This document shows, piece by piece, positions 1 through 64,000 of a stretch of DNA of 64,000 nt. Position 1 is the stretch's first letter, and the number at the start of each line of letters is the position of its first letter. Made by a program: the position numbers and the translations under genes. This stretch comes from Pectinatus frisingensis (GTDB taxonomy: Bacteria > Bacillota > Negativicutes > Selenomonadales > Selenomonadaceae), in assembly GCF_015732285.1 (NCBI RefSeq), contig NZ_WIQU01000054.1:62001-126000 (forward strand), in the 5' to 3' direction. The notes under the pieces are model-generated. The model did no database searches. It saw only the letters and a program-made list of their open reading frames with translations, and had not been told where the DNA came from.

Positions 1-142
1 CGCATTTTTCCAGATTTATCTTTTCACCGTCAAATACTGCAATACCAGCGGAATCATAACCACGATATTCAAGCTTGGTAAGCCCGTCAATAAGAAAGGG
101 CTCTGCTTGTTTATTTCCAACATAACCAACAATACCACACAT
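1..142 (-). CDS. glmS: Glutamine--fructose-6-phosphate aminotransferase, N-terminal part (cut by window edge)
   Basis: The reading frame begins with [10 protein letters not shown] and continues with [16 protein letters not shown], the classic start of the class II glutaminase domain of GlmS. Cys2 is the N-terminal nucleophile left after Met removal. The enzyme makes glucosamine-6-phosphate from fructose-6-phosphate and glutamine, the entry to cell-wall amino sugars. Only about 47 codons are inside the window; the rest lies off the left edge. The ATG at 140-142 follows a GGAGG at 151-155. Immediately upstream is a glmS ribozyme, which independently confirms the identity. Confidence 0.95.
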
Positions 143-184
143 ATACGATACCTCCAAAATAAAATAATTATTAAAGATGTATCT

Positions 185-326
185 GCCAATCCTTAATTTT
201 TGTATTGTCCCACAAGTCACCTCGTGGTTTTGACAAATTTTGCGACCGGATTATAGCCGGGAGGCATCCGCTGAATATTCGACAACCTCTTCCTCGTCTT
301 CTCACTTGATTGTGAGAGCCAGCGCT
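185..326 (-). promoter_or_regulatory. glmS ribozyme (glucosamine-6-phosphate-dependent self-cleaving RNA)
   Basis: On the minus strand the leader carries the conserved core in the correct order: AGCGC (expected cleavage between A326 and G325), GACGAGG (292-298), GAGGTTGTCGAA, GCGGATGCCTCCCGGCT (256-272) and a 3' hairpin with stem CCAC/GTGG (210-227). These blocks match the Bacillus glmS ribozyme by memory, in sequence and spacing. In known examples, glucosamine-6-phosphate is the cofactor for self-cleavage, and the cut mRNA is then degraded, giving feedback control of glmS. Start and end are approximate. Confidence 0.92.
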
Positions 327-441
327 AAGCTGTATGCTTTTGCAGAACAAAGTCCTCCTTTTTGCTGTCTGATTTACGGCAGATTGTAGCAGACAAACAT
401 AGAAGATACAAAAATAATATATTCATTTCTGTATCTTCCAT

Positions 442-470
442 ATTCTAATATATACTTGTTGTTTGGTCAA
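442..470 (-). promoter_or_regulatory. Sigma-A promoter of glmS
   Basis: On the minus strand TTGACC (465-470) and TAGAAT (442-447) are separated by 17 bases. The predicted start near 435 leaves about 110 nt of leader before the ribozyme. No gene lies between 143 and 514; the stretch is leader plus promoter. Confidence 0.75.
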
Positions 471-514
471 GTGATTTATTATGATTATAATTAGCAGGTG
501 CGGTTAATATAAGC

Positions 515-1837
515 TTAATCACAATTACCGGTTTCTTCGCAAAATAATACTTTTTCACCATTGAGGATTTTATTTGTAGTCCTTACGGCGCACATTTTAC
601 CGCACATAGAACATGTATGGCGTTCTGCCGGAGGTGTGCTTTCATAATATTGACGGGCTTTTTGGGGATCAATAGCTTCTTTGAACATACCTTCCCAGTC
701 AAGCTTATGCCTGGCATCAGCCATGCGATTATCCTGATCGCGGGCACTCGGAAGTTTTTTTGCAATGTCAGCGGCATGAGCAGCAATTTTGGCAGCTATA
801 ATACCATCACGGACATCGTTTAAGTCGGGCAGGCGCAAATGTTCAGCGGGGGTAACATAGCAAAGGAAATTAGCCCCATTGGCTGCGGCAATGGCACCGC
901 CGATGGCTGAAGTAATGTGGTCATAACCAGGAGCAATATCTGTGACCAGTGGACCTAAGACATAAAATGGTGCGTTATGACAGAGCCTTTTCTGCAATTT
1001 CATATTAGCAGCTATTTCATCCATAGCCATGTGGCCTGGACCTTCCACCAGGACTTGGACATCGGCTTTCCAGGCACGTTCTGTAAGATAACCGATTTCA
1101 ATTAATTCACCAATTTGTCCTGCATCGGTAGCATCATCAAGGCAGCCAGGGCGCAATGAATCACCTATTGATATGGTAACATCGTGGTCACGTAAAATTT
1201 CTAATACATCATCATAATGTTCGAAGAAAGGATTTTCATTGCCGGTCATTTCCATCCAGGCAAACAGCAGTGAACCACCACGTGAAACAATATTCATGCG
1301 GCGCCCGCTGCGCTTGAATGCTTCCAATGCCCGACGATTGATTCCAGCGTGAATAGTCATGAAATCAACACCTTCTTTAGCATGGGCTTCTATGACGTGT
1401 AAAAAATCGTCAGATGTCATTTTGAGTAAGTCTTTTTCTAAATAACCAATGGCGTCATACATAGGAACTGTACCAATCATTGCTGGAGAATAGTCGATTA
1501 ATTTTTGGCGGAATTCATGTGTTTTGCCATAATTGGATAAATCCATTATGGATTCGGCACCCATGTCAACAGCCATTTTTACTTTGTCCATTTCCAAGTC
1601 GTAATTTTTAGCGTCACCGGATACTCCGAGATTAACATTGATCTTTGTTTTTAATCCATCTCCGATACCTTCGGCTGATAATGATTGATGGTGGATGTTA
1701 GCCGGAATGGCGATGACACCATGGGAAACACGTTCTCTTATCCATTCAGGTGAGCGGTTTTCTTTTTTTGCAACTAGCGAAATTTGTTCTGTTATAATGT
1801 TTCTCCTGGCGGCTTCTAACTGCGTTTTGTAATTCAT
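515..1837 (-). CDS. thiC: Phosphomethylpyrimidine synthase ThiC
   Basis: A 440-residue protein matching ThiC along its length. It is a cytoplasmic radical SAM enzyme that rearranges 5-aminoimidazole ribotide into hydroxymethylpyrimidine phosphate for thiamine synthesis. The C-terminal CSMCGKMC gives the CxxCx4C cluster-binding motif typical of ThiC, and internal blocks such as [16 protein letters not shown] and [13 protein letters not shown] are family signatures. Length fits the short bacterial form without the extra N-terminal domain. The ATG follows AAGAGGA. It is a single-gene unit behind a TPP riboswitch; no other thiamine genes are in the window. Confidence 0.96.
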
Positions 1838-1893
1838 ATATGTCCTCTTTTCAAATTGTTATTTAATCCGGATAGGGAAAATGCGCTGAAATA

Positions 1894-1931
1894 TAAAAAA
1901 AACTACCTTCCTGTGGAGAAAAGCAGTTTTA
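1894..1931 (-). terminator. Intrinsic terminator of the TPP riboswitch expression platform
   Basis: On the minus strand AAAACTGCTTT pairs with AAGGTAGTTTT around a 10-base loop and is followed by a run of T. It lies between the THI-box aptamer and the thiC start, where ligand-induced termination is expected. Confidence 0.75.
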
Positions 1932-1944
1932 AAATCGTGGCATT

Positions 1945-2020
1945 GAGCTTCCCTACAATGGTATTAACCAACAGGTTCAAAGGGTTGGGCAATTGCCCTC
2001 TCAGCTTAAAGCACCCCTGC
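1945..2020 (-). promoter_or_regulatory. TPP riboswitch (THI box) controlling thiC
   Basis: The minus strand shows AGGGGTGC, GCTGAGAGGG, ACCCTTTGAACCTG and GGTTAATACC followed by GTAGGGAAGCTC, the standard order of the thiamine pyrophosphate aptamer. It is followed by a terminator hairpin and then thiC. Known examples turn transcription off when TPP binds. The upstream promoter places the transcription start almost exactly at the aptamer's first base. Confidence 0.95.
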
Positions 2021-2027
2021 TCAGGTC

Positions 2028-2056
2028 AGTCTAACAAAATAAGTAATTTATGTCAA
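2028..2056 (-). promoter_or_regulatory. Sigma-A promoter of thiC
   Basis: On the minus strand TTGACA (2051-2056) and TAGACT (2028-2033) have a 17-base spacer. The predicted start (about 2021) is at the 5' edge of the TPP aptamer. Confidence 0.75.
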
Positions 2057-2094
2057 GATTTATACAGCCGGATAAGGTGTTTATCTATAAAAAT

Positions 2095-2123
2095 TTTACA
2101 AGGTTTTTAACAAATTATATAGA
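2095..2123 (+). promoter_or_regulatory. Candidate sigma-A promoter of the usp gene
   Basis: TTTACA (2095-2100) and TATAGA (2118-2123) are separated by 17 bases, about 50 nt before the usp start. It is divergent from the thiC promoter. It is a reasonable but not strong match. Confidence 0.5.
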
Positions 2124-2180
2124 AATAATACATATATCAGGAATACGTAATAATATTAACAAAGGTAAAGGGTGATGAAT

Positions 2181-2612
2181 ATGAGAGAATTTAAATCCAT
2201 CATGGTCCCTATCGACGGATCGATGCATTCTGAACATGCTTTGCAGCAGGCGGTATATATTGCAAAACTGAGCAAAGCAACATTGAATGTACTTTATGTA
2301 ATTGATCTGAACACAGCAGTATCTGCCTTTGAAAGAATGACTTTGGATGCATATATTCCAGGGGATATTGATGCGCAGGGAAAGAAGATATTGGATCATG
2401 CAAAAGAAGTAGTTGGTGATTTACCACAAACAGAATATACGCTGAAAATAGGAGACCCGGCTAAAATGATTTTGACTTATTCTAAGGAAAGTGATGCTGA
2501 TCTTATTGTAATGGGGAGCAGAGGCCTGGGCGCTATAAAGCAGATAATAATGGGAAGTGTAAGCCAATATTTGGTGACACATGCTGAATGTCCTGTGTTA
2601 GTAGTTAGATAG
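2181..2612 (+). CDS. Universal stress protein, UspA family
   Basis: Single Usp domain of 143 residues. The N-terminus FKSIMVPIDGS forms the first strand and ATP-binding loop. The C-terminal GSRGLGAIKQIIMGSVS is the G-2x-G-9x-G(S/T) ATP-binding motif, and the protein ends with the family-typical CPVLVVR. Such small cytoplasmic nucleotide-binding proteins are induced in stress or growth arrest; the exact role here is unknown. Three in-frame starts exist (GTG 2172, ATG 2175, ATG 2181). ATG 2181 sits best behind AAAGGGTG. The gene is monocistronic and ends at a bidirectional terminator. Confidence 0.9.
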   Translation: MREFKSIMVPIDGSMHSEHALQQAVYIAKLSKATLNVLYVIDLNTAVSAFERMTLDAYIPGDIDAQGKKILDHAKEVVGDLPQTEYTLKIGDPAKMILTYSKESDADLIVMGSRGLGAIKQIIMGSVSQYLVTHAECPVLVVR

Positions 2613-2620
2613 GATAAAAT

Positions 2621-2661
2621 AATAAAAACCGGCATTTTATTTAAAATGCCGGTTTTTATTA
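2621..2661. terminator. Bidirectional terminator between usp and rpsR
   Basis: The stem ATAAAAACCGGCATTTTA pairs with TAAAATGCCGGTTTTTAT, with T-runs on both strands. It serves the converging usp (+) and rpsF-ssb-rpsR (-) units, and its right edge touches the rpsR stop codon. Confidence 0.88.
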
Positions 2662-2892
2662 TTCTGCTGTAAATGGCAGTAAAGCGATATTGCGAGCACG
2701 TTTTATAGCTAACGTTACCTGACGTTGATGACGAGCACAATTACCGGAAATACGACGCGGTAAAATTTTACCGCGTTCAGTAATAAAACGACGTAATTTA
2801 GCAACATCCTTATAATCAATAGAATCAACTTTATCTGCACAAAAACTACAAACTTTTCTTTTTGGTCTTCTGTTTCTATCACGTTTAACCAA
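2659..2892 (-). CDS. rpsR: 30S ribosomal protein S18
   Basis: A 77-residue protein with the S18 core [21 protein letters not shown] and [23 protein letters not shown] plus a later Cys suggest the metal-binding form. Last gene of the rpsF-ssb-rpsR operon. The start is a TTG at 2890-2892, eight bases after GGAGG; no ATG is available at the right place. In the ribosome S18 partners S6 on the platform, and in many bacteria the S6:S18 pair controls this operon. Confidence 0.96.
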
Positions 2893-2908
2893 CTGGAAAC
2901 CCTCCTAA

Positions 2909-3343
2909 TTAAAATGGAATTTCTTCGTCAGGGGGCAGCTCAGAGCCAAATGAAGCGGCTGCCGGAGCAGATGTGTTTGATGAATTGGATTGTTCCGGAG
3001 CATTTGAATAATTATTATCCGAATGTGTTGGGCGGGAACCCATAAACTCAATATCGTTGGCGATTACTTCGGTTACATAGCGTTTTGAACCATCTTGGGC
3101 ATCATAACTGCGTATCTGCAGATAGCCATCTACGAGAATCTGACTGCCCTTAACCAGATTGTTACCACATATTTCAGCTAATTTCTGCCACGCAATTATG
3201 GTAAAAAAATCAGCATTATTTTGTTGATCACGAGAAAAGCGTTTATTTACGGCCAGACGGAATGAAGCTACAGCTTTACCTGTCTGGGTATAACGTACTT
3301 CCGGATCAGTGGCAAGACGCCCTGCTAAAATGACTTTATTCAT
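2909..3343 (-). CDS. ssb: Single-stranded DNA-binding protein
   Basis: 144 residues: an OB fold (about 1-105, starting MNKVILAGRLATDPEVRYT), a flexible Asn/Ser/Ala-rich linker, and the acidic tail DEEIPF that recruits replication and repair partners. It binds single-stranded DNA during replication, recombination and repair. Located between rpsF and rpsR, the common Firmicute order, with a strong GGGGGGA ribosome-binding site. Confidence 0.97.
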   Translation of the reverse strand: MNKVILAGRLATDPEVRYTQTGKAVASFRLAVNKRFSRDQQNNADFFTIIAWQKLAEICGNNLVKGSQILVDGYLQIRSYDAQDGSKRYVTEVIANDIEFMGSRPTHSDNNYSNAPEQSNSSNTSAPAAASFGSELPPDEEIPF

Positions 3344-3363
3344 AATCGTCCCCCCTAGACAAA

Positions 3364-3651
3364 TTATTTTTCGTCTAATCTTATAATCATATGTTTTAAG
3401 ATTTCATCAGTAATCTTCATTACACGATCAACTTCATTGATACAAGCCGGTTCGGCAGTGATATCGAACAAGCAGTAAAAACCGTCCATGCAGTCTTTTA
3501 TTTCATAGGCAAGACGTTTTTTACCCCAACGGTCTTCTTTATCAATAGTGCCGCCATTATCAGTAATAATGCCGAAAAACTTTTCGATTACTGCATTGGT
3601 CTGTTCTTCTTCCATTGGTTTTACAATAAATATGACTTCGTACTTTCTCAC
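3364..3651 (-). CDS. rpsF: 30S ribosomal protein S6
   Basis: 95 residues with the S6 signatures MRKYEVIFIVKP, WGKKRLAYEI and GFYCLFDI. First gene of rpsF-ssb-rpsR. The leader contains a probable S6:S18-binding structure and a strong promoter, so the operon is probably autoregulated by the S6:S18 complex. Confidence 0.97.
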   Translation of the reverse strand: MRKYEVIFIVKPMEEEQTNAVIEKFFGIITDNGGTIDKEDRWGKKRLAYEIKDCMDGFYCLFDITAEPACINEVDRVMKITDEILKHMIIRLDEK

Positions 3652-3660
3652 GAAATCACC

Positions 3661-3702
3661 TCCCTCTTTGGACTATCGGCTCTTTTATAAGAGCAGGGGA
3701 TT
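3661..3702 (-). promoter_or_regulatory. Probable S6:S18-binding ribosomal protein leader
   Basis: Just before the rpsF ribosome-binding site, the minus strand folds as GCTCTT-ATAA-AAGAGC followed directly by CCGATAGTCC, with CCCCT and AGAGGG able to close an outer stem. The known bacterial S6:S18 leader motif has an apical hairpin next to a conserved CCGA-containing bulge. The match is by pattern only; a covariance-model search would settle it. Confidence 0.6.
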
Positions 3703-3748
3703 CAAAATTAAATTTTGAAACCAGTCTTAAATTATTATTAACTATAAG

Positions 3749-3777
3749 ATTATAGCATTGTAAATAAAATAATACAA
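3749..3777 (-). promoter_or_regulatory. Sigma-A promoter of rpsF-ssb-rpsR
   Basis: On the minus strand TTGTAT (3772-3777) and a perfect TATAAT (3749-3754) are separated by 17 bases. Confidence 0.8.
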
Positions 3778-3850
3778 GGAAAATAAGCTTAGAAATTTAA
3801 AAAATTATTGGTTACTAAAATGTCCTTTACTTCAGACATAGTTTAGTATT

Positions 3851-3879
3851 TTTATAATTTTCAAAATAAACTATACTAT
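3851..3879 (+). promoter_or_regulatory. Candidate promoter of the PRD regulator-PTS operon
   Basis: TTTATA (3851-3856), a 17-base spacer and TACTAT (3874-3879) precede the regulator gene. The surrounding AT-rich sequence also contains imperfect inverted repeats (TAGTTTAG, AAACTATAC). It is a weak match, offered because no better promoter is visible. Confidence 0.35.
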
Positions 3880-3933
3880 ATTTGTAAAACGAGTATAGCC
3901 GACAGTTAACTATAATGGATTGGAGGAGTTTAT

Positions 3934-5445
3934 ATGACATCAGAAAATTTGTCGGCACGCGAAAAAAAAATTTTGGCAGTTTTATTTAAAACTAATAGTT
4001 ATATAACTGCCGCTTATTTATCAAAGCTTTTATGTGTTTCAGAAAAAACTATATATCGTGATCTTAAATCCATACAGTATAATTTAAAATCAAAAAATCT
4101 TATTCAACAGGATCGAGGTAAAGGATATCGGTTAAATTATACGCCATCATTAAAAAATATTCTCTGCAACAGCAACCAGGGAAATACTTTTTCAGGTATT
4201 GATGTAGTAACACGCCGCAGAAATATCACTGTATTATTGCTTTTGCAAACTCCAGTAGAAACATCTATTAATAAATTAGCAGAATTGTATTTTATAAGTA
4301 ATGCCTCTATCGTTAATGATCTTAATATAATAGAGCAAGAATTATTACAGTATGATTTGTCACTTATTCGTTCTCATAATGGCACTCATATAAAAGGAGA
4401 TGAATATAATATACGAAGATTATTAATGCAAAAAATCAGTTTATTTTCTGTTACAAATGATTCATTTCTGGTATGTGAAAATAATGATACTGCTAATGAA
4501 CATGACTTATACACATTTTTTTCCCATAAGGATATAAGTTTTGTAAAATTACTGCTTGACAAAGCTGAGCAAATGTTATGTGGCAAGATAAAAGATCCAT
4601 ATTATATAAATATTTTTACTCATATACTTATACTATTAAAACGTTTAGAAAATAATAAAAATTTATGCATTAAAGATTCTTATAAAAAATACCAGTATAG
4701 TAATTTAACAATCACTAAGTGCACACAATTAATTGTAAATGAACTAAAACAATATCTAAATAAAATTATCCCTGATGACGAAATTTTTTATATTTATCAG
4801 TATTTATATTCATCCCGTATTGATATGGATAATGGAACTATAAATGTAGAAGTTACTGATATACATAATAAAGAAACTGTATTTGTTGACGATCTCATAT
4901 TGAAAATTTCACAAGTAATAAATTGCGATTTTACAAATGATTTCAATTTAAAAACATCTTTACTATTGCATATACGTCCACTTACTAAACGTATTGAAAA
5001 CAATATCTTTATTTCTAATCCACTAAAAAATGATGTGAAAGAAAATTTTGGACAAGTTTATCGAGCTGTTGATTCATATCTAAAAAAGCAACTTTTGAAA
5101 CCGGTTTTTAAAAATTTAAGTGATGATGAAATATCATATATTGCTGTGTATTTTCAAGTATCTTTGGAAAAAAGAGTACAGCAAAAACGTGTAGGTATTG
5201 TTTGCTCAAGCGGTATAGGGACCTCTCATTTATTAGCTGCTCGCGTAAAAAAAACATTTCCTGATTGGGAAATAGTAGATATTGTTTCGGCTAATCATGC
5301 CAATTTATTCAATATTAATAGTGTAGATATCGTACTTACCACGGTAAAAATCAATCATAAAAAAAACATACCTACTGTTTTAGTGAGTGCTATTTTCACT
5401 GATATGGATATCGTAAAAGTAAAACAAGCTTTACAAATGATATAG
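3934..5445 (+). CDS. PRD-domain transcriptional activator with EIIB domain (BglG/MtlR/LicR type)
   Basis: 503 residues. The N-terminus is a winged helix-turn-helix (LSAREKKILAVLFK...CVSEKTIYRDLKSI), followed by a second HTH (about 85-150) and two PTS regulation domains (about 190-400). The C-terminal PTS EIIB-like domain begins VGIVCSSGIGTSHLL, with the phosphorylatable Cys in place. Such activators respond to phosphorylation by HPr and EIIB and switch on the adjacent PTS operon. The C-terminal EIIA domain of full-length MtlR/LicR is missing; instead a separate EIIA gene follows within 30 nt. Start ATG after GGAGG. It should control the genes at 5472-11575. Confidence 0.88.
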   Translation: MTSENLSAREKKILAVLFKTNSYITAAYLSKLLCVSEKTIYRDLKSIQYNLKSKNLIQQDRGKGYRLNYTPSLKNILCNSNQGNTFSGIDVVTRRRNITVLLLLQTPVETSINKLAELYFISNASIVNDLNIIEQELLQYDLSLIRSHNGTHIKGDEYNIRRLLMQKISLFSVTNDSFLVCENNDTANEHDLYTFFSHKDISFVKLLLDKAEQMLCGKIKDPYYINIFTHILILLKRLENNKNLCIKDSYKKYQYSNLTITKCTQLIVNELKQYLNKIIPDDEIFYIYQYLYSSRIDMDNGTINVEVTDIHNKETVFVDDLILKISQVINCDFTNDFNLKTSLLLHIRPLTKRIENNIFISNPLKNDVKENFGQVYRAVDSYLKKQLLKPVFKNLSDDEISYIAVYFQVSLEKRVQQKRVGIVCSSGIGTSHLLAARVKKTFPDWEIVDIVSANHANLFNINSVDIVLTTVKINHKKNIPTVLVSAIFTDMDIVKVKQALQMI

Positions 5446-5471
5446 ATTTTCTGAGGAGGGTGTATATAGAT

Positions 5472-5930
5472 ATGGATATTGAAAGAATTTTAAATGAAAA
5501 TTTAATTGATTTAGAAATGAATGTGAAAACCAAAAATGAAGCTATACAAAGTCTTACGAATTTATTAGTCAGTGTTGGAAATATCGACAATTCAGAGCTT
5601 TTCATAAAAGATGTATATGCTAGAGAAGCAGAAGGAAAAACTGGATTAGGAAATCATATTGCTATTCCCCATGGCAAATCAGACGCAGTAAAAATAACTT
5701 CGATAGCTGTTGGCAGAACCAGAAATGGTTTAGTATGGGAATCTCATGATAATCTTCCTGTACACGTAATAATCTTATTTGCAGTAAGAAATATCGACAA
5801 GACTACCGTTCATTTAAAACTGCTTTCACAGGTGGCTATTGCATTAGCTGATGATGAAACTATCGAAAAGCTACTCACTACAAATAACAAAACAGAAGTT
5901 ATCAAGTTATTATCAAATAAGATGCATTAA
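5472..5930 (+). CDS. PTS EIIA component, fructose/mannitol type
   Basis: 152 residues of the PTS EIIA type-2 fold. IAIPHGKSDAVK contains the His that receives phosphate from HPr and passes it to EIIB. GAGGAGGG at 5453-5460 supports ATG 5472; the in-frame GTG at 5460 would overlap the ribosome-binding site. It is followed 14 nt later by its EIIB and then EIIC, so the three domains of a fructose-family permease are separate proteins here. It may also signal to the PRD regulator just upstream. Confidence 0.9.
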   Translation: MDIERILNENLIDLEMNVKTKNEAIQSLTNLLVSVGNIDNSELFIKDVYAREAEGKTGLGNHIAIPHGKSDAVKITSIAVGRTRNGLVWESHDNLPVHVIILFAVRNIDKTTVHLKLLSQVAIALADDETIEKLLTTNNKTEVIKLLSNKMH

Positions 5931-5944
5931 AAGGAGAGACACAA

Positions 5945-6256
5945 ATGAATATTGTTGGAGTCGCGGCGTGTGTTGCTGGAGTTGCACACACTTATATTGC
6001 AAAGGAAAAACTAATTAAAGCTGCCCAAAAGGCCGGTCATACTATTAGTATGGAAACTCAAGGCCAAATCGGGATTGAAGACGAGCTTTCTTCTGAAAAA
6101 ATCAAAAATGCCGATGTTGTTATTTTAGCTGTGGACACTGCTATAAAAGGACGCGACCGTTTTACAGGCAAAAAGGTCGTAGAAATCCCAACAGAAGTAG
6201 CTGTTCATTCATCCGGAAAACTTATAAAACATATAGAAGAAAATCTTAAATTATAA
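5945..6256 (+). CDS. PTS EIIB component, fructose family
   Basis: 103 residues. GVAACVAGVAHTYIAKEKL aligns with the EIIB-Fru phosphocysteine loop (usually CPTGIAHT); Cys9 is the phosphate acceptor. The downstream METQGQIG is another family mark. The protein passes phosphate from EIIA to the sugar bound in EIIC. The loop has Val-Ala where Pro-Thr is usual. Substrate cannot be deduced from this domain. Confidence 0.9.
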   Translation: MNIVGVAACVAGVAHTYIAKEKLIKAAQKAGHTISMETQGQIGIEDELSSEKIKNADVVILAVDTAIKGRDRFTGKKVVEIPTEVAVHSSGKLIKHIEENLKL

Positions 6257-6271
6257 GGAGAAAATAACAAA

Positions 6272-7354
6272 ATGAAAAATCTTAATATTAAAAAAAATCT
6301 AATGACTGCGATTTCCTATTTAATTCCATTTGTTTGTTGCTCCGGCATGCTCATGGTCGTAGGCAATATTTTAGGTGGACAGACCATCAAAAATTTCAAT
6401 GGAGATATGCATGTTGCTGATGTTCTTTTTACATTAGGTGGAGATGGTTTAGGCCTTTTAGCTGTATTCATATCAATGTTTATAGCCTATGCTATCGCTG
6501 ACAGAACAGGTATTGTACCAGGCTTTTTATGTGGCGTTCTTTGTAAAGAATATGGTTATGGTTTTTTAGGCGGCCTGCTTGCTGGTTTTCTAGCTGGTTA
6601 TTTAGCCAATTATTTAAAAAACACAATAAAACTGCCTAACTGGTTTGAAGGAATAAAACCTATGCTTATTCTTCCATTCCTTACAACACTAATCGTTGGG
6701 CTGGTAATGCGTTACATTATTGGTATTCCCATAAATGCATTGCAAGGCTTTATTACTTCTACACTTACCACGCTGCAAGGCGGTTCCATACTTGTATTAG
6801 GCCTAGTTGTTGGCATTTTGTCTGCTGTAGATTATGGTGGCCCTATTAATAAAGTAGTATTTGTATTTTGTCTCGGTTTAATGTCTGAAGGTTACACCAC
6901 GCCGATGAATGCACTTATCTCAGCTTCAATGATTGCCCCACTCGGTCTAACTATATGTTATCTTTTAAGTCGTATTATAAAAAAAGACATTTTTTCCAGT
7001 GATGAAACAAATGCACTAAAAAGCGCATTTATTATGGGATGTTGTCAAATAACTGAAGGATCGTATCCTATTATTTTAAATGACTTAGTGAGAATTACTA
7101 TCTGTACAGCAATAGGTGCTGCTGTAAACGGCGCGCTAGTATTTTATTGGGAATGTACTAATCCTATTGCATGGGGAGGTTTCTTCACAATTCCTGGACA
7201 AAATCATCCTGGACTCTGGACTGCAGCACTGCTCATTGGATCTTGTATATTTGCCATTCTTTGCCTGTTCCTTAAAAAGAAGCCTTCAGCTTCTACAGCT
7301 GAATCTGAAGAAGAACAAGACCTTAACTTGTCCAGCATCAAAATTTCTGGTTAA
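6272..7354 (+). CDS. PTS EIIC component, fructose family membrane permease
   Basis: A 360-residue hydrophobic protein with many predicted membrane spans. Motifs include MTAISYLIPFVCCSGMLMV, the Gly-rich GFLGGLLAGFLAGYL stretch, and ITEGSYPI, which matches the family ITEGAIPF sugar-site motif. It forms the channel and sugar-binding site of the PTS permease and follows its EIIA and EIIB genes by short gaps. The true substrate is unknown; the enzymes encoded downstream suggest a ketose or rare pentose/hexose rather than plain fructose, because no 1-phosphofructokinase is present. Confidence 0.9.
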   Translation: MKNLNIKKNLMTAISYLIPFVCCSGMLMVVGNILGGQTIKNFNGDMHVADVLFTLGGDGLGLLAVFISMFIAYAIADRTGIVPGFLCGVLCKEYGYGFLGGLLAGFLAGYLANYLKNTIKLPNWFEGIKPMLILPFLTTLIVGLVMRYIIGIPINALQGFITSTLTTLQGGSILVLGLVVGILSAVDYGGPINKVVFVFCLGLMSEGYTTPMNALISASMIAPLGLTICYLLSRIIKKDIFSSDETNALKSAFIMGCCQITEGSYPIILNDLVRITICTAIGAAVNGALVFYWECTNPIAWGGFFTIPGQNHPGLWTAALLIGSCIFAILCLFLKKKPSASTAESEEEQDLNLSSIKISG

Positions 7355-7410
7355 AAACTAGCTTAATATACTAGTTTTAAATATTATATTCCTGAAAGGA
7401 AGTTTATATC

Positions 7411-8280
7411 ATGTTAATATCTATGCCACAAATGCTAAAAATTGCTAAAAAAGAACATTTTGCTGTTGGTGCTTTCAACGTATCTTCAAACATGCTGATG
7501 CGTGCCGTAGTCGAAGAAGCAGAAGTCACAAAAACACCTGCCATAATAGCCATTCATCCTGATGAACTAAAATTCATTACTGATGAATTCATTGCTTATG
7601 TTTTAAATCGAATATATAAAAGTCCAATTCCTTTTGTACTGCATCTTGACCATGGCAATTCGCTCAATGATGTGGAAAGAGCTGTACATGCTGGATTTAA
7701 TTCAGTAATGATCGACGGTTCTAAGCTGCCTTATGAAGAAAATGTTGCTTTAGTAAAACATGTTGTTTCTTTAATGCATCCAATTGGTGTAGCTGTTGAA
7801 GGAGAGTTAGGGACAATTGGCGATACAGGCAACTCTATTGAAGGCGGTGCTACAAAAGTAATTTATACCAATCCAGAACAAGCTGTCGATTTTATTGAAA
7901 AGACAGGTGCAGATTCATTAGCAGTGGCTATTGGTACAGCACATGGTATTTATCCAAAGGACTTCAAACCTGAATTGCAAATGGATATTTTGCAAGATAT
8001 TGTTAATCGTACAAGTACACCACTTGTTTTACATGGTGGTTCTGCTAATCCTGATGAAGAAATCGCGCATGCTGTTAAAATAGGTATACAAAAAATTAAT
8101 ATTTCCAGTGATATTAAACATGCTTTTTATGTAAAATGCCGTGACATACTTGCTAACCAAGAATTACGCGAACCAAATCAAATTTACCCCGATTGTATAG
8201 TATCTACTAAAAAAGTAGTAAAACAAAAAATGCAGTTATTTAATTCATTAGGAAAAAGTAATTGTTACTATAGGGATTAA
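7411..8280 (+). CDS. Class II ketose-(bis)phosphate aldolase (FbaA/GatY/KbaY family)
   Basis: 289 residues forming a zinc TIM barrel. FVLHLDHGNSLNDVERAVHAGF carries the catalytic Asp and first zinc His, VEGELGTIGDTG and GTAHGIYP follow, and LVLHGGSANPDEEI and KINISSDIKHAF bind the DHAP phosphate. Such enzymes cleave ketose 1,6-bisphosphates, and some cleave ketose 1-phosphates, to DHAP plus an aldehyde. With no second sugar kinase nearby, direct cleavage of a ketose 1-phosphate is plausible here (inference). ATG after GAAAGGAAG. Third step-type gene in the operon. Confidence 0.88.
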   Translation: MLISMPQMLKIAKKEHFAVGAFNVSSNMLMRAVVEEAEVTKTPAIIAIHPDELKFITDEFIAYVLNRIYKSPIPFVLHLDHGNSLNDVERAVHAGFNSVMIDGSKLPYEENVALVKHVVSLMHPIGVAVEGELGTIGDTGNSIEGGATKVIYTNPEQAVDFIEKTGADSLAVAIGTAHGIYPKDFKPELQMDILQDIVNRTSTPLVLHGGSANPDEEIAHAVKIGIQKINISSDIKHAFYVKCRDILANQELREPNQIYPDCIVSTKKVVKQKMQLFNSLGKSNCYYRD

Positions 8281-8306
8281 CAAATTCATTTACAGGAGAT
8301 TATATC

Positions 8307-8996
8307 ATGAAACGTTCAGAAATCAATAAAAATATACAATATATTATAGACAAAGCCAAGGATTTTCATATCTTATTACCGTCGTTTGCTTTTTATACAT
8401 TGGATGATTGGAAAAATATAAAAAAAGAAGAATGTGAATTAGTAGATACCATGCTTGGTTGGGGAATCACTGATTTTGGGAAGGGTAATTACAATAAATG
8501 CGGATTAGGCATTTTCACATTTAGAAATGGCAGCCAACTAGAGCCTCAAAAATATCCAAAACCATATTGTGAAAAACTATTATTTGTATCAGATGGACAA
8601 ATGCTCCCTTATCATTTTCATTTTTCTAAAGTGGAAGATATAATCAATCGTGGTGGCGGTATTTTAGAAATAACATTATACAACGCCGATGGAAAAGAAG
8701 ATTTCGCCGACACAGATGTGACCGTTACCATCGACGGTAAAAAATCAACTGTACATGCAGGTGCATCCGTACAGATTAAACCGGGACAAAGTATTACATT
8801 ATTGCCGCGGCAATATCACTCATGGCATGGCATTCCCGGAACAGGAGATATTGCTGTTTTCGAAGTTTCAAGGGCAAATGATGACAATATAGATAATCGT
8901 TTTTATGACAAAACACCTTGGGTCCCCGCTGTTGATGAAGATGAACCAATCAAATATCTTGTTTTTGATGATTATAAAAAATACGTAAATTTTTAA
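8307..8996 (+). CDS. D-lyxose ketol-isomerase-like cupin (DUF1498 family)
   Basis: 229 residues. MLPYHFHFSKVEDI supplies HxH and Glu metal ligands, and PRQYHSWHGIPG gives a further His, the pattern of the cupin D-lyxose isomerase family. Family members interconvert D-lyxose and D-xylulose, and also D-mannose and D-fructose, with a divalent metal, in the cytoplasm. It sits between a ketose-phosphate aldolase and a ketose 3-epimerase, 26 nt after the former. These enzymes act on free sugars, whereas a PTS delivers phosphorylated ones; see findings. Confidence 0.85.
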   Translation: MKRSEINKNIQYIIDKAKDFHILLPSFAFYTLDDWKNIKKEECELVDTMLGWGITDFGKGNYNKCGLGIFTFRNGSQLEPQKYPKPYCEKLLFVSDGQMLPYHFHFSKVEDIINRGGGILEITLYNADGKEDFADTDVTVTIDGKKSTVHAGASVQIKPGQSITLLPRQYHSWHGIPGTGDIAVFEVSRANDDNIDNRFYDKTPWVPAVDEDEPIKYLVFDDYKKYVNF

Positions 8997-9046
8997 TGTA
9001 TAACTAATACCTTCTGCTTTACATTTATATTTAGGAAGTGAGACAC

Positions 9047-9907
9047 ATGAAAATAGGTGTAGATACATTTATCTGGACAGAAGTCTTTACTGATAAAGAT
9101 ATTTGGATAATAAAAAAGGCTGAAGAATTGGGATTCCAAGCAATTGATTTTGCAATAGCTCATCCTGAAACTTTTCCCACAGAAAAAGTCATAAAAGAAT
9201 TGCAGGGAAGATCTCTTCAAGCTGTGACATCAACAACACTAAATGCTGAAAACAGCTTGATCTCTCCAGATAAAGCCATAAGAGAAAATGGTATACAGTC
9301 ACTAAAACAGCTAATTGGTATTAATAAAGCAATTGGTTCCAACATACTAGGCGGTGTTAATTATGCCGGTTGGGGTTGCCTCACAGGTAAGCCACGCACA
9401 GAAGAAGAATGGAGTAATTCCGTAAATGCTATGAGAGAAGCAGCTGAATATGCTGTTAAAGTACATCCTGCTTTAAAAATATGCGTAGAGCCTGTTAATA
9501 GATTCGAAACTCATTTTATCAATACTGCTGCCGACGGCGTAAAGTATTGTAAGGATGTTGGTACAAAAAATATGGCTGTACATTTAGATTGTTTTCACAT
9601 GATAAGAGAAGAAACCAGTTATACAGAAGCAGTAAAAACATGTGGTAAGGAATTTCTTGGATATGTTCATGTGTGTGAAAACAACAGAGGCATACCGGGC
9701 ACCGGATTAGTTCCTTTTAAAGAATTTTTTACTGCATTAAAAGAAATCGGATACAGCGGTCCTTGTGTAATTGAATCCTTTGATCCAGGATTTGAAGAAT
9801 TAAATGAACAATGTGCAATATGGCGTAAATTCGCTGACACGGGAGAAGAATTAGCTGTAAAAGGCTTAGCCAATTTAAGGGAAATAGCCATTGAAGCAGG
9901 TGCATAA
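9047..9907 (+). CDS. D-tagatose 3-epimerase / allulose epimerase-like sugar epimerase
   Basis: 286 residues of the xylose-isomerase-like TIM barrel. Four metal ligands of ketose 3-epimerases are recognisable: Glu in CVEPVNRFE, Asp in VHLDCFHM, His in YVHVCENNRG and Glu in CVIESFDPG. The family epimerises ketoses at C3 (tagatose/sorbose, fructose/psicose, and pentuloses). AGGAAGTG supports ATG 9047 over the in-frame GTG at 9038. Together with the lyxose-isomerase-like gene it would funnel several rare sugars into one ketose. Confidence 0.85.
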   Translation: MKIGVDTFIWTEVFTDKDIWIIKKAEELGFQAIDFAIAHPETFPTEKVIKELQGRSLQAVTSTTLNAENSLISPDKAIRENGIQSLKQLIGINKAIGSNILGGVNYAGWGCLTGKPRTEEEWSNSVNAMREAAEYAVKVHPALKICVEPVNRFETHFINTAADGVKYCKDVGTKNMAVHLDCFHMIREETSYTEAVKTCGKEFLGYVHVCENNRGIPGTGLVPFKEFFTALKEIGYSGPCVIESFDPGFEELNEQCAIWRKFADTGEELAVKGLANLREIAIEAGA

Positions 9908-9931
9908 TAATTTATAACAAGGAGCACAATT

Positions 9932-10927
9932 ATGCAGAGAATAATGAATGACCCGGATAACATAGTGGATGAGATGCTGGCGGGTTTTATAAAAGCACAT
10001 GATAATATTGTAGAATCTACAGCTAACAGCCGTGTCGTAAAAGCTAAAAATATTCTGCCCGATAAAGTTGGCGTAATAACTGGTGGAGGCAGTGGACATA
10101 AACCTGCATTCATTGGTTATGTCGGTAAAAACATGTGTGATGCCGCAGCTGTCGGAGAAATATTTTCATCACCAACTGCCGCAGCTTTTCTTGATGCCGC
10201 CAAAGCTGTCGATCAGGGAAAAGGTGTCGCCTGTCTTTATGGCAACTATTCCGGTGACAACATGAACGTGAAAATGGCACTAAAAATGGCTAAAAAACAA
10301 GGCATTACCATAAAAACTGTAGTAGCTAATGATGATGTTGCATCAGCGCCTAAGGGCCAGGAAGAAAAACGTCGTGGTGTTGCCGGTGAAATCTTGATGT
10401 GGAAAGTCGGCGCAGCTAAAGCAGCACAAGGAGCTTCTCTGGATGAAGTCATAGCTGCTGCCCAGAAAGCTATCGATGCTACAAAAAGTATTGGTATCGG
10501 TTTATCACCATGTACTCTGCCAACAGTCGGCCATTCTAATTTTGACATAAAACATGGTACGATGGAAGTTGGTATCGGACACCATGGCGAACCAGGCATG
10601 AAAGTTTGTCCATTGGGTACAGCTAAAGAGATAGCTAAAAAAATGGTTGATATCGTACTGTCCGATTATCCTTTTAAAAAAGATGATGAAGTCGTTATAC
10701 TGGTATCAGGACTTGGTGCTACCCCGGTCATGGAGCTTTATGTACTGTACAATGAAATTGAAAAATTAATTGGTCATGCAGGATTAAAGGTACACAAGGC
10801 TTATGTAGGGAACTATTTTACATCGCTGGAAATGATGGGTGCTACATTTACAATGATGAAATTGGATAAGGAATTAAAAGAACTCATTGACGTGCCGGCG
10901 TACAGTATGGGATTAAAGCAGGAATAG
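9932..10927 (+). CDS. dhaK: Dihydroxyacetone kinase substrate-binding subunit DhaK
   Basis: 331 residues. GGGSGHKPAFIGYVG is the N-terminal DhaK signature, and GHHGEPG near residue 220 includes the His that binds dihydroxyacetone covalently as a hemiaminal in characterised DhaK. It works with DhaL, the nucleotide-binding subunit encoded 9 nt downstream. Phosphorylation of dihydroxyacetone, D-glyceraldehyde or erythrulose would recover the aldehyde or ketone half released by the aldolase upstream (inference). No DhaM phosphodonor gene is in the window, so either ATP is used or DhaM is elsewhere. Confidence 0.92.
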   Translation: MQRIMNDPDNIVDEMLAGFIKAHDNIVESTANSRVVKAKNILPDKVGVITGGGSGHKPAFIGYVGKNMCDAAAVGEIFSSPTAAAFLDAAKAVDQGKGVACLYGNYSGDNMNVKMALKMAKKQGITIKTVVANDDVASAPKGQEEKRRGVAGEILMWKVGAAKAAQGASLDEVIAAAQKAIDATKSIGIGLSPCTLPTVGHSNFDIKHGTMEVGIGHHGEPGMKVCPLGTAKEIAKKMVDIVLSDYPFKKDDEVVILVSGLGATPVMELYVLYNEIEKLIGHAGLKVHKAYVGNYFTSLEMMGATFTMMKLDKELKELIDVPAYSMGLKQE

Positions 10928-10936
10928 GAGTTTATA

Positions 10937-11575
10937 ATGAGTACATTTGACAATAAAGACGGGGGAGCCGTTTTACTGGCGATGGTGGATACCATACAAA
11001 AGAATAAAGCATATTTAAGCGATATTGATGGATTGATTGGTGATGGAGACCACGGCGTAAATATGAACAAAGGCTTTTCTCTATTTGAAAAAAATTATTG
11101 TGACAAAGAATTCCTTTTCAGCGAAGGTCTTGAATATCTTGGAATGACTTTAATGAATGATATCGGCGGTTCGATGGGACCAATATATGGTACTATATTC
11201 ACCGGCATGAGTGAAGCAGGGAGCAATTTACAGAAAATATCTCTGACAGATTTCGCAGCAATGCTGGAAAACGGATATAAGGGACTTAGTGAGATAATTG
11301 AAGCTAAAGTAGGAGATAAAACTCTTGTGGATACGCTGATTCCAGCAATTAACAGTTTAAGGGACAGTGTGGCACGAAAAGAAGATTTTAAGCGGGCATT
11401 GCTGAAAATGAAAACTGCGGCAAAAGCGGGCAGTGATTCTACTAAAAACTTTAAAGCAAAGTATGGCAGAGCCAGCAGGTTGGGAGAAAGAAGCATTGGC
11501 GTTCTTGATACCGGGTCAGTATCATGTTATCTGCTTTTATCGGCCATGGCTGATTCTATTATTACTTTATTGTAA
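10937..11575 (+). CDS. dhaL: Dihydroxyacetone kinase nucleotide-binding subunit DhaL
   Basis: 212 residues of the DhaL/DAK2 alpha-helical barrel. DIDGLIGDGDHGVNMNKGF gives the three Asp that bind two magnesium ions and the nucleotide phosphates, and GGSMGPIYGT is the second glycine-rich loop. It transfers phosphate to the substrate held by DhaK. Last gene of the operon; no clear intrinsic terminator is visible in the 168 nt before the convergent exporter gene. Confidence 0.92.
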   Translation: MSTFDNKDGGAVLLAMVDTIQKNKAYLSDIDGLIGDGDHGVNMNKGFSLFEKNYCDKEFLFSEGLEYLGMTLMNDIGGSMGPIYGTIFTGMSEAGSNLQKISLTDFAAMLENGYKGLSEIIEAKVGDKTLVDTLIPAINSLRDSVARKEDFKRALLKMKTAAKAGSDSTKNFKAKYGRASRLGERSIGVLDTGSVSCYLLLSAMADSIITLL

Positions 11576-11659
11576 TAAAAATAATTTGGTTAGTTTTGAT
11601 ATTTATTAAAAATATTGATTACAAAATTATTTAATATTGATGATTGTTTTGCAATGTAT

Positions 11660-11675
11660 TGTTCGTATACAAACA
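11660..11675. repeat. Near-perfect palindrome between convergent genes
   Basis: TGTTCGTATACAAACA is symmetric at 7 of 8 positions, centred on GTATAC, in the dhaL/MFS 3'-3' gap. It resembles a repressor operator but is not next to any gene start. Confidence 0.4.
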
Positions 11676-11743
11676 TTCATTTTTAGTTAGCTTTTTATCT
11701 GAATTAGATTATGCAAAAGACGAAAAACTTATGTTATTTTTTA

Positions 11744-13111
11744 TTAAGAGGTTCGGTCTTTTTTCCGTGTACCTCGTGCTAAAGAACAGATAATGCCTAT
11801 AGTACAAGTCAGGGAAAGAATTGTAAAAATGTTTTGTATACCTTCCAGTAAAGCAGGTATATACCCACCGGTTATGATGTTTTTAGTGGCGACTGATAGT
11901 AAAAAAGTAACAATAGCCATACTGATTGCCTGACCAAACATACGCATAACAGCCAGGGTAGATGAAGCAACACCATAGAATTTAGGTTGTACCGCACCCA
12001 TGATGGCGTTATTATTTGGAGAAGAAAAAAGGGCAAAGCCTATTCCTATAATTATGAGGATGCTTCCTATATAATAAGAAGTAGTCGTTGTTGTTAGATG
12101 AGAAAGCATATATAGACCAAATGCCGTGATGCCCATACCGCTGGAAGCTACTAAGCGCGGTTCAAATTTATCAGAGAGGGCACCGGCTAAAGGGGACAAC
12201 AGTGACATCATTATTGGCTGCAGTAATAAAAGCATGCCGGCACTTAAGGCATCAAATCCACGTATCACTTGCAAATATAATGATAATGTGAAGGAAATGC
12301 CAAAGGTAGCGCTGTAATGAATGAGGGCAGCCGTATTAGACATGGCAAAGATAGTGTTTTTAAATAATGATAGAGCAAAAAGAGGATATTTAATATGATT
12401 CTGTCGATAAATAAAAGCGACAGCTAGGACTAAACCGATGATAATAAGCCATTTCATGAGAGGATGACGAGCATAATCGGACAGCCCGTAAAGTATCGAA
12501 GCAGCAGACAATGCATAAAGCAAGGAACTGAACATGTCTAGTTTTTCATTGCGATCACCATACCATTCTTGTTTGACGGAACTCATTATATAAATGCTGG
12601 TAAAAATTCCGAGTGCCGTAAAAATGAAAATTGTTCGCCAACCAAGAAATTGTGTAAGCGCACCACCGATTACGGGACCGAGTGAAAGTCCCATATAGAC
12701 ACAAGACGCGGAATAACCGATGATTTGGCCGCGCTTTTGTGGGGGATGGCTGGCAACCAGCATAGCCATGCCAGTGGAAAAGTTCATCGCCATAAAAATG
12801 CCCTGCATAAAACGTAATAATAAAAGTATATTTAAAGCAGGTGCAAAAACACAAGCCAGTGTGGTGAAAGCAACACCAATGCACCCGGTTTGATAAACTT
12901 TGCGTCGGCCATTTATGTCAGCGTATTTGCCGCTGGGCAATAATAAAATGACTGAACCTAGTAGAAATAAAGTCAGTATCCATGTCAAATTTTCGGCATT
13001 CACACCATATTCTAAGGCCATTGAAGGAATCGCTACATTGACAGAGCTGCCCATGAAAGGACCGAAGAAAGATGTCAGTAATACGGAAATAAAAACCTTT
13101 TTTTCATCCAT
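11744..13111 (-). CDS. MFS multidrug exporter, DHA2 (EmrB/QacA) family
   Basis: 455 residues with about 14 predicted membrane spans. SGKYADINGRRKVYQTG matches motif A of the major facilitator superfamily, and GLSLGPVIGGALTQFLGWRTIF is motif C, which marks antiporters of the drug:H+ type. Probably exports toxic organic compounds; the substrate is unknown. Monocistronic and leftward, convergent with dhaL and divergent from cysK. ATG follows a weak AGGT ribosome-binding site. Confidence 0.85.
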   Translation of the reverse strand: MDEKKVFISVLLTSFFGPFMGSSVNVAIPSMALEYGVNAENLTWILTLFLLGSVILLLPSGKYADINGRRKVYQTGCIGVAFTTLACVFAPALNILLLLRFMQGIFMAMNFSTGMAMLVASHPPQKRGQIIGYSASCVYMGLSLGPVIGGALTQFLGWRTIFIFTALGIFTSIYIMSSVKQEWYGDRNEKLDMFSSLLYALSAASILYGLSDYARHPLMKWLIIIGLVLAVAFIYRQNHIKYPLFALSLFKNTIFAMSNTAALIHYSATFGISFTLSLYLQVIRGFDALSAGMLLLLQPIMMSLLSPLAGALSDKFEPRLVASSGMGITAFGLYMLSHLTTTTTSYYIGSILIIIGIGFALFSSPNNNAIMGAVQPKFYGVASSTLAVMRMFGQAISMAIVTFLLSVATKNIITGGYIPALLEGIQNIFTILSLTCTIGIICSLARGTRKKDRTS

Positions 13112-13137
13112 AATAGTTACCTGATAAAATAATATTT

Positions 13138-13167
13138 AATATAGTTTTTATTATAGTATAAAATCAA
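13138..13167 (-). promoter_or_regulatory. Candidate promoter of the MFS exporter
   Basis: On the minus strand TTGATT (13162-13167) and TATATT (13138-13143) are separated by 18 bases, close to the start codon. Confidence 0.5.
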
Positions 13168-13203
13168 TGGTATGGATATATCTGATTGATAAAATAGGAT
13201 ATA

Positions 13204-13232
13204 TTGACTTTATAAATTGCCGATGCTATAAT
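13204..13232 (+). promoter_or_regulatory. Distal promoter of the cysK leader
   Basis: TTGACT (13204-13209) and a perfect TATAAT (13227-13232) with a 17-base spacer. Transcription from about 13239 meets a strong terminator at 13296-13343 before reaching cysK. Confidence 0.75.
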
Positions 13233-13295
13233 CAAGATGCGAATAATAATTGTGTATTAATTATGATATACTATCAGGCTGATTAGAAAACTAAA

Positions 13296-13343
13296 GGCTT
13301 GGCGGGCAGAAACATTTGTGTAGCTGTCAGTCAGGTCTTTTTT
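13296..13343 (+). terminator. Intrinsic terminator in the cysK leader (attenuator or small RNA end)
   Basis: GGCTTGGCGGGCAG pairs with CTGTCAGTCAGGTC (13 of 14 positions, some G-U) around a 14-base loop, followed by TTTTTT. It lies about 60-100 nt after the distal promoter and 128 nt before cysK. No T-box or SAM riboswitch consensus was recognised. Confidence 0.75.
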
Positions 13344-13407
13344 CTGTTTAACAGGAGGCGAAGTTGATTGGTGATTGAATGGGAAAAAAGTGTTTAGGCA
13401 ATATTTA

Positions 13408-13437
13408 TTGACGGGTAGGTAGAATGGTTAGTATTAT
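13408..13437 (+). promoter_or_regulatory. Candidate proximal promoter of cysK
   Basis: TTGACG (13408-13413), an 18-base spacer and TATTAT (13432-13437), giving a start about 25 nt before the cysK ribosome-binding site. It would bypass the leader terminator. Confidence 0.55.
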
Positions 13438-13470
13438 TATTACAACATTAGTTTAAATGGAGGAATTAAC

Positions 13471-14403
13471 ATGGCGGAAATTTATGATAGCATTACACAG
13501 CTTATTGGGAATACCCCGATTTTACGGGCAACAAATTATATAAAAAAACATGATTTGAAGGCGGATATTTTGGGCAAACTGGAATATTTCAACCCAGCGG
13601 GAAGTACAAAGGACCGCATCGCCAAATCAATGATCGAGGATGCAGAACAACGTGATATCTTGAAGAAAAATTCTGTGATAATAGAACCGACCAGTGGCAA
13701 TACTGGTATAGGACTGGCTGCGATTGCAGCATCGCGTGGTTATAAAATAATAATAACAATGCCGGAAACGATGAGCGTAGAACGGCGTAATTTGTTAAAA
13801 GCCTATGGGGCAAAAATTGTGCTTACCGATGGTAAGGCAGGCATGAAGGGCGCTATAGCTAAGGCTGAAGAATTGGCTAAAGAAACACCAAACTCATTTA
13901 TACCGTCGCAGTTCACTAATCCGGCTAATCCTAAGGCACATTATTTGACGACGGGGCCGGAAATATGGGCTGATACTAAGGGAAAGGTTGATATTTTTAT
14001 TGCGGGGGTAGGTACAGGGGGTACACTTTCCGGTACTGGGAAATATTTAAAAGAAAAAAATCCTGACATAAAAATTTATGCTGTTGAACCGGAAACATCA
14101 CCAGTCCTAAGTGAAGGCAAGGCTGGTCCACATAAAATCCAGGGTATCGGAGCGGGGTTTATTCCAGAAACCTTGGATACAAAAATTTATGACGCAGTCA
14201 TTACTATATCTAATGAGGATGCTTTTAAATACGGCCGGGATTTTTCACAATCGGAAGGCGTATTAGTGGGAATCTCATCTGGGGCTGCATTTGCTGCTGC
14301 CGTCAAATTGGCACAGAAACAAGAAAATTTTGGTAAGACAATAGTAGCTATTTTACCGGATACTGGTGAACGTTATTTGTCCACAGCGTTGTTTAATGAT
14401 TGA
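13471..14403 (+). CDS. cysK: Cysteine synthase A (O-acetylserine sulfhydrylase)
   Basis: 310 residues of the fold-type II PLP family. NPAGSTKDRIAK carries the Schiff-base Lys47, EPTSGNTGIGLA binds the substrate carboxylate, and GVGTGGTLSGTGKYLKE binds the PLP phosphate. It makes cysteine from O-acetylserine and sulfide in the cytoplasm. Length matches CysK. No cysE is nearby. ATG follows GGAGG. The leader contains two promoters flanking a terminator, so transcription may be attenuated. Confidence 0.95.
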   Translation: MAEIYDSITQLIGNTPILRATNYIKKHDLKADILGKLEYFNPAGSTKDRIAKSMIEDAEQRDILKKNSVIIEPTSGNTGIGLAAIAASRGYKIIITMPETMSVERRNLLKAYGAKIVLTDGKAGMKGAIAKAEELAKETPNSFIPSQFTNPANPKAHYLTTGPEIWADTKGKVDIFIAGVGTGGTLSGTGKYLKEKNPDIKIYAVEPETSPVLSEGKAGPHKIQGIGAGFIPETLDTKIYDAVITISNEDAFKYGRDFSQSEGVLVGISSGAAFAAAVKLAQKQENFGKTIVAILPDTGERYLSTALFND

Positions 14404-14439
14404 TAATAATTTAAGAAAACTCTAATGTTAAGTAAGATG

Positions 14440-14492
14440 CACCTCTGTACAGAATAATTATTTTTTTTAATGTTCTGCACAGAGGTGTTTTA
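14440..14492 (+). terminator. Terminator downstream of cysK
   Basis: CACCTCTGTACAGAA pairs with TTCTGCACAGAGGTG around an AT-rich loop and is followed by TTTT. Confidence 0.8.
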
Positions 14493-14503
14493 TGTAATTT
14501 TTA

Positions 14504-14532
14504 TTGCAAATTAAGTTACCTTACATTATAAT
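14504..14532 (+). promoter_or_regulatory. Promoter of the YjfB-like gene
   Basis: TTGCAA (14504-14509) and TATAAT (14527-14532) with a 17-base spacer, about 45 nt before the start codon. No convincing sigma-28 consensus was seen. Confidence 0.7.
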
Positions 14533-14576
14533 AAGAACAGATTTATGATATTTTATGTCGAAAGGGCATGTAGCTT

Positions 14577-14759
14577 ATGGATACAATGAGTATCGCTGCT
14601 ATGTCAGTTGGGATGAATCAGGCCCAGTTGCAACAAAATGTTGGAATAGCAGCTCTTGGTAAAGTCTTCGATGAAATGAAGTCATCTGCTGACATGATCA
14701 CTGAGTTATCTGTCGGCTCCGATTCTAACCTTGGTACTAGTGTGGACATTAGTGTGTGA
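14577..14759 (+). CDS. YjfB-family small protein (putative motility protein)
   Basis: 60 residues: MSIAAMSVGMNQAQLQQNVGIAALGKVFDEM resembles the YjfB/PF14070 pattern (alternating Ala/Met/Gln helix followed by VGIA.L.K). Function is not established; the family is listed as putative motility protein in flagellated Firmicutes. A promoter upstream and a short terminator hairpin downstream make it a complete single-gene unit. Starts at 14577 or 14586 are both possible behind AAAGGG. Confidence 0.65.
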   Translation: MDTMSIAAMSVGMNQAQLQQNVGIAALGKVFDEMKSSADMITELSVGSDSNLGTSVDISV

Positions 14760-14763
14760 TTCA

Positions 14764-14784
14764 TACGGCTTAGCCGTAATTTTA
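14764..14784 (+). terminator. Short terminator after the YjfB-like gene
   Basis: TACGGC-TTA-GCCGTA followed by ATTTTAT. Six base pairs only, so modest. Confidence 0.5.
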
Positions 14785-14868
14785 TATTAAGCTTATTGTT
14801 CGAATTTGCACGGTACCACAATGGCAGGAGGAACAACGGGGCTTGAAAAATGTAAGGGGATTTTGTAG

Positions 14869-15165
14869 ATGGATTATCAAGACAAGACATTGACATGTAA
14901 GGACTGCGGCAAAGAATTCATATTCACTGCAGGGGAACAGGAATTTTATGCGGAAAAAGGTTTTCAAAATGAGCCCAGTCGCTGCCACGAATGCCGCGAT
15001 GCGAAACGGCAGCACAGTCGAGATGGCCGTTCATCTTCTCGCAAAATGTACGAGGCTGTTTGCGCAAAATGTGGCGCGACAACACAAGTTCCTTTTGAAC
15101 CAAAGCCAGATCGTCCTGTATACTGCCGTGATTGTTTCAATATTATTCATAATAAAACAATGTAG
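14869..15165 (+). CDS. Zinc-ribbon protein with repeated CxxC motifs
   Basis: 98 residues with four CxxC pairs: CKDC, CHEC, CAKC and CRDC. The first two frame a zf-trcl-type ribbon (GKEFIFTAGEQEFYAEKGF...PSRCHECR), and the last two match the CxxC-x17-CxxC domain. Likely binds two zinc ions; a DNA- or RNA-associated role is guessed from other zinc ribbons, with no direct evidence. Common as a small stand-alone protein in anaerobic Firmicutes. AAGGGGA precedes the ATG; a terminator follows. Confidence 0.75.
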   Translation: MDYQDKTLTCKDCGKEFIFTAGEQEFYAEKGFQNEPSRCHECRDAKRQHSRDGRSSSRKMYEAVCAKCGATTQVPFEPKPDRPVYCRDCFNIIHNKTM

Positions 15166-15207
15166 TGCTGCTGGATGAACACAGCGGCAGCGAATAGCGC
15201 GCCGGCA

Positions 15208-15243
15208 AAGGAGCATGGGTGGTTTATCCGTGCTCCTTTTTAT
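15208..15243 (+). terminator. Terminator after the zinc-ribbon gene
   Basis: AAAGGAGCA and TGCTCCTTT pair with a GG/CC extension around the loop, followed by TTTTTATA. Confidence 0.85.
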
Positions 15244-15358
15244 ATAAGAGGACAAGAATTAACCATATTTTGTAATTTGATCATTGGTACTTTGAGATAT
15301 GGTTTCATGCCTGTCTGTGAATAGGGGCTGGAAGAAATAATATTTAGGAGGATTTTAT

Positions 15359-16159
15359 ATGAAAAAAATCTTATTATTGTGTTTGGCTGTTATTATGGGG
15401 GCAGCTTTTGTCGTGGCTGGCTGCGGTAGCAATGACACTGCTAAGGAAAGTTCCGCTTCGGGATCCGGCGGAGAAAAAGTATTGAAAGTTGCGACCAGTG
15501 CTGATTTTGCACCATTTGAATTCCAAGGTGAAAACGATACTGATTATCAAGGCTTTGACATGGATTTAATAAGAGCTATAGGTAAGGAAATGGGCACTAA
15601 AGTTGAAATTAACAATATTAGTTTTGACGGACTTATTCCTGCATTACAGACAGGAAATATCGATGCTGTAATAACAGGCATGTCAATAAATGAAGAACGA
15701 GAAAAAGAAGTTGCTTTTTCGGATCCTTATTACGAATCAGGGCTCACTATAATAGTTAAGGCTGACAATAACAGCATTAATTCTTTTAATGACCTTCAGG
15801 GCAAAAAAATTGCCGTTCAGATAGGAACGACCGGCGCAGAAGAAGCAAAAAAAATTCCTAATGCACAGGTAAAAGAATTAAATAGCTCAGCGGACACATT
15901 CTTGGAACTAAAAGCTGGAAATGTTGATGCTGTAGTAAATGATAAACCGGTCAATGCTTATTATATGACTAAAAACAGTGATAACAGTGTAAAACGTGTC
16001 GGAGAACAACTTACCTCCGAAAACTATGGAATTGCTGTGAAGAAAGATAATACAAAACTTGTACAGGAAATTAATGATGCTCTTAAAAAATTAAAAGAAA
16101 ACGGCGAATACAACAAGATTTATAAAAAGTGGTTTGGCACGGAACCTTCCAATAATTGA
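15359..16159 (+). CDS. Amino-acid ABC transporter substrate-binding lipoprotein
   Basis: 266 residues. A signal peptide with lipobox VVAGC puts the lipid-anchored Cys at position 22, followed by a Ser/Gly/Lys linker and a bilobed family 3 solute-binding domain (about 42-262). ADFAPFEF, GFDMDLI, ISFDGLIPALQTGNIDAVI and EREKEVAFSDPYYESG are typical of GlnH/HisJ/ArtJ proteins. It captures a polar amino acid at the outer face for the permease and ATPase encoded next. Glutamine is a fair guess, not proven. Confidence 0.9.
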   Translation: MKKILLLCLAVIMGAAFVVAGCGSNDTAKESSASGSGGEKVLKVATSADFAPFEFQGENDTDYQGFDMDLIRAIGKEMGTKVEINNISFDGLIPALQTGNIDAVITGMSINEEREKEVAFSDPYYESGLTIIVKADNNSINSFNDLQGKKIAVQIGTTGAEEAKKIPNAQVKELNSSADTFLELKAGNVDAVVNDKPVNAYYMTKNSDNSVKRVGEQLTSENYGIAVKKDNTKLVQEINDALKKLKENGEYNKIYKKWFGTEPSNN

Positions 16160-16195
16160 TTGATGCTGCCGAAAAATATATAGGATGTTGACTAG

Positions 16196-16864
16196 ATGAG
16201 TTTTAATTTTGCTTTAATTATAAAATCATTGCCTCTTTTATTAGCTGGTGCAGTAGTTACCGTAAAAATAACATTGATAAGTGTATCAATGGGGATTGTA
16301 ATCGGTATGTTTGTTGGTATTGCACGTGTTGTAAAGGTAAAACCGGTAAAATGGCTGGCAGCTGTTTATGTCGATTTTATTCGTGGAACGCCGTTACTTG
16401 TACAGATTTTTATCATTTATTTTGCTCTGCCGATGGTGCTTGGAATCCATATGGATCCGTTTTTTGCAGCAATAACTGCATGCAGTATAAACAGCGGAGC
16501 TTATGTGGCTGAAATATTTAGGGCGGGCATTCAGGCTGTTGATGAGGGACAGATGGAAGCTGGACGTTCACTCGGGCTTACTTGGGCACAAACAATGCAG
16601 TATATTATAGTGCCGCAGGCTTTTAAAAGTGTTATTCCTCCGTTGGGAAATGAATTTATCGCGCTATTGAAGGATTCTTCGCTTGTTTCGGTGATCGGAT
16701 TTGAAGAATTAACCCGCAGAGGGCAGCTTATAATAGCGCGTACGTATGGTTCACTGGAAATTTGGGTGACAGTGGCATTCCTTTATTTGATAATGACACT
16801 TACTATTTCCCGCTTAGTAGCTTATCTGGAACGGAGGTTTGATATAAAAAATGATAGAAGTTAA
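16196..16864 (+). CDS. Amino-acid ABC transporter permease (HisM/GlnP type)
   Basis: 222 residues with about five membrane spans. [13 protein letters not shown] is the polar amino-acid permease signature. The EAA loop [25 protein letters not shown] (split here as two consecutive stretches) contacts the ATPase. Its 3' end overlaps the ATPase gene by 14 nt, so translation is coupled. Probably a homodimer in the membrane. Confidence 0.92.
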
Positions 16865-17567
16865 GGATTTGCATAAATCATTTGGATCTGCCGAAATTCT
16901 TAAGGGCATTAATTTAAATGTTGCCAAAAGGGAAGTTGTAGTGATAATCGGACCATCCGGCTCGGGAAAGTCGACTTTATTGCGTTGTATGAACTACCTG
17001 GAAATTCCGACACATGGACAGATACTCATAGATGGAATGGATTTGCAAAAATCAGATATTAATAAAATCCGTTCAGAAATCGGCATGGTTTTTCAACGGT
17101 TTAATTTATTTCCGCATATGACGGTGCTGGATAATATTATGCTGGCGCCAATGAAAGTTCGTAATACAAAACGTGGTATCGCAAAAGCTGAGGCAATGGA
17201 ATTGCTGCAAAGAGTCGGACTGGAAAATAAAGCTGAAGCCTATCCTTCACAGCTCTCAGGAGGACAACAGCAACGTGTTGCTATAGCACGGTCGCTGGCA
17301 ATGAAACCGAAGGTGATGCTATTCGATGAACCGACATCAGCCTTGGATCCGGAAATGGTTGGGGAAGTTTTGGATGTAATGCGTAATTTGGCCAAAGAGG
17401 GTATGACCATGGTCGTTGTCACACATGAAATGGGTTTTGCCCGTGAGGTGGGTACTCGGCTGTTATTTGTTGATGATGGACGGATCGTAGAAGAAGGTTT
17501 GCCACGCAGTGTTTTTGAAGCACCTAAAGAAGAACGGACAAAGCTGTTTTTATCTAAAGTACTGTGA
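16851..17567 (+). CDS. Amino-acid ABC transporter ATP-binding protein (GlnQ type)
   Basis: 238 residues. Walker [11 protein letters not shown]-loop [13 protein letters not shown], signature LSGGQQQR, Walker [15 protein letters not shown] and H-loop VVTHE are all present. It drives uptake by the permease encoded upstream and completes a binding protein-permease-ATPase operon in the usual order. A hairpin follows at 17584-17610. Confidence 0.95.
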
Positions 17568-17583
17568 TGATTGTATATATATA

Positions 17584-17610
17584 AATTTGCTGCTTATAAA
17601 AGCAGCAAAT
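17584..17610 (+). terminator. Perfect hairpin after the ABC transporter operon
   Basis: ATTTGCTGCTT-ATAAA-AGCAGCAAAT forms a near-perfect 10-11 bp stem, but the 3' flank is GTATAT rather than a T-run, so termination may be weak. Confidence 0.5.
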
Positions 17611-17647
17611 GTATATATTGTGATACGCCAGGATACGTGTTAATAAA

Positions 17648-17668
17648 AACACTTATTAAATAAGTGTT
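17648..17668. repeat. Perfect 10-bp inverted repeat abutting the str operon promoter
   Basis: AACACTTATT-A-AATAAGTGTT. The right arm supplies the first TT of the TTGACA -35 box at 17667, an operator-like arrangement. Confidence 0.6.
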
Positions 17669-17695
17669 GACATAGGTTTTTAGGCATGATAATAT
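17667..17695 (+). promoter_or_regulatory. Promoter of rplGB-rpsL-rpsG-fusA-tuf
   Basis: Consensus TTGACA (17667-17672), 17-base spacer, TAATAT (17690-17695), about 45 nt before rplGB. Confidence 0.82.
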
Positions 17696-17739
17696 ATATG
17701 AGTATCTGAAACTGCGGTAATGTTACAGGAGTGATATTA

Positions 17740-17985
17740 ATGCTGGAGAAACTAAGAAATGCGAAACATGTTATTGGAATAAAGCAGGTCACAAAAGCGG
17801 TCAATAATGGTTTAGCAAAGTATGTTTTTTTAGCTGATGACGCAGATGACAGGATCCTTAATCCACTGAAAACTTTATGTGCAGGCAAAGAAATACAAGT
17901 GGTAACGGGAGCTACGATGGCAGAACTTGGTAAGGCCTGCTCAATTGAAGTCGGCGCTGCAGCAGCAGCTATAATAAACAAGTAA
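17740..17985 (+). CDS. rplGB: L7Ae/L30e-family kink-turn RNA-binding protein (YbxF-like)
   Basis: 81 residues. KHVIGIKQVTKAVNNGLAKYVFLADDAD and the following VVTGATMAELGKACSIEVGAA match the L7Ae fold of Bacillus YbxF (also called RplGB), which is about 82 residues and also precedes rpsL. Family members bind kink-turn RNA. AGGAG at 17727-17731 supports ATG 17740 over the in-frame GTG at 17731. First gene of the str operon. Confidence 0.88.
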   Translation: MLEKLRNAKHVIGIKQVTKAVNNGLAKYVFLADDADDRILNPLKTLCAGKEIQVVTGATMAELGKACSIEVGAAAAAIINK

Positions 17986-18036
17986 TTGCCGATATACCCG
18001 GTTTTGGGTGTTATCTTTTAGGAAGGAGGTGCATGT

Positions 18037-18414
18037 ATGCCTACAATCAATCAGCTGATAAGAAAAAGCAGACAGAGCTTGCAGGAAAAATCTACGGCTC
18101 CGGCACTTAAAAACTGTCCGCAGAAACGTGGCGTTTGCACTAGGGTTTATACAACAACCCCGAAAAAGCCTAACTCCGCATTGCGTAAAGTTGCCCGTGT
18201 CCGTTTAACTAATAGTATCGAAGTTACGGCATATATACCTGGTATTGGACATAATCTACAAGAACATAGTGTTGTACTAATTCGTGGCGGTCGTGTAAAA
18301 GATTTACCGGGTGTTCGTTATCATATTATTCGTGGATCTCTTGATACTGCAGGAGTTCAAGATCGCGCACAGGGAAGAAGTAAATACGGTGCAAAACGCA
18401 GTAAGAAAAAATAA
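18037..18414 (+). CDS. rpsL: 30S ribosomal protein S12
   Basis: 125 residues with the near-invariant [17 protein letters not shown] and [13 protein letters not shown] loops that line the decoding centre. Lys at the TPKKPNS and GRVKDLP sites is the streptomycin-sensitive state. AAGGAGGTG precedes ATG. Confidence 0.99.
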
Positions 18415-18445
18415 CTTAAATGTTTAATAATAAGGAGGGACATAG

Positions 18446-18916
<471 letters not shown>

Positions 18917-18940
18917 TTAATATAACAAGGGGCGATGTAA

Positions 18941-21019
18941 GTGGCTAGAGAGTTTTCACTTGAAAAAACTCGCAATATCGGTATCATAGCACATATAGAT
19001 GCCGGCAAAACCACTACGACCGAACGTATATTGTATTATACCGGGATAGTGCATAAAATTGGTGAAGTTCATGATGGCGCAGCTACCATGGACTGGATGG
19101 CTCAAGAACAAGAAAGAGGTATAACAATTACCTCGGCTGCAACAACTTGTCATTGGAAGGAACATCGCATCAATATTATTGATACACCCGGACACGTGGA
19201 CTTCACTGTTGAAGTCGAACGTTCATTGAAAGTGCTTGATGGAGCAGTAACAGTCCTTTCTGGTAAAAGTGGTGTTGAACCGCAGTCAGAAACTGTTTGG
19301 CGCCAAGCTGAACGTTACAATGTACCGCGTATGGTTTATGTTAACAAAATGGATATCGTTGGTGCAGATTTTTACAATGTTATCCAAATGATGATAGACA
19401 GATTACATGCTAATCCGGTACCTATTCAAATACCTATCGGTGCTGAAGATGATTTTCGCGGCATGATTGATCTTATAAAAATGGAAGCTATTCTTTATGA
19501 AGATAAGGAAGGCAAACTGGAAACCTTTGGACCGATTCCGGCTGAACTGCAGGAAAAGGCTGAAGAATATCGGCAGAAGATGCTCGACGTCATAGCAGAA
19601 ACTGATGATGATCTCATGATGAAATATCTTGAGGGTGAAGAAATTTCTGAAGAAGAAATAAAGAAAGTAATCAGAAAAGCTACGGTAGAATGTAAGATTT
19701 GTCCAGTAGTATGTGGTTCATCTTATAAAAATAAAGGCATACAGCCAATGCTGGATGCCGTTATCGATTTTATGCCATCACCACTTGATATACCACCTAT
19801 TAAAGGTATCAATCCTGATACGGATGAAGAAGCTCACCGTGAAGCTGATGATGAAGAACCATTTTCTGCGTTGGCATTTAAAATTATGGCTGATCCATTT
19901 GTCGGTAAATTGGCTTTCTTCCGTGTATATTCCGGTACATTATCAGCGGGATCTTACGTATATAATTCCACTAAAGATAAGAAAGAACGTATTGGACGTA
20001 TATTACAGATGCATGCTAATCATCGCAGAGAGCTTGATGTTGTTTACAGTGGTGATATTGCAGCGGCTGTCGGACTTAAAGATACCACCACCGGTGATAC
20101 GTTATGTGATGAAAAAAATCCTATAGTTCTTGAATCCATGGAATTTCCTGATCCGGTTATTTCCGTTGCTGTTGAACCGAAAACCAAGGCTGACCAGGAA
20201 AAAATGGGCATAGCTTTGCAGAAACTGGCGGAAGAAGATCCTACTTTCCGGGTAGCAACTGATCAGGAAACAGGGCAGACAATAATTTCCGGCATGGGTG
20301 AACTTCATTTGGAAATTATTGTAGACCGTATGCTTCGCGAATTTAAAGTTGAATGTACGGTTGGTAAACCGCAGGTCGCTTATCGTGAAACAATCAAAAA
20401 AGATGTTAAAGCCGAAGGTAAATTTATTCGTCAGTCTGGTGGTAAAGGGCAGTATGGTCATTGCTGGCTCGAACTTGTACCTCAAAAACCGGGTGAAGGT
20501 TTCTCCTTCGAAAGTAAAATCGTTGGTGGGGCCATCCCCAAGGAATATATTAACCCGATTGAAAATGGTGTCAAGGAAGCAATGGAAAATGGGGTAGTTG
20601 CCGGATATCCTATGGTTGACATCAAGGCTGTCGTTTATGACGGTTCTTACCATGAAGTCGATTCATCAGAAATGGCATTTAAGATTGCCGGCTCCATGGC
20701 ATTTAAAAGCGGGGCACAAAAAGCTGATCCTGTGCTTTTGGAACCATATGTTAAAGTTGAAGTTACGGTACCTGAGGAATATATGGGCGATGTAATCGGT
20801 GATTTGAATTCCCGGCGTGGACGCATTGAAGGAATGGAACCGCGCAATGGTGTGCAAGTTATCAATGGCATGGTACCACTTTCTGAAATGTTCGGTTATG
20901 CGACTGATTTGCGTTCCAGAACTCAAGGCCGCGGGAACTATTCAATGGAAGTATCTCATTATGAAGAAGTTCCTAAAAATATAGCAGATACTATTGTAGC
21001 AAAAAACAAAGGTGAATAA
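18941..21019 (+). CDS. fusA: Elongation factor G
   Basis: 692 residues, a five-domain translocase GTPase. [15 protein letters not shown] is G1, [16 protein letters not shown] is G3 and NKMD is G4. Starts with GTG after AAGGGGCGATG. It drives tRNA-mRNA translocation and, with RRF, ribosome recycling. A typical EF-G rather than a tetracycline-resistance paralogue, judged by position and close fit to the family. Confidence 0.99.
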
Positions 21020-21036
21020 GGGAGGAATTACTCACA

Positions 21037-22224
21037 ATGGCTAAACAAAAGTTTGAAAGAACTAAACCACATGTTAATATTGGTACTATCGGTCATGTTG
21101 ACCATGGTAAAACAACGCTTACCGCTGCTATCACAAAAGTTCTCTCCAAAAAAGGATTGGCTCAATTTGAAGATTATAGTATGATTGATAAGGCTCCGGA
21201 AGAACGTGAACGTGGTATTACAATCAATACGGCTCATGTAGAATACGAAACTGACAAAAGGCATTATGCGCATGTTGACTGCCCGGGCCATGCTGACTAT
21301 GTTAAAAACATGATCACTGGTGCCGCACAAATGGATGGCGCTATCTTAGTTGTTAGTGCTGCTGACGGTCCTATGCCGCAGACCCGTGAACATATTCTGC
21401 TTGCCCGTCAGGTTGGTGTGCCTGCTATGGTTGTATTTTTGAACAAAGCAGATCAGGTAGATGATCCGGAACTTTTGGAACTCGTTGAAATGGAAGTTCG
21501 TGAACTTCTTTCTTCTTATGATTTCCCTGGAGATGATATTCCTGTAATTACTGGTTCCGCTTTGAAAGCGCTTGAAGGTGATCCAGAAGCAGAAAAGAAA
21601 ATTCTTGAACTTATGGATGCTGTAGACGATTATATTCCTACACCTGTACGTGATACAGATAAACCTTTCTTGATGCCGGTTGAAGATGTATTCACCATTA
21701 CTGGACGTGGTACTGTTGCTACAGGCCGTGTTGAACGTGGTGAATTGAAACTGAATGACGTAGTAGAAATCATTGGTTTGAGTGATGAAAGAAAATCTAC
21801 TACTGTAACTGGTATCGAAATGTTCCGTAAGAGCATGGACAATGCTGTTGCCGGTGATAATATAGGGGCTCTTCTGCGTGGTATTGACCGTGCAGAAATT
21901 GAACGTGGACAGGTTCTTGCTAAACCAGGAACAATTCATCCGCATACCAAGTTCAAAGCTCAGGTTTATGTACTTACAAAAGATGAAGGCGGACGTCATA
22001 CTCCGTTCTTTACGAATTATCGCCCTCAGTTTTATTTCCGTACAACCGATGTTACTGGTGTTGTTAAATTACCAGAAGGAACTGAAATGGTTATGCCTGG
22101 CGATAATATCGAAATGGATATTGAACTTATTACCCCGATTGCCATTGAAAAAGGTTTGCGCTTCGCTATTCGTGAAGGCGGCCATACTGTTGGTGCCGGG
22201 CGTGTAATTGAAATTGCTGAGTAA
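21037..22224 (+). CDS. tuf: Elongation factor Tu
   Basis: 395 residues with [18 protein letters not shown] (G1), [22 protein letters not shown] (spanning G3; only the key block is quoted) and NKAD (G4). Delivers aminoacyl-tRNA to the ribosome. Lys/Ala replace the more usual Lys/Cys at the NKCD site. Followed by a strong terminator separating it from the S10 operon. Confidence 0.99.
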
Positions 22225-22237
22225 GCTGAACATGTAA

Positions 22238-22288
22238 AGTTTATATAAGGGCGGCGCTTCGCCGCCCTTATATAAAGCTTTTTTTTGT
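22238..22288 (+). terminator. Strong terminator after tuf
   Basis: TTTATATAAGGGCGGCG-CTT-CGCCGCCCTTATATAAA, a perfect 17-bp stem, followed by a long T-run. No canonical promoter was recognised in the 100 nt before rpsJ, so S10 transcription may rely on read-through or a weak promoter. Confidence 0.92.
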
Positions 22289-22387
22289 CTAATGCGATGA
22301 CGTGTTAGATTGCTCGCCATTTAGTGAGGTAACTAGCACAGAGAAATGTCTGGATCATGGAATCCGGGCGATAAGGAGGAAAATATT

Positions 22388-22699
22388 TTGTCCAAACAAC
22401 AAAAAATACGTATTCGTTTGAAGGCCTATGATCATAAATCACTTGATCAAAGCGCTGTTAAAATAGTTGAAACTGCTAAAAGAACGGGTGCCATGGTTTC
22501 TGGCCCTATTCCATTGCCTACCGAAAAAAATATTTATACAATTTTAAGATCTCCACACGTAAATAAAGATTCTCGGGAACAGTTTGAAATGAGAACCCAT
22601 AAACGCCTTATCGATATTTTAGAACCTACATCAAAAACTGTTGATGCTTTAATGCGTTTAGATTTACCAGCTGGCGTGGATATCGAAATTAAATTGTAA
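22388..22699 (+). CDS. rpsJ: 30S ribosomal protein S10
   Basis: 103 residues: [18 protein letters not shown] and [22 protein letters not shown] are S10 signatures; as NusE it also serves in antitermination. The start is TTG 22388, placed seven bases after AGGAGGA. The upstream in-frame ATG (22346) would put the ribosome-binding site inside the gene and add a foreign N-terminus. First gene of the S10 operon. Confidence 0.96.
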
Positions 22700-22714
22700 T
22701 AGGAGGTGGCAAAA

Positions 22715-23359
22715 GTGATAAAAGCAATTTTAGGTAAAAAACTCGGCATGACACAGATTTTTACCGAAGAAGGCGGAGTAATACCTGTTACAGTGGTTGA
22801 ATCCGGTAAAAATGTCGTGCTTCAAAATAGAACAATGGAAAACGACGGATATAATGCGGTGCAAATTGGCTTTGGTGAAGTTAAGGAAAAGAAAGTAACA
22901 AAACCGTTAAAAGGACATTTTGCTAAATCTGGAGCAGATCCGGTTAAATTTATCCGTGAAGTTCGCTTAAATGATGCTTCTGAATATAACGTTGGTGATA
23001 CAATCGGCGTTGACATATTCGCTGAGGGCGATTTGGTAGATGTAGTTGGGACATCCAAGGGGAAAGGTTTTGCTGGTGCTATAAAACTTCATAACTTTGC
23101 CCGTGGACCGATGAAACATGGTTCCAAATCACATCGTGAACCTGGTTCTACTGGTGCTATGATCAGCGGACATGGTGGACGTGTGCTTAAAGGTAAGAAA
23201 TTACCTGGTCGTATGGGTACAAATCAGGTTACCATACAGCGGTTAAACATTGTACGTGTTGATAAAGAACGTAATCTTTTACTGATAAAGGGTGCTATTC
23301 CTGGACCCAAAGATAGTTTTGTAATGGTAAAAGAAACAGTTAAACCAAATAAAAAATAA
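22715..23359 (+). CDS. rplC: 50S ribosomal protein L3
   Basis: 214 residues with [11 protein letters not shown] and [17 protein letters not shown] plus [15 protein letters not shown]. The GTG at 22715 fits AGGAGGTGG better than the GTG at 22706, which overlaps it. Confidence 0.97.
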
Positions 23360-23383
23360 TTGGAAGGAGGATAAAAAGGGAAT

Positions 23384-24007
23384 ATGCCTACAGTAGAAGT
23401 ATTTAATATGACCGGACAAAAAGTCGGCGACATGGAACTGGCAGAAAATGTGTTCGGTGTTGAAATTAATGAAGGTCTTGTTCACCAGGCTGTTGTTATG
23501 CAGCTTGCATCGCAGCGTTTAGGCACACATGCCACTAAAACGAGAGGATTAGTACGTGGCGGCGGACGCAAACCGTGGAAACAAAAAGGCACGGGTCGTG
23601 CAAGAAGTGGCAGTACCCGTTCACCAATATGGGTCGGCGGCGGTACTGTTTTCGGACCGCATCCTCGTTCTTATGCTTTTTCTATGCCACGTAAACAGCG
23701 TCGCTTAGCTATAAAGTGTGCCCTTACTGACAAAGTTAACAGCAAAGATTTTGTTGTATTAGAAAATCTTGATTTTGCAGCACCGAAAACAAAAGATGTT
23801 GTAAAATTGCTCAGTGATTTCAGTGTGGAAGATAAGGCACTTATCATAACCGCTGATTTTGCTGAAAATGTGGAAAAATCTTCCCGTAATATTCCGGGTG
23901 TAAAAGCAATAAATTCTAATGGATTGAATGTTTATGATATATTGAATCATAATAAGCTTTTCATCACGAAAGATGCTATTACCCGCATTGAGGAGGTATT
24001 GGCATAA
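23384..24007 (+). CDS. rplD: 50S ribosomal protein L4
   Basis: 207 residues, with the exit-tunnel loop [20 protein letters not shown]. Its stop codon overlaps the rplW start (TAATG). Confidence 0.98.
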
Positions 24008-24288
24008 TGGACGCAAGAGATATCATCATAAAGCCGTTAGTAACTGAAAAATCTACTGACCTCATGGCTGAGGGCAAATATGTATTCAAGGTTGCCAAAA
24101 AGGCTAATAAAGTTGAAATCGGTAAAGCTGTTGAAGAAATTTTCAAAGTGAAAGTAACCGATGTAAATACGATTAACGTTACCGGTAAGGTAAAACGTAT
24201 GGGTCGCACCAGCGGAAAACGTTCCGATTATAAAAAGGCAATTGTGAAACTCGCAGCAGGAGAAACAATTGAATTCTTCGAAGCGTAA
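24007..24288 (+). CDS. rplW: 50S ribosomal protein L23
   Basis: 93 residues; [27 protein letters not shown] and [15 protein letters not shown] are L23 marks. It lies at the tunnel exit, a docking site for chaperones and SRP. Translationally coupled to rplD by a one-base overlap. Confidence 0.97.
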
Positions 24289-24312
24289 CTAGCAGAAAAG
24301 GAGGTAAATCAA

Positions 24313-25152
24313 GTGGCAATAAAAAAATTTAAACCGTATTCTCCAGGCAGGAGATTTATGACAGTTTCTTCTTTTGAAGAAATAACAGCAGATAAACCAG
24401 AAAAATCATTGGTGGAAAGTATAAAGAAAACAGGCGGCCGCAACATGCATGGTCGTTTAACAGTCAGACATCAAGGCGGCGGGCATAAACGTCTTTATCG
24501 TATAATTGATTTTAAACGCAATAAGGATTCTGTCCCGGCACGTGTAGCAACAATTGAATATGATCCTAATCGCAGTGCCCGCATAGCATTGTTAAATTAT
24601 GCAGATGGTGAAAAACGTTATATTTTAGCTCCTAATGGGTTGAAGGTAGGAGATACCATCGTATCAGGTCCGGATGCAGATATAAAAACGGGAAATGCAC
24701 TACCAATCGCTAATATTCCGGTAGGCTTAATGATCCATAATATTGAATTAAAGATTGGCAAGGGTGGACAGTTGGTTCGTTCAGCAGGGGCTGCAGCACA
24801 GCTGATGGCTAAAGAAGGAAATTATGCTTTGCTCCGTATGCCTTCCGGTGAAATTCGCAAGGTTCATATTAATTGCCGTGCAACAATCGGTCAGATTGGC
24901 AATCTTGAACATGAAAATATTTCTATTGGTAAGGCAGGCCGCTCACGTTGGCTTGGTATTCGTCCGGCTAATCGTGGTGTAGCGATGAACCCGAATGACC
25001 ATCCACATGGCGGTGGAGAAGGCAGAAGTCCTGTCGGACGCAAACATCCTGTTACTAAATGGGGCAAATGTGCCATGGGTGCTAAAACTCGTCGTAAAAA
25101 ACCATCAGATAAACTTATTGTTAAACGCCGCGTAAGCAAACGTGAAAAATAA
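24313..25152 (+). CDS. rplB: 50S ribosomal protein L2
   Basis: 279 residues with [19 protein letters not shown] and the [10 protein letters not shown] loop holding the conserved His near the peptidyl-transferase centre. GTG start after GGAGGTAAATCAA. Confidence 0.99.
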
Positions 25153-25210
25153 TAAACTGCAATGATAAGAAATATTATTTGCAGAAAGATGGTTGAAAGG
25201 AGGACATACT

Positions 25211-25492
25211 TTGTCAAGATCAGTAAAAAAGGGACCTTATGTTCACGAAAGTGTTATTAAGAAAATTGATGCCATGAATGAAACTAAAGAAAAAAAAGTT
25301 ATTAAAACATGGTCAAGAAGTTCAACAATTCTGCCGACATTTGTCGGTCATACAATTGCTGTACATGATGGACGCAAGCATGTACCTGTGTATATAACTG
25401 AAGATATGGTTGGACATAAATTAGGTGAATTTGCACCGACACGTACTTTTAAAGGACATTCCGGTGAAGAACGCAAAACCACTTTAAAATAA
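25211..25492 (+). CDS. rpsS: 30S ribosomal protein S19
   Basis: 93 residues from TTG 25211 (seven bases after AAAGGAGG): [18 protein letters not shown] and [17 protein letters not shown]. An upstream in-frame TTG (25193) would include the ribosome-binding site. Confidence 0.96.
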
Positions 25493-25513
25493 TTGCCGAA
25501 AGGAGGAACTTTG

Positions 25514-25846
25514 GTGGAAGCTAAAGCAGTAGCAAAATATATCCGTATCGCTCCGCGCAAAGCTCGCGTGGTCATTGATCTCATTCGCGGCAAGAATGTG
25601 GCGGAAGCTTTTGCAATTTTAAAATTTACGCCTAAAGCAGGCGCTGATGTGGTAAATAAAGTCTTGAAATCGGCAGTAGCAAATGCTGAAAATAATTTTG
25701 ACATGAATGTTGATGCTCTTTATATAGCAGAAGCATATGTTGATCAAGGTCCTACGTTAAAACGCATTCATCCGCGTTCCCGCGGACAGGCGTTCAAAAT
25801 TTTGAAACGCACATCACATGTTACAGTAGTAGTTAAAGAAAAGTAA
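25514..25846 (+). CDS. rplV: 50S ribosomal protein L22
   Basis: 110 residues from GTG 25514: [20 protein letters not shown] and [21 protein letters not shown] 25511 is one codon earlier; spacing from AAAGGAGG favours the GTG. Confidence 0.95.
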
Positions 25847-25862
25847 AAAGGAGGCAATTACT

Positions 25863-26534
25863 TTGGGTCAGAAAGTTAATCCTAATGGAATGCGTATCGG
25901 TATCGTAAAAACCTGGGATGCAAAATGGTATGCTGATAAAGATTATGGAGCAAATTTATGTGAAGACATTAAAATTCGTGCTTTCTTAAAACAAAGTCTT
26001 TATCAAACAGGCGTATCAAAAATTGAAACTGAACGTTCCAAAAATCGTCTTAAGCTGACAATTCATACGGCAAAACCTGGTATGGTAATCGGCCGTGGTG
26101 GTTCAGGGATTGAACAGATAAAAAATAGTTTGAAAAAGTTAACGACAAAGCATATTGATATCAATATTGCTGAAATCAAACAGCCGGATATGGATGCAAC
26201 ACTTGTTGCTGAGAATATCGCGTCACAGCTGGAACGTCGTATCGCTTTTCGCCGTGCAATGAAGCAGTCTGTTGGGCGCACGATTCGCATGGGTGCTAAA
26301 GGCATAAAAGTTACAGTCGGCGGACGTTTAGGCGGTGCTGAAATAGCAAGACGCGAATCTTATCGTGAAGGAAGTATCCCACTTCATACGTTGAGAGCAG
26401 ACATTGATTATGGAACGGCTGAAGCACATACAACATATGGTCGTATCGGCGTAAAAGTATGGATATTTAAAGGCGAAATTCTTCCGGAAAAGAAACAACC
26501 TGTACAGGTTGCAGCTGAAGGGAGCGAAGCCTAA
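25863..26534 (+). CDS. rpsC: 30S ribosomal protein S3
   Basis: 223 residues: [21 protein letters not shown], the KH domain loop [15 protein letters not shown], and [13 protein letters not shown]. Part of the mRNA entry helicase. TTG start after AGGAGG; the stop overlaps rplP (TAATG). Confidence 0.98.
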
Positions 26535-26974
26535 TGTTAATTCCAAAGAGAACAAAATTCCGTAAACAGTTCCGTGGTAATATGCGTGGGAAAGCTCATC
26601 GCGGCAATAAGGTATCGCATGGCGAATATGGCCTTCAGGCATTAGAAGCAGCATGGATTACCAATCGTCAGATAGAAGCAGCTCGTATTGCAATGACACG
26701 TTACATTAAACGTGGTGGACAGGTTTGGATAAAGATTTTCCCGGATAAGCCAGTTACAGCAAAACCTGCTGAAACTCGTATGGGTAGTGGTAAGGGCTCA
26801 CCGGAATACTGGGTAGCAGTAGTAAAACCGGGCCGCATCATGTTTGAAATGGGCGGTGTAACTGAAGAAACGGCAAGAGAAGCTATGCGTCTTGCCGGGC
26901 ATAAGTTGCCAATAAAGACGAAGTTTATAAAACGTGCAGATCAGCAAGAGGGCGGTGAAGTAAATGAAGGTTAA
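26534..26974 (+). CDS. rplP: 50S ribosomal protein L16
   Basis: 146 residues beginning [15 protein letters not shown], with [20 protein letters not shown] and [19 protein letters not shown]. Contacts the A- and P-site tRNA elbows. Overlaps rpmC by 11 nt. Confidence 0.98.
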
Positions 26975-27164
26975 AGATATACGTGATATGAGTGACGGTG
27001 AACTTAACCAGAAACTTGCTTCACTTAAAGAAGAGCTTTTTAATCTGAGATTTCAGTTGGCTACCGGTCAGCTGGAAAATCCGATGCGTATCAAAAGCAT
27101 CAAAAAGACAATCGCTCGTATTAAAACGATTCAGCGTGAGCAGGAATTAAATGCAAATGCTTAA
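26964..27164 (+). CDS. rpmC: 50S ribosomal protein L29
   Basis: 66 residues, a helical hairpin: [23 protein letters not shown] (quoted in part) and [18 protein letters not shown]. It starts inside the rplP 3' end; AGAGGGCGGTG is its ribosome-binding region. Confidence 0.96.
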
Positions 27165-27198
27165 TGATGATGATATGCAGAAGGAAGGAGGCTCTTTT

Positions 27199-27456
27199 AT
27201 GAGTGAAAGAAATGAACGCAAGACCAAAATTGGTAAAGTTGTAAGTGATAAAATGGATAAAACCGTTGTGGTAGCTGTTGAAGACCTTGAACAACATGCA
27301 CTTTATAAAAAACTTATAAAAAAGACGGTTAAATTCAAGGCTCATGATGAAAATAACGATGCTCACATTGGCGATACCGTTTCTCTTATGGAAACACGTC
27401 CATTATCTAAAAGTAAATGCTGGAGAGTCGTTAAAATTCTTGAACGGGCGAAATAA
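27199..27456 (+). CDS. rpsQ: 30S ribosomal protein S17
   Basis: 85 residues from ATG 27199 (after AAGGAGG): [20 protein letters not shown] and [15 protein letters not shown] longer upstream frame (27151) lacks support. Confidence 0.97.
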
Positions 27457-27493
27457 TTGAATACTAAGGATTTTAATAAGGGAGGTAAAGCAA

Positions 27494-27862
27494 TTGATCC
27501 AACAACAGACAATGCTCAATGTTGGTGATAACACTGGAGCTAAAGAAATCATGTGTATCCGTGTTATGGGAGGATCCTATCGTAAGTATGCCAACATCGG
27601 TGATATAATTGTCGCCGCAGTGAAATCTGCGTCTCCTGGTGGTATGGTGAAAAAAGGGGAGGTCGTTAGAGCTGTAATCGTGCGTTCTAAAAAGGGACTG
27701 AGAAGGCAAGACGGCTCTTATATCCGCTTTGATGAAAACGCAGCAGTTCTTATAAAAGATGATAAAACCCCGAAAGGAACTCGTATTTTTGGGCCTGTAG
27801 CCAGAGAATTGCGTGACAAAGACTTCATGAAAATCATCTCATTGGCTCCAGAAGTACTTTAA
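27494..27862 (+). CDS. rplN: 50S ribosomal protein L14
   Basis: 122 residues: [19 protein letters not shown] and [22 protein letters not shown] start after GGGAGG. First gene of the spc segment. Confidence 0.98.
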
Positions 27863-27880
27863 TAATGAGGAGGTGCAGAA

Positions 27881-28213
27881 TTGTCACAGTATAAATTAAA
27901 GATAAAAAAAGGTGATACGGCAATCGTATTATCCGGTAAAGATAAGGGCAAGCAAGGTAAGGTTTTACAAGCACTGCCTAAAAAGAATAAGGTTGTAGTT
28001 GAAGGTATTAATAAAGTAAAACGTCATACAAAACCTAATCAAAATACTCCTAAAGGTGGAATTATTACTAAGGAAGCGCCGCTGTGTGCAGCTAAGGTTA
28101 TGGTTGTATGTCCGGCATGCTCCAAACCGACCCGTGTTGCAAAAAAAGACGTAGATGGAAAGATGGTTCGTGTATGCAAAAAATGCGGCGAACTTTTAGA
28201 CCAGGCAAAATAA
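27881..28213 (+). CDS. rplX: 50S ribosomal protein L24
   Basis: 110 residues: [20 protein letters not shown] (KOW motif), then [10 protein letters not shown] and CKKCGELLD, two CxxC pairs that may bind zinc. TTG start after GAGGAGGTG. Confidence 0.97.
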
Positions 28214-28234
28214 TAAGGGAAGGAGGCAATATTG

Positions 28235-28774
28235 GTGGATAGATTGCAGGAAAAATATTTAAAAGAAGTAGTTCCGGCTCTGACTGAAAAATTTGGTTAC
28301 AAAAATCCAATGCAGCTGCCTAAAGTAGAAAAAATAATCATTAATATGAGTGTTGGTGAAGCTGTAGGAAATTCAAAAGCACTTGACTCTGCTGTTGAAG
28401 ATTTAACCGTAATTGCAGGGCAGAAACCGATTCTTACCAGAGCTAAAAAGTCATTGGCTGCATGGAAATTGCGCGCTGGAATGCCAATAGGATGTAAAGT
28501 AACCATGCGCGGTACCCGTATGTATCAGTTTTTAGATAAATTTGTCAATATCGCATTGCCACGTGTACGTGATTTTCGTGGAGTAAGTGGTAAGGCTTTT
28601 GATGGTCGTGGTAATTATTCTGTAGGATTGAAAGAACAATTGATTTTCCCGGAAATCGAATATGATAAAATCGATAAAGTCCGTGGTATGAATATTATTG
28701 TTGTAACAACGGCTAAAACTGACGAAGAGGCTAAAGAACTTCTCCGCCTTTTGGGAATGCCGTTCAGTGCATAA
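28235..28774 (+). CDS. rplE: 50S ribosomal protein L5
   Basis: 179 residues. [19 protein letters not shown] aligns with the usual L5 start, so GTG 28235 is preferred to the TTG one codon upstream. [19 protein letters not shown] and [18 protein letters not shown] are further marks. Binds 5S rRNA. Confidence 0.97.
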
Positions 28775-28794
28775 AAAGAGGGGGTAAGTTTTTA

Positions 28795-28980
28795 ATGGCC
28801 AAAAAGGCACTCATTGAAAAATGGAGTAAAGAACCAAAATATAAAGTTCGCCAATATAATAGATGTAAAATTTGTGGCCGTCCGCACGGTTATATGCGTA
28901 AATTTGATATGTGCCGTATTTGTTTCAGAGAACAAAGCTATAAGGGTGCAATACCTGGCGTAACAAAAGCCAGCTGGTAA
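28795..28980 (+). CDS. rpsZ: 30S ribosomal protein S14, zinc-binding type
   Basis: 61 residues with [20 protein letters not shown], two CxxC pairs that hold zinc, the short C+ form of S14 typical of many Firmicutes. Confidence 0.98.
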
Positions 28981-29009
28981 AGTTAGAAAGAAAGGAGGAT
29001 ATCGATTTT

Positions 29010-29408
29010 ATGGGAATGACTGATCCGATTGCAGATATGCTTACACGTTTGCGCAATGCAAACTCTGTTTTACATGAAAAAGTTGAAATTCCTGGTTCTA
29101 ATATCAAAAGAGCTATTGCTGACGTATTAAAAGAAGAAGGATTTATAAAAGATTACACTTTTACCAAGGATAATAAACAAGGTGTAATTACAATTAAATT
29201 AAAATACGGACCTGACAGTGAACAGGTAATCACTGGAATAAAACGTATTTCCCGTCCCGGGCTTCGCGCTTATGTCAACAAAGATCAACTGCCGCGTGTT
29301 TTAGGCGGTCTTGGTATCGCAATAATATCCACTTCAAAGGGGATAATGAGTGATAAAAAGGCTCGCAGTACAGGTGTCGGCGGTGAAGTATTAGCTTACG
29401 TATGGTGA
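29010..29408 (+). CDS. rpsH: 30S ribosomal protein S8
   Basis: 132 residues: [15 protein letters not shown] at the start and [20 protein letters not shown] near the end. AAAGGAGG precedes ATG. Binds 16S rRNA helix 21. Confidence 0.98.
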
Positions 29409-29432
29409 TTTTTAGAACTAGGAGGTGTACAA

Positions 29433-29984
29433 ATGTCAAGAATAGGAAGAGCACCTATTGAGATTCCCGCTGGTGTTACAGTTACAGTAGATGATAATAA
29501 TCATGTAGTTGTAAAAGGTCCGAAAGGCGAATTATCTCGTACGTGCCATAAAGATATAAAGGTAGTCATTGAGGGAAATGTTATAACAGTGCAGCGTCCT
29601 TCAGATGACAAAAATCATAGAGCATTACATGGTCTCACACGCAGTCTTATACATAATATGGTTGTGGGTGTTACTGAAGAATTTTCCAAAAATCTCGAAA
29701 TTAATGGCGTGGGTTATAGAGCTACACAACAGGGGAAAAATCTTAATCTTTCATTAGGATTTTCACATCCTGTAGTAGTTGAACCACCGGCAGGAATTAC
29801 TCTTACTGCTCCGGCATCTAATAAAATCGTTGTATCCGGTATTGATAAAGAACTGGTTGGCGATGTAGCTGCTAAAATCCGCAGCTATAGAGAACCTGAA
29901 CCTTATAAGGGCAAGGGTATTAAATATGAAAATGAACATATTCGTCGTAAGGTTGGTAAAGCCGGCGGCAAGGGTGCTAAATGA
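29433..29984 (+). CDS. rplF: 50S ribosomal protein L6
   Basis: 183 residues: [43 protein letters not shown] and [18 protein letters not shown]. Near the GTPase-associated centre. Confidence 0.98.
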
Positions 29985-30011
29985 TTTTTTTAAGGGAAAG
30001 GAGCAATTGAC

Positions 30012-30371
30012 GTGTTTAAAAGACAGGATAAGAATAAAGCTCGTCAAAAACGTCATCTGCGTGTACGCAATCGTATATCCGGTACACCGGAAAGACCTCG
30101 CTTAAACGTATTTCGCAGTCTCAGCAATGTTTATGCACAGGTAATCGATGATGTGAATGGGGTTACATTGGCGGCAGCCAGTTCGAAGGATAAGGGATTT
30201 GAAAACTACGGCGGTAACGTTGAGGCAGCTAAGGCTGTTGGTACTGCAGTAGCAAAGGCTGCGACAGCTAAGGGTATTACAGAAGTTGTATTTGATCGCA
30301 GTGGATATATATATCATGGCCGTGTCGCTGCTTTAGCAGATGCAGCCCGTGAAGCAGGACTTAAATTCTAA
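30012..30371 (+). CDS. rplR: 50S ribosomal protein L18
   Basis: 119 residues: [20 protein letters not shown] and [20 protein letters not shown]. 5S rRNA binder. GTG start after AAAGGAG. Confidence 0.98.
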
Positions 30372-30393
30372 TTACAGAACAGGAGGTTAATTA

Positions 30394-30894
30394 ATGGCCA
30401 AAATAGATGCTAATGCGCTTGAATTGCAGGAAAAAGTTGTATATATAAATCGCGTTGCCAAAGTTGTAAAAGGCGGTCGTCGTTTTTCTTTTAGTGCTTT
30501 GGTTGTCGTCGGCGATAAAAATGGACATGTTGGTGCGGGTCTTGGTAAAGCCAGTGAAGTACCGGAAGCAATCAGAAAAGGCATTGAAGATGCGAAAAAG
30601 AATCTTATTGAAGTTTCATTAGTTGAAAAAACTATACCGCATCAGATTACGGGTATTTTTGGTGCCGGTAAAGTTCTTTTAAAGCCGGCGGCAAAAGGTA
30701 CTGGTGTTATTGCCGGTGGCCCTGCCCGTGCTGTATTGGAATTGTGTGGAATTGGCGATATCTTGACAAAATCACTGGGTTCATCAAATCCTAATAATAT
30801 GGTACGTGCTACTATTGGTGGGTTGGGTCAATTAAAAAAAGCAGAAACAGTTGCCCAATTGCGCGGCAAGACTGTTCAGGAACTTTTGGGTTAA
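30394..30894 (+). CDS. rpsE: 30S ribosomal protein S5
   Basis: 166 residues: [20 protein letters not shown] and [20 protein letters not shown]. Decoding-fidelity protein next to S4. Strong AGGAGG. Confidence 0.98.
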
Positions 30895-30907
30895 GGAGGT
30901 TATTTCA

Positions 30908-31093
30908 ATGGCAAAACTGAAAGTTACTCTTACCCGCAGCCTTATCGGTCATCCGCAGGATCAGCGCGCGACCGTTAAAGCATTAGGTTTAAGGAAAATT
31001 AATTCCGTGGTAGAAAAAGATGATAATCCGGCTATTCGCGGTATGATTCATAAAGTAGAACATCTCGTAAAAGTCGAAGAAATTAATTTATAA
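30908..31093 (+). CDS. rpmD: 50S ribosomal protein L30
   Basis: 61 residues from ATG 30908 (after AAGGAGG): [20 protein letters not shown] and ALGLRKINS. The longer in-frame form from 30851 runs back into rpsE and is not supported. Confidence 0.97.
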
Positions 31094-31109
31094 TAAAAGG
31101 GGGTGCCAT

Positions 31110-31556
31110 GTGGCTATGAATTTACATGAATTGGCTCCGGCTCCAGGTTCAAAGAAAACACGTATTCGCGTTGGACGCGGTCTTGGTTCCGGTTGGGGAA
31201 AAACCTCAGGACGCGGTCATAAAGGCCAGAACTCCCGTGCTGGTGGTGGTGTCCGTACTGGTTTTGAAGGTGGACAGATGCCGCTATATCGCAGGCTGCC
31301 AAAACGTGGCTTCAAAAATATTTTTGGTAAAGAATATGCAGAAGTCAACGTTTGTATGTTAGAACGTTTTGAAGACGGCAGTGTAGTTGATGCTGTTACT
31401 TTAGTTGAATCCGGCATACTGAAAAATGTATGCGAGGGTGTCCGTATCCTTGGTAATGGTGAAATAACAAAAAAACTTACTGTAAGAGCACAGGGGTTTA
31501 CAAAATCTGCTGAAGAAAAGATCAAAGCAGCAGGCGGCCAAATTGAGGTGATCTGA
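31110..31556 (+). CDS. rplO: 50S ribosomal protein L15
   Basis: 148 residues: [34 protein letters not shown] and [17 protein letters not shown]. Start GTG 31110 by spacing from AGGGGGTG; ATG 31116 is possible and fits the family N-terminus better. Confidence 0.96.
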
Positions 31557-31557
31557 G

Positions 31558-33469
<1,912 letters not shown>

Positions 33470-33612
33470 TAATAAGTTTATGTCGGATAGTAGTTTAATA
33501 AGGACGCTATTGAGACAATTCATTACAATAATGTTGGGCAGATATGGTTCCCTGGGAAAAGGTTGCCTGAAAACTCAGTTGGCCCAATCTTTATTCGAAA
33601 AGGAGCAGTTTC

Positions 33613-33831
33613 ATGTCTAAACAAGATGTAATTGAAGTTGAAGGTAGAGTGCTTGAAGCATTACCAAATGCAATGTTTCAGGTAGAACTGGAAAACGGCC
33701 ATGTCGTTTTAGCTCACGTATCCGGCAAGATTCGTATGAATTTTATCCGAATACTGCCGGGGGATAAGGTTACGATTGAGCTTACGCCATATGATCTTAC
33801 CCGAGGCCGTATCACTTATCGATTTAAGTAA
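33613..33831 (+). CDS. infA: Translation initiation factor IF-1
   Basis: 72 residues, OB fold: [20 protein letters not shown] and [20 protein letters not shown]. Occupies the ribosomal A site in initiation. A 143-nt gap separates it from adk. Confidence 0.98.
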
Positions 33832-33879
33832 TACTCATTGGGGAAGATTAGAGGAATATTGCTGAAAGGAGTAATTGCA

Positions 33880-33993
33880 ATGAAAGTACGTCCATCAGTA
33901 AAACGTATTTGCGAAAAATGTAAAATAATTAAACGTAAAGGCCGGGTAATGGTCATTTGCGAAAACCCTAAACATAAACAAAAACAAGGATAA
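33880..33993 (+). CDS. rpmJ: 50S ribosomal protein L36
   Basis: 37 residues: [20 protein letters not shown] and [13 protein letters not shown], with CxxC...Cx4H zinc ligands (C+ form). GAAAGGAG lies before the ATG at 33880. Confidence 0.97.
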
Positions 33994-34011
33994 TAGGAGG
34001 TGTGTTAACAT

Positions 34012-34389
34012 ATGGCACGTATTGCCGGTGTAGATTTACCACGTGATAAACGGATGGAAGTCGCTTTAACATATATTTTTGGTATTGGTCCAAAATCTTC
34101 ACGTGACATCTTGGCGATGACAGGTATTAATCCTGATACTCGGTCTCGTGATTTAACAGAAGATGAAGTTGCTAAGCTGCGTGAGGCAATTGAAAAAAAT
34201 TATAGTGTTGAAGGGGATCTTCGTCGTGAAGTATCACTTAACATTAAACGCTTGGTAGAAATTGGCTGTTATCGCGGCAGACGGCATCGTTTTGGACTTC
34301 CTGTCCGTGGACAGAATACAAAAAACAATGCACGTACAAGAAAAGGTCCGAAAAAGACTATTATGGGCAAGAAGAAAGAAGTATTATAA
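34012..34389 (+). CDS. rpsM: 30S ribosomal protein S13
   Basis: 125 residues: [20 protein letters not shown], helix-two-turn-helix core, and [19 protein letters not shown] at the tail. Head-domain protein contacting P-site tRNA. Confidence 0.98.
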
Positions 34390-34402
34390 GGAGGGGTAGA
34401 AT

Positions 34403-34792
34403 TTGCCAGTAAGTAAATCTCGTCCCAAAAAAAGAGAACGTAAAAATATTGAATTTGGCGTAGCACATATTCGTTCAACATTCAATAATACAATTGTTAC
34501 GATTACTGATAAAAACGGTAATGCACTTTCTTGGGCAAGTGCCGGTGGACTTGGCTTCAGAGGTTCCCGTAAAAGCACACCGTTTGCGGCTCAGATGGCG
34601 GCAGAAGTAGCAGCTAAGGCTGCTATGGAACATGGACTAAAACAAGTAGAAGTTTATGTAAAAGGACCGGGAGCAGGTCGTGAAGCGGCTATTCGGTCAC
34701 TTCAGGCTACGGGACTTGAAGTTAATATGATTAAGGACGTTACGCCAATTCCACATAACGGCTGTCGTCCACCAAAACGCAGAAGAGTATAA
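34403..34792 (+). CDS. rpsK: 30S ribosomal protein S11
   Basis: 129 residues: [20 protein letters not shown] and the tail [18 protein letters not shown] start after AAGGAGGGG. Confidence 0.98.
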
Positions 34793-34812
34793 TAGGAGGG
34801 AAGAATAGATAA

Positions 34813-35400
34813 ATGGCAATTGATAGAGCACCGTCATTGAAAAGATGCCGTTCATTGGGAATTGAAGCTGCTGTAGTTGGTCTGGGTAAGAAATCTAAAC
34901 GCCAGCCGCGTCGCACTGGTCGTAAAATAAGTGAATACGGTACGCAGCTGAGAGAAAAACAAAAAGCAAAATTTATATATGGCGTATTGGAAAAGCAATT
35001 TCGTCTTTATTATGATAAAGCTAAAAAAATGCAGGGTGTTACCGGTGAAAACCTTTTGCTTTTACTGGAAAGAAGACTTGACAACGTGGTGTTTCGGTTA
35101 GGTATTGCGAATACCCGGCGTCAGGCTCGGCAAATGGTAACGCATGGTCATATTGTTGTTAATGGCAAGTGTGTTGATATTCCGTCAGCACTTGTTAAAG
35201 CAAATGATGTCGTGGGGATCAGGGAAAAGAGCCGTTCCAGTGAATTGTTCAAGGCAATTGCTGAATCCGGCAATAAACTGAGTGTTCCGGCTTGGCTTAG
35301 TGCCGGTGAATTAGGTGGTACTGTTACCAGATTCCCAAATCGTGATGAAATCGATGTTCCAGTAGACGAACAGGCTATCGTCGAATTGTACTCCAGATAA
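34813..35400 (+). CDS. rpsD: 30S ribosomal protein S4
   Basis: 195 residues: S4 N-terminal domain with a single Cys (metal-free form), then the S4 RNA-binding domain [20 protein letters not shown]. Primary 16S binder and often an autorepressor. ATG after AGGAGG. Confidence 0.97.
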
Positions 35401-35461
35401 TATGTCGTAGTGGTCATAGTGTGGCAATTTATAGGCATAGAACAAAGGAGGGGAACCTTAG

Positions 35462-36421
35462 ATGATCGAGATCGAAAAGCCTAAAATAGAAATTGTGGAA
35501 TTAAGTGAAGATCAAAAATATGGCAAATTCATTTGTGAACCGCTTGAACGTGGTTATGGTACAACACTAGGAAATTCGCTGCGGCGGATTTTGTTGTCAT
35601 CGTTGATGGGAGCGGCTATTACATCGATAAAGATTGATGGTGTGCTTCATGAATTTTCCACAATACCGGGTGTGCGGGATGATGTTACTAATATTATCTT
35701 AAATTTAAAATCATTATGCTTTAAAATGCATAACGATGATCCACACACAATAAGTATAGATGTTACTGGCGAAAAAGAAGTAACTGGTGCTGATATCAAG
35801 GCTGACGCTGATATTGAAGTATTAAATCCCGATCTGCATATAGCAACTATTGATGAAAGTGGCTCACTTAAGATGGAAATGACTGTTGAACGCGGCCGTG
35901 GATATGTTCCGGCAGATAAGAATAAAAAACCTGATCAGCCTATCGGTGTTATTCCTATCGATTCAATTTTTTCTCCTATTCAGCGGGTGAACTACACTGT
36001 GTCAGATACTCGTGTGGGTAATGTTACAGATTATGATAAGCTGACTTTGGAAGTGTGGACTAATGGTTCATTACGCCCGGAAGAAGCAATCAGCAAATCT
36101 GCTAGTATACTAATTGCCCATTTCAAACTTTTCCAAAGTATGGCGGGCTGTTCAGAGGAAGAAAATGAATCAGAAAGCACCTTCATGGAAAATGAAGAAG
36201 ATGATGCAAACAAGGTAATGGAAATGACTATAGAGGATCTTGATTTATCAGTCAGATCGTTTAATTGTTTGAAGCGGGCGGAAATCAATACGGTTGCTGA
36301 TCTTGTGCAAAAGTCAGATGATGATATGATGAAAGTCAGAAATTTGGGTCGCAAATCACTTGATGAAGTGAGAAATAAGCTGAAAGAATTAGGCCTTTCA
36401 CTTGCACATAATGAAGAATAG
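35462..36421 (+). CDS. rpoA: DNA-directed RNA polymerase alpha subunit
   Basis: 319 residues. The N-terminal domain (about 1-230; [30 protein letters not shown]) dimerises and assembles beta/beta-prime. After an acidic linker, the C-terminal domain (about 250-315; [17 protein letters not shown]-like and [11 protein letters not shown]) binds UP elements and activators. AGGAGG precedes the ATG. Confidence 0.98.
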
Positions 36422-36432
36422 GAGGGAAAAAA

Positions 36433-36768
36433 TTGAGAAAGTTAGGTCGTGACAGCAGTGCACGTCGTGCGCTTTTTCGCACCGTACTGACGTCATTATT
36501 TAAACACGAACGCATAGAAACAACAGAAGCTAAAGCAAAAGAAATAAGCGGGTTAGCTGAGAAAATGATTACTTTGGCAAAACAGGGCGACTTGCATGCA
36601 CGCCGTCAGATTGCTGCTGATTTATTAGATGAATCAGTAATCAAAAAATTATTTGATGAAATAGCACCTTCGTATAATGAACGTCAGGGTGGCTATACTC
36701 GTATTCTTAAACTTGGTCCTCGTCGCGGTGATGCCGCTCCGATGGTAATCCTTGAATTAGTAAAATAA
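36433..36768 (+). CDS. rplQ: 50S ribosomal protein L17
   Basis: 111 residues: [20 protein letters not shown] and [22 protein letters not shown] start after GGAGGG. Last gene of the supercluster. Confidence 0.98.
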
Positions 36769-36818
36769 TAAAATTCTCATTACTTGGGTGATGCCTGGTG
36801 ATAATGAGAAGTGTCTTT

Positions 36819-36852
36819 ATAAGAACTGTCTTTGGGCGGTTCTTATTTTTTT
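36819..36852 (+). terminator. Terminator ending the ribosomal supercluster
   Basis: ATAAGAAC and GTTCTTAT pair around GTC/GGC, followed by seven T. An additional hairpin with stem TTCTCATTA/TAATGAGAA lies just upstream (36776-36810). Confidence 0.88.
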
Positions 36853-36856
36853 GCAA

Positions 36857-36907
36857 ATAAAAAAACATTTATTATGGCATATTAAATTACCATGATAAAT
36901 GTTTTAA
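36857..36907 (-). terminator. Terminator of the suf operon
   Basis: On the minus strand AAACATTTATCATGG pairs with CCATAATAAATGTTT and ends in a T-run. It serves the leftward suf genes. Confidence 0.85.
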
Positions 36908-36942
36908 AAATATTATATAAATAGCTATTGTAAATAATTAAA

Positions 36943-37425
36943 TTATTTTTGTTTTTTTTCTTTTAACATTTCATTTAACGTGTGCCATGCTAAAACAGCA
37001 CATTTAACACGAGCCGGCATATGGGAAACATCTTTTAAAGCCATTGCTTCGTCTAATTCTTCAAGTTTTTTCGGATCAGTTTCCTCACCGCGAATCATAT
37101 CAATAAATAAGTCGGTAAGTTTTATTGCTTCATCGATGCTCTTACCAATGATGAGATCAGCCATTATGTCGGTTGAAGCCTGTGATATAGCACAACCCTG
37201 TCCATTGAAAGCGGCATCTTTGATGATATCGTTTACCACATTTATTTCTAAAACAATTTCATCACCACAACTGGGATTTAAGCCTTTTTTTACCAGAATT
37301 TCATCAGCTTCACATTTAGGGTTTATTGCTGTTTTGTGATCGCTGGCTTGTAATAATTTGTGTTTATGATCCGGATGCATATTATGTTCCATGAGAATAT
37401 CATTATAAATATTATTTAACGCCAT
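36943..37425 (-). CDS. sufU: Fe-S assembly protein SufU
   Basis: 160 residues of the SufU family: LNPSCGDEIVL, NGQGCAISQASTDIM and ARVKCAVLAWHTL hold the three conserved Cys; NPSCGD supplies the Asp. In Firmicutes SufU is a zinc-dependent sulfurtransferase that takes persulfide from SufS and passes it to SufBCD. Overlaps sufS by 14 nt; last gene of the operon. Confidence 0.95.
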   Translation of the reverse strand: MALNNIYNDILMEHNMHPDHKHKLLQASDHKTAINPKCEADEILVKKGLNPSCGDEIVLEINVVNDIIKDAAFNGQGCAISQASTDIMADLIIGKSIDEAIKLTDLFIDMIRGEETDPKKLEELDEAMALKDVSHMPARVKCAVLAWHTLNEMLKEKKQK

Positions 37426-38626
37426 GAAAATAACTCCTTATGTATTTTACTTGCTCGATAAGTTGTTTTATATCGGCCTTGTCATTATAAAAGGCAATGC
37501 TGGCCCGACAGCAGAAGTTGCACTTTAAAAAACGCATAAGCGGTTGGGCACAATGATGTCCGCCACGAATTGCAACATTCCCGGAATCCATTAGGGAAGC
37601 AACGTCGTGTGGGTGGATATTTTCAATGTTAAAAGCTATTACGCCATGATGGGCTGAAAAATTGTTGCTGCCATATATTGTTATATAAGGCAGTTTACTG
37701 AGCTCTTCACCGGCAAGATGACTAAGCTCAGTTTCTCGCTCGATGATTTTATTGTAACCAATAGATTCAATAAAATCAATAGCTGCAGCCAGCCCCACGG
37801 CACCACCAACATTTTGGGTTCCAGCTTCGAATTTATAGGGCAACTCGGCGAAAGTGGCCGTTTGTTCATCGACATAGTCGATCATTTCACCACCAGTCAG
37901 AAAAGGCGGCATCGCTTCCAGATATTTTTCCTTACCATATAATATGCCGATCCCCATAGGGGCATACATTTTATGGCCGGAAAAAGAGTAGAAATCACAG
38001 TCAAGAGAAGAAACGTCAATTTTTTCATGGGGAATGGCCTGGGCACCGTCGATGGATACAACGATGTTGTGTGCATGGGCAATCGGTATCAATTCTTTTA
38101 AATTTTGTTCACTGCCTAAGACGTTTGATATCTGAGTCAGGGAAAGGATTTTGGTTTTGTCAGATATTTTATTTTTTAGTTCAGCTGTTGTTATAATTCC
38201 ATCCTCGTTAGGGTATAAATAAATCAATTTAGCTTTATGGCGTTTGGCAGCTTGTTGCCAGGGAATCATGTTGCTATGGTGTTCCATTATTGATATGAGA
38301 ATTTCATCATCTGGCTGTAATAAAAGTTCGGATAGGCTAAATGCGATAAGATTAAGTGATTCAGAAGCATTTCGTGTATAAATAATTTCCTGCGCCTTAG
38401 CTGCACCGATGAATTCGGCAATTTTTTTGCGGGCATTTTCATAGGCGTCAGTGGCTTTTTGTGATAATTCATAGAGACCGCGCAGGGGGTTGGCATTTTC
38501 GCGGCGATAATAATCGGCTACAGCATCTATTACCATATCAGGTTTTTGTGTGGTGGCAGCATTGTCAAGATATGCTAAAGTGCTATTACGGCGCATTATT
38601 GGAAAGTAGTTTTTATAACGATTCAT
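37412..38626 (-). CDS. sufS: Cysteine desulfurase SufS
   Basis: 404 residues of the group II desulfurases. FYSFSGHKMYAPMGIGILYG holds the PLP Lys, and RGGHHCAQPLMR carries the catalytic Cys (usually RTGHHCAQP). It liberates sulfur from cysteine as a persulfide for SufU. AGGAAG supports ATG 38626; a longer start at 38647 is less likely. Overlaps sufD by 14 nt. Confidence 0.95.
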   Translation of the reverse strand: MNRYKNYFPIMRRNSTLAYLDNAATTQKPDMVIDAVADYYRRENANPLRGLYELSQKATDAYENARKKIAEFIGAAKAQEIIYTRNASESLNLIAFSLSELLLQPDDEILISIMEHHSNMIPWQQAAKRHKAKLIYLYPNEDGIITTAELKNKISDKTKILSLTQISNVLGSEQNLKELIPIAHAHNIVVSIDGAQAIPHEKIDVSSLDCDFYSFSGHKMYAPMGIGILYGKEKYLEAMPPFLTGGEMIDYVDEQTATFAELPYKFEAGTQNVGGAVGLAAAIDFIESIGYNKIIERETELSHLAGEELSKLPYITIYGSNNFSAHHGVIAFNIENIHPHDVASLMDSGNVAIRGGHHCAQPLMRFLKCNFCCRASIAFYNDKADIKQLIEQVKYIRSYFHGVK

Positions 38627-39686
38627 TGCAGAGCACTTCCTTATCATAAGTATCTATTTTTGCGGCTAAATTTTGCGGCAGCAGATTTTTCAAACGGGCA
38701 ATAGCCGAATCAAGAAAGATTTGCCGAGCAGATGTTTCATCAATACCGCGCGACTGTAAATAAAAGAGGTGTTCTTCATCAAGGGCGCCGATAGCTGCAC
38801 CGTGGTTGCCAACAACATCGTCTTCATCGCAGAGCATCAAGGGAACACTTTTGTTTTTGGCAGTTTTACTTAAAAGAAGTACATTTTCACTTTCATTACC
38901 TGAAGAACCTTTACAACCATGGTGAAAATCAAGTGTACCCCGAGCTGTCTTCTTACTGTCGTTGAGTAAAAGGCCAGTCATTTTTATTTCGGATAAGCCT
39001 TTTTTGCCATAATGACGAGTGACATAGTTAAGATCGATATCCTGCCGGCTATGTCCAATATAATCAGCATATATTTCGGAAGCAGCCTTGTAGCCGTGTA
39101 AATCAGTTAAAGCAGAAGCTAAAGCAGTTTTACCGCCTAAGGGCATATGATGAATAGTTACCTTGGCGTCGTTTTCCACATAAGCAATGGCATTGTTGAA
39201 GGCAAGAAAATTTTCGCCTAATAATTGCAGACATGTGAAGGTTAGAGAAGAATTCTTTTTAGCATGTATTCTGATGAGATCAGTGTATTGACCGGCTGCG
39301 TTAGCTGATGATGATATAGAGACTATTATATTGGCATGAGAATTTTCTTCAAGGATGATATCAAAAAGAGCAGTTAACTTATCATTGTCCTTTAGTGTCA
39401 TATCAAAGATAAGTGGTGTCTCTACGGAATTATCCTTATTTACAGTAATGGTTTTAGTTATAGAGGCATTGGCGATAATATATGAAGCAGTTTTTGCATC
39501 ATTACCGGAAATAAGAAAATTGTCAAGACTGGTTTTGTTCTTAATATGCATACCGGTTGAATCACCGGTGATGACGGGATTATTTTTGTCATCAGGTCTA
39601 TTATAAAGTTGAATTTGTTTATAATTTACATTAAAATGATTCCATGTGAGCACGGGAATATTATTGCCATTTAGTATTGTGTCCAT
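38613..39686 (-). CDS. sufD: Fe-S scaffold subunit SufD
   Basis: 357 residues, a beta-helix protein of the SufB/SufD family: DFHHGCKGSSGNESENVLLL, VPLMLCDEDDVVGNHGAAIG and EEHLFYLQSRGI. It pairs with SufB, and SufC powers the complex. Its start overlaps the sufB stop by one base (TGATG), so it is translationally coupled. Confidence 0.92.
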   Translation of the reverse strand: MDTILNGNNIPVLTWNHFNVNYKQIQLYNRPDDKNNPVITGDSTGMHIKNKTSLDNFLISGNDAKTASYIIANASITKTITVNKDNSVETPLIFDMTLKDNDKLTALFDIILEENSHANIIVSISSSANAAGQYTDLIRIHAKKNSSLTFTCLQLLGENFLAFNNAIAYVENDAKVTIHHMPLGGKTALASALTDLHGYKAASEIYADYIGHSRQDIDLNYVTRHYGKKGLSEIKMTGLLLNDSKKTARGTLDFHHGCKGSSGNESENVLLLSKTAKNKSVPLMLCDEDDVVGNHGAAIGALDEEHLFYLQSRGIDETSARQIFLDSAIARLKNLLPQNLAAKIDTYDKEVLCNESL

Positions 39687-41104
39687 CAGCCGATACCTCC
39701 TTCCATTTCAAGACGTATAAGATTATTCATTTCAACAGCATACTCAAGTGGCAGTTCTTTGGATATGGGATTGGCAAAACCGTTAACAATTAGTGTTTTT
39801 GCTTCGTTTTCATTGATACCGCGGCTCATCAGATAAAATACAGCTTCATCATCAATACGGCCAATAGATGCTTCGTGGCCGACGTTGACATCATCGCAGC
39901 GCACATCCATCAATGGAATGGTATCAGAACGTGATTTATCATCAAGCATCAGTGATTGACAGGATACGCTGGATTTACTTTTATGGGCTTTTTCCGTCAT
40001 AGTGACAGCACTTCTGAAGGTACCAATACCACCGGATTTGGAAAGTGATTTGGTATTGACGACAGACGAGGTATGCGGAGCATTGTGCAGAATTTTTGTA
40101 CCGGTGTCAAGATTTTGTCCTTCACCGGCAAAAGTAATACCGGTAAACTCTGATTTGGAATATTCACCATTTAAAATCGTCATCGGATATAGATAGGAAA
40201 CGTGTGAGCCAAAAGAACCGGAAATCCATTCCATACTACCGTTCCTTTCGACTTTAGCGCGTTTAGTGTTAAGATTATACATATTTTTAGACCAGTTTTC
40301 AATCGTTGAATAACGCAGATGAGCATTCTCACCGACAAATAATTCGACACAACCGGCGTGGAGGTTAGCCACATTATATTTGGGAGCTGAACAGCCTTCA
40401 ATAAAATGTAGATAAGCACCTTTGTCAACGATTATTAGGGTATGTTCAAATTGACCGGCTCCCGGTGAGTTAAGACGGAAATATGACTGCAAGGGTATAT
40501 CAACGGTGGTATAGGGCGGAACATAGACAAAGGATCCACCAGACCACACCGCACCATGCAGAGCGGCAAATTTGTGATCGGAAGGAGGTACTAGTTTCAT
40601 AAAATGTTGTTTTATCATTTCAGCATATGGGCCGGCTAGCGCTTCTTCAATACCGCTGTAAATAACACCTTTTTTAGCAACAGAATCTTGAATGTTGTGA
40701 TAAACAAGTTCAGAATCGTATTGCGCTCCTACACCGGCAAGCGACGTGCGCTCAGCTTCTGGTATGCCGAGACGTTCGAAAGTGTCTTTGATGTCTGCCG
40801 GGACTTCATCCCACTTGGCAGCCATTTTTGTTTTTGACCGTACATAAGTAACAATGTTGTCTATATCAAGATCTGTTATATCGGGTCCCCAATTGGGAAC
40901 TTTTAGTTCATTATAAATTTTTAATGACTTTAGGCGGTGTTCAAGCATCCAATTCGGTTCGTGTTTTTTAGCACTTATTTGGCGAACAATATCTTCAGTC
41001 AGTCCGCTAGCAAGCTTTTCAACATCTTTTTCGGCTTTTTTAAAATCATATAGATTGCGGTCGACGTCTGCAACCATGGTTTTTTTCTTTGTTGTATCAG
41101 ACAT
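39686..41104 (-). CDS. sufB: Fe-S scaffold subunit SufB
   Basis: 472 residues: KHEPNWMLEHRLKSLKIY, ALHGAVWSGGSFVYVPPYT, VNTKSLSKSGG and DVNVGHEASIGRIDDEAVFY are SufB hallmarks. Forms the scaffold where the Fe-S cluster is built. AGGAAGGTGG supports ATG 41104; the longer frame to 41137 runs into sufC. Overlaps sufC by 8 nt. Confidence 0.96.
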   Translation of the reverse strand: MSDTTKKKTMVADVDRNLYDFKKAEKDVEKLASGLTEDIVRQISAKKHEPNWMLEHRLKSLKIYNELKVPNWGPDITDLDIDNIVTYVRSKTKMAAKWDEVPADIKDTFERLGIPEAERTSLAGVGAQYDSELVYHNIQDSVAKKGVIYSGIEEALAGPYAEMIKQHFMKLVPPSDHKFAALHGAVWSGGSFVYVPPYTTVDIPLQSYFRLNSPGAGQFEHTLIIVDKGAYLHFIEGCSAPKYNVANLHAGCVELFVGENAHLRYSTIENWSKNMYNLNTKRAKVERNGSMEWISGSFGSHVSYLYPMTILNGEYSKSEFTGITFAGEGQNLDTGTKILHNAPHTSSVVNTKSLSKSGGIGTFRSAVTMTEKAHKSKSSVSCQSLMLDDKSRSDTIPLMDVRCDDVNVGHEASIGRIDDEAVFYLMSRGINENEAKTLIVNGFANPISKELPLEYAVEMNNLIRLEMEGGIG

Positions 41105-41861
41105 TGTTACCACCTTCCTGAGTTTCAAAACGAACAAATCCGGTTTTATTTATTTCATCAATGAGTTCACTGCCACCTTCAGCGACAATATGACCTTTTA
41201 CCAATATGTGGACCTTATCTATTTTCAATTTGTCCAGTATATGCATATTATGGGAAATTATTAATAACCCTTTTTCGTTATCTTGTTGAAATTCAGTAAT
41301 TCCCCTGAGCATGATATTAACGGCATCAACATCAAGACCGGAATCAGTTTCATCCATAATGGCAAGTTTTGGTGAAAGCATCAACAGCTGGAGCATTTCT
41401 ACTTTTTTGCGTTCACCGCCGGAAAAACCAACGTTGAGATCACGTTCAAGATATTCATGTTTTAGATCGAGATTTTTTAGAGTATCATTGAGTTTTTGCC
41501 GGAATAATTTACCCTTGAGAGGATTTGCCGTATTTTTGGAAGCAGCACGTAGAAAACTATACAGAGAAATACCAGGAACTTCAACGGGTGATTGAAAGGA
41601 TAGGAAAATACCTTTTTTTGCCCTTTTGTCGGTCGGCAAGTCAGTGATATCTTCATTTTCAAAAAGTATACTGCCGCTGGTAGTTTTATAAGCTGGATTG
41701 GCGAGCAGAGAAGAGCCAAAAGTCGATTTGCCGGCACCGTTGGGTCCCATTAATATATGCGTTTCTCCCTTATTTATAGTGAGGTTTAAATTATGCAGTA
41801 TAGAAATATCGTCTGTTGATGCAATGGAATAATTTTTGACCTCAAGTAATTTATCGCTCAT
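41097..41861 (-). CDS. sufC: Fe-S assembly ATPase SufC
   Basis: 254 residues: Walker A GPNGAGKSTFG, signature FSGGERKKVEMLQ and Walker B LAIMDETDSGLD, the SufC-specific variant. Soluble ABC-type ATPase of the SufBCD complex. ATG 41861 follows CAGGGAGTG. First gene of sufCBDSU. Confidence 0.96.
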   Translation of the reverse strand: MSDKLLEVKNYSIASTDDISILHNLNLTINKGETHILMGPNGAGKSTFGSSLLANPAYKTTSGSILFENEDITDLPTDKRAKKGIFLSFQSPVEVPGISLYSFLRAASKNTANPLKGKLFRQKLNDTLKNLDLKHEYLERDLNVGFSGGERKKVEMLQLLMLSPKLAIMDETDSGLDVDAVNIMLRGITEFQQDNEKGLLIISHNMHILDKLKIDKVHILVKGHIVAEGGSELIDEINKTGFVRFETQEGGNNV

Positions 41862-41956
41862 AGTAAAGAACACTCCCTGTTTTTTTATAGAAATGTAGAT
41901 GTTAATATAGAACTTAAGAGTCCGATGTAATTAATAATACATATTTCATTAAGCAT

Positions 41957-41985
41957 ATTATACTACTATACTAAGATATAAACAA
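41957..41985 (-). promoter_or_regulatory. Promoter of sufCBDSU
   Basis: On the minus strand TTGTTT (41980-41985) and TATAAT (41957-41962) have a 17-base spacer. No obvious IscR-type site was recognised. Confidence 0.75.
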
Positions 41986-42036
41986 TACTTATTTTTTTCT
42001 TGCTTTTTAATGGCAGAAAATTATTATTGGGCAAAA

Positions 42037-42088
42037 ATATATGCCCATTCCCCCCTTATGAAAGTATAAGAAGAAAATGGGCATATAT
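42037..42088 (-). terminator. Terminator after the lactate/malate dehydrogenase-family gene
   Basis: ATATATGCCCATT and AATGGGCATATAT form a perfect 13-bp stem with a 26-base loop; on the minus strand a T-run follows. It isolates the dehydrogenase transcript from the suf promoter. Confidence 0.82.
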
Positions 42089-42110
42089 AAAAAATTTAAT
42101 TATTTTATGA

Positions 42111-43058
42111 TTAAATATTGGAGAGTGCGTTTCTTACACTTTCAGCTGATTCCAATAATTGATTTGTTTCTTTGGAAGAAAGCTTAACTTCGAAAGATTT
42201 TACAATACCCTCGGCACAAACCATGCGAGGTATGCTTAAGGCCACACCGCGTATACCATATTCACCTTCAAGAACAGCGGACATTGGCAGGATAGTATGT
42301 TCATCATATAAAATTGATTTTATGAATCGACAGGCAACCATGGCGATACCTGTATTAGTCCAGCCCTTTAAATTTATTATATCGTAAGCGACTTGAACAA
42401 CGGCATCTTCAATGGACTGACGATTTATTTTTTGTGAGAAATTAAAACAATCATCAAGATGCTCAAGCGGCATGCCGGCAATATTGACAGTACTCCATGC
42501 TGTGAAAGCAGAATTGCCATGTTCTCCTAATATATATCCGTGGATATTTTTCGGGTCAACATGGTAATGATCAGCTAAAATGCGGCGAAAACGGAAAGTT
42601 TCAAGCATTGTACCGGTGCCCACAATTTTTTCCCGTGGATAATCAAAATGAGTAGAAATATAATACGTTGCTACATCAAGTGGATTAGTTATTGCAATTA
42701 TCATAGCATCTTTGGTATACTTGACTATCTCGCTCATAATACTGTTCATTATCTTGGTGTTGGTCCTTGCCAATATTAGTCGATCTGGTTTTTCACCCGG
42801 CCTGATACTGGGACCGGCAGTAATAATTATTATACCGGCATCGTGGCAATCTTTATATGTACCGGTATGTACATTTATGTTCGTACTGTATATGCACGAA
42901 GTAGCATGACTGGCATCAAGAGCCTCACCCTTTGCTTTGTCGGCGTTTATGTCTATTAAGACTATTTCAGACGCCAACTGAAAATCGGTTATTTTGCCTA
43001 ATATTGCCGAACCAACATTACTGGCACCGATAATCACAATTTTACCTTTGTTTATCAT
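42111..43058 (-). CDS. L-lactate/malate dehydrogenase-family 2-hydroxyacid dehydrogenase, divergent
   Basis: 315 residues of the LDH/MDH fold: nucleotide-binding loop GASNVGSA, Asp36 for the NAD ribose, NPLDVATYY, and catalytic His180 in GEHGNSAFTAW, which is LDH-like (GEHG...W) rather than MDH-like. Odd points: the substrate-specificity position is Ile85 (Gln in LDH, Arg in MDH); the mobile loop RPGEKPDR is two residues longer than usual; and the relay Asp is Glu153 in LETFRFR. Probably reduces a 2-oxoacid, perhaps pyruvate or oxaloacetate. Single gene under a cobalamin riboswitch, GGGAGGAG before ATG. Confidence 0.85.
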   Translation of the reverse strand: MINKGKIVIIGASNVGSAILGKITDFQLASEIVLIDINADKAKGEALDASHATSCIYSTNINVHTGTYKDCHDAGIIIITAGPSIRPGEKPDRLILARTNTKIMNSIMSEIVKYTKDAMIIAITNPLDVATYYISTHFDYPREKIVGTGTMLETFRFRRILADHYHVDPKNIHGYILGEHGNSAFTAWSTVNIAGMPLEHLDDCFNFSQKINRQSIEDAVVQVAYDIINLKGWTNTGIAMVACRFIKSILYDEHTILPMSAVLEGEYGIRGVALSIPRMVCAEGIVKSFEVKLSSKETNQLLESAESVRNALSNI

Positions 43059-43114
43059 GGAAAATTCTCCTCCCTATCACTCGTAGGTTTGCCGTATGAA
43101 TAAATTTGCGGCAT

Positions 43115-43275
43115 GGTGATGTCAACAGGCAGTTCTTCTGGCTAAGCTTCATCGTTTATTGCTCCTTCTCAAGATTATTATCTCAATGGCATATTGCAAT
43201 TTACTCTGCATGACAGCTGCGGGACAGCTCCGGATTTTCACCGGATTCTCTATTAAGTCACTGACACCTGTTCCT
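43115..43275 (-). promoter_or_regulatory. Cobalamin (B12) riboswitch upstream of the dehydrogenase gene
   Basis: The minus strand reads, in order, GAACAGGTGTCAGTGAC, GAATCCGGTGAAAATCCGG, AGCTGTCCCGCAGCTGTCA (43212-43230) and, 70 nt on, TTAGCCAGAAGAACTGCCTG (43126-43145). These are the conserved blocks of the cobalamin aptamer (GGTGxxAATCC, CCCGCxxCTGT, AGCCAGxxxxCCTGC). It points at the dehydrogenase gene, whose start is about 57 nt downstream. No T-run terminator is visible between them; TGCCG/CGGCA and the ribosome-binding site region may form a translational switch. Known members repress when adenosyl- or methylcobalamin binds. Confidence 0.87.
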
Positions 43276-43290
43276 TGAATTAGTATGAGT

Positions 43291-43319
43291 ATTATATTTA
43301 TTTATGCTGCTGGACTAAA
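43291..43319 (-). promoter_or_regulatory. Candidate promoter for the cobalamin riboswitch transcript
   Basis: On the minus strand TATAAT (43291-43296) is preceded by TTTAGT (43314-43319) at 17 bases. The -35 is weak; the predicted start lies a few bases before the aptamer. Confidence 0.5.
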
Positions 43320-43477
43320 TATAATGCACTACATGCCAATATTGTGGCACATAACACGACAAATGTCAATAATGATGTAAAATTGTGAAAACAGTTAAGG
43401 CATAAAAATAAATAATAATTATTGTTGATAATGTGTTTATAGTGTTGTAATAAGTCATAAATGTAAAGATAAAACTA

Positions 43478-43505
43478 TTGACAATGATATAAAAACATTT
43501 ATGAT
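43478..43505 (+). promoter_or_regulatory. Promoter of the EcfA-type ATPase gene
   Basis: TTGACA (43478-43483), 16-base spacer, TATGAT (43500-43505). It is divergent from the riboswitch transcript; the rest of 43320-43477 shows no gene. Confidence 0.65.
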
Positions 43506-43542
43506 AGAAAGGGATATTTTAAAAGATGATTGGAAGATATAA

Positions 43543-44373
43543 ATGGGTAAAATTGAAATAAAAAATCTTACATATAAATATAGACAATTAGATAATGAGA
43601 AAAATGCCTTAGAGAATATTAATCTTACTATAAATAAGGGGGAATTCATTGCCATAGTGGGAGTAAATGGTTCAGGAAAATCTACATTGGCACGTCAGTT
43701 AAATGGACTATTGTTACCGACGGGTGGCAGCTGCATTGTTGATGGGATGGATACCAGAAATGAAGCAACTATTTGGCAGGTACGGCAAAAAGTAGGAATG
43801 GTGTTTCAAAATCCAGATAATCAGATAATTGCGGCAATTGTTGAAGATGATGTAGCTTTTGGGCCGGAAAATTTGGGAATAGTCCCGCAAGAAATAAAAA
43901 AACGTGTGGCAGAAAGTCTACGAGCGGTGGGAATGGAAAAAAAACGCAAATTCGCCCCGCATCTTTTATCGGGTGGACAAAAACAACTGATAGCAATAGC
44001 AGGAGTATTAGCGATGCGTACAGATTATCTGGTACTGGACGAGCCAACGGCAATGCTTGATCCATCGGGAAGAGAAGCTGTCTTAAAAGCGGTGCGGGAA
44101 ATTCATAAAAAGTATGGGATAACAATAATACTTATCACTCATTTCATGAATGAAGCGATAATGGCTGACCGAATAATTGTAATGCATATGGGGAAAATTG
44201 CTGTTGACGGTAGTCCCAGGCAGGTGTTTAGTGATGCTGCAAAAGTGAAAAGATTGGGACTGGAAATGCCATTGGCAGCGCAGATAGCGCATAGGCTGCG
44301 TCTAAAAGGGATGAATATAGCAAATGATATTTATAGTACAGATGAGTTGATAGAAAATTTGAAAGTTAATTAG
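43543..44373 (+). CDS. ECF-transporter energy-coupling ATPase (EcfA/CbiO type), apparently orphan
   Basis: 276 residues: Walker A GVNGSGKSTLARQLNGLLLP, Q-loop VFQNPDNQIIAAIVEDDVAFGPEN (first part quoted is typical EcfA), signature LSGGQKQLIAIAGVLAM, Walker B YLVLDEPTAMLDPSGR. The signature has QLIAI where QRVAI is common. Normally ecfA1 follows rplQ and is followed by ecfA2, ecfT, truA. Here it lies 6.8 kb after rplQ, beyond suf and the dehydrogenase, and a convergent regulator overlaps its 3' end by 8 nt. Partner subunits must be elsewhere. Confidence 0.88.
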   Translation: MGKIEIKNLTYKYRQLDNEKNALENINLTINKGEFIAIVGVNGSGKSTLARQLNGLLLPTGGSCIVDGMDTRNEATIWQVRQKVGMVFQNPDNQIIAAIVEDDVAFGPENLGIVPQEIKKRVAESLRAVGMEKKRKFAPHLLSGGQKQLIAIAGVLAMRTDYLVLDEPTAMLDPSGREAVLKAVREIHKKYGITIILITHFMNEAIMADRIIVMHMGKIAVDGSPRQVFSDAAKVKRLGLEMPLAAQIAHRLRLKGMNIANDIYSTDELIENLKVN

Positions 44374-44974
44374 GTTGATCGATAGATGCATCTGGCAACT
44401 TTAAAGATTTTAATAAAAAAGCGTTCCATATTATGGATAAGGTTTTGTCATAATCAAATTTTGGGTGGCATATTACACGCACCAGATAACCATCTAACAT
44501 ACATAAATAGGCGTGCGCTAACTCTAAAGCAGCCTCATCAATAAAAATTTTATTATTGATGCCTTGTTGGAAAATGGTAGCAATTGTTTCAGCTAATTGC
44601 TTATTGGTTTCCTGTATTGATAGCAATACATCATGTGTGCAATCAACCGGAGGAAACATCCAGACTCTCATCCAAAAATATAATTCGTTGCGATGCTGCA
44701 GGAAATAACCGCTGATAGAAAAAAAAATATGTCGCAATCTGTCATCGGGTGGGATAGCAGATGTTTTGGTAAGGTTCTTTTCCAAAAATGCTAAATAGTT
44801 GTTTTTAACTGTTTGCAGTACGGTAAGCAAAATTTCCATCTTACTGGAATAATGGGCATAAATTGATGGCTTTTTTATACCGGCTTTTTTCGCAATATCC
44901 GCTATGGTTGTGGCATCATAACCTTTTTCGGCAAATAATAGCAATGCCGCTGTACTAATATCTTGTGCTGACAT
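44366..44974 (-). CDS. TetR/AcrR-family transcriptional regulator
   Basis: 202 residues. The N-terminal helix-turn-helix ALLLFAEKGYDATTIADIAK then KAGIKKPSIYAHYSSKMEIL is typical TetR. The C-terminal ligand domain (about 60-200) is Trp/Phe-rich (YFWMRVWMFPP). Ligand unknown. It lies 52 nt downstream of a radical SAM gene on the same strand, probably one operon, with its own strong GGAGG. Confidence 0.88.
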   Translation of the reverse strand: MSAQDISTAALLLFAEKGYDATTIADIAKKAGIKKPSIYAHYSSKMEILLTVLQTVKNNYLAFLEKNLTKTSAIPPDDRLRHIFFSISGYFLQHRNELYFWMRVWMFPPVDCTHDVLLSIQETNKQLAETIATIFQQGINNKIFIDEAALELAHAYLCMLDGYLVRVICHPKFDYDKTLSIIWNAFLLKSLKLPDASIDQPN

Positions 44975-45026
44975 GTTGTCCTCCGTTTTGTATGGATATT
45001 TTTAAACAAAATTTATTGAAGTTATT

Positions 45027-46403
45027 TTATTGCTGAAGATTTTTATTGGCAGAAAAATGTTTCAGCTTTTTATAGTGACTGTGTTGTGAGACTGCCAGAT
45101 AACAATAAGCAATAATAATGCCAAATCTGCTTATTAACCATAAACCCAGGCGTCTAAGGCCGGAATTGATACCAAAAATTTTCATGATTTTAAATGATGA
45201 AGTGAAATCATAGAACTTCCGCACAGCACGGAGAAATTCTTTTTGTAATTTCCAAGCGGACATATTATGAGGTTCAAATGTAACATTCATCATGTCGAAA
45301 TAGCGCCAGTTATTTGTTATAAGACGATTTTCCTGGTCAAACTGCCGATAAACAGGAGTTCCCGGAAATGGTGTTAAAATGGCTGGTTGTAATTGATAGG
45401 CGTGGATATGACGGCAAAAATCGACACCACGGCGTATGTCACTGATATTGTCATTGTCCAGACCCAAAACTAAGCTGGCAATTAATCTGATTTTATATTT
45501 TGCTAGTTTATTAGCACATTTTTCAATATCGACAATTTTTTGTTTTTTATGTATAGAATTCAGGGATTTTTGGTTTAATGATTCAATTCCTACTAATACA
45601 CGATTTAGGTGGGCTTGCTGTAATAACTGTAAAAGCTCATCATCTTCTGCCAGATCTGTGCGGCCAAAGAAAAAAGTTTCTTTGAAAATGAGGTTTTCTT
45701 TAATCATGCGGCGTAGTAGTTCCTTAGTACGATTTTTATTGGCGGTAAAATTGTCATCTTCGAAGTTCATATATTTGAATCCTAATGACTTATAATAACG
45801 TAATTCTTCAATGACATTTTCGACACTGCGTTCACGATAAGGGTGAAACATTCGCGAAGTTGTACAGAAACTGCAGCAAAATGGACAACCACGCGTTGTT
45901 ATCACATTTGCAGCGTTGCAATGCGAACTCCGTAGTAGTGAGTAATCAGGAAAGGGAATTTTATCTAAGTCATTAATTATTGGTGCATGAATTATCTTGC
46001 TGTCAATATTTTTTTCAACGACATCTTTGATGACACTTTCTGCTTCACCGACAATGACTTGATCGGCATGCTTTATTGCTTCTTCAGGAACAGCACTGGC
46101 ATGCATTCCACCGATAATGACACGCTTACTACGTGCACGAAGTGCATCAGCTATTTGATAGGCGCGCGGTGCACAGGAAGTCATTGTGTAAATACCGATG
46201 ACATCAGCATTATTGCATTGGGAAAAATCGATATTATCATTTAGTTCTTCATATACGTCGACGCAATGGCCGGCGTTTTTTAGAATATGGCCTAATATTA
46301 ATGGACCGGTAATGATATTGGAATAACCATAAATATTGCCGCCGATTCTATAAAGTGGTGTGCGGCGTATTGAGTCAGTCGGAACGATAAAAACCACTTT
46401 CAT
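45027..46403 (-). CDS. Radical SAM protein with N-terminal B12-binding-like domain
   Basis: 458 residues. The N-terminal half (about 1-150) resembles the cobalamin-binding fold (GPLILGHILKNAGHCVDVYE; VIIGGMHASAVPEEAI), but no DxHxxG motif is seen. The radical SAM domain begins TTRGCPFCCSFCTTS, giving CxxxCxxC for the 4Fe-4S cluster, then NFEDDNFTANK and LVGIESLNQKSL. A hydrophobic segment near residues 420-440 suggests membrane association. This layout is found in BchE- and hopanoid/lipid-modifying enzymes, but the substrate here is unknown. Upstream of the TetR gene. Confidence 0.8.
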   Translation of the reverse strand: MKVVFIVPTDSIRRTPLYRIGGNIYGYSNIITGPLILGHILKNAGHCVDVYEELNDNIDFSQCNNADVIGIYTMTSCAPRAYQIADALRARSKRVIIGGMHASAVPEEAIKHADQVIVGEAESVIKDVVEKNIDSKIIHAPIINDLDKIPFPDYSLLRSSHCNAANVITTRGCPFCCSFCTTSRMFHPYRERSVENVIEELRYYKSLGFKYMNFEDDNFTANKNRTKELLRRMIKENLIFKETFFFGRTDLAEDDELLQLLQQAHLNRVLVGIESLNQKSLNSIHKKQKIVDIEKCANKLAKYKIRLIASLVLGLDNDNISDIRRGVDFCRHIHAYQLQPAILTPFPGTPVYRQFDQENRLITNNWRYFDMMNVTFEPHNMSAWKLQKEFLRAVRKFYDFTSSFKIMKIFGINSGLRRLGLWLISRFGIIIAYCYLAVSQHSHYKKLKHFSANKNLQQ

Positions 46404-46818
46404 ATTAGCCTCGCATTCCGCCGCTGTCGCTTACGGCACAAATAGTAATTAAAACAAGGTTGCGACGCGCCCTCGTTTGTTAGAATTATCTTGGTGAGAA
46501 AATATACTATAAAGCATGTGATGAGTTGAAGAATATCACTCATCTTGTTAAAATCAGTATATTAACCAGTGTTTGGCTTTGTCTGTACAAACCAATAAGT
46601 GATTCTTTGAGACTACATGCTGATCTGCAATACTTTTTTTATAGTCTCTTAAAAAAACGTACATCATTATTTCCACTGTTGAGAAATTTCAATGCCGATA
46701 TTTTATTAAAAACATTTCTTCCTACCTAACGTTAGTTCGTTAATAAGAATTTGTCAAGCTTTAGGGAAACTTTTTATGATAATTGTAGTTAGCTATTGGA
46801 TGATAAATGATTATGATG
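46404..46818. other. 415-base intergenic region with inverted repeats, no supported gene
   Basis: Next to the radical SAM start lies a GC-rich patch (46404-46490; GCCG...CGGC repeats) unlike the AT-rich surroundings. A 7-bp inverted repeat GATGAGT...ACTCATC sits at 46520-46544 near a possible leftward -10 (TATATT). Further right, TAACG-TTAGTT-CGTTA (46727-46742) precedes a rightward promoter-like TTGTCA-18-TATGAT (46751-46780) that faces the levR 3' end. The 67-codon frame here has no ribosome-binding site. Confidence 0.5.
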
Positions 46819-49470
46819 CTATTTTTTTAAAGTCGGCGGTAAAAATAATAGAAACATTTCCACTACATAGGATAGTTCAGTAACGGGGATGACTATACCA
46901 TATATTTCTTCTATAGGGGAAAAACTTTTTTGGATTGTGTCGAACAAATCATAATGGCTTTTTTTGAGAGTGCTATAATTTTTATACGGCAATGCTTCTT
47001 TACGAATGACACGTTCCAGCATGCATATTGAATGGAAAATGAATTTGACAAAGATGTTGTCAGTGATTGTTTGGTTGTAATTTGTTAATATTTCGTGCAG
47101 CGATTGGCCGAGCAGGTCAGTCGCTTTTTTTACGTCAATGAAGGTGGTTATATCTGATAGAGAGGTTATTATCTTATTAAATAGTTGGGAATCTACACCT
47201 TCTGCCCAAGAAAATGAATTGGAAATGCTGGATACCGTTTGCAGTTGTGACGTGTATATGAATTGGTTATTTAATAACCGTGCAATGTCATTCAAAGTAA
47301 TGTCGGGCATCATGCAGCGGCGGGCGGCTTCTAATAGTAATGGCGTTGATATGTTATTGATAGTTTTTATCGTTGCCGGAAATTTAGCATTTATCATATC
47401 ACCAAAATCAACTAATGAACCCATATCTACAAGCATGAGGATACCACGGGGGGTGTTGATTCTTTTGGATAGATCAATGGCAAGTGTCAGGGTAGTGTCT
47501 ATTTTTGCGTCAAGCGGCATATCTATGGCATAAATTTCAGGATTGCCCATTAGAGCTTTTACAACCTCTACCATACTGCTGGCAGTACTGCGTCCATGAC
47601 ATACAACTATTATAGGGATGAAGGAGGATTTATTTTGTTTTATGGTGTGGAAGAAAGAAGCAATGATAGCAATTTCTTCCGGAGGAATTGCCATGGCAAA
47701 TAATTTTGCGGCATCGGAACATATATTTTTGGATAATACATATTCATTAGGGTATTTGGCTGATATATCCTTAACATTAATGCCTGTGGCAGATTGGCCG
47801 TTTTCCAGACGATCTTTAAGCATTTCCAGATGCAGGGCCAGACTGTAGATCATTTTATTGTCATTGGCATCAAAATAGTCTTTTGTCTTTGACAGGTGAT
47901 TTTTTATCAGGTGAATAATATCAGTATTGACAATTTTATTTAATATTTCTTTATCAATTTTTACTTTTTTGTTATCGTTGATATTATTTTTTTGACGATG
48001 AAGCTTGGAATGAATTTTTTCTTTTATTGTCTCAATGGCAATACCATCTTTATAAAATGATTGGGCAGTTTTTAATATATCTTCATAAAAAGCAGCATTT
48101 ACGGCATAATCATCCTTTATTAATAAGTCACTTAACTGGTCATTAGTACCATCGAAAGTAATGGAGGTTATATCATTAAAATTAAAAGTTTTATATAATC
48201 CCTGGCGATGAGAGGTTGATTGAAAAAATTCATTTTTTAAATTATCGGTTAATTGAGAAAGCTTGATTGTTATACCTGGTGTATTATTGGGATTTACAGA
48301 TAGAACGTTCTCAATAAAGGCATTAGCACAAAGTACTTGTATATCGTTATGCAGCTGTCCGATATTACCGCTGCACTTATATGTAAGCAATACTTTTATA
48401 ACTTCTTTAGAGACGATTAAAGGTTTTTTTATTATCTTTGCTTCTGTTTGGAAAAAATGGTTTATAAATTTCATACGTACTTTTAGCGGTCTTTCACTGA
48501 GCATAGGCAGGGTAATTAAAATGGGAATACGGCGAAAAAAGGTTTTTAATATGGCGGATTGCGGATTTTCTGTTGTGGCGGCTAAAATTAGGATGTTGGC
48601 TTTATGAAAATTTTCACTTTCACCTAATTTACGATATTTTCCATGATCTATAAGGGAAAATAGCATTTCCTGTCCTTCAGGCGGTAGCCGATGTATTTCA
48701 TCGAGAAATAGAATTCCTCCGTCAGCCTGTCCTACGAGACCGGTAGTCTCTTTAAAGGCACCGGTAAATGCGCCTTTAGTGTGACCAAATAAATGAGATA
48801 ATAGTAATTGTGTATTTTCAGCATAATCGGAACAGTTGAAAATGATAAAAGGGGCATTTTTTTTTAAAGTTTTCATTTCTATTGCATAACGGTACATTAT
48901 GTTGGCAAAAGTGGTTTTACCACTACCGGTTGGTCCTGTTATTAATGTATGGAGTCCATTAGGAGGATATAATATGGCTGCTTTAGCCTGCTTGGATTGA
49001 GTGTAAAGATCGTCAGATATGCCGATTAGATTATCAAATACATCATGATTTTTACCAGTATGTAAGTTCTTTTCATATACAGGTGGAGCGGGAAAGTTTT
49101 GATGTCGGGTGGAAATCTTGGTGGTAAGGATGGGGAGGGGGTTATCCATTGAAGTGATTCCGGTTAAATAATTCTTAAATTCAATAAAATTACTAAAGAC
49201 ATTTTTATGCAAGTGGATATTATAAGTTTTTTCTAATAATGTCTTTTCAATATATAATACTGGTTTACCATTTATTTTCAATACACGGTCTTGTTTGAGG
49301 GCTGTATTTAATTCCATGCTGACATTATTACGTAAAATACCGGTATTATTGGCAATATATATGGTTGTACAGCCTAGTTCAGGAGAAATTTCCGGATAAG
49401 TATGCTTAATGACATTATCACCATATTCTTTAAGGACATGGAAGATTTTTTGACTGCGTGAATAATGCAT
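46819..49470 (-). CDS. levR: LevR-family sigma-54-dependent PTS-regulated activator
   Basis: 883 residues. An N-terminal DNA-binding region (about 1-80) is followed by an AAA+ sigma-54 activator domain with Walker A GPTGSGKT (179-186), the sigma-54 contact loop GAFTGA (233-238) and Walker B GGILFLDE. Then come a PRD (about 480-590), a mannose-type EIIA-like domain (IPIIVVCHGRSTASSM, about 600-720) and a C-terminal PRD (about 770-880). Activity should be set by HPr and EIIB phosphorylation. Divergent from the mannose-family PTS operon, whose sigma-54 promoter it almost surely activates. Whether it is LevR or ManR type cannot be told. Confidence 0.92.
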   Translation of the reverse strand: MHYSRSQKIFHVLKEYGDNVIKHTYPEISPELGCTTIYIANNTGILRNNVSMELNTALKQDRVLKINGKPVLYIEKTLLEKTYNIHLHKNVFSNFIEFKNYLTGITSMDNPLPILTTKISTRHQNFPAPPVYEKNLHTGKNHDVFDNLIGISDDLYTQSKQAKAAILYPPNGLHTLITGPTGSGKTTFANIMYRYAIEMKTLKKNAPFIIFNCSDYAENTQLLLSHLFGHTKGAFTGAFKETTGLVGQADGGILFLDEIHRLPPEGQEMLFSLIDHGKYRKLGESENFHKANILILAATTENPQSAILKTFFRRIPILITLPMLSERPLKVRMKFINHFFQTEAKIIKKPLIVSKEVIKVLLTYKCSGNIGQLHNDIQVLCANAFIENVLSVNPNNTPGITIKLSQLTDNLKNEFFQSTSHRQGLYKTFNFNDITSITFDGTNDQLSDLLIKDDYAVNAAFYEDILKTAQSFYKDGIAIETIKEKIHSKLHRQKNNINDNKKVKIDKEILNKIVNTDIIHLIKNHLSKTKDYFDANDNKMIYSLALHLEMLKDRLENGQSATGINVKDISAKYPNEYVLSKNICSDAAKLFAMAIPPEEIAIIASFFHTIKQNKSSFIPIIVVCHGRSTASSMVEVVKALMGNPEIYAIDMPLDAKIDTTLTLAIDLSKRINTPRGILMLVDMGSLVDFGDMINAKFPATIKTINNISTPLLLEAARRCMMPDITLNDIARLLNNQFIYTSQLQTVSSISNSFSWAEGVDSQLFNKIITSLSDITTFIDVKKATDLLGQSLHEILTNYNQTITDNIFVKFIFHSICMLERVIRKEALPYKNYSTLKKSHYDLFDTIQKSFSPIEEIYGIVIPVTELSYVVEMFLLFLPPTLKK

Positions 49471-49510
49471 GTTTAAAGTACTCCTTTATAATAATTGATA
49501 CAGATTATTG

Positions 49511-49675
49511 ATACACATAATATTAATACACATAATTTTAGCATAAAATGTGTATTAATATTAATAAATTTTTGTAGAATTGATAAAAAAAGAATATTTT
49601 TAATATACAAGTAACCCTTGTATATGTCTATAAACAGTTGATTTGAATAGATGATACACATGTAGTTATGTGTAT
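49511..49675. repeat. Five ATACACAT/ATGTGTAT elements between levR and the sigma-54 promoter
   Basis: ATACACAT occurs at 49511-49518, 49526-49533 and 49654-49661; its inverse ATGTGTAT at 49548-49555 and 49668-49675. The middle pair sits in a perfect 16-bp inverted repeat (49518-49533 and 49548-49563); the right pair is separated by GTAGTT and abuts the -24 box. They are probable LevR binding sites. The left group also overlaps the likely levR promoter. Confidence 0.72.
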
Positions 49676-49690
49676 TGGCACGGTTATTGC
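49676..49690 (+). promoter_or_regulatory. Sigma-54 (-24/-12) promoter of the mannose-family PTS operon
   Basis: TGGCACGGTTATTGC matches TGGCAC-N5-TTGC exactly, 40 nt before the EIIA start. It fits the facing sigma-54 activator. Confidence 0.9.
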
Positions 49691-49729
49691 GTTATAAAAC
49701 TATAAGCTGGTAAGACAAGGAGGAATTAT

Positions 49730-50143
49730 ATGATTGCAGTTTTGCTCTTAACACATGAAGATTTTGGCAAAGCAATGCTGAAAAGTGCCGAGCTGGTGCT
49801 GGGGACGGTTGAAAAGGCTAAAACGATGGGGCTGCATCGCGGAGATGATATTGGAGGCTTTTGCAGCGATGTTGGGGCAGCAATAAATGAATTGAACCAA
49901 GGGGAAGGTGTTTTGGTTTTTGCTGATTTATTCGGAGCAAGTCCTTATAATGCGGCTGCTATAGCGAGTTCTAAGATTAGCGTTCCTTATAAATGCATAA
50001 CAGGGCTGAGCTTTCCAATGCTGTTGGAAGCATTGACAATGCGCAGCAGCTGTAACCTGGCTGAATTGACTAAGCATTGTATGGAAGCCGGGAAAAACGG
50101 AATAAAGGAATTATTTGAAGAGTTGTCATCAACAAAAGCATAA
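49730..50143 (+). CDS. PTS EIIA component, mannose family
   Basis: 137 residues: AVLLLTHEDFGKAML includes phosphorylatable His9, and VLVFADLFGASPYNAAA is the family strand-turn motif. It takes phosphate from HPr and hands it to EIIB. ATG after AGGAGG, first gene after the sigma-54 promoter. Confidence 0.92.
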   Translation: MIAVLLLTHEDFGKAMLKSAELVLGTVEKAKTMGLHRGDDIGGFCSDVGAAINELNQGEGVLVFADLFGASPYNAAAIASSKISVPYKCITGLSFPMLLEALTMRSSCNLAELTKHCMEAGKNGIKELFEELSSTKA

Positions 50144-50157
50144 AGGAGAGAAAAGTT

Positions 50158-50634
50158 ATGTTAAATATTGTATTGACTAGAATTGATGATCGATTAATTC
50201 ATGGACAGGTTGTAACGGCGTGGGCCAAGGTGACAAAAGGGAATAGGATTATAGTTGTAGACGACAAGGTAGCCAATGATGAATTTATGTCAAAAATAAT
50301 TAAAATGGCAGCACCGGCGTCATTTAAGATTGGTATTCATACGGTCGAAGCGGCGGCAGAAATACTGAAAGGTGATGATATGGGGGAAAGAGTGATTGTT
50401 TTAGTTAAGACACCAATGACAGTGAAGTCACTTATGGACAATGGGGTAAAAATACAGGAACTTGATTTAGGAGGAATGGGAGCAACAAAAGGGCGTAAAC
50501 AACTTTATCGAAATATTTCTATTTCGGATGATGAAAAGATATGTTTTAAAGAATTGATTGACGATGGAGTACATGTGGTAGTGCAGATCGTACCGGATGA
50601 TTCTCCAAAAGATATACAAAATTTTTTTAAATGA
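50158..50634 (+). CDS. PTS EIIB component, mannose/sorbose family
   Basis: 158 residues: VLTRIDDRLIHGQVVTAWAK carries the active His15, and LDLGGMGATKGRKQLYRNIS is typical. Phosphorylates the sugar during uptake through EIIC/EIID, and probably also signals to LevR. GGAGAG precedes ATG. Confidence 0.93.
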   Translation: MLNIVLTRIDDRLIHGQVVTAWAKVTKGNRIIVVDDKVANDEFMSKIIKMAAPASFKIGIHTVEAAAEILKGDDMGERVIVLVKTPMTVKSLMDNGVKIQELDLGGMGATKGRKQLYRNISISDDEKICFKELIDDGVHVVVQIVPDDSPKDIQNFFK

Positions 50635-50651
50635 AGGGAGATAGTTAAAAA

Positions 50652-51416
50652 ATGGAAGTTACAGTGATTCAGGCAGGCTTAATAGGGTTGTTTTATTATC
50701 TTTCATGGAGTCCATGGTTAACTTATGTTGGATTTTTTACTTTTAACAGGCCACTTTTGGCAGGTTTTATAACCGGTATTATTTTGGGACATCCATTAGA
50801 AGGAGCATTGATTGGTGCTGGGATAAATGTAATATATTTAGGATTTATTTCAGCTGGTGGAGCTCAGATGGGGGATCCATCTTTTGCCGGTTATGTGGGG
50901 ACAGCGTTGGCAATAGCATCAAATCTTGATGTAGGTACGGCAATGGCCATATCGGTACCATTGGGAACAATAGCGACGGTTCTGTGGATCGGTAAAATGA
51001 CGATAAATTCATTTTTTGTGCATTGGGCAGATAAAGAGGTAGAAAAAGGCAACATTAATATGGTGGCATTTATTAATGTAGTACCACCACAGATACTATT
51101 GTTTATTATGAGTTTTATCCCGGCAACGCTGGTAGTTTATTATGGCCCTGCTGCTGTAAACGGAATGCTCAGCTTGCTTACACCAAATATTTTACATGTG
51201 TTCAATGTAATAGGGGCAATGCTCCCGGCACTTGGTATTGCGATGAACTTGAAATTGATTGGTAATAGTTTTACAATGCCGTTCTTTGTTTTAGGGATTT
51301 TATGTTCAGTGTATTTTGGCATGGATATTATCATAATTTCAATAATTGGTGCAGTCATTGCTTTGACAATAAGCACTATAAATTACAGTAAAAATGATAA
51401 GGGAGGCAATGTATAA
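50652..51416 (+). CDS. PTS EIIC component, mannose/sorbose family
   Basis: 254 residues with several membrane spans: LAGFITGIILGHPLEGALIG and GAQMGDPSFAGYVGTALAIA are typical of ManY/SorA-type EIIC. Forms the sugar channel with EIID. Its stop lies directly against the EIID start. Confidence 0.92.
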   Translation: MEVTVIQAGLIGLFYYLSWSPWLTYVGFFTFNRPLLAGFITGIILGHPLEGALIGAGINVIYLGFISAGGAQMGDPSFAGYVGTALAIASNLDVGTAMAISVPLGTIATVLWIGKMTINSFFVHWADKEVEKGNINMVAFINVVPPQILLFIMSFIPATLVVYYGPAAVNGMLSLLTPNILHVFNVIGAMLPALGIAMNLKLIGNSFTMPFFVLGILCSVYFGMDIIIISIIGAVIALTISTINYSKNDKGGNV

Positions 51417-52235
51417 ATGGACGCTAATAAATTAATGAAGTCCGACGTACGTAAATCATGGTTAAACTGGTTCATGTTTGCGCAGTCAAATTATAATTAT
51501 GAACGCTTGCAGGCTACAGCATTTGCGCATGCAATGCTGCCAATAATGAAAAAACTTTATCCACAAGACAAAGAAGAGCAAAAACAAGGCATAATACGGC
51601 ATATGTCATTTTTTAATACGGAACCAATATGCGGTTCTGTCATACATGGCGTTACGGTGGCCATGGAAGAAGAAAGGGCTGGCGGACAGCCAATCACCGA
51701 TGAAGCTTTTAATGGTATAAAAACAGGACTGATGGGACCGTTGGCCGGAGTCGGGGATACGCTTACACAAGGTGTTATAACGCCGATAATGCTGGCCATA
51801 TGTATTGGGATAACCAATAATAATAATATTGCCGGACCTATTATTTTTCTTGTTGCACAATTTATAATCATGACCGGGATATCTTATAATATGTGGTTTA
51901 ATGGCTATAAATATGGTAGAAGGGCAGTAGAAGAAATAATGTCGGGCGGGAAAATAAATAGAGTGATAGAAGCTGCTTCACTTTTGGGAACGATGGTAAT
52001 GGGGGGATTGGTAGGTAGATTTATTCCATTACAATTTTATCTCAATTTTGATTTAGGCGGCGGTGCTATGTTTGATTTACAATATGATTTGCTTGACAAA
52101 TTAATGCCAGGACTTATTCCTTTGATTTTGACATTGGCAGTTTTACATTATGTCCGCAAAGGAACATCACCGATAAAATTGATGGGAGCATTAATTTTGT
52201 TTGGTATTGTGACAGGCTGTTTAGGTATATTTTAA
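51417..52235 (+). CDS. PTS EIID component, mannose/sorbose family
   Basis: 272 residues: SWLNWFMFAQSNYNYERLQA, FNTEPICGSVIHGVTVAMEE and MGPLAGVGDTLTQGVITPI are EIID marks. Partner of EIIC; only mannose-family PTS have it. The substrate could be a hexose or a polyol given the dehydrogenase that follows. Confidence 0.93.
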   Translation: MDANKLMKSDVRKSWLNWFMFAQSNYNYERLQATAFAHAMLPIMKKLYPQDKEEQKQGIIRHMSFFNTEPICGSVIHGVTVAMEEERAGGQPITDEAFNGIKTGLMGPLAGVGDTLTQGVITPIMLAICIGITNNNNIAGPIIFLVAQFIIMTGISYNMWFNGYKYGRRAVEEIMSGGKINRVIEAASLLGTMVMGGLVGRFIPLQFYLNFDLGGGAMFDLQYDLLDKLMPGLIPLILTLAVLHYVRKGTSPIKLMGALILFGIVTGCLGIF

Positions 52236-52269
52236 GATATAAAATGTTGAAATAGAAAGGGAGATTGTA

Positions 52270-53619
52270 TTGCGCAATTGGGAAGATTATATAGATAAAA
52301 AGATAACATGCGATTGCGGGCGTAATCATGAATGTGATATTCGGCATGTTTTGTTGAAACATGGTGCGCTTTTAGCGGTACCGGAATATGTGAAGGAAAA
52401 AGATTACGGCAATATTTGTATTATTGCCGACATTAATACACAAAAAGCAGCCGGAAAAAAATTATATAAGATTTTTGATAAAAATAATATAAAATATAAC
52501 AAATATATATTTTCTAACCATGAGTTAGTGCCTGACGAGCTATCGGTAGGAAAAGTCATGACTCATATTCCCAACGAATGTGATTTATTAATAGGAATTG
52601 GTTCCGGGATAATAAATGATTTGTGCAAATATATTTCTCACATGATTAAGGCTGATTATTTTATTGTTGCTACCGCACCGTCAATGGATGGCTATGCATC
52701 CGATGTCGCACCGCTAATTGTGGATAATCTTAAAACTACGTATGAAAATGTGGGACGTCCGGCGGCTATTATAGCAGATACGGCCGTATTAAAAGATGCT
52801 CCAATGCATTTAATTACCGCTGGTATTGGTGATATTTTCGGGAAATACGTTTGCTTGACAGACTGGAAGCTGGCTCATCTTATAAATGATGAATATTATT
52901 GTCCTAAATTGGTAAATATGATGTATGATGCAGTGGCTGATGTAGCAGCAGCTGCTGATAATGGCATTGCGGAACGCAATGAAACAGCGGTCGCTTCTGT
53001 GATGGAAGGATTGATACTGGCTGGTATTGATATGAGCTATAGCGGCAATTCTCGCCCTGCCTCAGGTAGTGAACATCATATGTCACATTACTGGGAAATG
53101 ATTTTTTTACAACATGGACATGAAGGCGTGCATCATGGCACTAAAGTAGGTGTAGGTACGGTTATATCACTTATGCTTTATCAAAAAATGGCTGAAAAAT
53201 TAAGAAATACGACAGTATTTGCAAGACCGCATTTTGATAAAGCGGAATGGATAAAAAATATTCAGTGCGTGTATGGACCTGCAGCACCTGGTGTTATTGC
53301 ACTTGAAGACCGTGTTCATAAAAACTCTGACGAAAATGTGGCACGACGGCTTGTTATGATTGAAAAACATAAAGACGCAATTATTGACTTAGCAGAAAAA
53401 TTACCATCCATAGAAGAAATAATAGATAAAATGAAAAAAATTAATGCACCGTATCTACCAAGTCAAATCGATGTTACTAAAGAAATGCTCAGAAATGGTA
53501 TAATTTATGCCAAGGAGTTGCGTAATCGTTATGGTTTGTTGCAATTGTTGTTTGACTGCGGCTGGCAGGAAGAAATTGCTGATGCAGTATGTGCACAGAT
53601 AGCAAACATAAAAGCATGA
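52270..53619 (+). CDS. AraM-like (glycerol-1-phosphate dehydrogenase family) dehydrogenase, copy 1
   Basis: 449 residues of the iron-type alcohol dehydrogenase/dehydroquinate synthase superfamily, AraM/G1PDH branch: CDCGRNH near the start, GSGIINDLCKYIS (nucleotide loop), ATAPSMDGYASDVAP, a metal Asp/His set in GDIFGKY, SGSEHHMSHYWE and HHGTKVGVG. AraM reduces DHAP to sn-glycerol-1-phosphate with a metal such as nickel. Placed 34 nt after the mannose-PTS EIID, it may instead oxidise a PTS-delivered polyol phosphate (inference). TTG start after AAAGGGAG. About 55 residues longer than Bacillus AraM as remembered. Confidence 0.82.
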   Translation: MRNWEDYIDKKITCDCGRNHECDIRHVLLKHGALLAVPEYVKEKDYGNICIIADINTQKAAGKKLYKIFDKNNIKYNKYIFSNHELVPDELSVGKVMTHIPNECDLLIGIGSGIINDLCKYISHMIKADYFIVATAPSMDGYASDVAPLIVDNLKTTYENVGRPAAIIADTAVLKDAPMHLITAGIGDIFGKYVCLTDWKLAHLINDEYYCPKLVNMMYDAVADVAAAADNGIAERNETAVASVMEGLILAGIDMSYSGNSRPASGSEHHMSHYWEMIFLQHGHEGVHHGTKVGVGTVISLMLYQKMAEKLRNTTVFARPHFDKAEWIKNIQCVYGPAAPGVIALEDRVHKNSDENVARRLVMIEKHKDAIIDLAEKLPSIEEIIDKMKKINAPYLPSQIDVTKEMLRNGIIYAKELRNRYGLLQLLFDCGWQEEIADAVCAQIANIKA

Positions 53620-53644
53620 AATAACAACAGTCAGAATTCATAGT

Positions 53645-53707
53645 ATAAAACAAAATGGACAACGGCGTTAAATGGGAAGGAATACGCTGTTGTCCATTCT
53701 GTTTTAT
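53645..53707. terminator. Large bidirectional terminator hairpin
   Basis: ATAAAACA-AAATGGACAAC-GGCGT pairs with ACGC-TGTTGTCCATT-TGTTTTAT around a short loop, lying between convergent genes. Confidence 0.82.
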
Positions 53708-53721
53708 GATTCTGGAGGGTT

Positions 53722-54531
53722 TTATAAAAATGGGATAACTTCTTTTACAGAGTCAAATATAAGGTGGGGTTTGACTTTAGAAGATTCCACATCTTTAAGC
53801 TTAGTTTCACCGCTTAATACCAACATGCTGTAAAGACCGTTATTGACACCGGTAGCAATATCCGTGTATAAGCGATCGCCAACCATCAGGACTTTTTTGC
53901 CGGTTGTATTAAGACGGGCAAGTAAATATTTCACAATATCAACATTGGGTTTACCGATAATACGGTCCGGATATCTAAAAGAAGAGGCTTTTATGAAAGC
54001 GTGGATAGCCCCGGCATCAGGAATAAAACCTGTCTTAGTAGGGCAGTTATAATCAGGGTGAGTAGCTATATATGGCAATCCGGCTCTAACAAAATCACAT
54101 ACCTTAGACATCTTATTATAATCCAAAGTAGTATCAAACGCTGTAACAACTAAATCTGGATTAGTGTCGTCAAGAAGAATGCCATTTTCTGCAAAGTCTT
54201 CTTTTAGTAAATCATTGCCTAAAAGAAAAACTTTTTTACCGGGATAATGCTGCTGCAAATAATAAATTGTTGCCTGTCCGGAAGTGATGATTTTATCTAA
54301 ATCAATATCAAGTCCCATTTTATGAAGCTTATCAACGTAGTTTTTAGGACCTTTAGATGAATTGTTAGTCAGAAAAACGTATTTACGCTTAGAAGATTCA
54401 ATTTTTTTGAGAAAATCTTTTGCCCCTTCTATCCAATAATCGTCGAGATAAACGGTACCATCCATGTCGAGAGCAAAATACTCGATATTTTTAATAATAT
54501 CGTTCTTGTCTTCGTTTGTATTTGAAAACAT
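53722..54531 (-). CDS. HAD-IIA phosphatase, NagD/AraL-like
   Basis: 269 residues: ALDMDGTVYLDD (motif I with both Asp), FLTNNSSKGP (motif II), IIGKPNVDIVKYLL (motif III Lys) and MVGDRLYTDIATGVNNG (motif IV). Family members hydrolyse small sugar phosphates or p-nitrophenyl phosphate; AraL of the Bacillus ara operon lies beside AraM. It may detoxify sugar phosphates that build up. Own promoter, leftward, in between the two AraM-like genes. Confidence 0.85.
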   Translation of the reverse strand: MFSNTNEDKNDIIKNIEYFALDMDGTVYLDDYWIEGAKDFLKKIESSKRKYVFLTNNSSKGPKNYVDKLHKMGLDIDLDKIITSGQATIYYLQQHYPGKKVFLLGNDLLKEDFAENGILLDDTNPDLVVTAFDTTLDYNKMSKVCDFVRAGLPYIATHPDYNCPTKTGFIPDAGAIHAFIKASSFRYPDRIIGKPNVDIVKYLLARLNTTGKKVLMVGDRLYTDIATGVNNGLYSMLVLSGETKLKDVESSKVKPHLIFDSVKEVIPFL

Positions 54532-54569
54532 TTTTTTACACCTCTTTAGTTACTTTTATCGTTGATTAG

Positions 54570-54598
54570 AGTATAACTAAATAACAAATTAATGTCAA
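54570..54598 (-). promoter_or_regulatory. Promoter of the HAD phosphatase
   Basis: On the minus strand TTGACA (54593-54598) and TATACT (54570-54575) with a 17-base spacer, 38 nt before the ATG. Confidence 0.78.
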
Positions 54599-54733
54599 TC
54601 GATTATTTTAAATATAAAACAACGATTTATGCTTTTAATGATAATAAAAAAAGTAAAGTATAATAAAAAAATAACGATAAAAAGAGGCATTGTTACTGCT
54701 GATTATATTATAAAAGCTTTAATTATAAGGGCT

Positions 54734-54803
54734 TTGTCTGACAGATAAAATAAAATTATAATAAATAAAAAAAGCTTGATTTTTCAAAATGATTTGTTAT
54801 AAT
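54734..54803 (+). promoter_or_regulatory. Tandem promoters of AraM-like copy 2 and a 200-base leader
   Basis: P1: TTGTCT (54734-54739)-17-TATAAT (54757-54762). P2: TTGATT (54776-54781)-16-TATAAT (54798-54803). The start codon is at 55013, leaving about 200 nt untranslated with small hairpins such as TCAATGAATAAA/TTTATTGA; no known riboswitch was recognised. Confidence 0.65.
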
Positions 54804-55012
54804 AAAACCAATAAAGAATAGTAAAACAAAATAAACGAAAGATTTAAACAGAAAAAGGACATGATTTAATTTTGTAAAATGAATCATATCTGGAAGATTT
54901 CGGTTCAATGAATAAATGGTGGTGTTTATTGAATAGAATATGACGGGCATGTTGTATATACGTTGAGCATTTTTGTAATCTATTGCATCTATTGCAGAAG
55001 GGATGAAAATAC

Positions 55013-56383
55013 ATGAAATTAACAGCAGAAGCAGTAAGCAAAATGGAAATCAATGATTTTATCGGAAAGAGAATTCCGTGTGAATGCGGTCGGGAACATT
55101 ATATGAATGTTGATAAAGTTATTATTGGGAATGGTGTCATAAATCAAGTTGCTGATATTGTTGAAGAATATAAAAGCAAACATCCGTTAATAGTAGCAGA
55201 TTCACATACGTACAAGGTAGCGGGCAGTCTTGTGGAAAATTTATTAAAACAAAAAGGTGTCGATTATAAGATAGTTATATATACTGTGGATCGTGACTTG
55301 GTTCCGGATGAGCAGGCCATGGGAAAATTGATTTTGGCGGTTGATAATTCAACGGATTTTCTTATCGCTGTTGGTTCGGGAGTACTTAATGATCTTACTA
55401 AATATATAAGCGGTCGTACGGGAATAAGATCAATGATTGTCGCCACGGCTCCTTCGATGGATGGTTTTGTATCAGACACATCAGCGCTCACAATAGATAA
55501 TTTGAAAACAAGTGTCCCTTGTGCATTACCCAAAGTAGTTTTAGGTGATGTCGATATATTGAAGAAAGCACCGGAAAGAATGATTTTGGCAGGACTTGGC
55601 GATATGATAGGCAAATGTTCAGCACTTGTTGACTGGCAACTAAGCAGAATAATAAACGATGAGTACTATTGCCCGGCAACTGCAAAGATATCAGCCGATG
55701 CTATCCAAAAATGTATAGATAACATTGATGGTGTAAAAACACGTTCTGATGCTGCCATTGGTAATATTATGGATGGATTGCTCCGTACGGGCATAGCTAT
55801 GAGTTATGTTAACAATTCCCGTCCAGCATCAGGAAGTGAACACCATTTGTCACATTATTGGGAAATGATGTTTTTATTCCAAGGCAAGGAAGCACTTTTG
55901 CATGGCACAAAAGTCGGTCTTACCAGTATTTTAGTTGGCAAGATTTATGAAACATTCGCTCAGGAAAAAGTGGATTTCACTGCAGCAATAGATGCTGCCA
56001 AAAAATTTGATGAAGCTGAATGGGAACAGGATATCAAACGTCTTTATGGTAAAGCGGCGCCGGGAATATTGAGAAATGCTGCTAAGGATAAAAGAAATTC
56101 TGTGGAAAACCGCATCAAGCGTATAGAAAAGATTAGAGATAATTTTGATAAAATTATTGCTTTGGCAAAAATGGCAAAAACAGCGGCATTTATTGAGAAT
56201 ATTATGAAACGGGCTGGTGCACCGCTTCGTCCCCAGGATGTGGGTGTTGATGAAACAATCGTTCATAATAGTATGATGATCGCTAAGGAAGTTCGTCAGC
56301 GCTACACTATATTAAATATGCTTTCAGATCTTGGTTTGACAGAAAAATATACAAAAGTAATAGACGATTTTATTAAGGAATAG
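55013..56383 (+). CDS. AraM-like (glycerol-1-phosphate dehydrogenase family) dehydrogenase, copy 2
   Basis: 456 residues, clearly paralogous to the gene at 52270: CECGREH near the start, GSGVLNDLTKYISG, ATAPSMDGFVSDTSA, GLGDMIGKCSALVDW, SGSEHHLSHYWEMM and LLHGTKVGLTS. It has the same metal and nucleotide motifs. It is followed by gutM and glucitol-type PTS genes, among which no SDR-type sorbitol-6-phosphate dehydrogenase is found. It could fill that role, or make G1P; sequence alone cannot say. ATG after AGAAGGGATG. Confidence 0.82.
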   Translation: MKLTAEAVSKMEINDFIGKRIPCECGREHYMNVDKVIIGNGVINQVADIVEEYKSKHPLIVADSHTYKVAGSLVENLLKQKGVDYKIVIYTVDRDLVPDEQAMGKLILAVDNSTDFLIAVGSGVLNDLTKYISGRTGIRSMIVATAPSMDGFVSDTSALTIDNLKTSVPCALPKVVLGDVDILKKAPERMILAGLGDMIGKCSALVDWQLSRIINDEYYCPATAKISADAIQKCIDNIDGVKTRSDAAIGNIMDGLLRTGIAMSYVNNSRPASGSEHHLSHYWEMMFLFQGKEALLHGTKVGLTSILVGKIYETFAQEKVDFTAAIDAAKKFDEAEWEQDIKRLYGKAAPGILRNAAKDKRNSVENRIKRIEKIRDNFDKIIALAKMAKTAAFIENIMKRAGAPLRPQDVGVDETIVHNSMMIAKEVRQRYTILNMLSDLGLTEKYTKVIDDFIKE

Positions 56384-56417
56384 GTTTTGTGTGATCTAAT
56401 AGGTTTTTATCAAATAA

Positions 56418-56456
56418 TTGCGGCATAAGAGAGTATAAAATCTCTCCTATGTTGCA
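56418..56456 (+). other. Stable hairpin between AraM-like copy 2 and gutM
   Basis: TTGC-GG-CATAAGAGAG pairs with CTCTC-C-TATG-TT-GCAA around TATAAAAT. There is no T-run, so it may be an mRNA processing or stability element rather than a terminator. Confidence 0.5.
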
Positions 56457-56471
56457 ACTGTAGGTGGTAAA

Positions 56472-56837
56472 ATGGAAAAAATATTGTTTCTTGCATTTGT
56501 TTTTTATGTACTGCAATGTTTCTTTATGTATCGGCAAATGAATCATTTCAAAACCATAGTGAAAGATTTTATGACAAAAGGACATGTTGGAATAGGAGAA
56601 AAGAAATACAAACTGGCTGCAGGGAATGTGGTGGTTTTGGTAAGTGACGACGCAGGTCGGATACTTGAGGCGAAACAGATGAAAGGAAGAACTGTGCTGG
56701 CAAGGTTTAAGAATATAGTTGAATGGCAGGGAAAGAATGTCAGAATATTGAGACGAGAAGCGCTGCAGGCTAAAAAACAAAATAAAGCTCTATTGCAGGC
56801 TTTGGATAATTTGGAAGAAAAATTAAGTTTATCGTAG
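56472..56837 (+). CDS. gutM: Glucitol operon activator GutM
   Basis: 121 residues: a hydrophobic N-terminal segment (ILFLAFVFYVLQCFFMY), GHVGIGEKKYKLAAGNVVVL and GRILEAKQMKGRTVLARFK match GutM (SrlM). In enteric bacteria GutM activates the glucitol operon; its membrane segment makes direct DNA binding doubtful. Placed immediately before the PTS genes, as in other Firmicute gut clusters. AGGTGG before ATG. Confidence 0.85.
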   Translation: MEKILFLAFVFYVLQCFFMYRQMNHFKTIVKDFMTKGHVGIGEKKYKLAAGNVVVLVSDDAGRILEAKQMKGRTVLARFKNIVEWQGKNVRILRREALQAKKQNKALLQALDNLEEKLSLS

Positions 56838-57017
56838 TAATGTGGCGATATATTGTTGGTTAAATAAATAGTTAGAAAATTTCCAATATCTTATTTTTAA
56901 TAATTATTATATTAATTATATTGATTACTTTAAAGAAGGGAGGTTGTGTTTGCAGAGGATACAAGAGGCTAAGTGCCTGTAAGGTATTTTATTTATTATT
57001 ATTTAGGAGGAAATACG

Positions 57018-57554
57018 ATGGGGATTATGCAGGAGCTGGGAGTTCTGGCAGCGGGATTTATCGGTTTATTTCAAGAGGGAGGTAAAAGTTTTGTCGGTAT
57101 GGTAACAGGAATGTTGCCGACATTGATAGCATTAATTACTGCCATTAACGCATTTATTCATATTATGGGGCAGGAAAGAATCAACAAGCTGGCACAGCTG
57201 ACAAGTAAAAATATAATTTTACGTTATACCGTATTTAATGTAATTTCAATGTTTTTCTTAGGAAATCCGATGGCATATACAATGGGGCGGTTTTTGCCGG
57301 AAAAATACAAACCGGCATTTATGGATTCATGTATTACTTTTTGTCATCCAATAACCGGTCTTTTTCCTAATGCCAACCCCGCTGAATTATTTGTATGGCT
57401 TGGTATTGCCAATGGTATTGCTCAACTGGGACTGCCTACCAGTGAACTGGCTGTGCGCTATTTTCTGGCCGGTGTAATTGTAATACTGATTCGTGGGATC
57501 ATCACGGAGAAAATTACGCTTTACATGATGAAGAAAAAAGGCGTCGAACTTTAA
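57018..57554 (+). CDS. srlA: PTS EIIC component, glucitol/sorbitol family
   Basis: 178 residues: AAGFIGLFQEGGKSFVGMVT, MGQERINKLAQ, GNPMAYTMGRFLPEKYKPAF and HPITGLFPNANPAELFVWLG are strongly SrlA/GutA-like. Membrane channel, N-terminal half. AGGAGG supports ATG 57018. Upstream at 56938-56982 a short frame with a good ribosome-binding site could encode a 10-residue leader peptide. Confidence 0.92.
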   Translation: MGIMQELGVLAAGFIGLFQEGGKSFVGMVTGMLPTLIALITAINAFIHIMGQERINKLAQLTSKNIILRYTVFNVISMFFLGNPMAYTMGRFLPEKYKPAFMDSCITFCHPITGLFPNANPAELFVWLGIANGIAQLGLPTSELAVRYFLAGVIVILIRGIITEKITLYMMKKKGVEL

Positions 57555-57580
57555 AATTGAGCGATAAAGGAGAATAAAAC

Positions 57581-58567
57581 ATGGCTGATGCAGTTAGAAT
57601 AGAAAAAGGACCTAATGGGTTTGGCGGACCGCTGACAATTAAATTGTCAGGAAAACGCAATAAAGTAGTTTATATAACCGGCGGTGAGAAACCGGAAGTT
57701 GCGGAAAAGATAGCCCAATTACTCGGCGCTGAATTGGTAGATGGTTTTAGCCACGGTGTTCCGGATGAAGAAATAGCTGTCGCAATTGTCGACTGCGGTG
57801 GAACATTGCGCTGTGGTATCTATCCTAAGAAAGGTATTCCGACGGTGAACCTCACACCGGTTGGTAAATCCGGTCCGCTTGCAGCATTTATTAATGAATC
57901 AATATATGTTTCTGATGTAAAAGTCAATGGTATAAGTGCAGCTTCAGCCGACGGCGCAGCAAGCATAAATACAGCTGCACCGGCAGCGCAGAGCGTACAA
58001 CCGGCAGCTAAAAGTGCACCCGCTGGCAAAAGAGAAAAGGGAAATATTTTAATGCGGTTCGGCAAAGCCGCCGGAGGAGTTATCCAGATATTCTTCCAAG
58101 CCGGCCGTGATACCATAGACATGGTTGTAAAAACTATTTTACCGTTTATGGCTTTCGTAAGTATGATCGTAGGTTTAATAATGGGTTCTGGGTTAGGTGA
58201 TTTTATTGCCGTGCATTTATCACCATATGCCGGTTCACTGCCTGGATTGTTTATCATATCCGTTATTTGTTCGCTGCCGTTTCTGTCACCAGTTTTAGGC
58301 CCGGGCGCTGTTATTGCTCAGGTAATTGGTGTTTTGATTGGTACACAGATTGGTGCCGGAGCTATTTCACCAGAGTTTGCCCTGCCGGCACTATTTGCAA
58401 TAGATTCACAAGTAGGCTGCGACTTTATGCCGGTTGGTTTAAGTCTGATGGAAGCAAAACCGGAAACTGTTGATATCGGGGTGCCAGCAATATTGATGTC
58501 ACGTCAATTGGGCGGACCGATCGGTGTTATTGTGGCTTATTTTGTTGGTATAGGATTGTTTTCGTAA
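57581..58567 (+). CDS. srlE: PTS EIIB-EIIC2 component, glucitol/sorbitol family
   Basis: 328 residues. The EIIB domain (about 1-125) has [20 protein letters not shown] with the phosphocysteine. After an Ala/Ser/Pro linker, the second membrane domain (about 165-328) has [20 protein letters not shown] and [20 protein letters not shown]. It completes the SrlA channel. GGAGAA precedes ATG. Confidence 0.93.
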
Positions 58568-58581
58568 ATTTTAAACTAAGT

Positions 58582-58623
58582 ATAAAACACTTTTAGGAAA
58601 ATCTCGGCTGAAAGTGTTTTATA
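58582..58623 (+). terminator. Hairpin between srlE and srlB
   Basis: ATAAAACACTTT and AAAGTGTTTTAT form a 12-bp stem; the downstream ATATTATTT is only partly T-rich, so termination may be partial. Confidence 0.55.
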
Positions 58624-58720
58624 TTATTTGGAGATATAAAATATCTAATAGATAAAATTTTGTACAGATTTAATGTTATAATAATAGAAAAAGGTAATGA
58701 TGATCTTAGGAGTGAGCAGT

Positions 58721-59074
58721 TTGAAATACAAAGTGGAAATAACTAACATCGGACCTATGGCAAATGATCTTTTAACAGCCGGGGATATGATCATATTTGA
58801 ACAATGTGAAATGGAGGCACTGGCGGAAGTTTGCTATATGCATACTAAAGGTGAACTTAAAGAACCGGTAGCCGTTGGCGATCGTGTTAAGATCGGCGGT
58901 AAAACTTATGTGGTTGCAGCCGTGGGTGACGAAGCACAGCATACATTAAAAACATTGGGGCATTGTACTTTAAAATTTATTGATAATCCTGAGGTAGAAT
59001 TACCGGGACAAATTAATTTAAAGGGTGATGGACTGCCTGAACCGGTTATAGGTGATATTATTTCTATTGAATAA
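58721..59074 (+). CDS. srlB: PTS EIIA component, glucitol/sorbitol family
   Basis: 117 residues: YKVEITNIGPMANDLLTAGD, CYMHTKGELKEPV with the candidate phosphohistidine, and LKTLGHCTLKF match SrlB/GutB. TTG 58721 lies seven bases after TAGGAGTG; the in-frame ATG pair at 58697/58700 has poorer support. It hands phosphate to SrlE. Separated from srlE by a hairpin, so its level may be set separately. Confidence 0.9.
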   Translation: MKYKVEITNIGPMANDLLTAGDMIIFEQCEMEALAEVCYMHTKGELKEPVAVGDRVKIGGKTYVVAAVGDEAQHTLKTLGHCTLKFIDNPEVELPGQINLKGDGLPEPVIGDIISIE

Positions 59075-59096
59075 CAGGTTGTACAAGAAAAATTAT

Positions 59097-59137
59097 AATA
59101 AGGGAACTACTGCGATATGCAGTGGCTCCCTTATTTT
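59097..59137. terminator. Terminator between srlB and the class II aldolase gene
   Basis: AATAAGGGA-CTACTGC pairs with GCAGTGG-TCCCTTATT around GATAT, followed by TTTTT; usable from both strands. Confidence 0.85.
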
Positions 59138-59787
59138 TAATCCTGAGAATTCTGACCATAAACAGCAAACTTTTTTAAAATCAAAGCTATTTCTTTGTCA
59201 TCTAAAATAACCGGTTTACCAATAGAGCGTGCTGTTACACATACTTGAGCGCAGAATTCTATTTGTTCGGCAATGTCGAAGGCCTGTGATATATTATTGC
59301 CGCCGGTTAATAATCCGTGGTTAGACATAATAACAGCTTTTCTGCCAGTCATGGCATTAAAGGTAAATTCGGCTAATTGTTCAGTTCCGAAAGTGGCATA
59401 ATCGGCACAAGGAACATCTTTCCCGGCTAAGGCAATGAGATAGCTGGAAGCCGGCAATTTTTCTCTGATCGTAGCAAGAACAGTGCAGTACAGTGAATGA
59501 GCGTGGATGACGGCACTGACGTCTTGTCGTTTTTTGTAAAAGATACTATGCAGCAGAACTTCACTTGATGGTTTCTTGGTACCATCGATGATGTTATTAT
59601 CTAAATCCATAACGACAATGTCATCTTTTTCCATATTATAATAATCCATACCGCTTGGACTTATTGCAAACAGTTTTTGTCCACGGTTAAAAATACTTAT
59701 ATTACCGCCAGTACCCTTTGTCAGGCCGGATTCAATAAGCTTGCGGCAATATTTGACAACGGCTTGGCGTTCTTTTTCGAGTACCAT
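59137..59787 (-). CDS. Class II aldolase, L-fuculose-phosphate aldolase-like
   Basis: 216 residues of the AraD/FucA family. GTGGNISIF binds phosphate, SSEVLLHSIFYKK gives catalytic Glu, VIHAHSLY gives two zinc His, and MSNHGLLTGG gives the third. FucA-type enzymes cleave ketose 1-phosphates to DHAP and an aldehyde. As last gene of the galactitol-type operon, it would cut the ketose phosphate made by the zinc dehydrogenase (inference). It could instead be an epimerase-type member; the metal site alone does not decide. Confidence 0.85.
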   Translation of the reverse strand: MVLEKERQAVVKYCRKLIESGLTKGTGGNISIFNRGQKLFAISPSGMDYYNMEKDDIVVMDLDNNIIDGTKKPSSEVLLHSIFYKKRQDVSAVIHAHSLYCTVLATIREKLPASSYLIALAGKDVPCADYATFGTEQLAEFTFNAMTGRKAVIMSNHGLLTGGNNISQAFDIAEQIEFCAQVCVTARSIGKPVILDDKEIALILKKFAVYGQNSQD

Positions 59788-59817
59788 AATAAATCACTCC
59801 TTACTTTGATGATTGGT

Positions 59818-60840
59818 TTAATCAAAGACAATGCAGTTTTTGATTACTTTACCACTTTTATGCGATAAAATTGCATCTTGTATTTGTTCTATGTGATATT
59901 CTTCATTGACGAAATCTTTAGAGCTTATTACGCCATTTTTTATTAAATTAAAAGCTCTTTGTACGTATTTGGGAGTAGTGTGAAAGACGCCTTTTATAGT
60001 AAGCTGAGAATAATGCAGCATCGTAGTGTCCAGTTCCATAGTACTGCCTGATTTGGTACCGCCAAATAAAAGAACACGACCACCCTTGCGGGCCATATTT
60101 ATACTTGATTTCCATGTGTCAGGTAATCCGACAGCTTCTATGACAACGTCACCGCCGCGCTGATCATCAGTATAGTGTTTTACTTTATTTATAATATTAT
60201 CCTGATTGGCATTTATAGTTACACTGGCTCCTAATTTTTGTGCAAGGGCGAGACGAATTTCTGATAAATCAGTAGCAATTACTCGGGCACCGCGTAAGCA
60301 TGCCAAACGGATAAACATTAAGCCTATTGGACCTGCACCATTGACTATTACGGTGTCTCCTGTTTCTATACCAATTTCAGAAATACCATATACTGCACAA
60401 GAAAATGGCTCGGTCAGGGCGGCATCACGGAAATCGATGGCATTTGGAATGTGGAATACATTTTGCTTTACAATAGGTGCAGGAATAAGCTGGTATTCAC
60501 TGAAAGCACCAAAGTTGAAGGTGAGATTTTCACACATGGACTGCTGTCCCTGTTTACAATAATAACAATTATTGCAGGGAGCTGAATTGTGAGCGACTAC
60601 CCGATCTCCCGGTTTAAAAGAGACGACACCTGCACCCACGCTGTCAACGATACCGGCAGCTTCGTGACCAAAAGGATGGGGGGGTGTAAATAATGGATAA
60701 CCCCGCATGTACATTTTTACATCTGTGCCACAAGTCAGTGCAATTTTGTTGTGAATGACGATTTCATCTTTTTGAGGGATGGGTATAGGTTTGTTTTCTA
60801 TTCTTACATCTTCAGGAGCATAGTATTGCGCAGTTTTCAT
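59818..60840 (-). CDS. Zinc-dependent polyol/alcohol dehydrogenase (GatD/sorbitol dehydrogenase-like)
   Basis: 340 residues, MDR family. Catalytic zinc: CGTD (Cys) and GHEAAG (His-Glu). Structural zinc: CNNCYYCKQGQQSMC. NAD-binding GAGPIGLM. It resembles galactitol-1-phosphate or arabitol-phosphate dehydrogenases and threonine dehydrogenase. In a galactitol-PTS operon it should oxidise the incoming polyol phosphate to a ketose phosphate. Substrate not proven. 30 nt before the aldolase gene. Confidence 0.87.
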   Translation of the reverse strand: MKTAQYYAPEDVRIENKPIPIPQKDEIVIHNKIALTCGTDVKMYMRGYPLFTPPHPFGHEAAGIVDSVGAGVVSFKPGDRVVAHNSAPCNNCYYCKQGQQSMCENLTFNFGAFSEYQLIPAPIVKQNVFHIPNAIDFRDAALTEPFSCAVYGISEIGIETGDTVIVNGAGPIGLMFIRLACLRGARVIATDLSEIRLALAQKLGASVTINANQDNIINKVKHYTDDQRGGDVVIEAVGLPDTWKSSINMARKGGRVLLFGGTKSGSTMELDTTMLHYSQLTIKGVFHTTPKYVQRAFNLIKNGVISSKDFVNEEYHIEQIQDAILSHKSGKVIKNCIVFD

Positions 60841-60910
60841 TATTATTACCTCACAATTAATAATTTTTAGAATGAACGGGAAATTTGTAATAAATGGTTA
60901 CTGAAAAATG

Positions 60911-61210
60911 TCAGCTTATGCTTTTTAGATAAGCGGCAATATCATCAACTACTTTGTCGGTACCAATCCCAGTAATAAATGGAAGTCCGGGAAATCTTTT
61001 TACACCACCCAGCATCGAATCTGAAATAGTAGTTGTTGGAACAACGATATGCGGTCGAAAAGTAGCAAGCTTAGCGGCAATATCGGTAGCATTGCATTCA
61101 AGAACATCTACATCCAGCCCTCTTTGGGACAACATTTTACGGCATTTTTCAGCAGCTACTGTTGAAGTGGCTATCCCTGAACCACAAATAGTCAGAATTC
61201 TGTATTTCAT
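60911..61210 (-). CDS. PTS EIIB component, galactitol family
   Basis: 99 residues: ILTICGSGIATSTVAAEKCR has the phosphocysteine loop of GatB/EIIB-Gat; the rest forms a small Rossmann-like domain. Separate polypeptide as in GatABC. GGAG before ATG. Confidence 0.9.
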   Translation of the reverse strand: MKYRILTICGSGIATSTVAAEKCRKMLSQRGLDVDVLECNATDIAAKLATFRPHIVVPTTTISDSMLGGVKRFPGLPFITGIGTDKVVDDIAAYLKSIS

Positions 61211-61238
61211 GGTAATTATCTCCTCAATTTTATAAAAG

Positions 61239-61709
61239 TTAGTGTATTGTCATTTTTTCCGACATAATCTGAGTGAGTCTTTCTGGCGTTTTAGAATGAA
61301 CAATATTTTCCAATAAAGCTGTATCTTGCAAATTTTCCATAAAACTTGATAATAGTTGCAGTTGATTTTTACTGTTGTTCATTGCCAGCATGAATATAAT
61401 TTTTACTGAGACATTTTGATTGGCGTCACCCATATTATGGAAAATGACAGGTGTTTTTAGTACACCAACAGCTATCATAGGTTTGTTTACATGACAGCAA
61501 TCAGTGTGCGGCAACGCTACGCCATAGTTAGAAAAAGCTAAACCGGTAGGGAAAATTTTTTCCCTGTTAAGTATAGCATCAGTATAACTGGATTTAACAT
61601 AACCGTATTTATAAAGATTAAGGCTTAATTTTGTTAGTGCTTTTTCGGCGGTGTCTGCTTCAAATTGGATTTCGTTGACAGCCATATCGAATTGAAATGT
61701 TTTTTTCAT
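61239..61709 (-). CDS. PTS EIIA component, galactitol/fructose type
   Basis: 156 residues: GVALPHTDCCHVNKPMIAVG holds the active His. A type-2 EIIA like GatA. Twenty-eight nt before gatB; a hairpin lies upstream at 61718-61747. Confidence 0.88.
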   Translation of the reverse strand: MKKTFQFDMAVNEIQFEADTAEKALTKLSLNLYKYGYVKSSYTDAILNREKIFPTGLAFSNYGVALPHTDCCHVNKPMIAVGVLKTPVIFHNMGDANQNVSVKIIFMLAMNNSKNQLQLLSSFMENLQDTALLENIVHSKTPERLTQIMSEKMTIH

Positions 61710-61717
61710 ATTTACTA

Positions 61718-61747
61718 TTTATTCATTTGTTCCGATAAATGAATAAA
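61718..61747 (-). other. Perfect 11-bp hairpin between the GpsA-like and EIIA genes
   Basis: TTTATTCATTT and AAATGAATAAA around an 8-base loop, in the 55-nt gap. No T-run follows; a stabilising or processing element is possible. Confidence 0.55.
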
Positions 61748-61764
61748 CAATAATCACCTCTTTG

Positions 61765-62844
61765 TTATTTATTGAATTTTTTGTTGTTGATATTTTGTGA
61801 GGTACATTGTGTGATTAGTTCTTTTATCGTTTGATAGCTTGGAGCATTTTGGTAAAGTATTTTATATAAGGCACAAAGAAAAGGCAGATATGACAGTTTT
61901 TTTTGTTCTACAAGTTCTTTCATTAAAAGATAACCGAATTTTATTGCAGGGTAACCTTCAACAGTAATATCATTTTCTTTCATTTGGGCAATAGCATGGC
62001 TGGAAGACAGACCGCCGCCAATGACTTCTCCTAATGTACGGTTACGTCCGGCTTCACCGGTCAATTCCAGATCACCTATTCCTGGCAATCCCAATACTGG
62101 ACCGTATGTGCCGCCTAAGGCCTTTGATAATGATCCCATTTCAGATACAGCATAAATAAACAGTGCACCTTTGGTGTTTTTGTGAAGAAAATTGTTTTTT
62201 TGTTTAGGAAACCCTTCTGCCATGCCCAGACCAACGCAATAAGCGTTTTTCATGGCAGCGCATATTTCTGTACCGGCCACATCATCAGTGACATCAATAT
62301 TATAAATATCAGTTTGCATTATTTGACGTATACGTTGTGCGGTTTCAATGTTTTTACTGGCATAAGTCACAGCTGTTGGAGTGCCCCATAACACTTCTAC
62401 TGCTTTACAGGGACCGGCGACGAAGACAAAATCAACCTTGTTTTTTAATTTATCGGGCAGTCTTTCCATTAAAATTTCCGGAGGTAAAGAAATTTTCCCT
62501 CCTTTATTGTAATTAAACCCTTTTGTTACACTGACCACTGTTGTCCCTGGTTTAATTAATGGAACAATTGTTTCAAATACATCACCGAGTGCATCGGAAG
62601 TTATTGCCATTACGATAATATCTGTACCATCGAGTGCTTGCGCAAGCTGCTGATGATAAAAACTTTTTATTGTTTTGGGCAATGGATAATTATGTTTGGG
62701 ATGATTTTTACCCATTTTTACAGCATCAATTATTGCAGTATCAAGCTTGGTCCCCCATAAGCGGACATCATTACCGTTATCGGCAGCCGGTCTTGTGAAG
62801 GCACTTCCCATAGCGCCTGCACCGATTATTGTTATTTTTGCCAT
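61765..62844 (-). CDS. Glycerol-3-phosphate dehydrogenase-like protein (GpsA family)
   Basis: 359 residues: GAGAMGSAF (nucleotide loop), VSVTKGFNYN, AAMKNAYCVGLGMAEGF with the catalytic Lys, and GLPGIGDLELTGEAGRNRTLG. Longer than housekeeping GpsA (about 330-340) with extra C-terminal residues, and embedded in a galactitol-PTS operon. It probably interconverts DHAP and glycerol-3-phosphate, or a related polyol phosphate. The housekeeping gpsA is probably elsewhere. Confidence 0.83.
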   Translation of the reverse strand: MAKITIIGAGAMGSAFTRPAADNGNDVRLWGTKLDTAIIDAVKMGKNHPKHNYPLPKTIKSFYHQQLAQALDGTDIIVMAITSDALGDVFETIVPLIKPGTTVVSVTKGFNYNKGGKISLPPEILMERLPDKLKNKVDFVFVAGPCKAVEVLWGTPTAVTYASKNIETAQRIRQIMQTDIYNIDVTDDVAGTEICAAMKNAYCVGLGMAEGFPKQKNNFLHKNTKGALFIYAVSEMGSLSKALGGTYGPVLGLPGIGDLELTGEAGRNRTLGEVIGGGLSSSHAIAQMKENDITVEGYPAIKFGYLLMKELVEQKKLSYLPFLCALYKILYQNAPSYQTIKELITQCTSQNINNKKFNK

Positions 62845-62878
62845 GTAAAAGACTCCTTATTTCAAATGTAGTCGTTTA

Positions 62879-63046
62879 TTATTTATCTGCGGCTATAGAA
62901 TTTTTATAAAACCGTTTATAGACAATCCATATAGTTCCGAGTATAAAGACTATAAGATTTAAAATATCCTGATGGGCATAATAAATATCCATTAAGTTAC
63001 ATAGATAAGGACCTGCCATCATTCGCATTGTTTGTATGAAAAACAC
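62879..63046 (-). CDS. Small single-span membrane protein between gatC and the GpsA-like gene
   Basis: 55 residues from GTG (63044-63046) behind GAGGTG: MFFIQTMRMMAGPYLCNLMD, then a hydrophobic stretch LNLIVFILGTIWIVY followed by KRFYKN (positive inside). It fills most of the 231-nt gap in a tight operon, so translation is credible. No family recognised. It might assist the PTS permease, but no direct evidence. Confidence 0.55.
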   Translation of the reverse strand: MFFIQTMRMMAGPYLCNLMDIYYAHQDILNLIVFILGTIWIVYKRFYKNSIAADK

Positions 63047-63075
63047 AAAATCACCTCGATATTTTTTAATTCAAA

Positions 63076-64000
63076 TTAATGAAAGAAAAACTCTACAATC
63101 TTATAAATAATGTAAGGGACAAAATGGGAACCACCGTCAAGCGAAGATACGGCAAGTGTTCCCTCTGGGAACGGGAACCCGACAGCTTTAGCCATTGTTG
63201 TGCTTACTGGGGCAATATCTGTTGCAATATAAAGGATGGCGACCATTAAGATAGTACTTATTATCAGACCACGGAATACATTGCCGCGTGAGGCACCAAC
63301 TGCCCAAAGCAGGCAAAAACACAGACCGGCTAAATCGGTAAATGGCAGTATCCTGTTGCCAGGCAATATAGCGGCTAAGAGCAATGTTATAGGGATCATT
63401 AATAAACATACGGCCATAACAGAAGGATGACCGACAACGACAGCCGAATCCAAGCCAATGAACACTTCTTTTCCGGGAAACCGCTTACTTAAAAAATCAC
63501 GGGCGCTGTCAGATAGAGGCATTAAACCTTCCATTAAAATTTTTGACATACGCGGTAATAAAAACATGACAGCGGCCATATTGATACCTAGTTGAATTAC
63601 ACCTTTAGCATCATAACCGGCTAAAAAACCGATGAATCCTCCTAAAATTAAACCTATGAACATAGGTTCGCCGATTACGCCGAATCGCTTTTCAATAATA
63701 GCAGCATCTATATCGATTTTGTTAATTACAGGAATTTTATCGATGACTTTATTTAAGAATATGCAAATAGGTGCCCACCCTACATCTTCGGTATGCGGTA
63801 GTGAAATTCCCGGCATACCAAAAAAATTCTCTAAATACGGTTGTGTATAGTCAGCCAGCTTTAGAATTATTACTATTGTGATACATGAGGCAATAATACC
63901 GAGTACCGGACTGTTGGTCAAATACATTACCAAACCGCCGGCAAAGATAAAGTGCCAGTAGTTCCAAAGATCTATATCCATTGTTTTGGTCCAATTGAAA
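63076..64000 (-). CDS. gatC: PTS EIIC component, galactitol family (5' end off the window)
   Basis: About 308 residues visible; the frame stays open to the edge (FNWTKTMDIDLWNYWHFIFA, a good match to GatC). Also RFGVIGEPMFIGLILGGFIG and GLDSAVVVGHPSVMAVCLLM. A whole GatC is about 450 residues, so the first third is missing. Membrane channel of the galactitol-type PTS. First visible gene of the leftward operon. Confidence 0.92.
   Translation of the reverse strand, partial: FNWTKTMDIDLWNYWHFIFAGGLVMYLTNSPVLGIIASCITIVIILKLADYTQPYLENFFGMPGISLPHTEDVGWAPICIFLNKVIDKIPVINKIDIDAAIIEKRFGVIGEPMFIGLILGGFIGFLAGYDAKGVIQLGINMAAVMFLLPRMSKILMEGLMPLSDSARDFLSKRFPGKEVFIGLDSAVVVGHPSVMAVCLLMIPITLLLAAILPGNRILPFTDLAGLCFCLLWAVGASRGNVFRGLIISTILMVAILYIATDIAPVSTTMAKAVGFPFPEGTLAVSSLDGGSHFVPYIIYKIVEFFFH

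Follow-up and report, generated by a model that had tools for sequence, protein, structure and literature searches.

Why should a cobalamin riboswitch lie in front of a lactate dehydrogenase gene in Pectinatus frisingensis, and what would B12 control there? A comparative survey distinguished four target classes, namely B12 synthesis, B12 uptake, cobalt uptake, and isozymes of B12-dependent enzymes, and a core fermentation enzyme such as lactate dehydrogenase (LDH) falls in none of them (PMC3766115). Among the titles and abstracts of matches in the open-access literature, none described a cobalamin riboswitch on ldh or in Pectinatus. The riboswitch class and control at the ribosome-binding site are known already, whereas ldh as a target, its coupling with mutAB, and the terminator-to-Shine-Dalgarno variant described below appear to be new. 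Our main reading, to which we give a probability of about 0.7, is that an adenosylcobalamin- or corrinoid-responsive OFF riboswitch controls translation of a fermentative L-LDH in Pectinatus. The sequences show the aptamer, which gene it precedes, the layout of the locus, its conservation, and the separate aptamer lineages of Pectinatus and Propionispira; the ligand response, the OFF sign, and the direction of LDH flux are what we infer.

Aptamer and enzyme at the ldh locus

We searched the window (the whole 64-kb stretch of DNA analysed) with cmscan. The cobalamin family RF00174 (Rfam Cobalamin) matches at full length (model 1-189) at 43286-43111 on the minus strand with 100.3 bits and E 6.8e-24, against a gathering score of 31.5 bits, which rules out a chance match. 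A sequence-only reading had placed an aptamer at 43115-43275 and proposed checking the minus strand with the Rfam covariance model; that interval lies inside this significant match. The aptamer is 5' of ldh on the same strand, with a gap of 52 nt to the ATG. The orientation, the single-gene unit, and its own terminator were also read correctly, as the open reading frame (43058-42111) is on the same strand and is followed by a hairpin with a T tail (42086-42039). The divergent ecfA-type gene at 43543 was ruled out as the target, being on the opposite strand. The features of the locus are as follows.

43341..43369, minus: candidate promoter of ldh, TTGACA, 17 nt, TG-CACAAT (consensus scan, 10/12 matches)
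43111..43286, minus: cobalamin riboswitch aptamer (RF00174; cmscan, full length)
43090..43113, minus: variable hairpin TGCCG..CGGCA, between aptamer and switch hairpin (sequence reading; RNAfold model)
43071..43085, minus: switch hairpin CCTA-CGAGTGA-TAGG, probably P13 (recurs after most aptamers, with compensatory stem changes)
43066..43075, minus: Shine-Dalgarno TAGGGAGGAG, 7-8 nt before the ATG (sequence; kept in four Pectinatus leaders)
42111..43058, minus: ldh, predicted NAD-dependent L-lactate dehydrogenase, 315 aa, ATG start (TIGR01771; 70% identity to PDB 7nay)
42039..42086, minus: intrinsic-terminator-like hairpin closing the single-gene unit (20-pair stem, T tail)

The promoter-like element (43369-43341), in which TG precedes the second hexamer (CACAAT), is a consensus match only; TTGACA-17-CACAAT is also kept upstream of a riboswitch-less second ldh copy in P. 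brassicae. Elsewhere in the window, cmscan found a glmS ribozyme (75.6 bits) and a TPP riboswitch (67.2 bits) on the minus strand at 185-337 and 1932-2028.

The ldh product matches Ldh_1_N and Ldh_1_C of Pfam and scores 358.9 bits with the L-LDH model TIGR01771 (curated cut-off 303.55), while malate dehydrogenase models stay below their own cut-offs. Its closest solved relatives, PDB 7nay and 8q3c (Selenomonas-type), are both named L-lactate dehydrogenase; with 7nay, which we take to be from Selenomonas ruminantium, it shares the SIRPGE specificity loop, the GEHGN motif, and 70% overall identity. Outside Pectinatus and Propionispira, the riboswitch is missing from every Selenomonadaceae LDH locus examined. 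Judged by sequence, the product is an NAD L-lactate dehydrogenase and not a malate dehydrogenase, an identity that family models and motifs rule out. The earlier assignment to the LDH/MDH family was right as to family and narrows to L-LDH, its malate part being dropped. The common superfamily and the Propionispira operon with mutAB described below would fit a malate or other 2-hydroxyacid dehydrogenase working in the succinate-propionate route. Given the passed TIGR01771 cut-off, the failed malate models, the shared motif, and the identity to a solved L-LDH, we regard this as highly improbable. The genome moreover holds three LDH/MDH genes, one of which (C60:359703) encodes a separate protein that fits the malate dehydrogenase models best (above one subfamily cut-off, just below that of TIGR01763). 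The third encodes a second LDH (C43:11446-12378, 49% identity to the ldh product), and no cobalamin riboswitch was found upstream of it.

Proposed switching mechanism in the ldh leader

The hairpin that follows the aptamer suggests how the switch would work. Hairpins of the form CCYR-CGAGNGA-URGG follow most cobalamin aptamers in the genomes of both Pectinatus and Propionispira. Their stems carry compensatory changes, their loop is nearly invariant, and they probably correspond to P13 of published models. By eye, L5 showed no obvious complementarity to the conserved CGAGNGA loop. At mutA and in many more copies, the hairpin has one or two intrinsic terminators behind it. Its purine 3' strand shows a tendency to pair with the terminator 5' arm (below the shuffled mean in 17 of 20 cases, at the 10% level in only 4 of 20), consistent with this strand acting as an antiterminator in the sister copies. 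At ldh, the 3' strand of the hairpin (CCTACGAGTGATAGGGAGGAG) is itself the Shine-Dalgarno sequence. The same is true of all four Pectinatus ldh leaders with an intact aptamer, in which the spacing of hairpin, Shine-Dalgarno, and start is constant and no terminator was found. The variable hairpin TGCCG..CGGCA is missing from the Propionispira leader. Minimum-energy folding did not separate B12-free from B12-bound states.

Because the Shine-Dalgarno is the 3' strand of the conserved hairpin, B12 most likely blocks ldh translation. With enough B12, the aptamer would stabilise the downstream hairpin CCUACGAGUGAUAGG; as the Shine-Dalgarno UAGGGAGGAG begins with the 3' strand of this hairpin, translation would be blocked; with scarce B12, UAGGGAGGAG would be free and LDH would be made. 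In translational cobalamin riboswitches of the E. coli btuB type, B12 binding likewise masks the ribosome-binding site. The ldh leader differs from that type in its target and in having as its Shine-Dalgarno the purine strand that is the apparent antiterminator in sister copies. This suggests a simple route from a terminator-type riboswitch to a ribosome-binding-site switch.

Repression by B12, which the earlier reading had posed as a condition, is the likely sign, given the position of the Shine-Dalgarno in the switch hairpin and the repressing riboswitches of related Negativicutes (PMC9600662). When 86 riboswitches were tested in a B. subtilis reporter, 38 were functional and all of these repressed, Veillonella parvula mutA included; 37 of the 38 had a predicted terminator (PMC9600662). 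The ldh element resembles the Negativicutes-type RF00174 riboswitches of V. parvula mutA and Sporomusa ovata btuB2 (PMC9600662) in Rfam family, post-aptamer hairpin, and bacterial class, and mutA is a riboswitch target in Pectinatus as well. It differs from them in its target, in the lack of a terminator, and in the double role of the hairpin 3' strand. For a B12-dependent mutase, an ON switch, by which B12 would raise LDH (and mutase) expression, would be the most straightforward logic, and in Xylanibacter mutAB mRNA and protein rise with B12, though no riboswitch is near mutAB there (PMC11575231). With the Shine-Dalgarno inside the hairpin that the ligand would stabilise, and with repression by 38 of 38 functional riboswitches, V. 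parvula mutA among them (PMC9600662), we hold an ON switch to be improbable.

Conservation and origins of the ldh riboswitch

LDH is 85-91% identical between this genome and P. haikarae, P. cerevisiiphilus, and P. brassicae. In this genome, P. haikarae, a further Pectinatus genome (G084), and P. brassicae copy 1, ldh is preceded at a distance of 50-60 nt by an intact cobalamin riboswitch. The four aptamers are 77-83% identical, score about 80-106 bits in the Rfam model, and show compensatory changes at paired sites. The P. cerevisiiphilus leader holds only a riboswitch remnant (nhmmer 22.7 bits) that has lost the GTCCCGCAGCTG core and keeps 25 of 48 base pairs, compared with 33-37 in the others; its switch hairpin and Shine-Dalgarno are still present despite the decayed aptamer. 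P. brassicae ldh copy 2, which occupies the syntenic position, has no riboswitch. The riboswitch is thus not essential for ldh, being lost in one species and absent from one copy in another. P. brassicae, which has ldh with and without the switch, and P. cerevisiiphilus, with its decayed switch, offer natural controls.

This pattern of decay and absence, together with the multiplication of riboswitches in these genomes (13 in this one), could also mean that a local duplication left the aptamer behind as a passive relic that is not used for ldh. Against this, four diverged copies hold their scores with compensatory changes, the spacing from hairpin to start is fixed, and a second genus evolved an ldh-riboswitch link too; we consider a relic very improbable. 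In P. cerevisiiphilus, a different, intact cobalamin riboswitch (L092 9612-9790) lies just downstream of ldh, where it precedes what looks like a BtuCDF-type ABC transporter set; this set is an insertion between ldh and sufC.

We searched about 115 other Negativicutes LDH loci, many of them from Selenomonadaceae and some representing one gene from two collections. No cobalamin riboswitch was found by nhmmer, although its profile, derived from the aptamers of Pectinatus and Propionispira, could overlook divergent copies; about 30 of the loci were also negative by cmscan. A wide association of ldh with the riboswitch across Negativicutes was thus not found in this sample. When the leader was searched against plasmids, only short matches covering about 20% of the query were returned.

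Propionispira, another genus of Selenomonadaceae, is represented by P. raffinosivorans (G151) and a congener taken as P. arboris (G149). There, a cobalamin riboswitch and two tandem terminators precede ldh-mutA-mutB-meaB and a TonB receptor; ldh is 74-75% identical, and about 37 nt without a terminator separate it from mutA. In an aptamer tree of 181 columns, the Propionispira ldh aptamer joins the cbiK riboswitches of its own genus (97/90) and stands away from the four Pectinatus ldh aptamers, which group weakly (68/0). A tree uniting all ldh aptamers was rejected (p-AU 0.024, in a test run after the tree was seen), which disfavours a single origin, and in the LDH tree Propionispira is not adjacent to Pectinatus. 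The aptamer grouping, this test, and the LDH tree together make two separate origins probable, and B12 control of ldh likely, though not certainly, arose independently in the two genera.

A wider reading, which we put at slightly under even odds, is that Selenomonadaceae evolved a B12-sensing fermentation switch on two or more occasions: riboswitches on LDH and the mutase would couple cofactor supply to end-product choice in Pectinatus and Propionispira, and in Pectinatus the antiterminator strand would have been reused as a Shine-Dalgarno, turning a transcriptional switch into a translational one. If true, B12 would serve anaerobes as a signal that decides between lactate and propionate as the fermentation end product; both Pectinatus and Propionispira are culturable.

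LDH, the mutase, and the B12 regulon

The genome contains 13 RF00174 matches, and their targets include mutA-mutB-meaB (by family models), cbiK, TonB-dependent receptors, TonB, and a PepSY membrane protein. The B12-dependent mutAB carries a cobalamin riboswitch in every Pectinatus checked. The premise that such riboswitches control only synthesis, uptake, or B12-independent isozymes is therefore incomplete for Pectinatus, where mutAB-meaB has its own. CbiD, the only marker tested, is encoded in the genome and implies that B12 is made de novo at least in part, so B12 is perhaps rarely limiting unless cobalt is.

With mutAB riboswitched in Pectinatus and ldh and mutAB-meaB on one switch in Propionispira, LDH and apo-mutase should rise together at low B12. 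The parallel riboswitches on mutAB-meaB, cbiK, TonB-type receptors, and TonB would also open, raising B12 supply and apo-methylmalonyl-CoA mutase, and more apo-mutase may help to catch the scarce cofactor. LDH would provide a B12-independent exit for pyruvate and NADH as lactate, since the propionate route stalls at the mutase, and may in this way dispose of reducing power. The proposal that LDH is made when B12 is scarce thus keeps its basis, an aptamer before LDH in a Negativicute carrying mutAB-meaB, but its logic of a mere alternative is incomplete, as the mutase operon is riboswitched too. A picture in which LDH replaces the mutase route is incomplete for Propionispira too, where both are expected to go up at low B12 from a single riboswitch.

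Loss of the mutase step need not remove the electron sink, because succinate can still be formed; it has been reported as an end product in the cobalt-deficient rumen (PMC7601760). As the mutase is expected to rise with LDH and succinate could serve as an end product, LDH may not be needed. Both points, with the mutase co-regulated and not oppositely regulated, speak against a simple "lactate instead of propionate". The nearest analogy is the cobalamin riboswitch of metE, the B12-independent isozyme of MetH: in both cases B12 would shut off an enzyme that is important when the B12-dependent route fails. Unlike that case, LDH does not catalyse the mutase reaction (family assignment gives the two enzymes different reactions), and mutAB-meaB has a cobalamin riboswitch too.

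Could LDH instead work with the mutase, oxidising lactate to pyruvate for lactate-to-propionate fermentation, with ldh and mutAB-meaB as one B12-linked functional unit? Fermentation of lactate to propionate is known in Negativicutes, and the shared riboswitch and operon of Propionispira and the riboswitches on both units in Pectinatus fit this. NAD-linked LDHs of fermenters, however, normally reduce pyruvate, the closely related 7nay carries the name L-lactate dehydrogenase, and an OFF switch would keep the unit lowest at plentiful B12, when lactate-to-propionate fermentation would run best. We think this arrangement unlikely and prefer the reading in which B12 scarcity releases LDH.

Several other cobalamin riboswitches of this genome have unusual surroundings. 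One, outside the window (G000:C43:127965-128149, minus strand; L010, with L205), has no protein gene behind it. Behind its aptamer, switch hairpin, and terminator comes a conserved, apparently noncoding block of about 100 nt with a second terminator at its end. Orthologues are L190/L208 (P. brassicae), L203/L206 (P. cerevisiiphilus), and L197/L207 (P. haikarae). The block is single-copy in four Pectinatus genomes, occurs at full length nowhere else among 61 family genomes, and has no match in Rfam. In a three-species alignment, two hairpins are conserved, and the first of them shows a compensatory change; the block is possibly a B12-controlled small RNA.

A strong riboswitch of 110 bits with a terminator (G000:C32:45342-45519, L001; L095 2764-3330) precedes a GH25 lysozyme-like gene, downstream of which are genes resembling 6-phosphogluconolactonase and glucose-6-phosphate dehydrogenase. 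Its relatives in other Pectinatus have other proteins behind them, so the original target may have been lost. Two further loci have unusual B12-linked targets: tandem riboswitches (G000:C43:135120-135832, L003/L012) precede a protein without a Pfam match, and a single one (G000:C61:154510-154692, L002) precedes a ShlB/FhaC-type two-partner secretion gene.
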